The notes beneath the pieces were generated by a model. It was not told where the DNA came from. It ran no database searches and was given only the letters and a program-made list of their open reading frames with translations. A DNA stretch of 33,137 bases from an uncultured Roseburia sp. GTDB taxonomy: Bacteria > Bacillota > Clostridia > Lachnospirales > Lachnospiraceae. The DNA is taken from NCBI GenBank assembly GCA_947062675.1, contig CAMSQM010000033.1, positions 1 through 33,137 of the forward strand, read 5' to 3'. The position numbers were made by a program, and so were the translations under genes. Of this stretch, positions 1 through 33,137 are shown piece after piece. Positions within the stretch are counted from its first letter, which is position 1. Each line of letters starts with the position of its first letter.

Positions 1-57
1 CTTGTGGATAACTGTTTCTTCCCATGTTTTACCTCTTTTCTGCTGAATTTCAGCCAA
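1..57 (-). other. Possible start of an ORF leaving the window
   Basis: On the minus strand an open frame runs from a TTG at 57-55 through 19 codons to the window edge (it reads LAEIQQKRGKTWEETVIHK). It begins just downstream of the primase stop, in a different frame. There is no strong ribosome binding site, only an AAGAAG about 13 nt upstream. It could be the next gene of the element or the frame-shifted continuation of the primase. I do not recognise the 19 residues. Confidence 0.2.
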
Positions 58-77
58 TTTTATAAAAATACTTCTTT

Positions 78-731
78 TTATGACGTTAAGAAATTTCCAT
101 TTAATAAGTCCGAAAACACTTGTCTGTTCCTACCATTTTCGGCCTTCTCTATAATTTCATGCTCCGACAGCAACAAATCTAACTGTGGAAGCCTCCTTGT
201 ATTCTCTGTTTGCTTTTTTCCTCTGTTACAATAGTTGTAAAGTATATCTATTCTCTCTTGTGCTTCTGATAAATTTACAGGATTAATAGCATTGCCAGTT
301 AAAGCAGCATACCGTCCTGTAGAGTATAATTCAATCTCTTTTGTTTTTACTGCTTTTTTCACTGTTCCCAAAGCAAAAATATGTAATCCGTTTCCGCTTT
401 GTGATACTTCAATAAATGTATCTTTGAAATTATCAATTATATTCTCTGCTAATGGCTTTAAAACCCCGTTATCGTTCCTACAATAGTCTAAATCAATGAA
501 TGTAATATCTTTATCAAGAACAACCCCAAAACCGCCGTATTTGCCCGATTTAAGACCTTGCAGAGCATTTTCGTATGTTGTCCATGCCCTGCTGTTAGTT
601 GTGCTTGCCTTGCCATTGTATAAAACTGAATATGGTATTTTACGCTGTTTCCCTTTCTCATCTGCTTCTAACTTCCACAATATAAAATTGCTGCGTTTCT
701 TCATCTGTGGGGGAATATAGAAATCTGCCAT
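78..731 (-). CDS. Truncated AEP-type primase/polymerase domain (mobile-element replication)
   Basis: 217 residues, resembling the N-terminal archaeo-eukaryotic primase module of phage NrS-1-like and plasmid/ICE replication proteins. Three AEP-type motifs are visible: a D-x-D acidic pair in FIDLDYC, an S-x-x-x-x-H motif in SQSGNGLHIF, and a third conserved stretch YSTGRYAALTG. In the family this module makes primers or copies element DNA and is normally followed by a large helicase domain. Here the frame stops soon after the primase module, with no helicase part, so it is probably a remnant or one piece of a split gene. I prefer the ATG at 731, which has a GGTGA six nt upstream; an in-frame GTG at 746 overlaps the end of the upstream DUF6462 gene. 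Translation coupling with that gene is likely. Composition is AT-rich, unlike the chromosomal genes to the right. Confidence 0.7.
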   Translation of the reverse strand: MADFYIPPQMKKRSNFILWKLEADEKGKQRKIPYSVLYNGKASTTNSRAWTTYENALQGLKSGKYGGFGVVLDKDITFIDLDYCRNDNGVLKPLAENIIDNFKDTFIEVSQSGNGLHIFALGTVKKAVKTKEIELYSTGRYAALTGNAINPVNLSEAQERIDILYNYCNRGKKQTENTRRLPQLDLLLSEHEIIEKAENGRNRQVFSDLLNGNFLTS

Positions 732-742
732 ATTGTCACCAC

Positions 743-937
743 TCACTCAGCATATACTTTTTCGATATAATCAAAAAATATGCTCTTTTTTATTCTGTAG
801 CTTCTTCCTATCTTCCGTACTGCTCCGGCTTCCTCCGCAATCTTCCTAACTGAGGTTGCCCCTAAATCAGATTCCTGACAAGCCTGTGTTAAAGTAATTA
901 ATGTGCCATCTTGATTACGATTTTTTGCTAAATTCAT
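743..937 (-). CDS. DUF6462-like small DNA-binding protein (excisionase-like)
   Basis: 64-residue basic protein with a predicted winged-helix/helix-turn-helix core (TLTQACQESDLGATSVRKIA followed by a GRSYRIKK wing). It matches my memory of DUF6462 and excisionase-like proteins that sit directly before replication or integrase genes in Lachnospiraceae integrative elements. Such proteins bind element DNA and act as recombination directionality factors or local regulators; the role here is inferred. The ATG follows a GGGGTGGGG purine stretch with good spacing. It overlaps the upstream alternative start of the primase gene, so the two are probably co-transcribed. No integrase is visible in the window. 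Confidence 0.7.
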   Translation of the reverse strand: MNLAKNRNQDGTLITLTQACQESDLGATSVRKIAEEAGAVRKIGRSYRIKKSIFFDYIEKVYAE

Positions 938-975
938 ATTTTACCCCACCCCTTGAGAACTATTAGTTTTTTTAT

Positions 976-1082
976 TTTTATATAGTTCGTGTATGCTTGT
1001 ATTCTACATGGGATTGCGTTATTATTCAAGATAAATGGCCGTACTATGCGAAATGTATTAATTTTATTATTTTATATAGTTC
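976..1082 (+). repeat. Pair of 13-bp direct repeats TTTTATATAGTTC
   Basis: TTTTATATAGTTC occurs at 976-988 and again at 1070-1082, the second copy just ahead of the ribosome binding site of the DUF6076 gene. This may be a promoter-region duplication or a protein-binding repeat. The sequence is AT-rich and such repeats can arise by chance. Confidence 0.35.
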
Positions 1083-1102
1083 TCTGTGAGAAGGGGAAAC
1101 AG

Positions 1103-2233
1103 ATGTATCTTTATAATTTTGACATTACAAACCAAAAAATAATTCAATATAATGATGATGATTCCAATGCTTTGATTGTTGATTTATTTCATCCATTATT
1201 AAGTTTTATTAATGCCGATTTCTCCGAATACGATTTACTAAGACGTAAAATAATCTTATTCATTCAAGAATCTGAAAGCAAATTTGAGGAAATGGATTCT
1301 AATGAAATTAAACAGGAAATTAAGAAAGCTTTTCCAAATCTTCATCTTTGGGACATTGATAATGGTGAAATATGGTGGATATCTGGGCTTGTTGCTGATT
1401 TGGTTTGGCAATATTCAGAATATGAGCCTTTCTTTTTTGTATGTGGATTTAGCAAAGATTCTATTCAAGATAAAAATGATTATGATTATCTGTATTGGCA
1501 AAAAAAGATGCGAGATAAAGTCTATGAAGTATTTGATATAGAAAATAAAAATTTTATAAATAATTTTTCTCCAATGTGTAGACTAAACTCTTGTGATGAT
1601 CATCCTCTAGTTTTTAAGGAAGTAGTAGTTATACATCCAAGCAAATACGAAAAACTTCATGATAAATATGAATTATTTGCCATTCCTTTTCATTCAATTG
1701 ATTCAGAAAATCAAAATGATTCATATATTGATTGCGACTATGCTGAAAAAGAACCGCAGAGACAAGAATTTATTAAAAATCATCTGAATATCCTCAATGG
1801 ATACGAATTTAAATCCATTGAAGAAGCATTTAACTGTGTAATTTTTAAAATGGCACAAATTGGAATTACACTAAGACGTTGTAAACATTGTAGAAAATAT
1901 TTTAAGTTTAACCCTAATCAACCAGCAGAATATTGTACCAATAAGCCTAATGGAGTCAACATGACCTGCCAGCAGATTGCGGCGCAAAAAAAATATAAAG
2001 CCAAACAATCTCCGATTCAAAAAGCATACATAAACGCACTAAAAAACAGGAATAAATGGTATCCCTCTAAAAAAAGTGGATTGAGAACCCCGGAACAAAC
2101 ACGTGAATATGAAAAATGGAAAAAATTAACTTCAGAGATTCGTGATGAATTTCAACGAAAATATGATAGTGCTCAAACAGATAGTCAAAGAGAGATGATA
2201 TTAGAAGAATTTAAGCAAAATTTGAACGAATGA
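1103..2233 (+). CDS. DUF6076 domain-containing protein
   Basis: 376 residues from the ATG at 1103, which has AAGGGG six nt upstream; the longer in-frame start at 989 lacks a convincing site. The N-terminal two-thirds is acidic and rich in Asn, Asp and aromatic residues. The C-terminal part carries a probable zinc-binding motif: C-x2-C in RRCKHCRKYF, then a Cys in YCTN and another in MTCQQ about ten residues later, followed by a basic helix (QKKYKAKQ). This layout is what I associate with DUF6076, a Firmicutes family of unknown function found near mobile elements. A nucleic-acid-binding role is plausible from the zinc motif and basic tail but is inference. Strand and composition separate it from the neighbouring replication genes; it looks like accessory cargo with its own terminator. 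Confidence 0.7.
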   Translation: MYLYNFDITNQKIIQYNDDDSNALIVDLFHPLLSFINADFSEYDLLRRKIILFIQESESKFEEMDSNEIKQEIKKAFPNLHLWDIDNGEIWWISGLVADLVWQYSEYEPFFFVCGFSKDSIQDKNDYDYLYWQKKMRDKVYEVFDIENKNFINNFSPMCRLNSCDDHPLVFKEVVVIHPSKYEKLHDKYELFAIPFHSIDSENQNDSYIDCDYAEKEPQRQEFIKNHLNILNGYEFKSIEEAFNCVIFKMAQIGITLRRCKHCRKYFKFNPNQPAEYCTNKPNGVNMTCQQIAAQKKYKAKQSPIQKAYINALKNRNKWYPSKKSGLRTPEQTREYEKWKKLTSEIRDEFQRKYDSAQTDSQREMILEEFKQNLNE

Positions 2234-2252
2234 TTATCTCGAATCACAATCC

Positions 2253-2284
2253 AAAAGACTACCGGCAATCGCTGATAGTCTTTT
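2253..2284 (+). terminator. Intrinsic terminator after the DUF6076 gene
   Basis: AAAAGACTA (2253-2261) pairs perfectly with TAGTCTTTT (2276-2284) around a 14-nt loop, ending in T residues. It starts about 20 nt after the stop codon and could terminate on either strand. Confidence 0.7.
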
Positions 2285-2632
2285 CCATTGACATACAATC
2301 TGACATATTTTTATTCAAACAAGACAAATAAAGACAACTAATCAACTCCCAGACAACATAGCAAAATTTCCAAAATTCCTTGATTTTAAGCTACTTTCAC
2401 ACAAAGACAAAACAACACGAATTTCACCTTGAACTTACAAGAGGTGAGTGCCAAAGTTGTGTGAAAATTTTATGAAGTGGCGATTTTATGCGGTTTCAAT
2501 TTTCTTTGTGTCTAACCTCATTTTCATAGCATTACCTCCATTTGTTTACAATATCATCACAACTTTTATGAATCATTTTTGTCGTGTTTTTTTGTATTAT
2601 ATGTTAAACTCACAACCAGGAGGCGATTAAAA
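2285..2632. other. AT-rich stretch without a convincing gene
   Basis: About 350 bp. A 60-codon open frame beginning with GTG at 2448 has no ribosome binding site and no family resemblance. The segment ends with AGGAGG at 2619-2624, the site that once served the XRE-type gene that follows. Confidence 0.5.
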
Positions 2633-2790
2633 ACGGATATTGGAGAAAAAATAAGATATTTACGTATTCAGAAAAATATGACGCAAAAGGAATCAGGAGA
2701 GAAACCTGGCGGCATACCCCGGCAACAAATTGGACGATAGGAAGTACTCCTGATGATTCTCCGCTTTATCAGGTGTTAAAAGAATCATGA
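2633..2790 (+). pseudogene. Remnant of an XRE-family HTH repressor
   Basis: After an intact AGGAGG (2619-2624) and proper spacing, the expected start codon is ACG (2633-2635) instead of ATG. The frame then reads like the first helix-turn-helix of Cro/CI-type regulators (IGEKIRYLRIQKNMTQKE, then RQQIGR) but meets TAG at 2738-2740. A second fragment in another frame (STPDDSPLYQVLKES, ending with TGA at 2788-2790) resembles the C-terminal end of such a repressor. So the start is lost and the middle of the gene appears deleted. The family binds operators in phages and integrative elements; here it is probably non-functional. Confidence 0.7.
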
Positions 2791-2817
2791 TTTTTTACCT
2801 AATTATACAATAAACAG

Positions 2818-2857
2818 GCCGTCACTACTCGCAATAGTGGCAGCTATTTCTTTTTTC
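2818..2857 (+). terminator. Hairpin with T-rich tail
   Basis: GCCGTCACTA (2818-2827) and TAGTGGCAGC (2835-2844) pair with one mismatch and one G-T wobble around a 7-nt loop, followed by TATTTCTTTTTT. It could end the XRE transcript or form the 5' stem of the small-toxin mRNA that follows. Confidence 0.55.
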
Positions 2858-2874
2858 CCTTGTAAATCTGATAA

Positions 2875-2964
2875 ATCAAATCTTTTTTTATCGCTGTTGC
2901 GGCTGGTGTAGCCTGCCACTACATCATCAAATGGTTAGACAGCAATGACAGGAGCAACAAATAA
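2875..2964 (+). pseudogene. Fst-like small hydrophobic toxin peptide, start codon changed to ATC
   Basis: A 29-residue frame: a short hydrophobic span (FFIAVAAGVACHYIIKWL) followed by a charged, polar tail (DSNDRSNK). This hydrophobic-helix-then-Trp-Leu-charged-tail pattern is that of Fst/Ldr-type membrane toxins of type I toxin-antitoxin systems. The codon where ATG is expected, ahead of AAA TCT TTT, is ATC at 2875-2877, directly preceded by a stop, and no ribosome binding site is obvious. The toxin is therefore either dead or depends on a non-canonical start. An opposing promoter and a shared terminator lie downstream. Confidence 0.5.
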
Positions 2965-3000
2965 CCTACTGGGCGCTTTGCCAGTATAAAAGTAAAGAAG

Positions 3001-3036
3001 AATCCCTAAACTGTACTGCAATACAGTTTAGGGATT
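3001..3036. terminator. Perfect 15-bp inverted repeat, bidirectional terminator
   Basis: AATCCCTAAACTGTA (3001-3015) is the exact reverse complement of TACAGTTTAGGGATT (3022-3036), with a 6-nt loop. The stem can be lengthened by AAAGAA/TTCTTT with one bulge. It lies between the plus-strand Fst-like frame and the minus-strand promoter at 3083-3111, so it can terminate transcripts from both sides. Confidence 0.8.
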
Positions 3037-3076
3037 CGTTCTTTCGTCAACGTGGACTTTTCATTTCTTTTTGCCT
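3001..3076 (-). ncRNA. Candidate short antisense (antitoxin-type) RNA
   Basis: A consensus minus-strand promoter (3083-3111) would start transcription near 3076, and the strong terminator lies at 3036-3001. That predicts a transcript of roughly 75 nt overlapping the 3' region of the Fst-like mRNA on the other strand. This is the usual arrangement of type I toxin-antitoxin loci. No ORF of note lies within it. The RNA is inferred from promoter and terminator only. Confidence 0.45.
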
Positions 3077-3082
3077 ATTGGC

Positions 3083-3111
3083 ATTATAGCATATGCAAAA
3101 ATGTTTTTCAA
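3083..3111 (-). promoter_or_regulatory. Consensus sigma-A promoter with extended -10
   Basis: On the minus strand: TTGAAA (3111-3106), a 17-nt spacer, then TATAAT (3088-3083) preceded by TGC. It points left into the 3001-3036 hairpin with no protein gene in between. Confidence 0.75.
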
Positions 3112-3132
3112 TATGCTTTTATTCAAAAATTT

Positions 3133-3177
3133 TTATCCTAATCCGGTATCAGTCAAATCCTGATAGGTAACATACAT
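3133..3177 (-). pseudogene. Truncated holin-like small toxin peptide
   Basis: A 14-codon frame (MYVTYQDLTDTGLG) follows a strong AAAGGAGGG site with about 7-nt spacing. The beginning M-x-V-T-Y-x-[DE]-L is typical of the putative holin-like toxins (TxpA/BrnT-like small membrane peptides) common in Firmicutes type I systems, but the membrane helix that should follow is absent. A TATAAT at 3276-3271 and a GGAGGG/CCCTCC hairpin (3201-3225) lie in the 5' leader, as expected for such mRNAs. Probably a decayed toxin. Confidence 0.5.
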
Positions 3178-3270
3178 TGCATCACCCTCCTTTCTTTCGT
3201 CTGGAGGGCTGCCTGAACCCTCCGGATAAAAAAGAGGGGTTTCCGCTAAATGCCTTTTAGGGCTGATGCC

Positions 3271-3276
3271 ATTATA
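3271..3276 (-). promoter_or_regulatory. -10 box ahead of the holin-like remnant
   Basis: TATAAT on the minus strand, immediately downstream of the lipoprotein stop codon. No good -35 box lies at the right distance. It would produce a leader of about 85 nt before the truncated toxin frame. Confidence 0.35.
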
Positions 3277-3281
3277 GTGGT

Positions 3282-3932
3282 TTATTCCGCATCCTTTGCA
3301 TAGCGATTATAGACACCAACATGGTAGTCGTAGAGATCATAGGCATAATAAACACCTTCAGAGTCTGCACGTGGCATACTCTCCCCCCCTGCTACACCCA
3401 AATGGATCATTTCGATATCTTCAACGGTGGTGTTCTTGGGGAAAACATCGAAATAAAACTGATGCATTTTTTCGCGTTCCTGTTCGGAAATCTCATCCCA
3501 TCTTATGATAGTTTCCAGATGACTCTGGCTGAAAGCATTCTTGAGATTTGTAAATGGCCTGACAGAGTCTTCCAGTATTTCGAGACATATTGCTGTCAGT
3601 CCGATATCCCATTCGGATGCGGCATGATATTCCGTGAACGTGAAAGTTGCACGAAAGGGAAGTCCCTCAAAAACAAAGTTATCATAGGTCATTTTTGTCA
3701 CAGTCCTGGCTGCGACAGTTTCCGATGCCGGGTCCTCGATGCTTTTTGTCCTGACGATAGCATTACTGAGTGAAAAAACATCAAGAACGTCCTGCTGTGA
3801 CATGCCCCATTCGAGGAGATCCGGTGAAAATTCTTTTGGTTCAGCCTGCTGTGCGGGGCTGCCGCAGGAAACAAGGATGCCGGTCATAAAAGTGAGAATC
3901 AGAATCAGGGCTATGCTTTTTCGTTTCGTCAT
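3282..3932 (-). CDS. Putative lipoprotein of unknown function
   Basis: 216 residues from the ATG at 3932, chosen because GGAG lies six nt upstream; longer in-frame starts exist at 3944 and 3989. The N-terminus is a lipoprotein signal: basic MTKRKS, a hydrophobic segment, then the lipobox LVSC followed by GS. Lipidation and anchoring on the outer face of the membrane are expected. The mature part (ELLEWGMSQ-like start, actually DLLEWGMSQQDVLDVF) suggests a short repeat-like domain in which a helix follows a W-G-M-S motif, as in many Clostridia secreted proteins that sense or bind small molecules; I cannot name the family. The rest is acidic with many aromatic residues near the C-terminus (YYAYDLYDYHVGVYNRY). 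A small ORF with two hairpins lies directly upstream. Confidence 0.7.
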   Translation of the reverse strand: MTKRKSIALILILTFMTGILVSCGSPAQQAEPKEFSPDLLEWGMSQQDVLDVFSLSNAIVRTKSIEDPASETVAARTVTKMTYDNFVFEGLPFRATFTFTEYHAASEWDIGLTAICLEILEDSVRPFTNLKNAFSQSHLETIIRWDEISEQEREKMHQFYFDVFPKNTTVEDIEMIHLGVAGGESMPRADSEGVYYAYDLYDYHVGVYNRYAKDAE

Positions 3933-3954
3933 AAAAATCTCCATTCCGGAATGT

Positions 3955-4059
3955 TTACGCGACAAAAATCTCCAGTTTGCGTCTGCCATCAGGACTTATT
4001 TGTGACGCTCCGGCACAAATAGCCATGTGAAAAATCAGCACATCAGTGTGATTTTTCAC
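3955..4059 (-). CDS. Candidate 34-residue leader ORF before the lipoprotein
   Basis: A GTG at 4059 preceded by AAAGGAG with 7-nt spacing opens a 34-codon frame (begins MKNHTDVLIFHMAICAGASQ) ending 22 nt before the lipoprotein start. Its coding sequence contains both strong hairpins at 4025-4061 and 3998-4020. It could be a leader peptide controlling the lipoprotein gene, or a chance frame behind a purine-rich stretch. I do not recognise the peptide. Confidence 0.4.
   Translation of the reverse strand: MKNHTDVLIFHMAICAGASQISPDGRRKLEIFVA
3998..4020. repeat. Inverted repeat ATTTGTG/CACAAAT
   Basis: ATTTGTG (3998-4004) pairs with CACAAAT (4014-4020); the inner CG/CG pairs continue the stem after one mismatch. 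It lies 65-90 bp upstream of the lipoprotein start. Confidence 0.5.
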
Positions 4060-4061
4060 AT
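4025..4061. repeat. Strong 13-bp hairpin ATGTGAAAAATCA/TGATTTTTCACAT
   Basis: ATGTGAAAAATCA (4025-4037) is the exact reverse complement of TGATTTTTCACAT (4049-4061). An inner CAC/GTG extends the stem past a bulged G. No T-tract follows on either strand beyond the stem itself, so it may be an operator or leader structure rather than a terminator. Confidence 0.6.
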
Positions 4062-4705
4062 TAAGTCTCCTTTCATCCTATTATGGTAAAGTTGTTGTCA
4101 TTTTTTACATAACAGGGTAGTACTGTATGATAATGACTAAAAATAGCATATCATAGAATATTTAAAAATGCACGACTTTTCACTGATATTAATTTAAATT
4201 TTTTGTATTCAGAGGCTGAAAGATTATATTTTCCATTTCTTTGACCTGAGAGAATCGGATTTTGTGCCGGAAATCCTGTCAGATTCAGTCCGGTCATGGC
4301 GAAGGGGATTATACGTAAAATAAAATCGACCTTAACCACGAAAATGGACTCGCTTTTCGCATATTTTGTTTTACACGATCTGGTCCTTCAGCCTATATCT
4401 CATCCCAGTTACAGGAAAAATTTACACCTAACGAAGAGAGTCCCGGTACATTTACCCAAAACTGTCCAAGGAAAATCCCTATGTCAGACGATGACGGTAA
4501 TTGATAGTATCCCTTGTATATATTCTGTTGAAATGACTGTTGTGTGACTGCTCCACAGGAAAAGTGCTGATTGCCACCAATATTAAACTTTATTTTTCTC
4601 CCTTTTCGGAAAAGTGTTCCTACTTTCTTAAATCTGAAGTATACTGCATATATTTACATATGATTATTGACTTTGCATTCACCTGACAATTCTTTAGACA
4701 AGAAT
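4062..4705. other. About 640 bp without a recognisable gene
   Basis: Open frames of 49-83 codons exist on both strands but lack ribosome binding sites or family resemblance. One minus-strand stretch around 4630-4490 stays open for 49 codons without a start, which may be decayed coding sequence. An AATTCTT/AAGAATT inverted repeat (4688-4706) ends the region next to the stop of the following gene. Confidence 0.5.
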
Positions 4706-5032
4706 TCATACCGCAGAAATCAAATCATCATCAAAGTATCGTTTGCTTCTCGTTTTCTCATTGATGCTAATGGTATAAAAACAGCAATTACGCTTGAAGT
4801 GCCAGTGAATCCCTACAATCACACCTATCATATCGGGATGGTTACAAGGCGAGACTTGTTCCCCATAAATAAACCGGGGAGATGCTGGCAACTCCCTGAT
4901 TCTTTTCATGTCCAGCTCATAATTAGGTTTAGGCAACATAACTAAAGCTTTACCATTGTCTATCTTGTATTGAACAACTGCCTGGAATAGTCCATCCTCA
5001 AAAGCTTTAATGTCCAGATATATACCCCACAT
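4706..5032 (-). CDS. Small conserved-looking hypothetical protein
   Basis: 108 residues from the ATG at 5032, which has GGAG nine nt upstream; frames starting at 5047-5056 are less well placed. The sequence has features of a genuine globular protein: MWGIYLDIKAFEDGLFQ, a central Pro-rich turn (MLPKPNYELDMKRIRELP), and a C-terminal beta-rich part with GEQVSPCNHPDMIGVI, HWHFK and RSKRYFDDDLI. I recall similar short proteins with the NHP...HWHFK...KRYFDEDL pattern as uncharacterised in Clostridia and relatives, but cannot name the family. It lies alone between sparse regions. Function unknown. Confidence 0.55.
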   Translation of the reverse strand: MWGIYLDIKAFEDGLFQAVVQYKIDNGKALVMLPKPNYELDMKRIRELPASPRFIYGEQVSPCNHPDMIGVIVGIHWHFKRNCCFYTISINEKTRSKRYFDDDLISAV

Positions 5033-5204
5033 AAAAGAAATCTCCATTTGCATCAAATCCCAATTTACATACTCGATTATAAAATATTTGTCTGTTACTT
5101 ACAATGCATATTTGATACCCGATGATGCGAGGGTTTCTTCCTTTTATTCCGCCAGGGCCATTCGTACATAGAATCAGGATGTCTGAGAACATATCCCCCG
5201 CCGG

Positions 5205-5765
5205 TCAGCCGCCATGCGGGCAGTTCTGCCCGTATGTCCTGACCACTGACTCCGCCAGCTGCCCTCTCTCATACCGCAGCTTCAGCGAAAAAAATCCTCT
5301 GTCCTCCTCCAGAAGACGGAAAAAAATCCTGTCGCCTTCCCACAGATTCAGCCCGCCGATCTCAGACTTCGGCACCCAGGCCAGATCACCCTCGCTGCAG
5401 ACAGGCGCGCAGGCGGCATATCCCGCCGCAGTCTCCCCGTCGCAGGCCACAGGATTTTCTCCGGCTGCCCGGCTTAAGGCTGTTTCATCCGGCGCAAATT
5501 TATCCGCTGTAAACAGATGCATATATTCCGTCTCCCATTCGTCGGATGTGAATGTGACGATGCCCCGGAAACGGTATCGCAGGAGCTTAAGTCCGGTTTC
5601 CTCGCGTACCTCGCGCAGCAGACATTCCTCGGGCGTCTCTCCGGGCTCAAATTTCCCGCCCACGCCGATCCATTTTCCACAGTTTGCGTCGTTTTCCTTT
5701 TTTACACGGTGAAGCATCAGGTAGCAGCCGGATGCTTCGATATAGCAGAGCGTTGTAAGCTTCAT
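5205..5765 (-). CDS. Nudix hydrolase (8-oxo-dGTP diphosphatase-like)
   Basis: 186 residues. A complete Nudix box G-x5-E-x7-REVREETGL spans about residues 37-59, with the metal-binding glutamates present. The N-terminus (LCYIEASGCYLMLHR, then KWIGVGGKFEPGE) matches MutT-like 8-oxo-dGTP diphosphatases, which hydrolyse oxidised or surplus nucleoside diphosphate derivatives in the cytosol. The middle (about 85-130) has an insert rich in Ala and Cys not typical of short MutT proteins. The ATG at 5765 is chosen for its GAGGG site. It starts 28 nt after the preceding gene and is probably the last gene of the ABC exporter unit. Substrate is not determinable from sequence. Confidence 0.85.
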   Translation of the reverse strand: MKLTTLCYIEASGCYLMLHRVKKENDANCGKWIGVGGKFEPGETPEECLLREVREETGLKLLRYRFRGIVTFTSDEWETEYMHLFTADKFAPDETALSRAAGENPVACDGETAAGYAACAPVCSEGDLAWVPKSEIGGLNLWEGDRIFFRLLEEDRGFFSLKLRYERGQLAESVVRTYGQNCPHGG

Positions 5766-5793
5766 ATTTTCCCTCATTCCCGCACAAAGGATG

Positions 5794-6312
5794 CTATTCG
5801 GACACAAATTCCAGCTCACAGTCAGAAATAATCACGAACGGTTCCCCCGCTTTCAGCGAGTAGCGTTCCCCCGACGCGGCAGACGCTCCCGTGTAAGAAA
5901 CCTTTCCGCCGGCGGAGGCATAGATCTTCCACTCCGTTTTCCCCAGCACAATTTCCCTGACAATCACGCCGTCGTCCCCGGGGATCTCCGATATCTCAGG
6001 AAACCAGCCCAGCCTGACGTGCATTCCGTCCATCCCGGTCCTGTTCCGGTATACCACAAGTCTGGACGCTTTTTCATCTGACGACCCGCCGTCATAAAAA
6101 AGCATTGCCTTAAGCTTCCCTTTTTCCGCCGATACGCACTGCGTTCCGCTGTCGATCCCGGCAGCCTGACGCGCCCTGTTTTCCAGGGAACCGCTGCGGA
6201 GCACTCCGATATCACCGGACATCTTCATCCCGATCGCCATCGCAGCCACAAGAAAAAGACACGAAGTGATAATGCGCGAGACGCGCACTGCATCCAAATA
6301 CTGTTTTTTCAA
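5794..6312 (-). CDS. Membrane-anchored protein of unknown function
   Basis: 172 residues if translation begins at the TTG at 6312, which has GGGAGG nine nt upstream; ATG/GTG starts further up lack such a site. A short basic N-terminus is followed by one hydrophobic segment (about residues 13-31, SRIITSCLFLVAAMAIGMKM), giving a signal-anchor with the rest outside the cell. The outer part is predicted mostly beta: VVYRNRTGMDGMHVRLGWF, KTEWKIYASAGGKVSYTG, AGEPFVIISDCELEF. I do not recognise the family. It sits between the exporter and the Nudix gene with short gaps, so is likely co-expressed with them. Confidence 0.6.
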   Translation of the reverse strand: MKKQYLDAVRVSRIITSCLFLVAAMAIGMKMSGDIGVLRSGSLENRARQAAGIDSGTQCVSAEKGKLKAMLFYDGGSSDEKASRLVVYRNRTGMDGMHVRLGWFPEISEIPGDDGVIVREIVLGKTEWKIYASAGGKVSYTGASAASGERYSLKAGEPFVIISDCELEFVSE

Positions 6313-6405
6313 TTCTGATAACCTCCCGTTTTCCCTGATCTGTATCTGAAAACCATTGTAACACACAGTCACTCCGTCCACAATAACATTCAGGTACCCG
6401 GTGTT

Positions 6406-8196
6406 CTACGCCACACCCTCAAACTGCTTCATATAAAGTCTGTAATATGCCCCCTTTTCCCGCATCAGCTCCGCAGGACTTCCCTGCTCCAGAATCCCGC
6501 CCTGATCAATCACAAAAATCCGGTCTGCATTCTGGATCGTCGAGAGCCGGTGCGCGATCACAAAGCTGGTCCTGCCGGACAGCAGCGCCTCGATGCCTTT
6601 CTGCACCAGAATTTCCGTATGGGTGTCGATGCTGGATGTCGCCTCGTCGAGTATCAGAATCTTCGGCATTGATACCATCGTGCGCGCAAACGCTATCAGC
6701 TGACGCTGTCCGATCGAGAGACCCGCACCGTGCTCTTTGAGCTCCGTATCATATCCTTTCTCCATCTTCATAATAAAATCATGCGCGTTGACCGCTTTTG
6801 CGGCTGCAATCATCTCCTCCTCGGAGGCATCGAGCTTTCCGTAGAGGATATTATCCCGCACCGTCCCGTGAAAAATAAAATTGTCCTGCGTCATCACTCC
6901 CATCTGCCTGCGCAGACTCTCAATCGAGACTTTCGTCAGATCATACCCGTCCACTGTGATAACGCCCTCTTCAATATCGTAAAACCGGCTGATCAGATTT
7001 ACAATCGTCGTCTTTCCCGCCCCGGTCGGGCCGACAAGCGCGATCGTCTCCCCGGGCGCCGCGCGGAAGTTTACATCGCGCAGCACTTTCGTCTCCGCCG
7101 GCGTCCCTTTGTCATAAGTAAAGCTGACGTGGGAAAACTCCACCGCCCCCTTTATATCGGGCAGCTCCTGTACATCCGCCGCATCCGTGATATCCGCCTC
7201 CGTATCCAGGATATCAAAAATCCTCTCCGCCGCGGTCAGGTTGGTCACAAGATTATTATAAAAACTGCTCAGATTCATAATCGGGTTCCAGAACATGTTG
7301 ATATATGTGCCAAAGGCAACGAGAAGTCCGATCGAAATCTTCTCAAACCCGAGAAAACGGATTCCGACCAGATAGAGCATCATCGCGCCGATCCCCCAGC
7401 AGAAATCAATGACAGGTCCGAACATGTCCGCATATGTCACCGCGTCCACAAAAGCCCGCTGGTGTTCATCCGCGAGGTTTCCGAAAATCTCCCGCGTCTC
7501 ATCTTCCGCCCCGAAACTCTGCACGACATTCATGCCCGCAATATCTTCATGCACGTAGGCGTTCAGGTTCGACGACTTTTTGCGGAATATCTGCCAGCGC
7601 CTGTGAGAAGCCTTTTGTACAAGCCAGATTCCTGCCATCATCAGCGGAATCGTGGACAGCGACGCCAGCGCCAGCCGGTAATCCTTTGCCACCATTATGA
7701 CCACAACCCCCAGCACCGTGATAAACTCCGGAATCAGGGTTGTGACCATATTCACAAGTACATCCTTCAGGGAATTGACATCCCCGATAATCCGCGCCAG
7801 AATCTTTCCGGTCGGCCTGCTGTCAAAAAATGAAAATGACAGCGTCTGAATATGCTCATACAGATCCTGCCGGATTTGCAGCAGGATCTTATTGGAAACG
7901 ACTGACATCACATACATTCGTATTTTTACCATGATGATAAAAATCACATTGAGCACCAGCGCCATGATTCCCAGGCGCACCAGCCCGTTAAAATCCGAAG
8001 CTGCAATATAATGGTCGATTGCCTCCTCGATAATCAGCGGGTTTACCAGCGAGATCGCGACCGTCACGCCCATGCAGACCAGTACCCCCGCCAGAATCCA
8101 TTTATATTTTAATAAGTAGGAAAACAGCCGCTTTAAGATCTTCTTTTTGTCGGTGTTCTCCATAAATTCATCTTCACGAAATGAATTGACAGCCAT
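6406..8196 (-). CDS. ABC exporter half-transporter, subunit with degenerate signature (BmrD/TM288-like)
   Basis: 596 residues: an N-terminal six-helix exporter domain (about 30-330) and a C-terminal ATPase domain. Visible motifs: Walker A GPTGAGKTT (389-397), Q-loop Gln 437, signature LSIGQ (493-497) instead of LSGGQ, Walker B ILILDEATSSID with catalytic Glu 518, and H-loop His 549. It has the full catalytic set in its own Walker B but an altered signature. Its partner, encoded 38 bp upstream, shows the opposite pattern, so the two form a heterodimer with one active and one degenerate ATP site, like BmrC/BmrD, TM287/288 or LmrCD. Such exporters move drugs, lipids or peptides out of the cell. 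The substrate here is unknown. The start at 8196 has GGGAGGG somewhat far upstream; the ATG at 8163 is an alternative. Confidence 0.9.
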   Translation of the reverse strand: MAVNSFREDEFMENTDKKKILKRLFSYLLKYKWILAGVLVCMGVTVAISLVNPLIIEEAIDHYIAASDFNGLVRLGIMALVLNVIFIIMVKIRMYVMSVVSNKILLQIRQDLYEHIQTLSFSFFDSRPTGKILARIIGDVNSLKDVLVNMVTTLIPEFITVLGVVVIMVAKDYRLALASLSTIPLMMAGIWLVQKASHRRWQIFRKKSSNLNAYVHEDIAGMNVVQSFGAEDETREIFGNLADEHQRAFVDAVTYADMFGPVIDFCWGIGAMMLYLVGIRFLGFEKISIGLLVAFGTYINMFWNPIMNLSSFYNNLVTNLTAAERIFDILDTEADITDAADVQELPDIKGAVEFSHVSFTYDKGTPAETKVLRDVNFRAAPGETIALVGPTGAGKTTIVNLISRFYDIEEGVITVDGYDLTKVSIESLRRQMGVMTQDNFIFHGTVRDNILYGKLDASEEEMIAAAKAVNAHDFIMKMEKGYDTELKEHGAGLSIGQRQLIAFARTMVSMPKILILDEATSSIDTHTEILVQKGIEALLSGRTSFVIAHRLSTIQNADRIFVIDQGGILEQGSPAELMREKGAYYRLYMKQFEGVA

Positions 8197-8234
8197 ATTT
8201 ACCGATTTCCCTCCCGTCTCTTTTCGAGGATAAT

Positions 8235-9971
8235 TTATGCCGTCTCCGCCGCATCTGCCGGAAACGCCCCGTACTGTGCCATATAAGTGTCATAATAGAG
8301 ACCCTTTTTCCGAAGCAGCTCCTCGTGCGTCCCGCGCTCCGCGATTCTCCCGTCCTCGAGGTAAATAATCTCGTCCGCATGGCGCACCGCCGAGATGCGG
8401 TGTGCGATAATCACTTTCGTCGTGTCGGAAAGCGCGCCCAGCGTTTTCTGAATCTCATGTTCCGTCTCCATGTCGAGCGCTGAGGTGGAATCATCCAGCA
8501 CAAGAACCGGACTGTGCTTCGCCAGTGCGCGCGCTATGCTGATCCGCTGTTTCTGCCCTCCGGAGAGACCGACGCCGCGCTCTCCGATCACGGTCCCGTA
8601 CTGCTCATCCATCTTCTCGATAAAATCCCGCGCCTCTGCATGTTCCGCCGCAAGACGCACCTCCTCAATCGGAAGCTGTCTGCGCTGTCCCATGCGGATA
8701 TTTTCCTCAATCGTATCCGAGAAGAGAAACACGTCCTGCAGCACCACCGCGATGCTGCTGCGCAGCTGCTTTAAGGACAGATCCCGGACATCCGCTCCGT
8801 CCACCTTCACGACGCCCTCCGTCACGTCATAAAACCTCTGCAGCAGATTGATAATCGAGGATTTACCGGAACCGGTGGCCCCCATTATGCCAAGCGTGCT
8901 TCCCGCCGGAACCATAAAGCTGATATCCTTCAGAATCTCCTTTTCCTCCAGCGAAAACGACACATGCTCAAACTCGATCCTTCCCTCCACTTTGTCGAGA
9001 TGTACCGGCTGTTCCCGGTTGCGGATCATCGCCTGCTCTCCGTAAATCTTCCGGATCTTCCGGTAGGATGCGAGCGCCGCAGAGACGTCATTCGTCAGCC
9101 ATCCCAGCATTTCCATCGGCCAGGTACAGTTTCTGCTGTACTCCACAAACGCCACCAGCGCGCCGAGCGTCATCTCACCGTTCATCACAAAAAGCCCGCC
9201 AAGGATCGTTGTGCAGACCGGAAGCGCCTTCCCCACAAACTGGAACAGTGGATAATAGCGCACAAGCACCTTCGACTGTGTAATATTGAGCTCATAATAG
9301 CGGCTGTTGTGGGACAGAAACTTCTCCACCTCGTGCTTCTCCCTCGCAAACGCCTTCACCGTCCGGACGCCGGCAAGGTTTTCCTCCGCGACCGTGGTCA
9401 GCGCGGCATTCTCCTCACTGATCTGCTCATATACCTTATCCAGCTTCCGCTCCATCACAATCGCCACAACGCCGCAGACAATCATTGTAAAGAGCGGCAC
9501 AAGCGCCAGCTTCCAGTTGCGGGCGAACATACAGTAGAGCACAAAACCGGCGTGGATGACGACCTCGATCACGAGCATCCCCACAAAACCGAGCGCATTC
9601 CAGACCCTGTCAACGTCGTCCTTGACCCGCGCCATCAGCTCTCCCGTATTCACATTGTCAAAATAATTCATGGACAGCGTCTGAATATGATCAAACAGAT
9701 CCTTCCGCATCTGCGACCCGATCTTCGACGCAATCCGGTCAAATGAAATCTCCTTGCAGTACCCGAACAGGCACCGTCCGATCCCGACCACCACAATTCC
9801 TGCCAGAAATCTGGTCAGAAGCTCCAGCTTTCCTCCCAGAATTACCTCGTCCACGATATCCTGCGTGATCTTCGGATATACCATATCCAGGACAATCGCA
9901 GCCACCATACAGACGACTGCAAGCAAATATCCCGCCCAGTGGCGTCCGATATACGTGTGTAACTTTTTCAC
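8235..9971 (-). CDS. ABC exporter half-transporter, subunit with degenerate Walker B (BmrC/TM287-like)
   Basis: 578 residues from a GTG at 9971 that has a near-ideal AAAGGAGG six nt upstream; the longer frame from 10007 includes that site and is unlikely. Six membrane helices precede the ATPase domain. Motifs: Walker A GATGSGKSS, canonical signature LSGGQKQRISIARAL, Walker B VLVLDDSTSALD with Asp replacing the catalytic Glu, and a normal H-loop (IIAHRIS). The Asp marks the degenerate ATP site that is completed by the altered LSIGQ of the partner. First gene of the unit, preceded by a long leader with a small ORF and an intrinsic terminator, suggesting attenuation control. Multidrug or lipid export is the usual function of this family; the specific cargo is unknown. 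Confidence 0.9.
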   Translation of the reverse strand: MKKLHTYIGRHWAGYLLAVVCMVAAIVLDMVYPKITQDIVDEVILGGKLELLTRFLAGIVVVGIGRCLFGYCKEISFDRIASKIGSQMRKDLFDHIQTLSMNYFDNVNTGELMARVKDDVDRVWNALGFVGMLVIEVVIHAGFVLYCMFARNWKLALVPLFTMIVCGVVAIVMERKLDKVYEQISEENAALTTVAEENLAGVRTVKAFAREKHEVEKFLSHNSRYYELNITQSKVLVRYYPLFQFVGKALPVCTTILGGLFVMNGEMTLGALVAFVEYSRNCTWPMEMLGWLTNDVSAALASYRKIRKIYGEQAMIRNREQPVHLDKVEGRIEFEHVSFSLEEKEILKDISFMVPAGSTLGIMGATGSGKSSIINLLQRFYDVTEGVVKVDGADVRDLSLKQLRSSIAVVLQDVFLFSDTIEENIRMGQRRQLPIEEVRLAAEHAEARDFIEKMDEQYGTVIGERGVGLSGGQKQRISIARALAKHSPVLVLDDSTSALDMETEHEIQKTLGALSDTTKVIIAHRISAVRHADEIIYLEDGRIAERGTHEELLRKKGLYYDTYMAQYGAFPADAAETA

Positions 9972-10082
9972 AAAAAACCTCCTTTTCCCCTCCCCGGGTA
10001 TCAGCATGTCAGCACATTTCCCTGAAAATCCACATCCCTCTTCCGGCCCTGCGATTCTGGCTGCAACTGCATTTTTACACGC

Positions 10083-10114
10083 AAAAAAGCCCGCGGCTGC
10101 TGATTACCGCGGAC
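10083..10114 (-). terminator. Intrinsic terminator/attenuator in the exporter leader
   Basis: On the minus strand the RNA reads GUCCGCGG, a 10-nt loop, CCGCGGGC, then UUUUUU (10088-10083). The CCGCGG arms are at 10107-10112 and 10091-10096, extended by U-G and G-C pairs. It lies about 120 nt after the small ORF and 111 nt before the exporter start codon, with no complete gene of its own to end apart from the small ORF. That position is typical of a regulatory attenuator. Confidence 0.75.
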
Positions 10115-10235
10115 TGCGCCATTCACTGGAACCGGCTTTGTCAACTGCAGTGCTCTCTGCGGGAAATCCGGTCTCCCTGCAGTATACACCCGGACAGCCT
10201 CCCACTGTCACCGTGCAAAAACACTGCCCCGTCTG

Positions 10236-10349
10236 TCAGGGCTGTCTGACAAAATCCACCGAGGTAATATCATGATTGTTCTTCCTGTTATTCTGTTCTG
10301 CGATCTTTCTTCCACCTGTCAGTCCGGAATTTGTAAAACTTCTCATCAT
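10236..10349 (-). CDS. 37-residue small ORF, possible leader peptide of the ABC exporter
   Basis: Starts at one of two adjacent ATGs (10349 or 10346) after AAGAGAGG and ends with TGA at 10236. The peptide is hydrophilic and basic (begins MMRSFTNSGLTGGRKIAEQ, ends ITSVDFVRQP), with no signal peptide, membrane helix or cysteines. A good sigma-A promoter lies 50 nt upstream. Downstream the RNA can form alternative folds: TGTCAG/CTGACA around the stop codon (10234-10251), or GACAGCC at the ORF end (10246-10240) with GGCTGTC (10199-10193). Then follow the terminator and the exporter genes. In B. subtilis the bmrB leader ORF controls bmrCD by ribosome-mediated attenuation; an equivalent role is my inference. 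I see no sequence resemblance to BmrB that I could vouch for. Confidence 0.6.
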   Translation of the reverse strand: MMRSFTNSGLTGGRKIAEQNNRKNNHDITSVDFVRQP

Positions 10350-10397
10350 TCTTACCTCTCTTTCCTTATTATTCAGTCTCTTAAACTGCATAGCATC

Positions 10398-10427
10398 AGT
10401 ATAGGCACAACGTGCTTCCTTTGTCAA
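10398..10427 (-). promoter_or_regulatory. Sigma-A promoter of the exporter leader
   Basis: Minus strand TTGACA (10427-10422), 18-nt spacer, TATACT (10403-10398). Expected start near 10391, giving a leader of about 420 nt before the first transporter codon. Confidence 0.8.
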
Positions 10428-10428
10428 G

Positions 10429-10456
10429 GAATTTCTCAATAATTTCCAACATAATT
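10429..10456 (+). promoter_or_regulatory. Possible sigma-G-type promoter for the SASP gene
   Basis: GAATT (10429-10433), 16-nt spacer, CATAATT (10450-10456) is close to the forespore sigma-G consensus (GHATR / CATNHTA) but each box has one mismatch and the spacing is slightly short. Given because SASP genes are normally read by sigma-G. Confidence 0.25.
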
Positions 10457-10486
10457 TTGTCCGGTCTGTCAATAATAAAATCAGGA

Positions 10487-10510
10487 ACCACGGTAAGTTG
10501 TTACCGCGGT
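10487..10510. repeat. Hairpin ACCACGGTAA/TTACCGCGGT
   Basis: ACCACGGTAA (10487-10496) and TTACCGCGGT (10501-10510) pair with one mismatch around GTTG. It lies in the 5' region of the SASP gene and upstream of the divergent exporter promoter. No U-tract follows on the plus strand. Confidence 0.45.
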
Positions 10511-10549
10511 CCCGGAAAGAAAATAACACAATCTATGGAGGTGAAAACC

Positions 10550-10768
10550 ATGAGCTCATCGAACAGTTCAGGTTCCAACAGCAGCCAGATGGCTGTACCG
10601 CAGGCAAAAGAAGCAATGAATCGTTTTAAGCAGGAAGTCGCAAGTGAGATTGGTGTACCTTTAAAAGAAGGCTACAACGGCGACCTGACCTCTGCACAGG
10701 CAGGCAGCATCGGCGGCGAGATGGTCAAGAAAATGATCATGAAGCAGGAAGAGCAGATGTCCAGATAA
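10550..10768 (+). CDS. Alpha/beta-type small acid-soluble spore protein
   Basis: 72 residues from the ATG at 10550 with GGAGG ahead. After a Ser/Asn-rich N-terminus come the two family signatures: AMNRFKQEVASEIGVPLKEGYNGDLTS-type first block (seen here across residues about 20-45, including the GPR protease cleavage region around SEIGV) and GSIGGEMVKKMI in the second block. These proteins coat spore DNA in the forespore, protecting it from UV and chemicals, and are degraded by GPR at germination to supply amino acids. The gene stands alone between the divergent exporter leader and its own terminator. It shows that the organism belongs to a spore-forming lineage. Confidence 0.93.
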   Translation: MSSSNSSGSNSSQMAVPQAKEAMNRFKQEVASEIGVPLKEGYNGDLTSAQAGSIGGEMVKKMIMKQEEQMSR

Positions 10769-10800
10769 CACACGAAAAGCAATACCCGGATACAGATCGC

Positions 10801-10845
10801 GCCGTGTCAGCAGCAATGCTTCTGCTGACGCGGCACGATTTTATT
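10801..10845 (+). terminator. Intrinsic terminator of the SASP gene
   Basis: GCCGTGTCAGCAG (10801-10813) pairs with CTGCTGACGCGGC (10822-10834) with a single G-T wobble, followed by ACGATTTTATT. It starts 32 nt after the stop codon. Confidence 0.8.
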
Positions 10846-10914
10846 CCTGTGGAAACCATATTTTGCGGAACCATGATCCATAAAAACCATGATCTATGTG
10901 AGCCATAATCTGTT

Positions 10915-11466
10915 CTATGATTTATATACCAGCCCTTTCCGGATCTGCTCCACCGCCGCGTCATCCGCAAAATAGCGGACGATCTCAAGCGCAAACGGAA
11001 TCGCAGTCCCCATACCACGGCTGGTAATTATATTGGCGTCCACTACCACATCATCCCCGCGCACGACGGCCCCTGTCAGTTTCTCCTCAAATCCCGGATG
11101 ACACGTCGCACATTTCCCGTTTAAAATTCCCGCGGCGCCCAGCACAGACGGCGCGGCACAGATCGCACAGACCAGCTTCCCTTCTGCCGCAAACTCTCTG
11201 ATCACGGTGTTCACCGTCTCATCCTCACCCAGCGCAAGTGTCCCTGGCATCCCTCCGGGAAGCACGATCCCGTCCAGCTCACCGTAATCTGCCTCCGCCG
11301 CCGTCTCATCCGCCAGAAAGGTTATCCCGTGAGAACCTGTCACCTCTTTTTTCCCGGAAACAGAGATCATCACGATCTCCATCTTCGCCCTGCGCACCAC
11401 ATCCACCACGGTGAGGCCCTCAATCTCCTCGCAGCCGTCCGCCATAAAAATTCCGATTCTGCTCAT
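10915..11466 (-). CDS. DJ-1/PfpI family protein (ThiJ/YajL-like)
   Basis: 183 residues. The DJ-1 fold is recognisable: MSRIGIFMADGCEEIEG at the N-terminus with the conserved Glu, GIVLPGGMPG, and the nucleophile elbow AICAAPSVLG with the reactive Cys. Family members act as glyoxalase III/deglycase-like enzymes, chaperones or peptidase-like proteins in stress defence; which applies here cannot be told. The ATG at 11466 is chosen because AGGAGG lies ten nt upstream and a near-consensus promoter sits just beyond; a longer frame to 11526 would run through that promoter. Single gene, divergent from the AraC-type regulator, so the intergenic region may be co-regulated. Confidence 0.88.
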   Translation of the reverse strand: MSRIGIFMADGCEEIEGLTVVDVVRRAKMEIVMISVSGKKEVTGSHGITFLADETAAEADYGELDGIVLPGGMPGTLALGEDETVNTVIREFAAEGKLVCAICAAPSVLGAAGILNGKCATCHPGFEEKLTGAVVRGDDVVVDANIITSRGMGTAIPFALEIVRYFADDAAVEQIRKGLVYKS

Positions 11467-11502
11467 AGCACAGATTCCTCCTGTTCTTTTTGTCCTGACT
11501 TC

Positions 11503-11531
11503 ATTATAAGCCTTCTGAAAATCCACGTCAA
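11503..11531 (-). promoter_or_regulatory. Sigma-A promoter of the DJ-1 gene
   Basis: Minus strand TTGACG (11531-11526), 17-nt spacer, TATAAT (11508-11503). It lies 37 nt upstream of the chosen start codon. Confidence 0.85.
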
Positions 11532-11614
11532 TCTCACAGAAGACTCCGGCACCGGATAAACTGATTCTGACAAACCAAAGCAGGAAATGGCAGGATTTTC
11601 AGTGTGGGGCATGC

Positions 11615-11620
11615 TATAAT
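11615..11620 (+). promoter_or_regulatory. Extended -10 promoter of the AraC-type regulator
   Basis: TGCTATAAT with TATAAT at 11615-11620, 35 nt before the ATG. No good -35 box is visible, which extended -10 promoters tolerate. Confidence 0.55.
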
Positions 11621-11654
11621 ACCAGAGTAATCAGCAGCAGGGAGGAAGAAAAAT

Positions 11655-12587
11655 ATGGACTGGACGACGGATTTAAAGAATGCAATCGGGTATATGGAAG
11701 AAAATCTCCTCGCGGACATCGGTGTTCAGGAAGTGGCGGATGCGGTACATATCTCGCCTTTCTATTTCCACAGGGGCTTTAAAATCGTGACAGGTTACTC
11801 CGTCAGTGAATACTTAAGAAACCGCAGGCTGTACCTGGCAGGGCTGGACATTCTGAAGAAAAACCGTCAGGAAACGGAAAATCAGTACACCTGTGCAGAG
11901 GCCGGAAATGAAAAAATTATTGATCTGGCACACAAATACGGGTATAACACTCCGGAAAGCTTTACCAGAGCGTTTATACGTTTTCACGGCCTGTCCCCCC
12001 TGCAGCTTCGGAAACATCCACATCAGATCAGGGTCTTTCTTCCGCTGCATGTGGAAATTATAGTAAAAGGAGGCAGACAAATGGAATTTACAATTGAAAA
12101 AAGAGATGCGATGAGGATGATCGGGTTTAAAAAGACTATTTCCCACGAAACTTCTTATCAGGATATCCCCGCATTCTGGAACTGGTTCTGTCAGAAGTAC
12201 TGCGGCGATGCGGCGTGTGAGCCGGGAGAGGAGAAGATACGGCAGACCATCGCAGAGTGCATGGTGGGAGAGTTCGGCGTCTGTATGGAAGAAGAGACGA
12301 ACACAGAGAGTTTCTGCTATTATATCGCGGGCTCATATCAGGGCAACGAGGTGCCGGAAGGAATGACGGTTTTTGAGATTCCCGCAGGCGAATGGGCAGA
12401 ATTTAAATGCACCGGGAGCATACCGGATGCGCTGCAGACAGTCAACACCCGGATTTTCAACGAATGGCTTCCCGGAAACAGGGAGTATGAAATAGCGTTT
12501 CACGCCAGTATCGAATGGTATTCCAAAGGCGACACCAGAAGCGACCGTTATGAAAGCGGCATCTGGATCCCAGTGAAGCGTCTGTAA
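11655..12587 (+). CDS. AraC family transcriptional regulator with GyrI-like effector domain
   Basis: 310 residues. The N-terminal 110 residues are an AraC-type DNA-binding domain with two helix-turn-helix units: IGVQEVADAVHISPFYFHRGFK and, with the usual spacing, IIDLAHKYGYNTPESFTRAFIRFHGLSP. An unusual stretch between the two (about 60-90, KKNRQETENQYTCAEAGNEK) is slightly longer than normal. From about residue 140 comes a GyrI/BacR-like effector-binding domain (MEFTIEKRDAMRMIGFKKTIS ... IPAGEWAEFKCTG ... HASIEWYS), which in relatives such as Rob and BltR-type proteins binds small hydrophobic molecules. The start is set by GGGAGGAAG. It is divergent from the DJ-1 gene; its targets are unknown, and the nearby exporter is one candidate. 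Confidence 0.9.
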   Translation: MDWTTDLKNAIGYMEENLLADIGVQEVADAVHISPFYFHRGFKIVTGYSVSEYLRNRRLYLAGLDILKKNRQETENQYTCAEAGNEKIIDLAHKYGYNTPESFTRAFIRFHGLSPLQLRKHPHQIRVFLPLHVEIIVKGGRQMEFTIEKRDAMRMIGFKKTISHETSYQDIPAFWNWFCQKYCGDAACEPGEEKIRQTIAECMVGEFGVCMEEETNTESFCYYIAGSYQGNEVPEGMTVFEIPAGEWAEFKCTGSIPDALQTVNTRIFNEWLPGNREYEIAFHASIEWYSKGDTRSDRYESGIWIPVKRL

Positions 12588-12730
12588 TAAAGTCCGCAGC
12601 ACCGCGCCACCTTCTGCCCCTGTTTTCTTGTAATGGGGGCGGAATTGTGCTATATTTTCTGATAGATGAAAAATCTTTCACCAGTCACCGGTAAGATTAT
12701 CAGCCGCTCACAGAGAAAGGAATCTTTATC

Positions 12731-13174
12731 ATGGAAATAGAACGCAAATATCTCGTCTCCCGTCTCCCGGAACACCTCGACCGGTATCCGTGCCGGCACA
12801 TCGAACAGGGATATCTGAATACGGATCCCGTGGTGCGCGTCCGGCGCTCGGATGACACATACACCCTCACCTACAAGGGGAAAGGATTTCTGGCCCGGGA
12901 AGAATACAATCTGCCGCTGAATGAAGCCGCCTATCTGCACCTTCGCGAAAAGACAGACGGCATTCTGATCCGGAAACGCCGTTACCAGATCCCGTATATG
13001 GATAAATATACGATTGAACTTGATCTTTTTGAGGGAGAACTCGCTCCCCTGCAGCTGGCGGAAGTGGAATTTGAGACGGAGGCCGAGGCCGGAACATTCG
13101 TACCGCCGGACTGGTTCGGGGAGGACGTGACCTTCCTGCCGGATTATCATAACAGCACTTTAAGCCGTCTATGA
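12731..13174 (+). CDS. CYTH domain protein (triphosphate-processing)
   Basis: 147 residues. The hallmark E-x-E-x-K lies at residues 2-6 (MEIERKYLV), followed by charged strands R-V-R (VVRVRRSDD), TYKGKG, a basic IRKRRY and acidic E-L-D, VEFETE, as in the beta-barrel tunnel of CYTH enzymes. The family hydrolyses inorganic triphosphate or thiamine triphosphate, or cyclises ATP, using metal ions; short bacterial members are mostly triphosphatases. An AAGGAAT sits upstream of the ATG. It converges on the GNAT gene, with 10 bp between stop codons. Confidence 0.88.
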   Translation: MEIERKYLVSRLPEHLDRYPCRHIEQGYLNTDPVVRVRRSDDTYTLTYKGKGFLAREEYNLPLNEAAYLHLREKTDGILIRKRRYQIPYMDKYTIELDLFEGELAPLQLAEVEFETEAEAGTFVPPDWFGEDVTFLPDYHNSTLSRL

Positions 13175-13184
13175 CAGAGCCTGC

Positions 13185-14024
13185 TCAGTCCCGTCTTATC
13201 TCATAACACACATACTCATGGTCAGGATGATATCCCAGCTTCTGTGCCAGGGCCACCGACCACAGATTCTGTGCATCCCAGCTCGCATACCATCCGCGCT
13301 TTCTGCACTCCAGAATCAGGCGCGCACAGCAGGCGCCGGCGAGGCCCCTCCGCCGGTATTCCGCCTTCGTGTCAACCTCGATCTCTATCCCGCCCCTGTA
13401 TCCGGAATAGGAGCCCGCTCCCGATACTATCTCCCCGTCTCTCAGGATCACCATGCCCAGACCATACTCCCGGTACTGCGCATAGTCCCGGTACTGCGCC
13501 ACCAGATCCCTGCACCAGGGAATCTCCAGACAGCGCCGGAACAATTCCTCATCAATCTGCCGGAGCTGATAACCACTGGGAAGCTCCCTGGCCATCCGCA
13601 TAAGCACGGCCTCATCAAATACATCCGGTTCCTTGCGGATCGCATAGCGCGTCACCTTTTTCGCCCTGCTCCCGTAACATTCCCTGATCATCTCTCCCCA
13701 CGCGGGAGTCTGCGGAACAAGAATCAGAAAATCCTGTCTGCGCCACGGCGGCCCGTACTCCGTCAGCTCACGGTCCGGCTGTCCCGCAAAAAAGCAGAAA
13801 TCCCCGAGGAGCGCCATCGCGGCGGACGGCAGACCGGGATGTCCGCTCATCCCGGCGTTTTCCGCACATCCCCCTGCGGCAGTCTCCCCGCGCACAGCCG
13901 GCCCGTCACCGGAAACCGCATACAGTTGTCCCATCACATTCTGCAGACAGGACCATATCATCGTCTCCTGCCAGCCCGCAAACAGCCCCGCGACTGTCTC
14001 CGGCTGTTTTACCTCATAAACCAC
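13185..14024 (-). CDS. GNAT family N-acetyltransferase
   Basis: 279 residues from the GTG at 14024, chosen for GGGGAGGGGG six nt upstream; the frame extends to 14102 but that part overlaps the preceding gene. The C-terminal third has the GNAT fold: MVILRDGEIVSGAGSYS, then EIEVDTKAEYRRRGLAGACC containing the acetyl-CoA pyrophosphate loop (R-R-R-G-L-A), and WDAQNLWSVALAQKLGY, the usual final motif. The N-terminal half is not recognisable and contains a Gly/Ala-rich segment. It resembles the GNAT group seen in Firmicutes with about 260-280 residues. It acetylates an unknown amine. It overlaps the upstream methyltransferase by 11 bp, so the two are translationally coupled. Confidence 0.85.
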   Translation of the reverse strand: MVYEVKQPETVAGLFAGWQETMIWSCLQNVMGQLYAVSGDGPAVRGETAAGGCAENAGMSGHPGLPSAAMALLGDFCFFAGQPDRELTEYGPPWRRQDFLILVPQTPAWGEMIRECYGSRAKKVTRYAIRKEPDVFDEAVLMRMARELPSGYQLRQIDEELFRRCLEIPWCRDLVAQYRDYAQYREYGLGMVILRDGEIVSGAGSYSGYRGGIEIEVDTKAEYRRRGLAGACCARLILECRKRGWYASWDAQNLWSVALAQKLGYHPDHEYVCYEIRRD

Positions 14025-15246
14025 TGTTTTCCCCCTCCCCGCTTTCACCCGGAAACACCGCCGTCTCTCCCTCAATCCTGCCGGCCCCGGCAAGCAGCGC
14101 ATACAGCGCCGGATGAAAATGAAACTCCTCCATCATGCGCTGCGCCTCCCCAAGATACGTCCGCCTGACAGAGGCTGGAACAACTGTCCGCCCCGCCTGT
14201 CCGCCGCTTTTTACAGCCCGGATCAGAATATTTTTCGGTGTATGCGAAAAATCGACAAATTCCAGCAGCTGCGTCTTATAGCCGCAGTATGCGAGCAGAT
14301 TCGCACGGATGGCATCCGTCGCCAACGCGGAAAAGCGCTCTTTCACGATCCCGTAGCGGGTCAGCAGGGAAAACTCCTCCGTCTGTATCTGTCCGTTCAG
14401 CTCATGCTGACAGCACGGCACGGAAAAAATCATTTTTGCATTCCACTGCACGGCGTTAAACAGGGCATAATCCGTGGCGGTATCACACGCGTGCAGCGTC
14501 ACCACGAGATCCACCGGCGCCAACGCCTGATACCCGTTGATATCCCCCCGCTCAAAATGAAGTCCCCGGTATCCGTACCTGTCCGCCGCGTCATTACATT
14601 TTCTAATCACGTCCTCTTTCAGATCCAGACCTGTAATCTGCACTTTCTGCTTTTTTAATTCCGTAAAATAGTAATAGAGAACAAATGTGAGATAAGATTT
14701 CCCACAGCCAAAATCAATGATATTCAGACAGTCTCCGGTGTATTCTCCCACGCCGTCTTCTATTATTTCCAGAAAACGGTTTATCTGGCGGTATTTATCG
14801 TACATGGATTTTACTACTTTTCCCTCCGCCGTAAAAACCCCCATATCCACCAGCGGCGGCACCGCCATCCCCTCCCCGATCAGATATTTTTTCTTCCGGT
14901 TGTGAGCTGAATCCACCTGAGGCGCCTGTCCGCTGATTTTTCTCTCCCGAAAGGTCAGCTTTCCTTTTTTTGAAATGAGAATCTGATATTCCTTCTCCTC
15001 ATCCCAGGCACTGACCCTGAAAAAATTACCGGAAATCGTCTCTGTAAGATAAGCGGCAAGCTCCCCGGCAGGAATATTCCGGTGAAAGACCTGCCTGTCC
15101 GTGTATGCGGCTGCCTGATAAAACGCATCCTTTTTCTCAATCGTGATTCTCCGGTACACGGTATTCCCTCCTGCGGGCTTACTGATCACGATCCGTCGGG
15201 GAGCGCATTGCGCCAGACGGCTGATTTTCTCATGTAACTCTTCCAT
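14014..15246 (-). CDS. SAM-dependent methyltransferase (Methyltransf_32-like)
   Basis: 410 residues. The SAM-binding motif I is IIDFGCGKSYLTF (about residues 175-187), followed by ITGLDLKEDVIRKC (motif II, acidic Asp) and VTLHACDTATDYAL, with VPCCQHEL further on. This order, G-C-G-K-S-Y-L and H-A-C-D-x-A-T-D, matches the Methyltransf_32 group that includes METTL25/GSTCD-like proteins, probably RNA-modifying. The N-terminal 130 residues form an extra domain (VYRRITIEKKDAFYQAAAYT ...) found in clostridial homologues. Its substrate is not known. GAGGG precedes the ATG. Middle gene of a DUF1653-methyltransferase-GNAT unit. Confidence 0.85.
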   Translation of the reverse strand: MEELHEKISRLAQCAPRRIVISKPAGGNTVYRRITIEKKDAFYQAAAYTDRQVFHRNIPAGELAAYLTETISGNFFRVSAWDEEKEYQILISKKGKLTFRERKISGQAPQVDSAHNRKKKYLIGEGMAVPPLVDMGVFTAEGKVVKSMYDKYRQINRFLEIIEDGVGEYTGDCLNIIDFGCGKSYLTFVLYYYFTELKKQKVQITGLDLKEDVIRKCNDAADRYGYRGLHFERGDINGYQALAPVDLVVTLHACDTATDYALFNAVQWNAKMIFSVPCCQHELNGQIQTEEFSLLTRYGIVKERFSALATDAIRANLLAYCGYKTQLLEFVDFSHTPKNILIRAVKSGGQAGRTVVPASVRRTYLGEAQRMMEEFHFHPALYALLAGAGRIEGETAVFPGESGEGENSGL

Positions 15247-15270
15247 ATTCCCTCTTTTTCCAGTCCGGCC

Positions 15271-15936
15271 TTACCGCAGCCGGTCGCTCTCATAGCGCTG
15301 CTTTGTGCGGATACAGCGTTTCAGCTCCTCATAGCGGCTGTCGGTATCCCCCTCCGGAATCACAATGTCGAGCACCACCGCCATGTTATTGATCAGATGA
15401 TCCGTCATCTCCTCCCGCATGGACAGCAGAATCTGATACTTCTGCTCCAGATCATCCGCGTCAAAAAAAGCCATCAGCTTCGGGCTGACGCCATCCTGCG
15501 CATCCGGCCCCTGCTCCTGCTCCACGGCCTCTTCCCCCTCCTCTCTTCTCCTGTCACTTTGCGCATCTTCGTCCGTCTTCCGCAGCTCTGCATCCCCTGT
15601 ACTTCCATCCGGAACACAGACAGTCCGCGTGTTTCCGGATTCTTTCCGGATTTCCACACTTTGCCCGCCTTCGCCCGCTTCCCCGGGCTCTGCGCCCTGT
15701 TGCGGCCTCTCCACCCGCTCGAAACGGTATTTCTGTGTGGCTTCCGGATACTTTGTGCGGTCCGTCTCCTCCAGAAATACCGGAAGCGGCTCTGCGTATA
15801 CCCTGTAATCCCCCGACAGGGCCTGGCAGATCACCAGTTCCTCCCCTGTCTCCATGTGAACTGCAACTGTAATCACCTGATACAGCTCGTTTTTAAAATG
15901 ACGGTACAGCTCCCCGCCCACTGGTCTTCTCTCCAT
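15271..15936 (-). CDS. DUF1653 domain-containing protein
   Basis: 221 residues. The first 70 match DUF1653, a small beta domain with YRHFKNELYQVITVAVHMET, GEELVICQAL, DYRVYAEPLPVFLE and DRTKYPE. A variable acidic, Glu/Gly/Arg-rich linker (about 75-150) follows. The C-terminal 70 residues (LMAFFDADDLEQKYQILL ... AVVLDIVIPEGD) form a helical domain that I have seen attached to DUF1653 in Clostridia; its function is unknown. The ATG has GGAGG five nt upstream. It is followed after 24 bp by the methyltransferase gene. Confidence 0.8.
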   Translation of the reverse strand: MERRPVGGELYRHFKNELYQVITVAVHMETGEELVICQALSGDYRVYAEPLPVFLEETDRTKYPEATQKYRFERVERPQQGAEPGEAGEGGQSVEIRKESGNTRTVCVPDGSTGDAELRKTDEDAQSDRRREEGEEAVEQEQGPDAQDGVSPKLMAFFDADDLEQKYQILLSMREEMTDHLINNMAVVLDIVIPEGDTDSRYEELKRCIRTKQRYESDRLR

Positions 15937-16141
15937 ACCAACCTCCGCAATCCGTTTTTAAATCCAATACCGGCCCGTTCGGCCTCATCTGCGCCGTGCT
16001 CTCCCGAACGTATAACCACCCGCGCGCAGACGCGTGATCCAGCCGCCGCCCCGGTTCCCTTTCCTTACGGCCGCTGTTCCATTTCGCAGGCATCCATCCT
16101 GCAATTCCGATAAATACCAGATAGAAAAATAATGCCTCCAT
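15893..16141 (-). CDS. Candidate small membrane protein ahead of DUF1653
   Basis: 82 codons from an ATG at 16141 with GGTGGGG seven nt before it. The N-terminus is a single hydrophobic helix (EALFFYLVFIGIAGWMPAKW), the rest basic and hydrophilic. Its 3' end overlaps the DUF1653 start by 44 bp in another frame, which weakens the case. It could be a real short membrane protein or a leader frame. No family recognised. Confidence 0.35.
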   Translation of the reverse strand: MEALFFYLVFIGIAGWMPAKWNSGRKEREPGRRLDHASARGWLYVRESTAQMRPNGPVLDLKTDCGGWYGEKTSGRGAVPSF

Positions 16142-16209
16142 AAAACAATCCCCACCTTATTTACAATCCGCATATCCACATTTTTATATACAAAAGCGAA
16201 TAAAGATAT

Positions 16210-16215
16210 TATAAT
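16210..16215 (+). promoter_or_regulatory. -10 box upstream of ktrB
   Basis: TATAAT at 16210-16215 in an AT-rich intergenic stretch, about 64 bp before the ATG. The -35 region at the matching distance (TATACA) is weak. Confidence 0.45.
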
Positions 16216-16278
16216 ATTTCCAGAACATTTTCACAACCATTAAATTAGAACTACAGTTCCGGAGGACAGACAAATACC

Positions 16279-17622
16279 ATGTTGCGCAGAACCTTTAAAC
16301 ACTTATCCGGCATGCAGCTGATCGCCGTCGGTTTTTTTCTTCTGATCATGGCGGGCACGCTGCTGCTGATGCTTCCCCTCTCATCCAGGGATGGGACAGT
16401 CACCCCGTTTCTCACCGCCCTGTTTACCGCTACCAGCGCCTCCTGCGTTACGGGCCTGATTCTCGTCGATACCTTTACACACTGGTCCTTTTTCGGACAA
16501 CTTGTGCTGCTCCTCTTAATCCAGATCGGCGGTCTCGGCTTTATCACCATCGGAACCGCCGTCTCCCTGGTTCTCCGCCGGAAAATCGGTCTGAAGCAGC
16601 GGGGCTGGATCCGGGAAAGTTTTAATGTGCTGGACATCGGCGGCGTGGTACTGCTGCTGAAACGTGTGCTCAAAGGCACAGCCATTTTTGAGGGTGCGGG
16701 CGCGCTGCTGCTGTTTGTGCGCTTCTGTCCGCGGATGGGCTTCGCGCAGGGACTTTACTACAGTATTTTCCACTCCATCTCCGCCTTCTGCAACGCGGGA
16801 TTTGACCTGATGGGGCGCTACGAGCCATACTCATCCTTTACCGCATATTATGACGATCCGCTCATCAGCTTTACACTGTGCGCGCTGATCCTGACCGGCG
16901 GCATCGGCTTTATCGTGTGGAGTGATATCGCAGACCACAAATGGAATTTCCGGAAATACGCCCTGCAGACAAAAATGGTCTTAAGCTGTTCCGTCTTCCT
17001 GGTTGCAGGCGGCGCCCTTCTCTTCTATCTGATTGAGGGAAACCGTCTGTTTGCAGGCATGAGCCCTGTCGGAAAATTGTGCAGTTCCGTTTTCTGCGCG
17101 GTGACGCCGCGCACCGCCGGATTTAACACGACAGATATCGGTTCCCTCTCCGAGGGAGGCAGACTGCTCTCCATTATTCTCATGTTTATCGGCGGGGGCT
17201 CCGGCTCAACCGCGGGCGGTGTCAAAATGGCGACCATTTTCGTCCTGCTGCTCCACCTGCGCTCCACGCTCCTGCGCACCACGGGAACCAATATTTTCGG
17301 CAGACGGATTGACGACGGCACGATCACCAAGGCGAGCGCGCTGCTGTGCACCTATCTGTTTTTCAGCCTGACCGCGACGCTCGCCATCTGCAGCCTCCAG
17401 AACTTTACCATCGGCGACACCCTGTTTGAGGTGATGTCCGCCATCTGCACCGTGGGAATGTCCGCCGGTCTGACCGGGCAGCTGAATCTCACCTCGCAGC
17501 TTATTATTATTCTGCTGATGTATATCGGGCGGCTGGGCAGCCTTTCATTCGCGCTCTCTTTTACGGATCACAAAAAGCCGGCCCATATTATGCAGCCCAT
17601 AGAAGAAATCAATATCGGTTAA
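16279..17622 (+). CDS. ktrB: Potassium uptake channel subunit KtrB/TrkH
   Basis: 447 residues, the usual length of KtrB (TrkH proteins are longer). The four M1-P-M2 repeats are marked by their selectivity-filter segments: TSASCVTGLI, SISAFCNAGFDL, VTPRTAGFNTTDI and SAICTVGMSAGL, each with the conserved Gly. The flexible intramembrane gate region (GGGSGSTAGGVKMAT) follows the third repeat. KtrB forms the K+ (Na+-coupled) translocating dimer in the cytoplasmic membrane, gated by a cytosolic KtrA ring. The adjacent gene encodes that partner 14 bp downstream. A GGAGG lies 13 nt before the start, slightly far. Confidence 0.95.
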   Translation: MLRRTFKHLSGMQLIAVGFFLLIMAGTLLLMLPLSSRDGTVTPFLTALFTATSASCVTGLILVDTFTHWSFFGQLVLLLLIQIGGLGFITIGTAVSLVLRRKIGLKQRGWIRESFNVLDIGGVVLLLKRVLKGTAIFEGAGALLLFVRFCPRMGFAQGLYYSIFHSISAFCNAGFDLMGRYEPYSSFTAYYDDPLISFTLCALILTGGIGFIVWSDIADHKWNFRKYALQTKMVLSCSVFLVAGGALLFYLIEGNRLFAGMSPVGKLCSSVFCAVTPRTAGFNTTDIGSLSEGGRLLSIILMFIGGGSGSTAGGVKMATIFVLLLHLRSTLLRTTGTNIFGRRIDDGTITKASALLCTYLFFSLTATLAICSLQNFTIGDTLFEVMSAICTVGMSAGLTGQLNLTSQLIIILLMYIGRLGSLSFALSFTDHKKPAHIMQPIEEINIG

Positions 17623-17636
17623 AAAAGGAGTACATT

Positions 17637-18287
17637 ATGAAATCAATCTTAATCATCGGACTTGGAAGATTCGGCTCACACCTGTGTGCAAAGCTCTCCA
17701 GACTGGACAATGAAATTATGATCGTGGATCAGCAGGAGGCGCGGCTCCAGGAACTTCTCCCCTATGTCGTCAGCGCAAAAATCGGAGACTGCACCAACGA
17801 AAAAGTCTTAAAAAGTCTCGGCGTCGGGAATTTTGACCTCTGCTTTGTCTGCATCGGCAACAATTTTCAGAGCAGCCTTGAGATCACCAGCCAGCTGAAG
17901 GAACTCGGCGCAAAATATGTCGTCAGCAAGGCCAACCGCGACATACACGCCAAATTCCTGCTGCGCAACGGCGCCGACGAGGTTATCTACCCCGACCGCG
18001 ATATCGCGGACAAAGTCGCCGTCCGCTTCTCGGCAAATCAGGTCTTCGACTATGTCGAGCTGGGCAAAGGATTTTCCATCTACGAAATCGCGCCGCTGCC
18101 GGAATGGATTGGGCGCTCGATCCTCGACGTCAATGTGCGCGTCACATACAATACCAATATTATCGGTGTCAAAAATGAGGACGGAATGAAGCTTATGCCC
18201 GGCCCCGACTATGTGTTTGAGCCGGATGAGCACCTGATGGTGATCGGGCACCAGAATGATATTGAAAAGATTGTGAAGAAATTATGA
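17637..18287 (+). CDS. ktrA: Potassium channel regulatory subunit KtrA/TrkA (RCK protein)
   Basis: 216 residues. The RCK_N Rossmann domain starts with IIGLGRFGSHLCAKL (G8-x-G-x-x-G13) and has the adenosine-binding acidic residue in EIMIVDQQ. The RCK_C (TrkA_C) domain covers about 135-216. In the family an octameric ring binds ATP/ADP through the N-domain and, in many Firmicutes, cyclic di-AMP through RCK_C, and opens or closes KtrB. An AAGGAG site precedes the ATG. It ends at a strong bidirectional terminator. Confidence 0.95.
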   Translation: MKSILIIGLGRFGSHLCAKLSRLDNEIMIVDQQEARLQELLPYVVSAKIGDCTNEKVLKSLGVGNFDLCFVCIGNNFQSSLEITSQLKELGAKYVVSKANRDIHAKFLLRNGADEVIYPDRDIADKVAVRFSANQVFDYVELGKGFSIYEIAPLPEWIGRSILDVNVRVTYNTNIIGVKNEDGMKLMPGPDYVFEPDEHLMVIGHQNDIEKIVKKL

Positions 18288-18299
18288 TATCAGTATTAT

Positions 18300-18326
18300 A
18301 AACGGCACAGCTGTGCTGTGCCGTTT
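18300..18326. terminator. Bidirectional terminator between ktrA and engB
   Basis: AAACGGCACAGC (18300-18311) and GCTGTGCCGTTT (18315-18326) form a perfect 12-bp stem with a TGT loop; T-runs lie on both strands. The two flanking genes converge on it. Confidence 0.9.
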
Positions 18327-18359
18327 GAAACATTTACCCTGTTCGCGCTGTCTGCTGTT

Positions 18360-18989
18360 TTACCCGCTGATCTGTGAGCCTTCCTCATCCGCCGCATCTT
18401 CGTCCTCCGCCACCAGCGCATCAATCAGTTCCCAGATCTCATCCCTGCCCTGTTTCGTCTGGGCGGAAAACGGAATCACTGTCGTGCCCGCCTGCATTCC
18501 CAGCCCTGTGCGGACTGCCTTTACATGTTTCGGCACCTGACTGCGGCTGATTTTATCCATCTTTGTCGCGATAACGATCGGCGAAAATCCCTGATGCACC
18601 ATCCACTCATACATGACTTTGTCATTTGCGGACGGATCATGGCGGATATCCACGAGCAGAAATACTGCCTTCAGCTGTCGTGATTTGTGGAGATAGTTTT
18701 CAACCATTTTTCCCCATTTTTCCTTCACCTCCACCGAGGCCTTCGCATACCCGTAGCCCGGAAGATCCACCAGATACATGGCGTTATTGATGTTATAAAA
18801 ATTGATCGTCTGTGTCTTTCCCGGCTTTGACGAAGTGCGCGCCAGCGACTTCCGGTTCATCAGCGCATTGATCAGCGACGATTTCCCGACATTGGACCTT
18901 CCGGCAAATGCCACTTCAATGTACGGATTATCCGGTATCCTGCTGCTTATGCCACAGACCGTTTCCAGATTCACATTTCGGATGACCAT
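18360..18989 (-). CDS. engB: Ribosome biogenesis GTPase EngB (YsxC/YihA)
   Basis: 209 residues. G1/P-loop GRSNVGKSS (30-38), switch region with KPGKTQTINFY, G3 DLPGYGYA (75-82) which is diagnostic for EngB, G4 TKMDK (142-146) and a G5 FSAQ. The protein assists late assembly of the 50S ribosomal subunit and is essential in B. subtilis. The acidic C-terminal tail (AEDEDAADEEG) is longer than in many orthologues. AAGGGG precedes the ATG. It starts 21 bp after lon, the common lon-engB order in Firmicutes. Confidence 0.96.
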   Translation of the reverse strand: MVIRNVNLETVCGISSRIPDNPYIEVAFAGRSNVGKSSLINALMNRKSLARTSSKPGKTQTINFYNINNAMYLVDLPGYGYAKASVEVKEKWGKMVENYLHKSRQLKAVFLLVDIRHDPSANDKVMYEWMVHQGFSPIVIATKMDKISRSQVPKHVKAVRTGLGMQAGTTVIPFSAQTKQGRDEIWELIDALVAEDEDAADEEGSQISG

Positions 18990-19010
18990 GTCTTTCCCCT
19001 TTCCCGTCTG

Positions 19011-21356
19011 CTAATTATCTGCTCCCGTTTTGCGCCTGCGGCTCACAAATGCTTTCCCGAGCACCTGCTTCACGTTTGCGGCGTACACGATCTCGAGACC
19101 GTCGGTTATCTCGTCCTCAAGCTCTGCAATGTCTTTCCCGTTCTTCTCCGGAACACAGACTGTCCGTATCCCGGCATTCTTTGCGGCGAGAATTTTTTCT
19201 TTCAGTCCCCCGACCGGAAGCACGCGGCCCCGCAGTGTGATCTCTCCCGTCATCGCGACATCCGCCCGGACCGGCGTCTTTGTGATAGCGGAAAGCATCG
19301 CCGTCACCATCGTGATTCCGGCGGACGGTCCGTCTTTGGGCACCGCCCCTTCGGGGATGTGGATATGAATGTCATGCTCCTGAAAGAACTTCCGCGGAAT
19401 CTCATATTCCCCGCTGACCGAGCGGATATAGCTGATTCCTGCCTGTGCGGACTCCTTCATCACGTCCCCGAGCTGTCCGGTCAGCAGAAATTCGCCCTTG
19501 CCCGGCAGAATATTCACCTCGACCTCCAGGGTATCCCCGCCCGCACTCGTCCACGCGAGACCGCGCACAATGCCGGTCTCATCGGTATCATTTTTCCGGT
19601 CCGCACTGTATTTTTCCCTGCCGAGATATCGCTCCAGACTGCCGCCGGTGATTTTTACCTTCTTTTTCTCTCCCGCACAGATCTCCCTGGCCGCTTTCCT
19701 GGCGAGCTCTGCGAGCCTGCGCTCCAGTCCCCGCACGCCGGCCTCCCTGGTATAGCCGCGGATGATTTTTTCAATCGCCGCATCGCTGACCGAAAGCTGC
19801 TTCGGCTTTAAACCGTTGCGGAGAATCTGTTTTTCCAGAAGATGTTCCCGCGCGATGTGTGCCTTTTCATTTTCCGTGTAACTGCTGACCTCTATGATTT
19901 CCATGCGGTCCAGCAGCGGCCGCGGGATATCCTGCACGGAGTTCGCCGTAGCGATAAAGAGCACTTCCGAGAGATCAACCGGAATCTCTACATAGTGATC
20001 CCGGAAACCGGCATTCTGTTCGGAATCGAGAACCTCCAGCAGCGCGGAAGCCGTATCCCCCCTGTAATCGCTGCTCATCTTATCCACTTCGTCCAGCAGC
20101 ATCAGCGGGTTCTTCACCCCCGCGCTCCGCAGGCCGCTCACGATGCGCCCCGGCATCGCGCCCACATAAGTTCTTCTGTGGCCGCGGATCTCCGCCTCGT
20201 CCCGGACTCCTCCCAGACAGATGCGGACATACTTGCGGCCCAGTGCCTTTGCAACCGAGCGGGCAATGCTCGTCTTCCCCGTCCCCGGAGGGCCGGCAAG
20301 ACAGATAACCGGACTGTCTCCCCCGCCCGTCAGACTGCGGACCGCGAGAAACTCCAGCATGCGCTCCTTGACTTTTGTCAGACCGTAATGATCCTCGTCT
20401 AAAATGCGTTCCGCACGCTTTAAATCTCTGTTGTCCTCCGAACCGTGATTCCAGGGAAGCTCCAGCAGCGTCTCAATATAGGTTCGCGCCACGGTGCTCT
20501 CGGATGAATTCACATTGATATTCTGAAAGCGCTGAATTTCTTTTCTGATCCTTTCGCGGATCTCTTCGCCTGCCTCAAGCTTCTCCAGCGCTTCCAGCCA
20601 GGCGTCCGCGTCGGAGCCGGCGTCATCCTCCCCCAGTTCCCCGCGGATCACTTTCATCTGCTCCCGCAGGATATAATCCTTCTGGTTTTTGTCCACGCGC
20701 TGTTTTACTTTGGCCTGAAATTCATTCTTGATGCTGATGATTTCAATCTCTTTTAAAAGCAGCGCCACAAGAGCTTCATAGCGCTCCATCAGGGAAACGG
20801 CAGAGAGAATCTTCTGCTTTTCTTCATAAGAAACCGGGAGGTTATTCGCGACCTGGTCCATCAGCTTTTCCGGATCCGTGACGCTGTTCACCTGACGGAG
20901 CAGCTCCTTTCCGGCGCGCGGACTGACCGTCTGGTACTTTGCAAACGTCTCCTGGACGCCGCGGACCATGGCCGCCCTCATCTCCTCCGTCAGCCCCTCG
21001 TCAGTCTCCCCGTCAAAACGGATCACCTCCGCAGACAGAAACTCTTCATCTTCCACAAGAGCGGACAATTCTGCCCGCTCTTTTCCCTCCGCCAGGATCC
21101 TCACAATATGGTTCTGTAAACGGATCACCTGTTTAATTTCTGCAATCACACCGATCTGAAAGAGATCCTTCGTCTCCGGCTCCTCCGTCTCAGCATTTTG
21201 CTGCGTCACGAGAAATACTCTCTTCGACGTCTCCATACAGCTCTCTACCGCCCGGATGGACTTCTCACGGCTGATATCAAAGTGGGCGATCATGCCCGGC
21301 AAAATCACAATGCCGCGGAGTGCCACCGCGGGAAGCTTTTCTATCATTGTCTCCAT
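19011..21356 (-). CDS. lon: ATP-dependent protease Lon (LonA)
   Basis: 781 residues. N-terminal substrate-binding domain ([15 protein letters not shown]), then AAA+ module with Walker A GPPGTGKT (355-362) and Walker [10 protein letters not shown] (418-426), then the serine protease domain with the Ser678/Lys721 dyad (KDGPSAG and GGLKEK). All catalytic residues are present. It degrades misfolded and selected regulatory proteins in the cytosol. The start codon overlaps the clpX stop (TAATG), indicating translational coupling; the ATG at 21347 is an alternative. Part of the tig-clpP-clpX-lon-engB cluster. Confidence 0.97.
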
Positions 21357-22612
21357 TATCCTATTTTTCTCAGTTCCTGGTTTTTCACTGCCAGCGCGTC
21401 TTCCACCATCCGCCTCGTGATGCGGCAGGTCGTCTTGTTCTCCTCCGACGGAATCTGATACATCATATCCAGCGTCACTGATTCCATAATCGCGCGCAAT
21501 CCTCTGGCGCCCGTCTTGCGCTCCAGCGCATTGTCCGCGATCACCTCCAGCGCCTCCCGGTCAAATTCCAGCGCAACGCCGTCCAGCTCGAATAATTTCT
21601 GATACTGCTTTGTGAGCGCGTTCTTCGGCTCGCGCAGAATTTTCAAAAGCGCCTCCCGGTCCAGCATATCAAGCGAAACCGTCACCGGCACACGGCCGAT
21701 AAACTCCGGAATCAGCCCGTATTTGACAAAATCCTGCGGCAGCGCGTGCCTTAAGACGTCCCCGATATTGTACTCATTCTTCGTCCTGATATCCGCGTTA
21801 AACCCAATCGCCTTCTGATCCAGCCGCGTCTCGATAATCTTCTCGAGGCCGTCGAAGGCACCTCCGCAGATAAAGAGGATATTGGTCGTGTCAATCTGGA
21901 TCAGCTCCTGCTGCGGATGCTTTCTCCCTCCCTGCGGCGGCACGGAAGCGACCGTTCCCTCCAGAATCTTAAGCAGCGCCTGCTGCACGCCTTCCCCTGA
22001 AACATCTCTTGTGATCGAGACATTCTCGGATTTTTTGGAGATCTTGTCGATCTCATCAATATAAATAATCCCGTGCTGCGCCCGCTCTATATTGTGATCA
22101 GCCGCCTGGATGACCTTTAAGAGAATGTTCTCCACATCCTCCCCCACGTACCCGGCCTCGGTCAGGGTCGTCGCGTCCGCAATCGCGAACGGCACATTCA
22201 GCACCCTCGCCAGCGTCTGCGCCAGCAGCGTCTTGCCGGAACCGGTTGGCCCGAGCATCAGCACGTTGCTCTTCTGCAGCTCAACGCCGGTATCTCCGCC
22301 GGCCATAATTCTCTTGTAATGATTGTATACAGCGACCGAAAGTACTTTTTTCGCCTGATCCTGCCCGATGACATACTCATCCAGAAAAGCCTTCAGCTCC
22401 TTTGGCCGCAGAAGGTTGATCTGCCCTGAATCCGCTTCCGCCTCCCCGGAGAATTCTTCCTCCGCCAGCTCCTCCTCGATAATCTCCGAACAGATATCCA
22501 CGCATTCGTCACAGATGTAAGCCCCGTTGGGCCCCGCTATCAGCTTCCGCGCCTGCTCCTGGGACTTCCCGCAGAACGAGCAGCGGATTCTCTCTTCATT
22601 TCTCACTGCCAT
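21356..22612 (-). CDS. clpX: ClpXP unfoldase subunit ClpX
   Basis: 418 residues. N-terminal Cys4 zinc-binding domain (C11, C14, C34, C37), Walker A GPTGSGKT, Walker [11 protein letters not shown], the GYVGEDVEN pore-region motif and an IGF tripeptide in [10 protein letters not shown], the loop that docks onto ClpP. It recognises, unfolds and feeds substrates into ClpP. An AGGA site lies nine nt before the ATG. It starts 7 bp after clpP. Confidence 0.97.
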
Positions 22613-22619
22613 GACTGTC

Positions 22620-23216
22620 CTATGCCTCTTCCTTTATTTTTCTCACGATAACATCATCAATCAGACCATATTCTTTTGCTTCCTGCGCGGACATAAAGTA
22701 ATCCCTCTCCGTGTCCGCCGCCACCACCTCAAGCGGCTTTCCTGTATTCTCCGCAAGGATCTCATTTAATTTTCTCTTTGTCTTTAAAATATTTTCCGCA
22801 GCTATCTGAATCTCCGTCGCCTGACCTTTTGCCCCGCCGGACGGCTGATGAATCATAACCTCCGCGTTCGGAAGCGCGTACCTCTTGCCCTTCGCCCCGC
22901 CCGCAAGCAGAAACGCGCCCATGCTGGCCGCAAGTCCGATGCAGATGGTGGACACATCGCATTTGATATACTGCATGGTGTCATAAATCGCCATGCCCGC
23001 CGTCACCACTCCTCCCGGAGAGTTGATGTAGAGCTGGATATCCTTGCCCGGATCCTCAGATTCCAGAAACAGAAGCTGCGCCACCACAAGGCTCGCCGTC
23101 ACCTCATTGACGTCCTCGCCAAGGAAAATAATCCTGTCTTTCAGCAGGCGGGAATAAATATCATAGCTGCGCTCTCCCCTGCTGGTCTGTTCCACGACAT
23201 AAGGTACTAAACTCAT
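22620..23216 (-). CDS. clpP: ATP-dependent Clp protease proteolytic subunit ClpP
   Basis: 198 residues with the full catalytic triad: Ser98 in LAASMGAF, His123 in MIHQPSGG and Asp172 in ERDYF. The N-terminal [20 protein letters not shown] is typical and includes the short propeptide region. Fourteen subunits form the barrel that degrades substrates delivered by ClpX. GGAGG lies nine nt before the ATG. About 110 bp separate it from tig. Confidence 0.98.
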
Positions 23217-23325
23217 GCTGTTTTTCCTCCATAATCACCATTTTCTGCAATCCCGCAAAATCTTAAACAGACCGGCCCGTCCGGGCCAGCCTGTATCTGC
23301 TCTCCGCACCGTCGCCGGAAAACTG

Positions 23326-24648
23326 CTATTCCTCAGTTTCCTCAGCCGGTGTGGCTACTTTCTCCGTTTCCTTGACATTCTCCATAATCAGCTCCACCGC
23401 CCTGGTGACCGCCAGATCACGCCTGACGGATTCACGCTCGGAATCACTCATCATTTCTTTCATCTTTGCGGCGTCCATACCATATCCGGCCGCCATCTTC
23501 TCCACGTGCGCGTCCATCTCCTCATCGGATATCACGATCTTTTCCACTTTCGCAATCTCCTCAAGCACCAGACTGCTCTTAATGCGCGTCTCCGCCTCCG
23601 GGCGCACCTGCGCCTTCAGCTGATCCACCGTAAGACCCGAAAACTGCATATACTGCTCCATTGAAAGGCCGCTCTGCGCAATCCTCTGGGCAAATTCGCT
23701 GACCATATTCTCGCACTGCGTCTCGATCATCGCCTCCGGAATGTCCATCGTGGATGTCTCGATAATCCTGCGGATGGCTTCATCCTCCTGCGCGCCCTTT
23801 ATCTCATTCTCCCTGCGCTCTGTCAGGCGTTTTCTGATATCTTCTTTATATTCTTCCAGCGTATCAAATTCGGATACATCCTGCGCAAACTCATCGTCCG
23901 CCTCCGGAATCTCCTTCACCTTGATCTCATGAAGCTTTACCTTAAACACTGCCGGTCTGCCCGCCAGCTCCTGCGCATGATACTGCTCAGGAAATGTGAC
24001 ATGAATCTCCGTCTCATCCCCGGTATTCTTCCCGACAAGCTGATCCTCAAATGTATCAATAAACGAGTGGGAACCGATCTCCAGCGAATGATTCTCTGCC
24101 TTACCGCCCTCAAACGCCTCGCCGTCCACAAACCCTTCATAGTCAATCACGACCGTGTCTTTTGTCTGCACCGGCCTGTCCGTGACGGTCACCATTCTCG
24201 CATTGTTATTCCGCTCTTTCTCAACCTCTTTATCGACTTCTTCCTCTGTCACGACAGCGTCCGCCTTCGTCACTTCCACGCCGCGGTACCCGCCGAGCGT
24301 CACTTCCGGCCGAACTGCCACCTCCGCGGTAAAAATAAACGGCTTGCCCGATTCGATCTGTTCCACGGCAATCGACGGTCTGGACACAATGTCCACGCCG
24401 CTCTCATCCGCCGCCGACGGATAACTGTCCTGAATCAGGGTGTTCGCAGCCTCCTCGTAAAAGATCTCCGGTCCGTACATTTTCTCGACCATGTGTCTCG
24501 GCACTTTTCCTTTCCGGAACCCCGGGATACTGATTCTCCCTCTCTGTTTGATATAAGCAGCCTGGATTGCTTTCTCCACGTCTTCGGCAGGGACTTCAAT
24601 TGTGAGCTTTGCCATGTTCTTTTCCAAATTTTCTACCTGTACACTCAT
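23326..24648 (-). CDS. tig: Trigger factor, ribosome-associated chaperone
   Basis: 440 residues. The N-terminal ribosome-binding domain has the signature GFRKGKVPR; the middle FKBP-type peptidyl-prolyl isomerase domain (VVIDYEGFVDGEAFEGGKAE) and the helical C-terminal chaperone arms follow, ending in an acidic tail. It binds near the ribosomal exit tunnel and shields nascent chains. An extended -10 promoter lies about 120 bp upstream. It is followed by clpP and clpX, the common clostridial order. Confidence 0.97.
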   Translation of the reverse strand: MSVQVENLEKNMAKLTIEVPAEDVEKAIQAAYIKQRGRISIPGFRKGKVPRHMVEKMYGPEIFYEEAANTLIQDSYPSAADESGVDIVSRPSIAVEQIESGKPFIFTAEVAVRPEVTLGGYRGVEVTKADAVVTEEEVDKEVEKERNNNARMVTVTDRPVQTKDTVVIDYEGFVDGEAFEGGKAENHSLEIGSHSFIDTFEDQLVGKNTGDETEIHVTFPEQYHAQELAGRPAVFKVKLHEIKVKEIPEADDEFAQDVSEFDTLEEYKEDIRKRLTERRENEIKGAQEDEAIRRIIETSTMDIPEAMIETQCENMVSEFAQRIAQSGLSMEQYMQFSGLTVDQLKAQVRPEAETRIKSSLVLEEIAKVEKIVISDEEMDAHVEKMAAGYGMDAAKMKEMMSDSERESVRRDLAVTRAVELIMENVKETEKVATPAEETEE

Positions 24649-24764
24649 TCTAACTGTTTTCCTCCTTAAAAATATATGATATAAAGCCGCTTCTGTCCTT
24701 GTCGCTCAAGGGGCGCCGTATTCCGGAAAAATAAGCGCACTACGACCACCACAGTCATTCTAGG

Positions 24765-24770
24765 ATTATA
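24765..24770 (-). promoter_or_regulatory. Extended -10 promoter of tig
   Basis: TGCTATAAT on the minus strand with TATAAT at 24770-24765. No good -35 box. It lies downstream of the terminator at 24842-24883, so it is the likely start of the tig-clp-lon transcript. Confidence 0.6.
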
Positions 24771-24841
24771 GCACAGTGCCGGAAAAAATACCAGCTTTTT
24801 TTCAGAAATTCGAAAACCGCGGTAAATCTGTCTGAATATAA

Positions 24842-24883
24842 AAAGCACATCCCCTCCGGCAAAACCGTCCGGGGATGTGCTTT
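24842..24883 (-). terminator. Terminator of the 34-codon small gene
   Basis: AAAGCACATCCCC (24842-24854) and GGGGATGTGCTTT (24871-24883) form a 13-bp stem; inner CGG/CCG adds further pairs. On the minus strand it is followed by TTTTTATATT. It lies 16 bp after the small ORF stop. Confidence 0.85.
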
Positions 24884-24898
24884 CCGCCGTATTTGCGC

Positions 24899-25003
24899 TT
24901 ATCTGTCCGTGTAGAGGAAGCAGTCCCCGCCGTTCAGATACGCCATACCAACTGCGATCATCTCTGAATTCTCCACATAAAACTCTTTTAATTTTTTTAT
25001 CAT
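24899..25003 (-). CDS. Unrecognised 34-residue small protein
   Basis: The ATG at 25003 is preceded by GGGAGG with about 9-nt spacing. The peptide begins MIKKLKEFYVENSEMIAVGM, continues with AYLNGGDCFLYTDR, and ends with TAA at 24899. It has an amphipathic basic N-terminus, one Cys and several Tyr, but no clear membrane helix. A dedicated terminator follows, and a CTGTCAG/CTGACAG inverted repeat lies upstream, so it seems to be a real transcribed gene. It could be read through from the Gfo/Idh/MocA operon, since no terminator separates them. I know no family that matches. Candidate signalling peptide or small regulator; function unknown. Confidence 0.55.
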   Translation of the reverse strand: MIKKLKEFYVENSEMIAVGMAYLNGGDCFLYTDR

Positions 25004-25034
25004 TATCTTTTTCCTCCCTGTTATGCAATATTTT

Positions 25035-25060
25035 CTGTCAGTGGTGTTTTCATCTGACAG
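25035..25060. promoter_or_regulatory. Inverted repeat CTGTCAG-N12-CTGACAG upstream of the small gene
   Basis: Two 7-bp perfect arms (25035-25041 and 25054-25060). No U-tract follows on the minus strand, so it is more likely an operator or a 5' leader hairpin than a terminator. Confidence 0.45.
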
Positions 25061-25114
25061 GTATTATCTTACCGCAGAGTACGGGCGGATATCAGATATT
25101 TTATTAGCAGAAAT

Positions 25115-26095
25115 TCAGTCGATATTGACCTCCTGCGGATACCGCAGCCCCCACCGGGCGCGCAGCAGATCCATTGTCTCCATCACCCGGATACTCTCCG
25201 CCAGCGGCATCGAAACGCTCTCCAGCGCACCCTTTCCGATCTGCTCCACACACTCAAGGACTTCATATTCATAGCCGCTGATCTGCTCCGGCACCTCAAT
25301 CCGCTCAAGCAGCGTGTCATTTGTGTCAAAAACACTGACCGACTGCGGGTTATTGATATTTTCAACCACCAGATACCCCTGATCACCGTATATAATCCCC
25401 TTCCGGTCGGAGCGGGAATCGATTCCATGCGTCAGAACCGCCATTCTTCCATCTTTGTAAAAAATGGTAATGCTTTCCATCCTGTCGACGCCCGTCTCCG
25501 TAAAGGAAACAGAAGATTCGATTCTTTCCGTCTCCGCCCCGAAATGCATGAAAGCAAAATTAAGCCCGTACACACCGACATCCAGGAGCGCCCCTCCCGC
25601 CAGTTCCGGATCGGTGATGCGCCGGTTCCCGCTGATTACATAGGAAAGATTCGCGGTCAGAATATGCGGCCTTCCGATGATTCCGCTCATCAGCACCCCG
25701 TTAATCAGCTCCCTGGACGGCATATAGCGCGTCCAAATGGCTTCCGCCACAAAAACACCGGCCTCCGCCGCCCTCTTCCTGATGTCCTCCGCCTGTCCCG
25801 CATTCATTGTAAATGCTTTTTCGCAGAGAACCGGCTTTTTGTGCGCAATGCAAAGACACATATCCTCATAATGCCTGGAATGCGGCGTCGCGATGTAAAC
25901 CAGCTCCACCTCCGGGTCTTCCACCAGCTCTTCATAGCTCCCGTATGCTTTCTGAAAGCCGTGCCGCTGTGCAAACTGCTCCGCTTTTTCCTTTGAGCGG
26001 GACGCCGCCGCATAGCATTCCGCCTCCTCCATCCGTGAAAACGTCGCGGCAAGTGTCCCCGCTATACTTCCACAGCCAAGAATTCCGATTTTCAT
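25115..26095 (-). CDS. Gfo/Idh/MocA family NAD(P)-dependent oxidoreductase
   Basis: 326 residues. N-terminal Rossmann fold begins KIGILGCGSIAGTLA (G-x-G-x-x-A), with the substrate-domain motif LCEKAFTMN where the usual EKP is EKA, and IATPHSRHY before it. The C-terminal alpha/beta domain has GGALLDVGVYGLN. The best matches in my memory are the dihydrodiol dehydrogenase-like members that oxidise sugars or related polyols; substrate undetermined. AGAGGGGG lies before the ATG. Last gene of the minus-strand operon that begins with the serine hydrolase; 43 bp after the aldo/keto reductase. Confidence 0.9.
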   Translation of the reverse strand: MKIGILGCGSIAGTLAATFSRMEEAECYAAASRSKEKAEQFAQRHGFQKAYGSYEELVEDPEVELVYIATPHSRHYEDMCLCIAHKKPVLCEKAFTMNAGQAEDIRKRAAEAGVFVAEAIWTRYMPSRELINGVLMSGIIGRPHILTANLSYVISGNRRITDPELAGGALLDVGVYGLNFAFMHFGAETERIESSVSFTETGVDRMESITIFYKDGRMAVLTHGIDSRSDRKGIIYGDQGYLVVENINNPQSVSVFDTNDTLLERIEVPEQISGYEYEVLECVEQIGKGALESVSMPLAESIRVMETMDLLRARWGLRYPQEVNID

Positions 26096-26138
26096 CCTGT
26101 TCCCCCTCTGTTTACGTCATATTTTTATCTGATTCCCG

Positions 26139-27317
26139 TCACCACAGTTTCAGCAGCCGGACCGCCCCCTTCATCAGCCGGTAGGGAACCGTCTCCAGCT
26201 CCCTTGCCGCCTGCGCGAGCTCTCTGCGTATTTCAATCTGCTGCGGGCAGTGGCTCTCACACTTTCCGCATCCGACGCACTGGGAAGCACTGCCCGTGTC
26301 CCTGCGCATCGCCGTGCACTGCAGATAATCCTGCCTGCCGGATTTTTTCCCCTCGGAATACATCGCATTATAGCAGCGGAAAGTTCCCGGAATATCGACT
26401 CCTTTCGGACATGGCATACAGTATCCGCAGCCCGTGCAGCCCACTTTCACGCTTTTCGTAATCTCCTGCTTCACCTTCTCCACCAGCGCATGGTCCGACC
26501 GGGTCATACAGCCCGGACACGCATCCGCCGCCGTTTTCAGATTCTGCTCCACCATCTCCATGGAGTTCATCCCAGAGAGAACGCAGGTGACCTCCGGCTG
26601 GTCATAAAGCCAGCGGAAAGCCAGCTCCGCGGGCGTGCGCCCCTCCGGATCCCGCCGGAATACTTCCTTTGCGGACTCCGGCAGAAGGTCGACAAGCCGC
26701 CCGCCGCGCAGCGGCTCCATGATAATAACCGGAAGCCCTCTGGCGTGCGCATATTTCAGTCCGCCGGCTCCTGCCTGCGAGTGCTCGTCCATATAATTGT
26801 ACTGAATCTGGCAGAAATCCCAGTCGTACGCGTCGACGAGCTGTTTAAAAACATCCGTCCTGCCGTGATAGGAAAAACCGATATTGCGGATCTGTCCGGA
26901 CGCAAGCTTTCCTTCAATCCACTCCACAATTCCCATCTTTTTCAGCTTCTCCCAGGTCGGAACGTCTGTGAGCATATGCATCAGATAAAAATCTATGTAC
27001 GTTGTCTGAAGACGCTTCAGCTCCTCCGCAAACAGTTTCTCCACACCGTCAATGGATTTTATCAGATAATGCGGGAGCTTCGTCGCAAGAAAGATTCTTT
27101 CGCGGCACCCGCCGCGGCGCAGGATCTCCCCCACCGCGGTCTCGTTCCCCGGATAGACATACGCCGTATCCAGATAGTTCACGCCTCCCTCTATCGCCGC
27201 CATTACCTCACGCTCCGCCCGGTCGATATCGATGACGCCGCCCTTTCTGGCAAAACGCATACACCCGTATCCGAGAACGGAAATATCATTCCCTTTTTTG
27301 TCTTTGCGGTACTGCAT
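26139..27317 (-). CDS. Aldo/keto reductase with C-terminal 4Fe-4S ferredoxin domain
   Basis: 392 residues from the ATG at 27317 (AAGGAGG ahead); the frame continues upstream without meaning. The AKR barrel carries the catalytic tetrad: Asp and Tyr in YLDTAYVYPG, Lys in LATKLP and His in FYLMHML. From about residue 290 come two iron-sulfur Cys clusters: C-x2-C-x2-C-x3-C in CTGCGYCMPCPKGVDIP and CVGCGKCESHCPQQ. This fusion is common in anaerobic Firmicutes and is thought to couple the reductase to ferredoxin-type electron carriers. It is placed between nadE and the Gfo/Idh/MocA gene, suggesting a shared redox context. Substrate unknown. Confidence 0.93.
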   Translation of the reverse strand: MQYRKDKKGNDISVLGYGCMRFARKGGVIDIDRAEREVMAAIEGGVNYLDTAYVYPGNETAVGEILRRGGCRERIFLATKLPHYLIKSIDGVEKLFAEELKRLQTTYIDFYLMHMLTDVPTWEKLKKMGIVEWIEGKLASGQIRNIGFSYHGRTDVFKQLVDAYDWDFCQIQYNYMDEHSQAGAGGLKYAHARGLPVIIMEPLRGGRLVDLLPESAKEVFRRDPEGRTPAELAFRWLYDQPEVTCVLSGMNSMEMVEQNLKTAADACPGCMTRSDHALVEKVKQEITKSVKVGCTGCGYCMPCPKGVDIPGTFRCYNAMYSEGKKSGRQDYLQCTAMRRDTGSASQCVGCGKCESHCPQQIEIRRELAQAARELETVPYRLMKGAVRLLKLW

Positions 27318-27376
27318 GGAATCCTCCTTATCCCCGGTCCTGCCGGCCCTGCCCGTTCCTTTGTCTGTCTCCCGGC

Positions 27377-29290
27377 CTATCCCAGCTCCTCCAGCTCCTG
27401 AAGCCAGATGCGGGCGCAGGCATCCGACGGCATCCGCAGATCCCCGCGCGGCGAAACGGCGACGCTGCCGACCTTCGGCCCGTCGGGCAGGCAGGAGCGC
27501 TTGAACTGCTGGCTGAAAAACCGCCGGTAAAAAGTTTTCAGCCATTTCAGAATATCCGCATCCTCATATCTCCCCGCAAAAGCCGTTTTCGCCAGACGGT
27601 AGATTTTGGCGGGCGGAAAGCCCTGACGGAGCATCTGATACAGGTAAAAATCGTGAAGCTCATAGGGGCCCACAATATCCTCTGTTTTCTGTGAGATTTT
27701 TCCATCCTCCGGCGGCAGCAGCTCGGGCGACACCGGCGTGTCGAGCACATCCGAAAGCACGGCGCAGAGCGCCTCATCGCCGCAGGTATCGGCGTAATAG
27801 CGCACCAGATGGCGCACCAGGGTCTTGGGCACCGAGGCGTTGACCCCGTACATGGACATGTGATCGCCGTTGTACGTCGCCCAGCCCAGCGCGAGCTCCG
27901 AGAGATCGCCTGTTCCGATTACCATTCCGCCCGTGCGGTTCGCAAGATCCATCAGAATCTGGGTCCGCTCCCGCGCCTGTGCGTTTTCATAAGTTATATC
28001 ATGTACTGCCGGATCCTGCCCGATATCCCGGAAATGGACGCCAACCGCCTCCCGGATGGACACCTCCGCAAAGCTGGCCCCGAGACACTGTATCAGACTG
28101 ACCGCGTTCCGGTAAGTGCGGTCCGTCGTCCCGAATCCCGGCATCGTCACCGCGTGAATTCCGCCACGTTCCATCCCCAGCAGATCAAACGCCCTCGCTG
28201 TGACGAGCAGCGCCAGCGTGGAATCCAGGCCGCCTGAGATCCCCACCACCGCCGTCCCGCAGCCGGTGTGCTCCAGACGCTTCTTTAAACCCATCGCCTG
28301 AATGGACAAAATCTCATCGCAGCGCTTTTCCCAGTCCGCACGTCCCCGCGGCACAAACGGCATCGGGTCGACCGCGCGCGTCAGAACGGTCTCCTCCATT
28401 TTCAGCGAAAACGGAATCTGCAGATAACCGTCCCTGTGGGTCTCGAACGTCCCCATCCGGCGGCGCTCTGACAAAAGCTTTCTGACATCAATTTCTGTAC
28501 AGACTGTTTCATTGCGAAACCGCGCGGACTCCCCGAGCAGAACGCCGTTTTCCGCGATCAGGTTGTGACCGGAGTAGACGACGTCCTGGGTGGACTCCCC
28601 CTCCCCCGCGCTGGCGTAGACATAGCCGCAGAGCAGGCGCGCGGACTGGCCCTGGACCAGCTCTCTGCGGTAGACGTCTTTTCCCGTCGTCTCGTCCGAG
28701 GCGGAGAGATTGACGATCACGCTGGCGCCGTTTAACGCGTGGCGGATCGAGGGGGGCGCGGGCGACCACAGATCCTCGCAGATCTCCGCCGCGACGACCA
28801 GCTCCGGCAGCTCCCCGCACTCAAACAGCAGCTTCGTCCCCATCCGGACCTCCTGCGTGCCCGACAGACGCACCGGCACCGGTTCCTCCATCCCCCGCGC
28901 AAAATGACGCATCTCATAAAATTCATTGTAGGCCGGGATACAGGTTTTCGGGATCAGCCCCAGAATCCTGCCGCGGTTAATAGCCGCCGCGGCATTGTAG
29001 AGCTTTCCGTCGCAGGCGACCGGAAGCCCCGCAAAAATCAGCGCGTCCGTCCCCGCGGTCTCCGCGGCAATGGCGAAAAGCCCCTCCTTCGCCCCGGACA
29101 GCAGCTTCTCCTGCCAGAAAAGGTCCCCGCAGCTGTACCCCGTAATACACAGCTCCGGCAGCACAATGATTTTTGCCCCCGCATCCGCCGCTTCCCTGAC
29201 ACCGGATATAATAACTTCTGCATTATAGCGCGTGTCCGCCACCCTGATTTTCGGCGTGACCGCCGCAGTTTTCACAAATCCCTGTCTCAT
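27377..29290 (-). CDS. nadE: Glutamine-dependent NAD+ synthetase
   Basis: 637 residues, the length of the two-domain form. N-terminal nitrilase-like glutaminase domain with the catalytic Glu (LPELCITGYSCGDLF), Lys and Cys (EICEDLW). C-terminal ATP-pyrophosphatase domain with the P-loop GISGGLDSTLAL and the diagnostic GTGDLSELALGW and NGDHMSMYGVNASVPKTLV. It converts deamido-NAD+ to NAD+ with ammonia channelled from glutamine. The ATG at 29290 is chosen on AGGGAGAG and family length. It lies 46 bp after hsp33 and 59 bp before the AKR gene. Confidence 0.95.
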   Translation of the reverse strand: MRQGFVKTAAVTPKIRVADTRYNAEVIISGVREAADAGAKIIVLPELCITGYSCGDLFWQEKLLSGAKEGLFAIAAETAGTDALIFAGLPVACDGKLYNAAAAINRGRILGLIPKTCIPAYNEFYEMRHFARGMEEPVPVRLSGTQEVRMGTKLLFECGELPELVVAAEICEDLWSPAPPSIRHALNGASVIVNLSASDETTGKDVYRRELVQGQSARLLCGYVYASAGEGESTQDVVYSGHNLIAENGVLLGESARFRNETVCTEIDVRKLLSERRRMGTFETHRDGYLQIPFSLKMEETVLTRAVDPMPFVPRGRADWEKRCDEILSIQAMGLKKRLEHTGCGTAVVGISGGLDSTLALLVTARAFDLLGMERGGIHAVTMPGFGTTDRTYRNAVSLIQCLGASFAEVSIREAVGVHFRDIGQDPAVHDITYENAQARERTQILMDLANRTGGMVIGTGDLSELALGWATYNGDHMSMYGVNASVPKTLVRHLVRYYADTCGDEALCAVLSDVLDTPVSPELLPPEDGKISQKTEDIVGPYELHDFYLYQMLRQGFPPAKIYRLAKTAFAGRYEDADILKWLKTFYRRFFSQQFKRSCLPDGPKVGSVAVSPRGDLRMPSDACARIWLQELEELG

Positions 29291-29336
29291 CTCTCCCTCA
29301 TTTCTGTAAAACGTCAGGCCGTCCTGCCGGCCTGAT

Positions 29337-30215
29337 TCACGCTTTCCCGGCCCGCATTTTTCTGATTTCCTCAACTGAAAAATGATATGCCTGACTGCAG
29401 AACTGACATTTTACCTCAATTCCCTCTCCGTCATTGATAATATCGTCGAGATCTTTGCCGCTCAGGGTCGCAAGCGCCCCCGAAATCCGCTCTCTGGAAC
29501 AGTCACAGCAGAAGCCGGCCTCCAGCGTGTCCGTAATTTCCAGTCCGAACTCACCCAGGATAATTTCCAGAATCTGTTCCGGCGAATTCCCCGCCGCAAG
29601 CATCTCCGTGACGGATGCAATCTCCGTAATCTTTTGTTCCAGCCGGCTGACCACCTCATCCTTCGTGAAAGGCATCAGCTGCAGGATAAAACCGCCTGCC
29701 TGCTTTACGCTTCCATCCCGGTCCACAAGCACTCCCAGCCCAACCGCGGACGGAATCTGCTCTGAGGTGGCAAAGTAATAGGTCAGATCTTCCGCAATTT
29801 CTCCTGTCTGCAGGGCAATCTGGCCCACATACGGCTCTTTCATCCCCAGATCCCTGATCACGCTGAGCACTCCCAGCCCCAGCGCCCCTCCGACATCCAG
29901 CTTTCCCTGTGCATTCGGCGGCAGTTCCACAGAGGCCACCGACGGAAATCCCTTGACATGGCCGGACGCGTCCGCCGTGACCGTCAGCCCTTTTGCAGGA
30001 CCGCCACACTGAATCTGCACTGTCAGAAGGTCTTTTTCGCCCTTCATCATACTTCCCATCATCGCGGCACCGGCGAGCAGTCTGCCAAGCGCCGCCGTGA
30101 TCACGGGGCTCGTCTGATGATGCACCCGTGCATCCTCCGTCATCTGACGCGACGTGATGGCAAACGCCCGTATCTGACCCTCTGCCGCCGTCGCCCTGAC
30201 AATATAATCTCCCAT
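29337..30215 (-). CDS. hslO: Redox-regulated chaperone Hsp33
   Basis: 292 residues. The N-terminal domain has the family pattern MGDYIVRATAAEGQIRAFAI and the GGPAKGLTVTADASGHVKG block. The C-terminal zinc-binding switch is intact: C-x-C in FCCDCSRERI and C-x2-C in CQFCSQAYHF. Under oxidative stress the four Cys form disulfides, zinc leaves and the protein becomes an active holdase. The start ATG at 30215 follows GGGAGG; the preceding ATG at 30245 is less likely. It is 38 bp after the methyltransferase. Confidence 0.96.
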   Translation of the reverse strand: MGDYIVRATAAEGQIRAFAITSRQMTEDARVHHQTSPVITAALGRLLAGAAMMGSMMKGEKDLLTVQIQCGGPAKGLTVTADASGHVKGFPSVASVELPPNAQGKLDVGGALGLGVLSVIRDLGMKEPYVGQIALQTGEIAEDLTYYFATSEQIPSAVGLGVLVDRDGSVKQAGGFILQLMPFTKDEVVSRLEQKITEIASVTEMLAAGNSPEQILEIILGEFGLEITDTLEAGFCCDCSRERISGALATLSGKDLDDIINDGEGIEVKCQFCSQAYHFSVEEIRKMRAGKA

Positions 30216-30253
30216 TTTAACCTCCCTTATCACTCCTGCCGCCATTTTCCCGT

Positions 30254-31231
30254 TTATTCTTCCGCTTCCTTCTTTTTCCCGCTCTCCTGCGCAATAAAAC
30301 AGATCCGCCCGCTCTTCTCCCCGACCGGTTGCCGCGTAAACGCGTCATACGCTCCCACAAACTTCATACCCGCCGCCGTGAGCAGGCGCTTAATCACCTC
30401 TGGCGAATACGCGCGCTGGTAATGCGTCTCCTCAAAACGCCGGTAGAGACCGCTCTCCTCCCGGATAAAAAAAGTCAGGTCGTACTCATTGATCTGTGTC
30501 TCCCTGTCATAGTAATTTTCCCAGATAAAACTCCCCTCGTCCCGGTTCTCACAGATGGTCGTCTCTCCCAGCAGCTCCTCATATTTGTATACTGTGTTCA
30601 GATCAAAGAGAAACATACCTCCCGGATCCAGATAATTATTCACAAGCGAAAAAATCTTCTGAAGCTCATCCTCCTCCAGAATATAATTCAGGGAATCGCA
30701 GATACTCACCACCGCCCGCACCGTACCGAACAGCTCAAACTCCCGCATATCCTGCAGAAGATACAGAATATCGCTGCCTCCCCCGCAATCGTCCCCCGCT
30801 CCGCAGCAGTCACTGCCGTCCTCATCTGCACTTCCACCGCAGGAGGCTGCACTGCCGTCTTGGTCTGCAATGCCGTCCTGGTCTTCGCTGCCACCGCAGG
30901 GAGCTGCATTGCAGTCCTGGTCTGCATTGCCGTCCTGGTCTTCGCTGCCGCCGCAGGGAGCTGCACTGCCGCAGTAATCTGTACTGCCGCAGTGATCTGC
31001 ACTGCGTGCAGCCTCAAGCATTTCTTCCGACCCGTCCACGCCGATCATATCGTATCCGGCCTGCGCGAGCAGCCTTGTCATTCTCCCGGTACCGCATCCC
31101 AGATCGAGCACAAGCCCGTCCCGGATTCCATACTCTTCCAGCAGACCGGTCAGATACCGGCTCCACTCCTCATAAGGGACATTGTCCATAAACATGTCAT
31201 ATACCCGGGCAAAACTACTGTACGCTTCCAT
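30254..31231 (-). CDS. Class I SAM-dependent methyltransferase with Cys/Gly/Asp repeat insert
   Basis: 325 residues from the ATG at 31231, chosen because homologues begin M-E-A-Y-x-S-F-A; an ATG at 31252 has a second possible site. Motif I VLDLGCGTGRMTRLL, motif II MIGVDGSEEMLEAA, and later ILYLLQDMREFEL and VVSICDSLNYIL identify the family (UbiE/Methyltransf_25-like). Between the motif II helix and ILYLLQ, where homologues have only a short loop, there are about 78 extra residues rich in Cys, Gly, Asp, Ser and Ala, made of 19-residue units beginning CGGS. The insert sits on the protein surface next to the SAM pocket; it might bind metal or be neutral. Two genes of the operon flank it (serine hydrolase before, hsp33 after). 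Confidence 0.85.
   Translation of the reverse strand: MEAYSSFARVYDMFMDNVPYEEWSRYLTGLLEEYGIRDGLVLDLGCGTGRMTRLLAQAGYDMIGVDGSEEMLEAARSADHCGSTDYCGSAAPCGGSEDQDGNADQDCNAAPCGGSEDQDGIADQDGSAASCGGSADEDGSDCCGAGDDCGGGSDILYLLQDMREFELFGTVRAVVSICDSLNYILEEDELQKIFSLVNNYLDPGGMFLFDLNTVYKYEELLGETTICENRDEGSFIWENYYDRETQINEYDLTFFIREESGLYRRFEETHYQRAYSPEVIKRLLTAAGMKFVGAYDAFTRQPVGEKSGRICFIAQESGKKKEAEE
30842..30955 (-). repeat. Tandem 57-bp repeats coding the 19-residue insert units
   Basis: Two consecutive 57-bp copies (30899-30955 and 30842-30898) encode CGGSEDQDGNADQDCNAAP and CGGSEDQDGIADQDGSAAS. A third, diverged copy follows below 30842 (CGGSADEDGSDCC ...), and a half-copy precedes. In-frame tandem expansion is evident, with few differences between the two main copies. 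Confidence 0.85.
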
Positions 31232-31250
31232 CCGTTCCTCTCCCTCCGCC

Positions 31251-31326
31251 ATTCCGCCGCACTCCCCGGGCAGACGGCCACGCTCCCCTGTTTATTCCGC
31301 CGCACTCCCCGGGCAGACGGCCACGC
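31251..31326. repeat. 33-bp perfect direct repeat in the methyltransferase leader
   Basis: The same 33 bp (begins ATTCCGCCGCACTCCCCGGG, ends ACGGCCACGC) occurs at 31251-31283 and 31294-31326, 43 bp apart. On the minus strand each copy contains GGGGAGTGCGGCGGAAT, so the upstream ribosome-binding-like segment is duplicated. It fills most of the gap between the serine hydrolase stop and the methyltransferase start. Confidence 0.85.
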
Positions 31327-31332
31327 CTTCTG

Positions 31333-32196
31333 TCAGAGCTGCGCGCAGACGTCATCGTAAAGCGCCCGCATCAGCCCGCCGCCATTTCTGCACTCCGCCA
31401 CCACGGATACCACGGCATCCCGGTCCGGCAGCACCACCGACAGCTGACAGTACTTTCCGTCAGCGCGGTAAGAATTATACTCTCCCCGCCAGAACAGATA
31501 CCCGTATGAATCATCCGACTGCGGCCGCGTGCTCTCTGCAATCCAGGACTCCCGCAACAGCTGCTTTCCGTTCCAGCATCCCTTCTGCAGATAAAACAGG
31601 CCAAACCGGTGCAGCTCCGACAGCGTCAGAAACAGGCCCCCCGCGCCGAACGTATTGCCCAGCGGATCGCTCTCCCACATCGGATTGCGGATACCCAGAT
31701 GTGAAAAAAGCCTCGGCGTAAGATAAGACACCAGATTGCAGCCCGCCCGCCGCTGAACAAGAACTCCTGCCAGATACGGTCCCACGTTGTTATACACAAA
31801 CTGTGTCCCCGGCTCATACACAAACGGAATTGCCAGCGACATTCTGACCCAGTTTTCCTCCCGGTAAAGCGGGCGCTGATCTCCCATAAGGCTGGCGTGC
31901 TCCTGCCCCAGGCACATTGTCAGCAGATCCCGCACCGTCGCCTTCTCCAGATTCCCGCTGACTTCCTCCGGCAGCTCATCCCGGAAAACATCCACGAGCT
32001 TTTCCTCCAGCGACAGCAGCCCTTCCTGAATTGCAAAACCGACCGCGCAGGATGTAAAACTCTTCGCCGCGGAATATACATTCCTTCTGCACTCCGGTTC
32101 CAGATGCCACGTGGCAGTATCCTTTCCTCCCTGCGTGACCCTGACGCCAAGGACGCCAAGCCCTTCCGTATCATTTACAAACTTTGTGATATCCAT
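31333..32196 (-). CDS. Serine hydrolase of the beta-lactamase (class C/PBP-like) family
   Basis: 287 residues. The catalytic S-x-x-K is at 42-45 (YSAAKSF) and the Tyr-x-Asn at 135-137 (FVYNN); the third motif (K/H-x-G type) is not clearly seen. No signal peptide, so it is probably cytosolic, unlike true beta-lactamases. The family includes esterases, D-amino-acid peptidases and beta-lactamase-like enzymes; shortness and lack of signal favour an esterase/amidase. An extended -10 promoter lies about 100 bp upstream. It is the first gene of the operon through to the Gfo/Idh/MocA gene. No antibiotic resistance should be inferred. Confidence 0.85.
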   Translation of the reverse strand: MDITKFVNDTEGLGVLGVRVTQGGKDTATWHLEPECRRNVYSAAKSFTSCAVGFAIQEGLLSLEEKLVDVFRDELPEEVSGNLEKATVRDLLTMCLGQEHASLMGDQRPLYREENWVRMSLAIPFVYEPGTQFVYNNVGPYLAGVLVQRRAGCNLVSYLTPRLFSHLGIRNPMWESDPLGNTFGAGGLFLTLSELHRFGLFYLQKGCWNGKQLLRESWIAESTRPQSDDSYGYLFWRGEYNSYRADGKYCQLSVVLPDRDAVVSVVAECRNGGGLMRALYDDVCAQL

Positions 32197-32292
32197 CTAA
32201 ATCTCTCCTGTCCGGCTTCTTATTCTAAAATGTCTCCCCGTTTTCCGCACCTGTCTTCACCGCGCAGAAATATACGGGAATATGCTTTCCAC

Positions 32293-32298
32293 ATTATA
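32293..32298 (-). promoter_or_regulatory. Extended -10 promoter of the serine hydrolase operon
   Basis: TGCTATAAT on the minus strand with TATAAT at 32298-32293, about 97 bp before the start codon. The -35 match is weak. Confidence 0.55.
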
Positions 32299-32434
32299 GC
32301 AGACATGGGACGTGTTTGCCACTATTTTCCGACAGACCGGATGTCCGATACTGGTAACGGACGAAAAATCACGCAGCTCTGACACGTTTCATTATTAATG
32401 ATATAACTGTGCAGGTCCTTCCGGACGCGAAAAA

Positions 32435-32466
32435 GCGCATGGTTTCCAATTTGCTGTTCCATGCGC
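32435..32466 (-). terminator. Orphan terminator
   Basis: GCGCATGG (32435-32442) and CCATGCGC (32459-32466) pair perfectly, with TTTTT following on the minus strand. No gene is seen between it and the TPR gene terminator at 32761-32797, so what it ends is unclear; it may end a small RNA from about 32500-32750. Confidence 0.6.
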
Positions 32467-32643
32467 CTTCATGCTGTTTGATTGATATTAAATTGTTTCA
32501 AATCGAAAGAAGACGTACTAAATGCACTGAATGATACAAAGAAATGTTCGACAGGTTAAAAAAACCGGTTATTGATAATAAAATCATGTTTTATGGGAAA
32601 ATACCATAGAAAATCCCGAATAGGGTTTTTTATACCTGAATAC

Positions 32644-32663
32644 ATACATGCAGCATGTATAAT
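32644..32663 (+). promoter_or_regulatory. Palindrome overlapping a -10 box
   Basis: ATACATGC-A-GCATGTAT is a perfect 17-bp palindrome at 32644-32660. Its last three bases overlap TATAAT at 32658-32663, upstream of the 22-codon ORF. This is the position of a repressor operator. No good -35 box is visible. Confidence 0.5.
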
Positions 32664-32680
32664 ATAAAAGGATGGTAACA

Positions 32681-32749
32681 ATGACAGAACAGGATTTATC
32701 AGAGCTGGAAAAACGGTCTGAATATGAAACAGAGACTATTTTCAAATAA
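32681..32749 (+). CDS. Candidate 22-residue ORF downstream of the palindrome
   Basis: ATG at 32681 with AAAGGATGG before it; the peptide (begins MTEQDLSELEKRSEYETETI) is hydrophilic and acidic. It stops at TAA and is followed by a strong hairpin 12 bp on. It may be a truncated remnant of a longer regulator or a genuine small ORF. No family recognised. Confidence 0.35.
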   Translation: MTEQDLSELEKRSEYETETIFK

Positions 32750-32760
32750 TGCCGGTATTA

Positions 32761-32797
32761 TGCTATACACAAACAGTGCAGCTATCTGTGTATAGCA
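32761..32797. terminator. Hairpin between the 22-codon ORF and the TPR gene
   Basis: TGCTATACACA (32761-32771) and TGTGTATAGCA (32787-32797) are perfect 11-bp arms around a 15-nt loop. Both neighbours converge on it; U-tracts are poor, so it may be a weak bidirectional terminator. Confidence 0.6.
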
Positions 32798-32810
32798 ACA
32801 ATTGTCAATA

Positions 32811-33137
32811 CTATTTCAGCCGCGAAAGACCATCCATTCCAAAACGGTTACCAGGATCAATATCACAAAGTTCCTGATATAATTGCCTGGCTTCCGACAG
32901 TCTGCCCATACTTTCATATAACCTTGCCAGCACTGATCGGGAATGCAGATTTTGGGGATCAATCTTTATAACTTCCCGCAGAATTTTCTCCGCTTCCTCT
33001 TCACGGCCTTTCTGCCCTGAGAGCAGACGCCCTAATTCTGTATGGGGATGCAAATTTTCAGGATCAATCCTTATAGCTTCCAGCAGGTATTTCTCCGCTT
33101 CCTCTTCACGGCCTTTCTTCTTTGAGAGCAGACGGCC
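32811..33137 (-). CDS. TPR-repeat protein, C-terminal part only
   Basis: The frame is open to the window edge, so the true start lies beyond 33137. The visible 108 residues consist of three TPR-like helical units of about 35 residues: GRLLSKKKGREEEAEKYLLE..., GRLLSGQKGREEEAEKILRE... and ARLYESMGRLSEARQLYQEL..., each ending in an I-D-P-x-N turn. The first two are nearly identical at the DNA level (the 26 bp TTCTCCGCTTCCTCTTCACG... recur 105 bp apart), indicating recent duplication. TPR units form protein-interaction superhelices. The partner and the function of the full protein cannot be told. Confidence 0.8.
   Translation of the reverse strand, partial: GRLLSKKKGREEEAEKYLLEAIRIDPENLHPHTELGRLLSGQKGREEEAEKILREVIKIDPQNLHSRSVLARLYESMGRLSEARQLYQELCDIDPGNRFGMDGLSRLK

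Follow-up and report, generated by a model that had tools for sequence, protein, structure and literature searches.

A predicted ribosome-controlled transcription attenuator, putatively responsive to early translation arrest, in front of a heterodimeric ABC exporter of Roseburia and its relatives

We identified a leader in front of a heterodimeric ABC exporter which is probably a ribosome-controlled transcription attenuator and a putative switch for the exporter, operated by ribosome arrest at initiation or early elongation. The DNA analyzed, referred to as the window, is the full 33,137-nt stretch of an uncultured Roseburia sp. (Lachnospiraceae; contig CAMSQM010000033.1), and leader and exporter both lie on its reverse strand. 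The predicted switch centers on a hub (UUACCUC) in the later part of the leader ORF, which would have two mutually exclusive partners, the Shine-Dalgarno sequence (SD) of that same ORF, giving an anti-antiterminator (AAT), and the 5' arm of the terminator, giving an antiterminator. Without a ribosome, the SD would capture the hub and the terminator would form. During normal translation the ribosome would leave the SD, pass over the hub and reach a stop codon shortly beyond it, so that the terminator would form again. A ribosome arrested at the start codon or within about the first 4-5 codons would cover the SD and leave the hub free to pair with the terminator arm emerging from RNA polymerase, and this antiterminator would allow the exporter to be transcribed. 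Because an early-arrested ribosome masks the SD while remaining short of the hub, the leader should register ribosomes halted during initiation or soon after it, as ribosome-targeting antibiotics might cause. Anatomy, conservation, covariation and the dependence of the fold on ribosome position were computed; ORF translation, termination and read-through in vivo, the inducing signal and the exporter's substrates are inferred.

The features of the leader and the exporter, all on the reverse strand, are as follows.

10398..10427, reverse: promoter TTGACA-18-TATACT, 11/12 consensus matches
10352..10358, reverse: SD core GAGGUAA of the leader ORF and 5' strand of the AAT, pairing with 10267-10261 in the ribosome-free fold (P 0.99)
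10236..10349, reverse: leader ORF of 37 codons, ATG at 10349 and tandem ATG at 10346; relatives have it at the same position and with the SD
10261..10267, reverse: hub UUACCUC, the anti-SD within the ORF, common to AAT and antiterminator (fold, covariation, leader comparison)
10254..10268, reverse: predicted antiterminator 5' strand, AUUACC (10268-10263) and GUGGAU (10259-10254), in the MFE structure with the start masked and the RNA end at 10102; P 0.19-0.49 with the ribosome at AUG or codon 4 and RNA ends 10102-10096
10103..10114, reverse: predicted antiterminator 3' strand, identical to the terminator 5' arm, GUCCGC (10114-10109) and GGUAAU (10108-10103) (fold)
10083..10115, reverse: intrinsic terminator, stem 10115-10106 with 10097-10088 and U tract 10088-10083 (sequence and fold)
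8235..9971, reverse: exporter subunit 1, start GTG at 9971, degenerate Walker B (Pfam ABC_membrane and ABC_tran; motifs by eye)
6406..8196, reverse: exporter subunit 2, LILDEA and LSIGQ (Pfam ABC_membrane and ABC_tran; motifs)

Several of these elements had been proposed in a sequence-only reading of the window, and the sigma-A promoter, the 37-codon ORF with its own ribosome binding site (preceded by GAGAGGTAAG), the U-tailed hairpin at about 10083-10114 (T run to 10083) and the exporter start, with AGGAGG in front of the GTG, were all recovered. The frame of the leader ORF stays open upstream as far as 10529. The heterodimeric character of the exporter was likewise borne out by asymmetric motif sets: by eye, subunit 1 has LVLDDS as Walker B with LSGGQ (a regular expression for an intact Walker B gave zero matches) and subunit 2 has LILDEA with LSIGQ (zero matches for an intact signature). 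The exporter is of the BmrCD type, its sequence matches including YheI and YheH among many others, and its substrates are presumed to be drugs. The leader RNA of the window is more stable than 100/100 shuffled sequences (z -3.78), and in window coordinates conservation was seen for the pairing of 10358-10352 with 10267-10261 and for that of 10268-10263 with 10108-10103.

The sequence-only reading had proposed a new instance of such sensing; the leader is not an isolated case but belongs to a family whose target genes are of several kinds. When 98 genomes were searched at the DNA level for the entire leader, only short matches were obtained outside the window (9 in 8 genomes, of which those in L009 and L010 looked unrelated by eye), and the family therefore seemed rare. 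Using the exporter as query changed this picture. Among 72 exporter loci, three (L019, L039, L179) are cut by contig ends, and the leader was visible upstream of 65 of the 69 readable orthologous exporters, 57 by script and 8 by eye, so that an SD-bearing short ORF precedes an intrinsic terminator in the window and in these 65 relatives. The leaders found by eye (L014, with an inserted gene between, L029, L032, L038, L178, L188, L195 and L196) are among the 15/72 exporter loci absent from the covariation table. No leader was present upstream of the exporter in L166, L182 and L203 of the 69 readable upstream regions; L205, with an ambiguous upstream region, was assigned to neither group. The leaders read do not include L226, for which about 80 nt of upstream sequence were available. 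Roseburia porci (L101) is a cultured relative that has the leader. The stop codon lies a median of 16 nt past the hub in the relatives. The same leader was also found upstream of rsgA, kptA, ABC-F-like and rqcH-like genes, and exporter leaders of one distant Bacillota family (n=3) have the same logic in different letters. A leader pattern, with a gap range too narrow for the window's own longer ORF, matched in 5 of 397 family genomes vs 3 reversed-control matches, a count that is weak alone; all 5 places carry an SD and an ATG. With a strict pattern, 196 Clostridia genomes gave 3 matches (2 in the family of the window, 1 without a start codon) vs 2 control matches.

To define how the fold depends on ribosome position, 53 leaders were folded with ribosome masks, four mis-picks among the 57 rows having been removed (L015, L024 and L197 for the hub, L171 for the terminator). 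The median antiterminator probability was 0.96 with the ribosome at the AUG, 0.76 at codon 4, 0.03 at codon 7, 0.01 without ribosome and 0.00 at the last sense codon. The AAT had a mean probability of 0.69 without ribosome vs 0.00 with a ribosome at the AUG; in these folds it is broken by a ribosome arrested on the upstream ORF, as in leaders of the vmlR/hflXr type. By this prediction, a ribosome would induce when arrested on the start codon or one of the first few codons. Individual leaders vary: the antiterminator exceeded 0.5 in 16/53 ribosome-free folds, in 10/53 when the last sense codon was occupied, and in 20/53 (median 0.31) when the ribosome stood 24 nt short of the hub. In the window the antiterminator is weak at the AUG (0.15 in this run); at RNA end 10098 enforcing the antiterminator costs 2.1 kcal/mol relative to the free MFE, and no ribosome is needed for its outer helix GUGGAU:GUCCGC to form (0.33-0.91, ends 10102-10096). 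In full-length RNA the terminator prevails whatever the ribosome state (mean 0.92-0.95), which requires the antiterminator to act kinetically.

The sequence-only reading had placed the switch in two other stems, TGTCAG/CTGACA and GACAGCC/GGCTGTC. These strings are present in the window, but the complete pair occurred in 0/8 relatives checked, where single halves were seen in L016, L018, L022 and L025. Over 7 ribosome states and 7 RNA ends in the window, mean pairing probabilities were 0.0-0.51 for the first stem and 0.0-0.01 for the second. Attenuation by a leader ORF, as that reading had it, is well supported by comparison, since many genera have the ORF, the mutually exclusive helices and the terminator; the switch itself, however, would use an anti-SD within the ORF and not the two stems named.

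Arrest near the end of the ORF, which had been taken as the inducing event, is predicted to terminate. A related explanation, that a late motif I/F/V-T-S arrests drug-bound ribosomes near the ORF end through the nascent peptide, as in erm-type leaders, would fit a common peptide motif, since the hub lies in the ITS frame in 67/82 leaders. In the other 15/82 (one of them a mis-picked start), however, it is read in another frame and the peptides differ (e.g., LPR, YLG), the remainder of the leader peptide is poorly conserved, the hub heptamer is complementary to two further conserved parts, and a ribosome on the hub abolished the antiterminator (0.00 in 53/53 leaders). We consider such peptide arrest unlikely; the comparison indicates that the nucleotides of the hub, and not the peptide, are the conserved element. 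The 82 leaders remained after 38/120 pattern loci had failed a short-ORF and terminator test; some of the 38 lie inside long genes of other phyla, and some look like real leaders with a terminator missed by the script.

Covariation was computed in 57 leaders, with the four mis-picks kept and the hub picked by a rule blind to the SD (L175 was chosen by hand between two matches, and L189 came via a looser fallback). The first SD-hub pair is U-A in 36, U-G in 11, C-G in 10 and C-A in 0 leaders (Fisher 8e-6). The third is A-U in 39, G-C in 10, A-C in 2, G-U in 1, A-A in 4 and A-G in 1, with a Fisher value of 4e-8 for the first four kinds only. For both the SD-hub and the hub-terminator arm pairing, own partners were better than 2000/2000 permutations. 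The Fisher and permutation values for SD-hub are overstated, because SD-hub states change only 3, 7, 1 and 3 times on the exporter tree and lineage-paired tests had too few pairs. The outer pair of hub and terminator arm is standard in 56/72 vs 34.9 expected, in a comparison set of 135 rows which contains near-duplicates (124 distinct peptides); the mis-picks were removed from this set and from the tree count. The antiterminator is exclusive with the terminator and supported by covariation, the tree count referring to SD-hub only, with few independent branches.

This covariation bears on the alternative of a plain terminator with constitutive read-through, in which ORF-SD pairing merely keeps leader translation low. 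The stability of the terminator in all masks at full length would agree with it, as would the strong hub-arm duplex being found in 46/57 leaders and not in all, but a plain terminator does not need its arm to covary with the hub, and we regard this explanation as very unlikely. An amino-acid starvation attenuator of the trp type, stalling at codons for a scarce amino acid, would have identical three-helix logic, and Asn is the commonest residue (10% overall, 19-23% at residues 6-8); there is, however, no common run of one regulatory residue, residues 2-8 are variable, and the target genes serve export or encode proteins that act on ribosomes or RNA, rather than amino-acid biosynthesis, which makes this highly improbable. 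A ligand-binding riboswitch or T-box, which a structured leader and terminator ahead of a transporter might bring to mind, is scarcely credible, since conservation falls on an SD, an ORF and the anti-SD of that ORF, and Rfam families (T-box, riboswitches, amino-acid leaders) gave 0 matches at gathering score in the window, with only unrelated models at E 0.54-7.9.

In a few model Firmicutes, ribosomes stalled by antibiotics are known to turn on individual resistance genes. The attenuator proposed here would extend the same kind of logic to a module that a family of gut bacteria uses repeatedly. We tentatively suggest, as a possibility short of probable, that Lachnospiraceae harbor a large and portable family of RNA sensors, of which this leader would be the type case and which has look-alikes of different sequence in other Bacillota. 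In this family an anti-SD within the leader ORF would sense a ribosome frozen on the SD and start codon of the same ORF. One sensor before unrelated drug-export or ribosome/RNA genes (ABC exporters, ABC-F-like ATPases, RsgA, a GNAT-RsgA fusion, KptA and an RqcH-like NFACT protein) would amount to an RNA-defined ribosome-arrest regulon, in which RsgA, KptA and the RqcH-like protein are candidate participants. The signature can be read simply, from an SD, a complementary stretch toward the end of the ORF and a terminator arm competing for that stretch, a rule that may find such switches without peptide conservation. The leader would predict which genes commensals raise when translation is blocked, with arrest at the start codon, and not at the ORF end, being what counts.

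No description of this leader family was found in the open-access literature searched. In trp-type attenuators, exclusive helices 1:2, 2:3 and 3:4 are read by ribosome position. The present leader shares this principle, but its region 1 is the SD, so that the sensor would read start arrest and not regulatory codons. The predicted working is like that of bmrB, vmlR and hflXr. The bmrB-bmrCD system of B. subtilis also has a leader ORF and an intrinsic terminator before a heterodimeric ABC exporter and a predicted anti-anti-terminator, whose role the paper left unclear; drug induction requires leader translation, and trp-type attenuators are brought up in its discussion as well (PMC4191407). The bmrB terminator, however, lies inside the ORF (PMC4191407), whereas here it begins 118 nt past the stop codon, and in our leader one strand of the anti-anti-terminator is supplied by the ORF's SD. 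In the vmlR leader of B. subtilis a short ORF also lies within an AAT hairpin and an arrested ribosome frees the antiterminator, but that ORF has 3 codons (MIN) and a single-stranded SD before the hairpin, whereas our leader has an SD that is itself paired, a 37-codon ORF and an exporter as target (PMC9226507). The hflXr/rli80 leader of Listeria monocytogenes shares ribosome-dependent attenuation with anti-anti-terminator, anti-terminator and terminator regions; it has a 14-codon ORF with an RLR arrest motif, whereas our leaders have no common arrest motif and arrest is predicted at the start (PMC6310831). The cplR leader of Clostridioides difficile has, according to a figure legend, an upstream ORF, a terminator and an anti-SD element, and its inducing drugs act just after initiation (PMC10201436). 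There the upstream ORF has 3 codons and the terminator sequesters the SD of cplR, whereas here the anti-SD lies within the leader ORF, opposite that ORF's own SD (PMC10201436).

The sequence-only reading had placed a promoter, a 37-codon ORF, a U-tailed terminator and an exporter in series, and all are present on the minus strand:

10427-10398, minus strand: sigma-A-type promoter, 11/12 consensus matches (sequence)
upstream of the ORF, minus strand: Shine-Dalgarno sequence (SD) of the leader ORF, GAGAGGTAAG (sequence)
10349-10236, minus strand: leader ORF, 37 codons (ORF reading)
10115-10106 with 10097-10088, minus strand: terminator stem, with U tract to 10083 (sequence and folding)
3' of the terminator, minus strand: two ABC exporter genes (sequence)

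Subunit 1 keeps LSGGQ and has LVLDDS as Walker B, whereas subunit 2 has LILDEA as Walker B and LSIGQ as signature (both partly by eye); this asymmetry gives the heterodimeric-exporter pattern, in agreement with the earlier assignment. Sequence matches to both subunits include numerous structurally solved ABCB-type exporters; B. subtilis YheI and YheH (BmrC, BmrD) are among these, but not top-ranked. The leader RNA fold beats 100/100 shuffles (z -3.78), and Rfam gave zero family matches. A divergent ORF (10550-10768, plus strand; MSSSNSSGSNSSQMAVPQAKEAMNRFKQEV...) resembles a small acid-soluble spore protein by eye, and in several relatives an ORF of this kind is seen, also by eye, next to the leader. 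Near the exporter (11655-12587, plus strand) is an AraC-type regulator whose small-molecule-binding domain is GyrI-like/Cass2.

Late in the leader ORF the anti-SD heptamer UUACCUC (10267-10261), hereafter the hub, stands out. In the ribosome-free fold it pairs perfectly with the SD of that ORF (GAGGUAA, 10358-10352; P 0.99). With SD and start masked and the RNA ending at 10102, the minimum free energy (MFE) structure pairs AUUACC (10268-10263) with GGUAAU (10108-10103), adds an outer helix of GUGGAU (10259-10254) with GUCCGC (10114-10109), and so occupies the 5' arm of the terminator. At RNA end 10098 the same antiterminator lies 2.1 kcal/mol above the free MFE. The SD:hub, hub:arm and terminator pairings correspond to the anti-antiterminator, antiterminator and terminator, three exclusive states of an attenuator.

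Relatives were collected with the exporter protein as query, and their leaders were therefore not selected by motif. The exporter was found in 39 of 62 genus genomes (E <= 1e-150) and in 42 of 200 family genomes, one per genus (E <= 1e-120), both including the window's genome. Of 72 upstream regions examined (30 genus loci including the window, 29 family loci and 13 further loci), three are cut by contig ends. Among the 69 readable regions, leader ORF, hub and terminator were identified by script in 57 and by eye in 8 more; L166, L182 and L203 have no leader and L205 is ambiguous. A strict pattern occurs at 28 places in 26 of the 62 genus genomes, with one match for the reversed control, and a looser pattern at two places in the window's genome, one being this leader. 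An inserted gene splits leader from exporter at L014/L245 (one relative's genome, G046) and at L092. The earlier reading had proposed comparing relatives for a conserved ORF and covarying pairs; ORF, terminator and hub do recur, and the covariation is that of SD with hub and of hub with terminator arm.

For SD:hub, 57 rows were compared under a hub-picking rule blind to the SD (L175 chosen by hand, L189 by a fallback rule), in a table that still includes four mis-picked rows, three at the hub and one at the terminator. The first pair is U-A 36, U-G 11, C-G 10 and C-A 0 (Fisher 8e-6) and the third A-U 39, G-C 10, A-C 2, G-U 1, A-A 4 and A-G 1 (Fisher 4e-8, first four kinds), P values that treat kindred rows as independent. 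The fourth position has 27 Watson-Crick pairs versus 15.5 expected (permutation fraction 0.0004) and 28 standard pairs versus 20.2 (0.0062). Duplex energy is -11.85 kcal/mol for the own partner; permuted partners give -9.88 (0/2000 as low) and shuffling the hub gives -5.11. SD GGCAG goes with hub CUGCC and elsewhere GGUAA with UUACC, and at L022 GGGGUAA is matched by UUACCCC. An exporter tree of 53 rows built by a quick method has only 3, 7, 1 and 3 changes of these states, and in a lineage-paired test the starred pairs numbered 2 at most, not enough for significance.

A pattern scan of named genomes, with only SD, ATG and TTACCTC fixed, yielded at least 120 loci; a short ORF and terminator were found by script in 82/120 among the matches listed. 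The hub:arm duplex reaches -8 kcal/mol in 46/57 leaders, with -11.48 for own, -9.55 for permuted (0/2000 as low) and -7.19 for shuffled hubs. In 135 rows (53 plus 82 among the matches listed; overlap leaves 124 distinct peptides), GGYRR is found in the terminator arm or loop in 72. Standard pairs join the base after GGYRR to the one preceding the hub in 56/72 versus 34.9 expected, counted per row (shared leaders included) and not per tree event, and none of 5000 permutations matches this count; the kinds are A-U 35, U-A 12, U-G 5, G-C 2 and G-U 2, with 16 unpaired. At L189 the hub region GCCUCCGGAAA seems by eye to pair better with the terminator 3' arm than with the 5' arm.

Among the matches listed, the hub lies in the ITS frame in 67/82 and in other frames, giving LPR or YLG, in 15/82 (L144 being a mis-picked start). 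The first base after the hub is G in 64/82 and the second is G in 55/82, and the stop codon lies a median of 16 nt past it (10th-90th percentile 13-25). Residues 2-8 vary among the 124 peptides, the commonest at residue 2 being Ile (33%). Judged by sequence comparison, the leader is a conserved, predicted attenuator, and it is the RNA, rather than the peptide, that appears conserved.

Median probability of the antiterminator, and leaders above 0.5, for 53 leaders folded as far as the terminator loop under a ribosome-footprint mask
No ribosome: 0.01; 16/53
P site at AUG: 0.96; 43/53
Codon 4: 0.76; 34/53
Codon 7: 0.03; 11/53
24 nt before hub: 0.31; 20/53
On hub: 0.00; 0/53
Last sense codon: 0.00; 10/53

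These medians favour a ribosome at the start for the antiterminator, with a separation that is not clean in all leaders. The complete terminator wins in every mask state, with means of 0.92-0.95; the antiterminator must therefore act during RNA synthesis. The effect is weaker in the window (0.15 at AUG in this folding); at RNA ends 10102-10096 its AUUACC:GGUAAU helix reaches 0.19-0.49 at AUG or codon 4 and 0.00 in the other five ribosome states, and its outer helix forms without a ribosome too (0.33-0.91). In the proposed mechanism, an idle SD would grip the hub and the terminator would form; a moving ribosome would pass the hub and stop just beyond, again allowing termination; and with a ribosome stalled over the SD and earliest codons, the hub would stay available and could capture the arm of the terminator. 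The signal predicted by this model is probably a ribosome arrested during initiation or within the first few codons, for which we infer drugs blocking the first peptide bonds as a candidate example.

The 80 titled loci among the matches listed comprise 65 from Clostridia, 4 named only as bacterium, Bacillota or Firmicutes, and 11 from Bacilli or other phyla. A downstream ORF was called in 101/120 among these matches and is exporter subunit 1 in 56/101 (>250 bits). From the remaining 45, 19 were run against Pfam, together with L044 from a separate pattern scan of family genomes.

Pfam results for ORFs behind the leader
L062, L110, L161: RsgA
L107: GNAT-RsgA fusion
L049, L165: two-domain ABC ATPases
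L075, L131: KptA (RNA 2'-phosphotransferase), 121 nt past hub
L109: NFACT (RqcH-like), 529 nt downstream, candidate target
L044: ABC_ATPase
L055, L091, L078, L122: ABC_tran
L105: GNAT
L106: permease, 420 nt away
L059: esterase-like ORF
L092, L084, L127: no Pfam family

In NCBIfam, L165 is nearest to ribosome-protection ABC-F (347.8 bits, below the cut-off of 380), L109 scores under the cut-offs of the RqcH and EfbA models that it matches, and L062 and L107 pass TIGR00157 (RsgA). By sequence likeness, L057, L114 and L115 also look like GNAT-RsgA fusions behind the leader. Outside the family, six of seven exporter loci were read. L224, L225 and L227 (one family) show the same logic, with SD GGUAGGG, hub CCCUGCC and the hub paired with the terminator arm; it is absent from the upstream regions read at L228, L229 and L230. 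At L228 and L230 a very short ORF (MMIKGVLK) has an end, GTGTTCTTAAA, complementary by eye to TTTAAGAACAC about 150 nt downstream, and this leader is possibly a different attenuator.

No description of this leader family was found in the open-access literature searched, nor in the available passages of PMC6851288 and PMC11109978. What makes this predicted attenuator interesting is how its sensor is built and that the sensor is used again ahead of different genes. An anti-antiterminator has been named for bmrB (PMC4191407), vmlR (PMC9226507) and hflXr (PMC6310831), and these and cplR (PMC10201436) share their principle with this leader. The earlier description as BmrB-like holds for the class of attenuator, with one difference in layout: the bmrB terminator lies inside the ORF, a feature this leader does not have.
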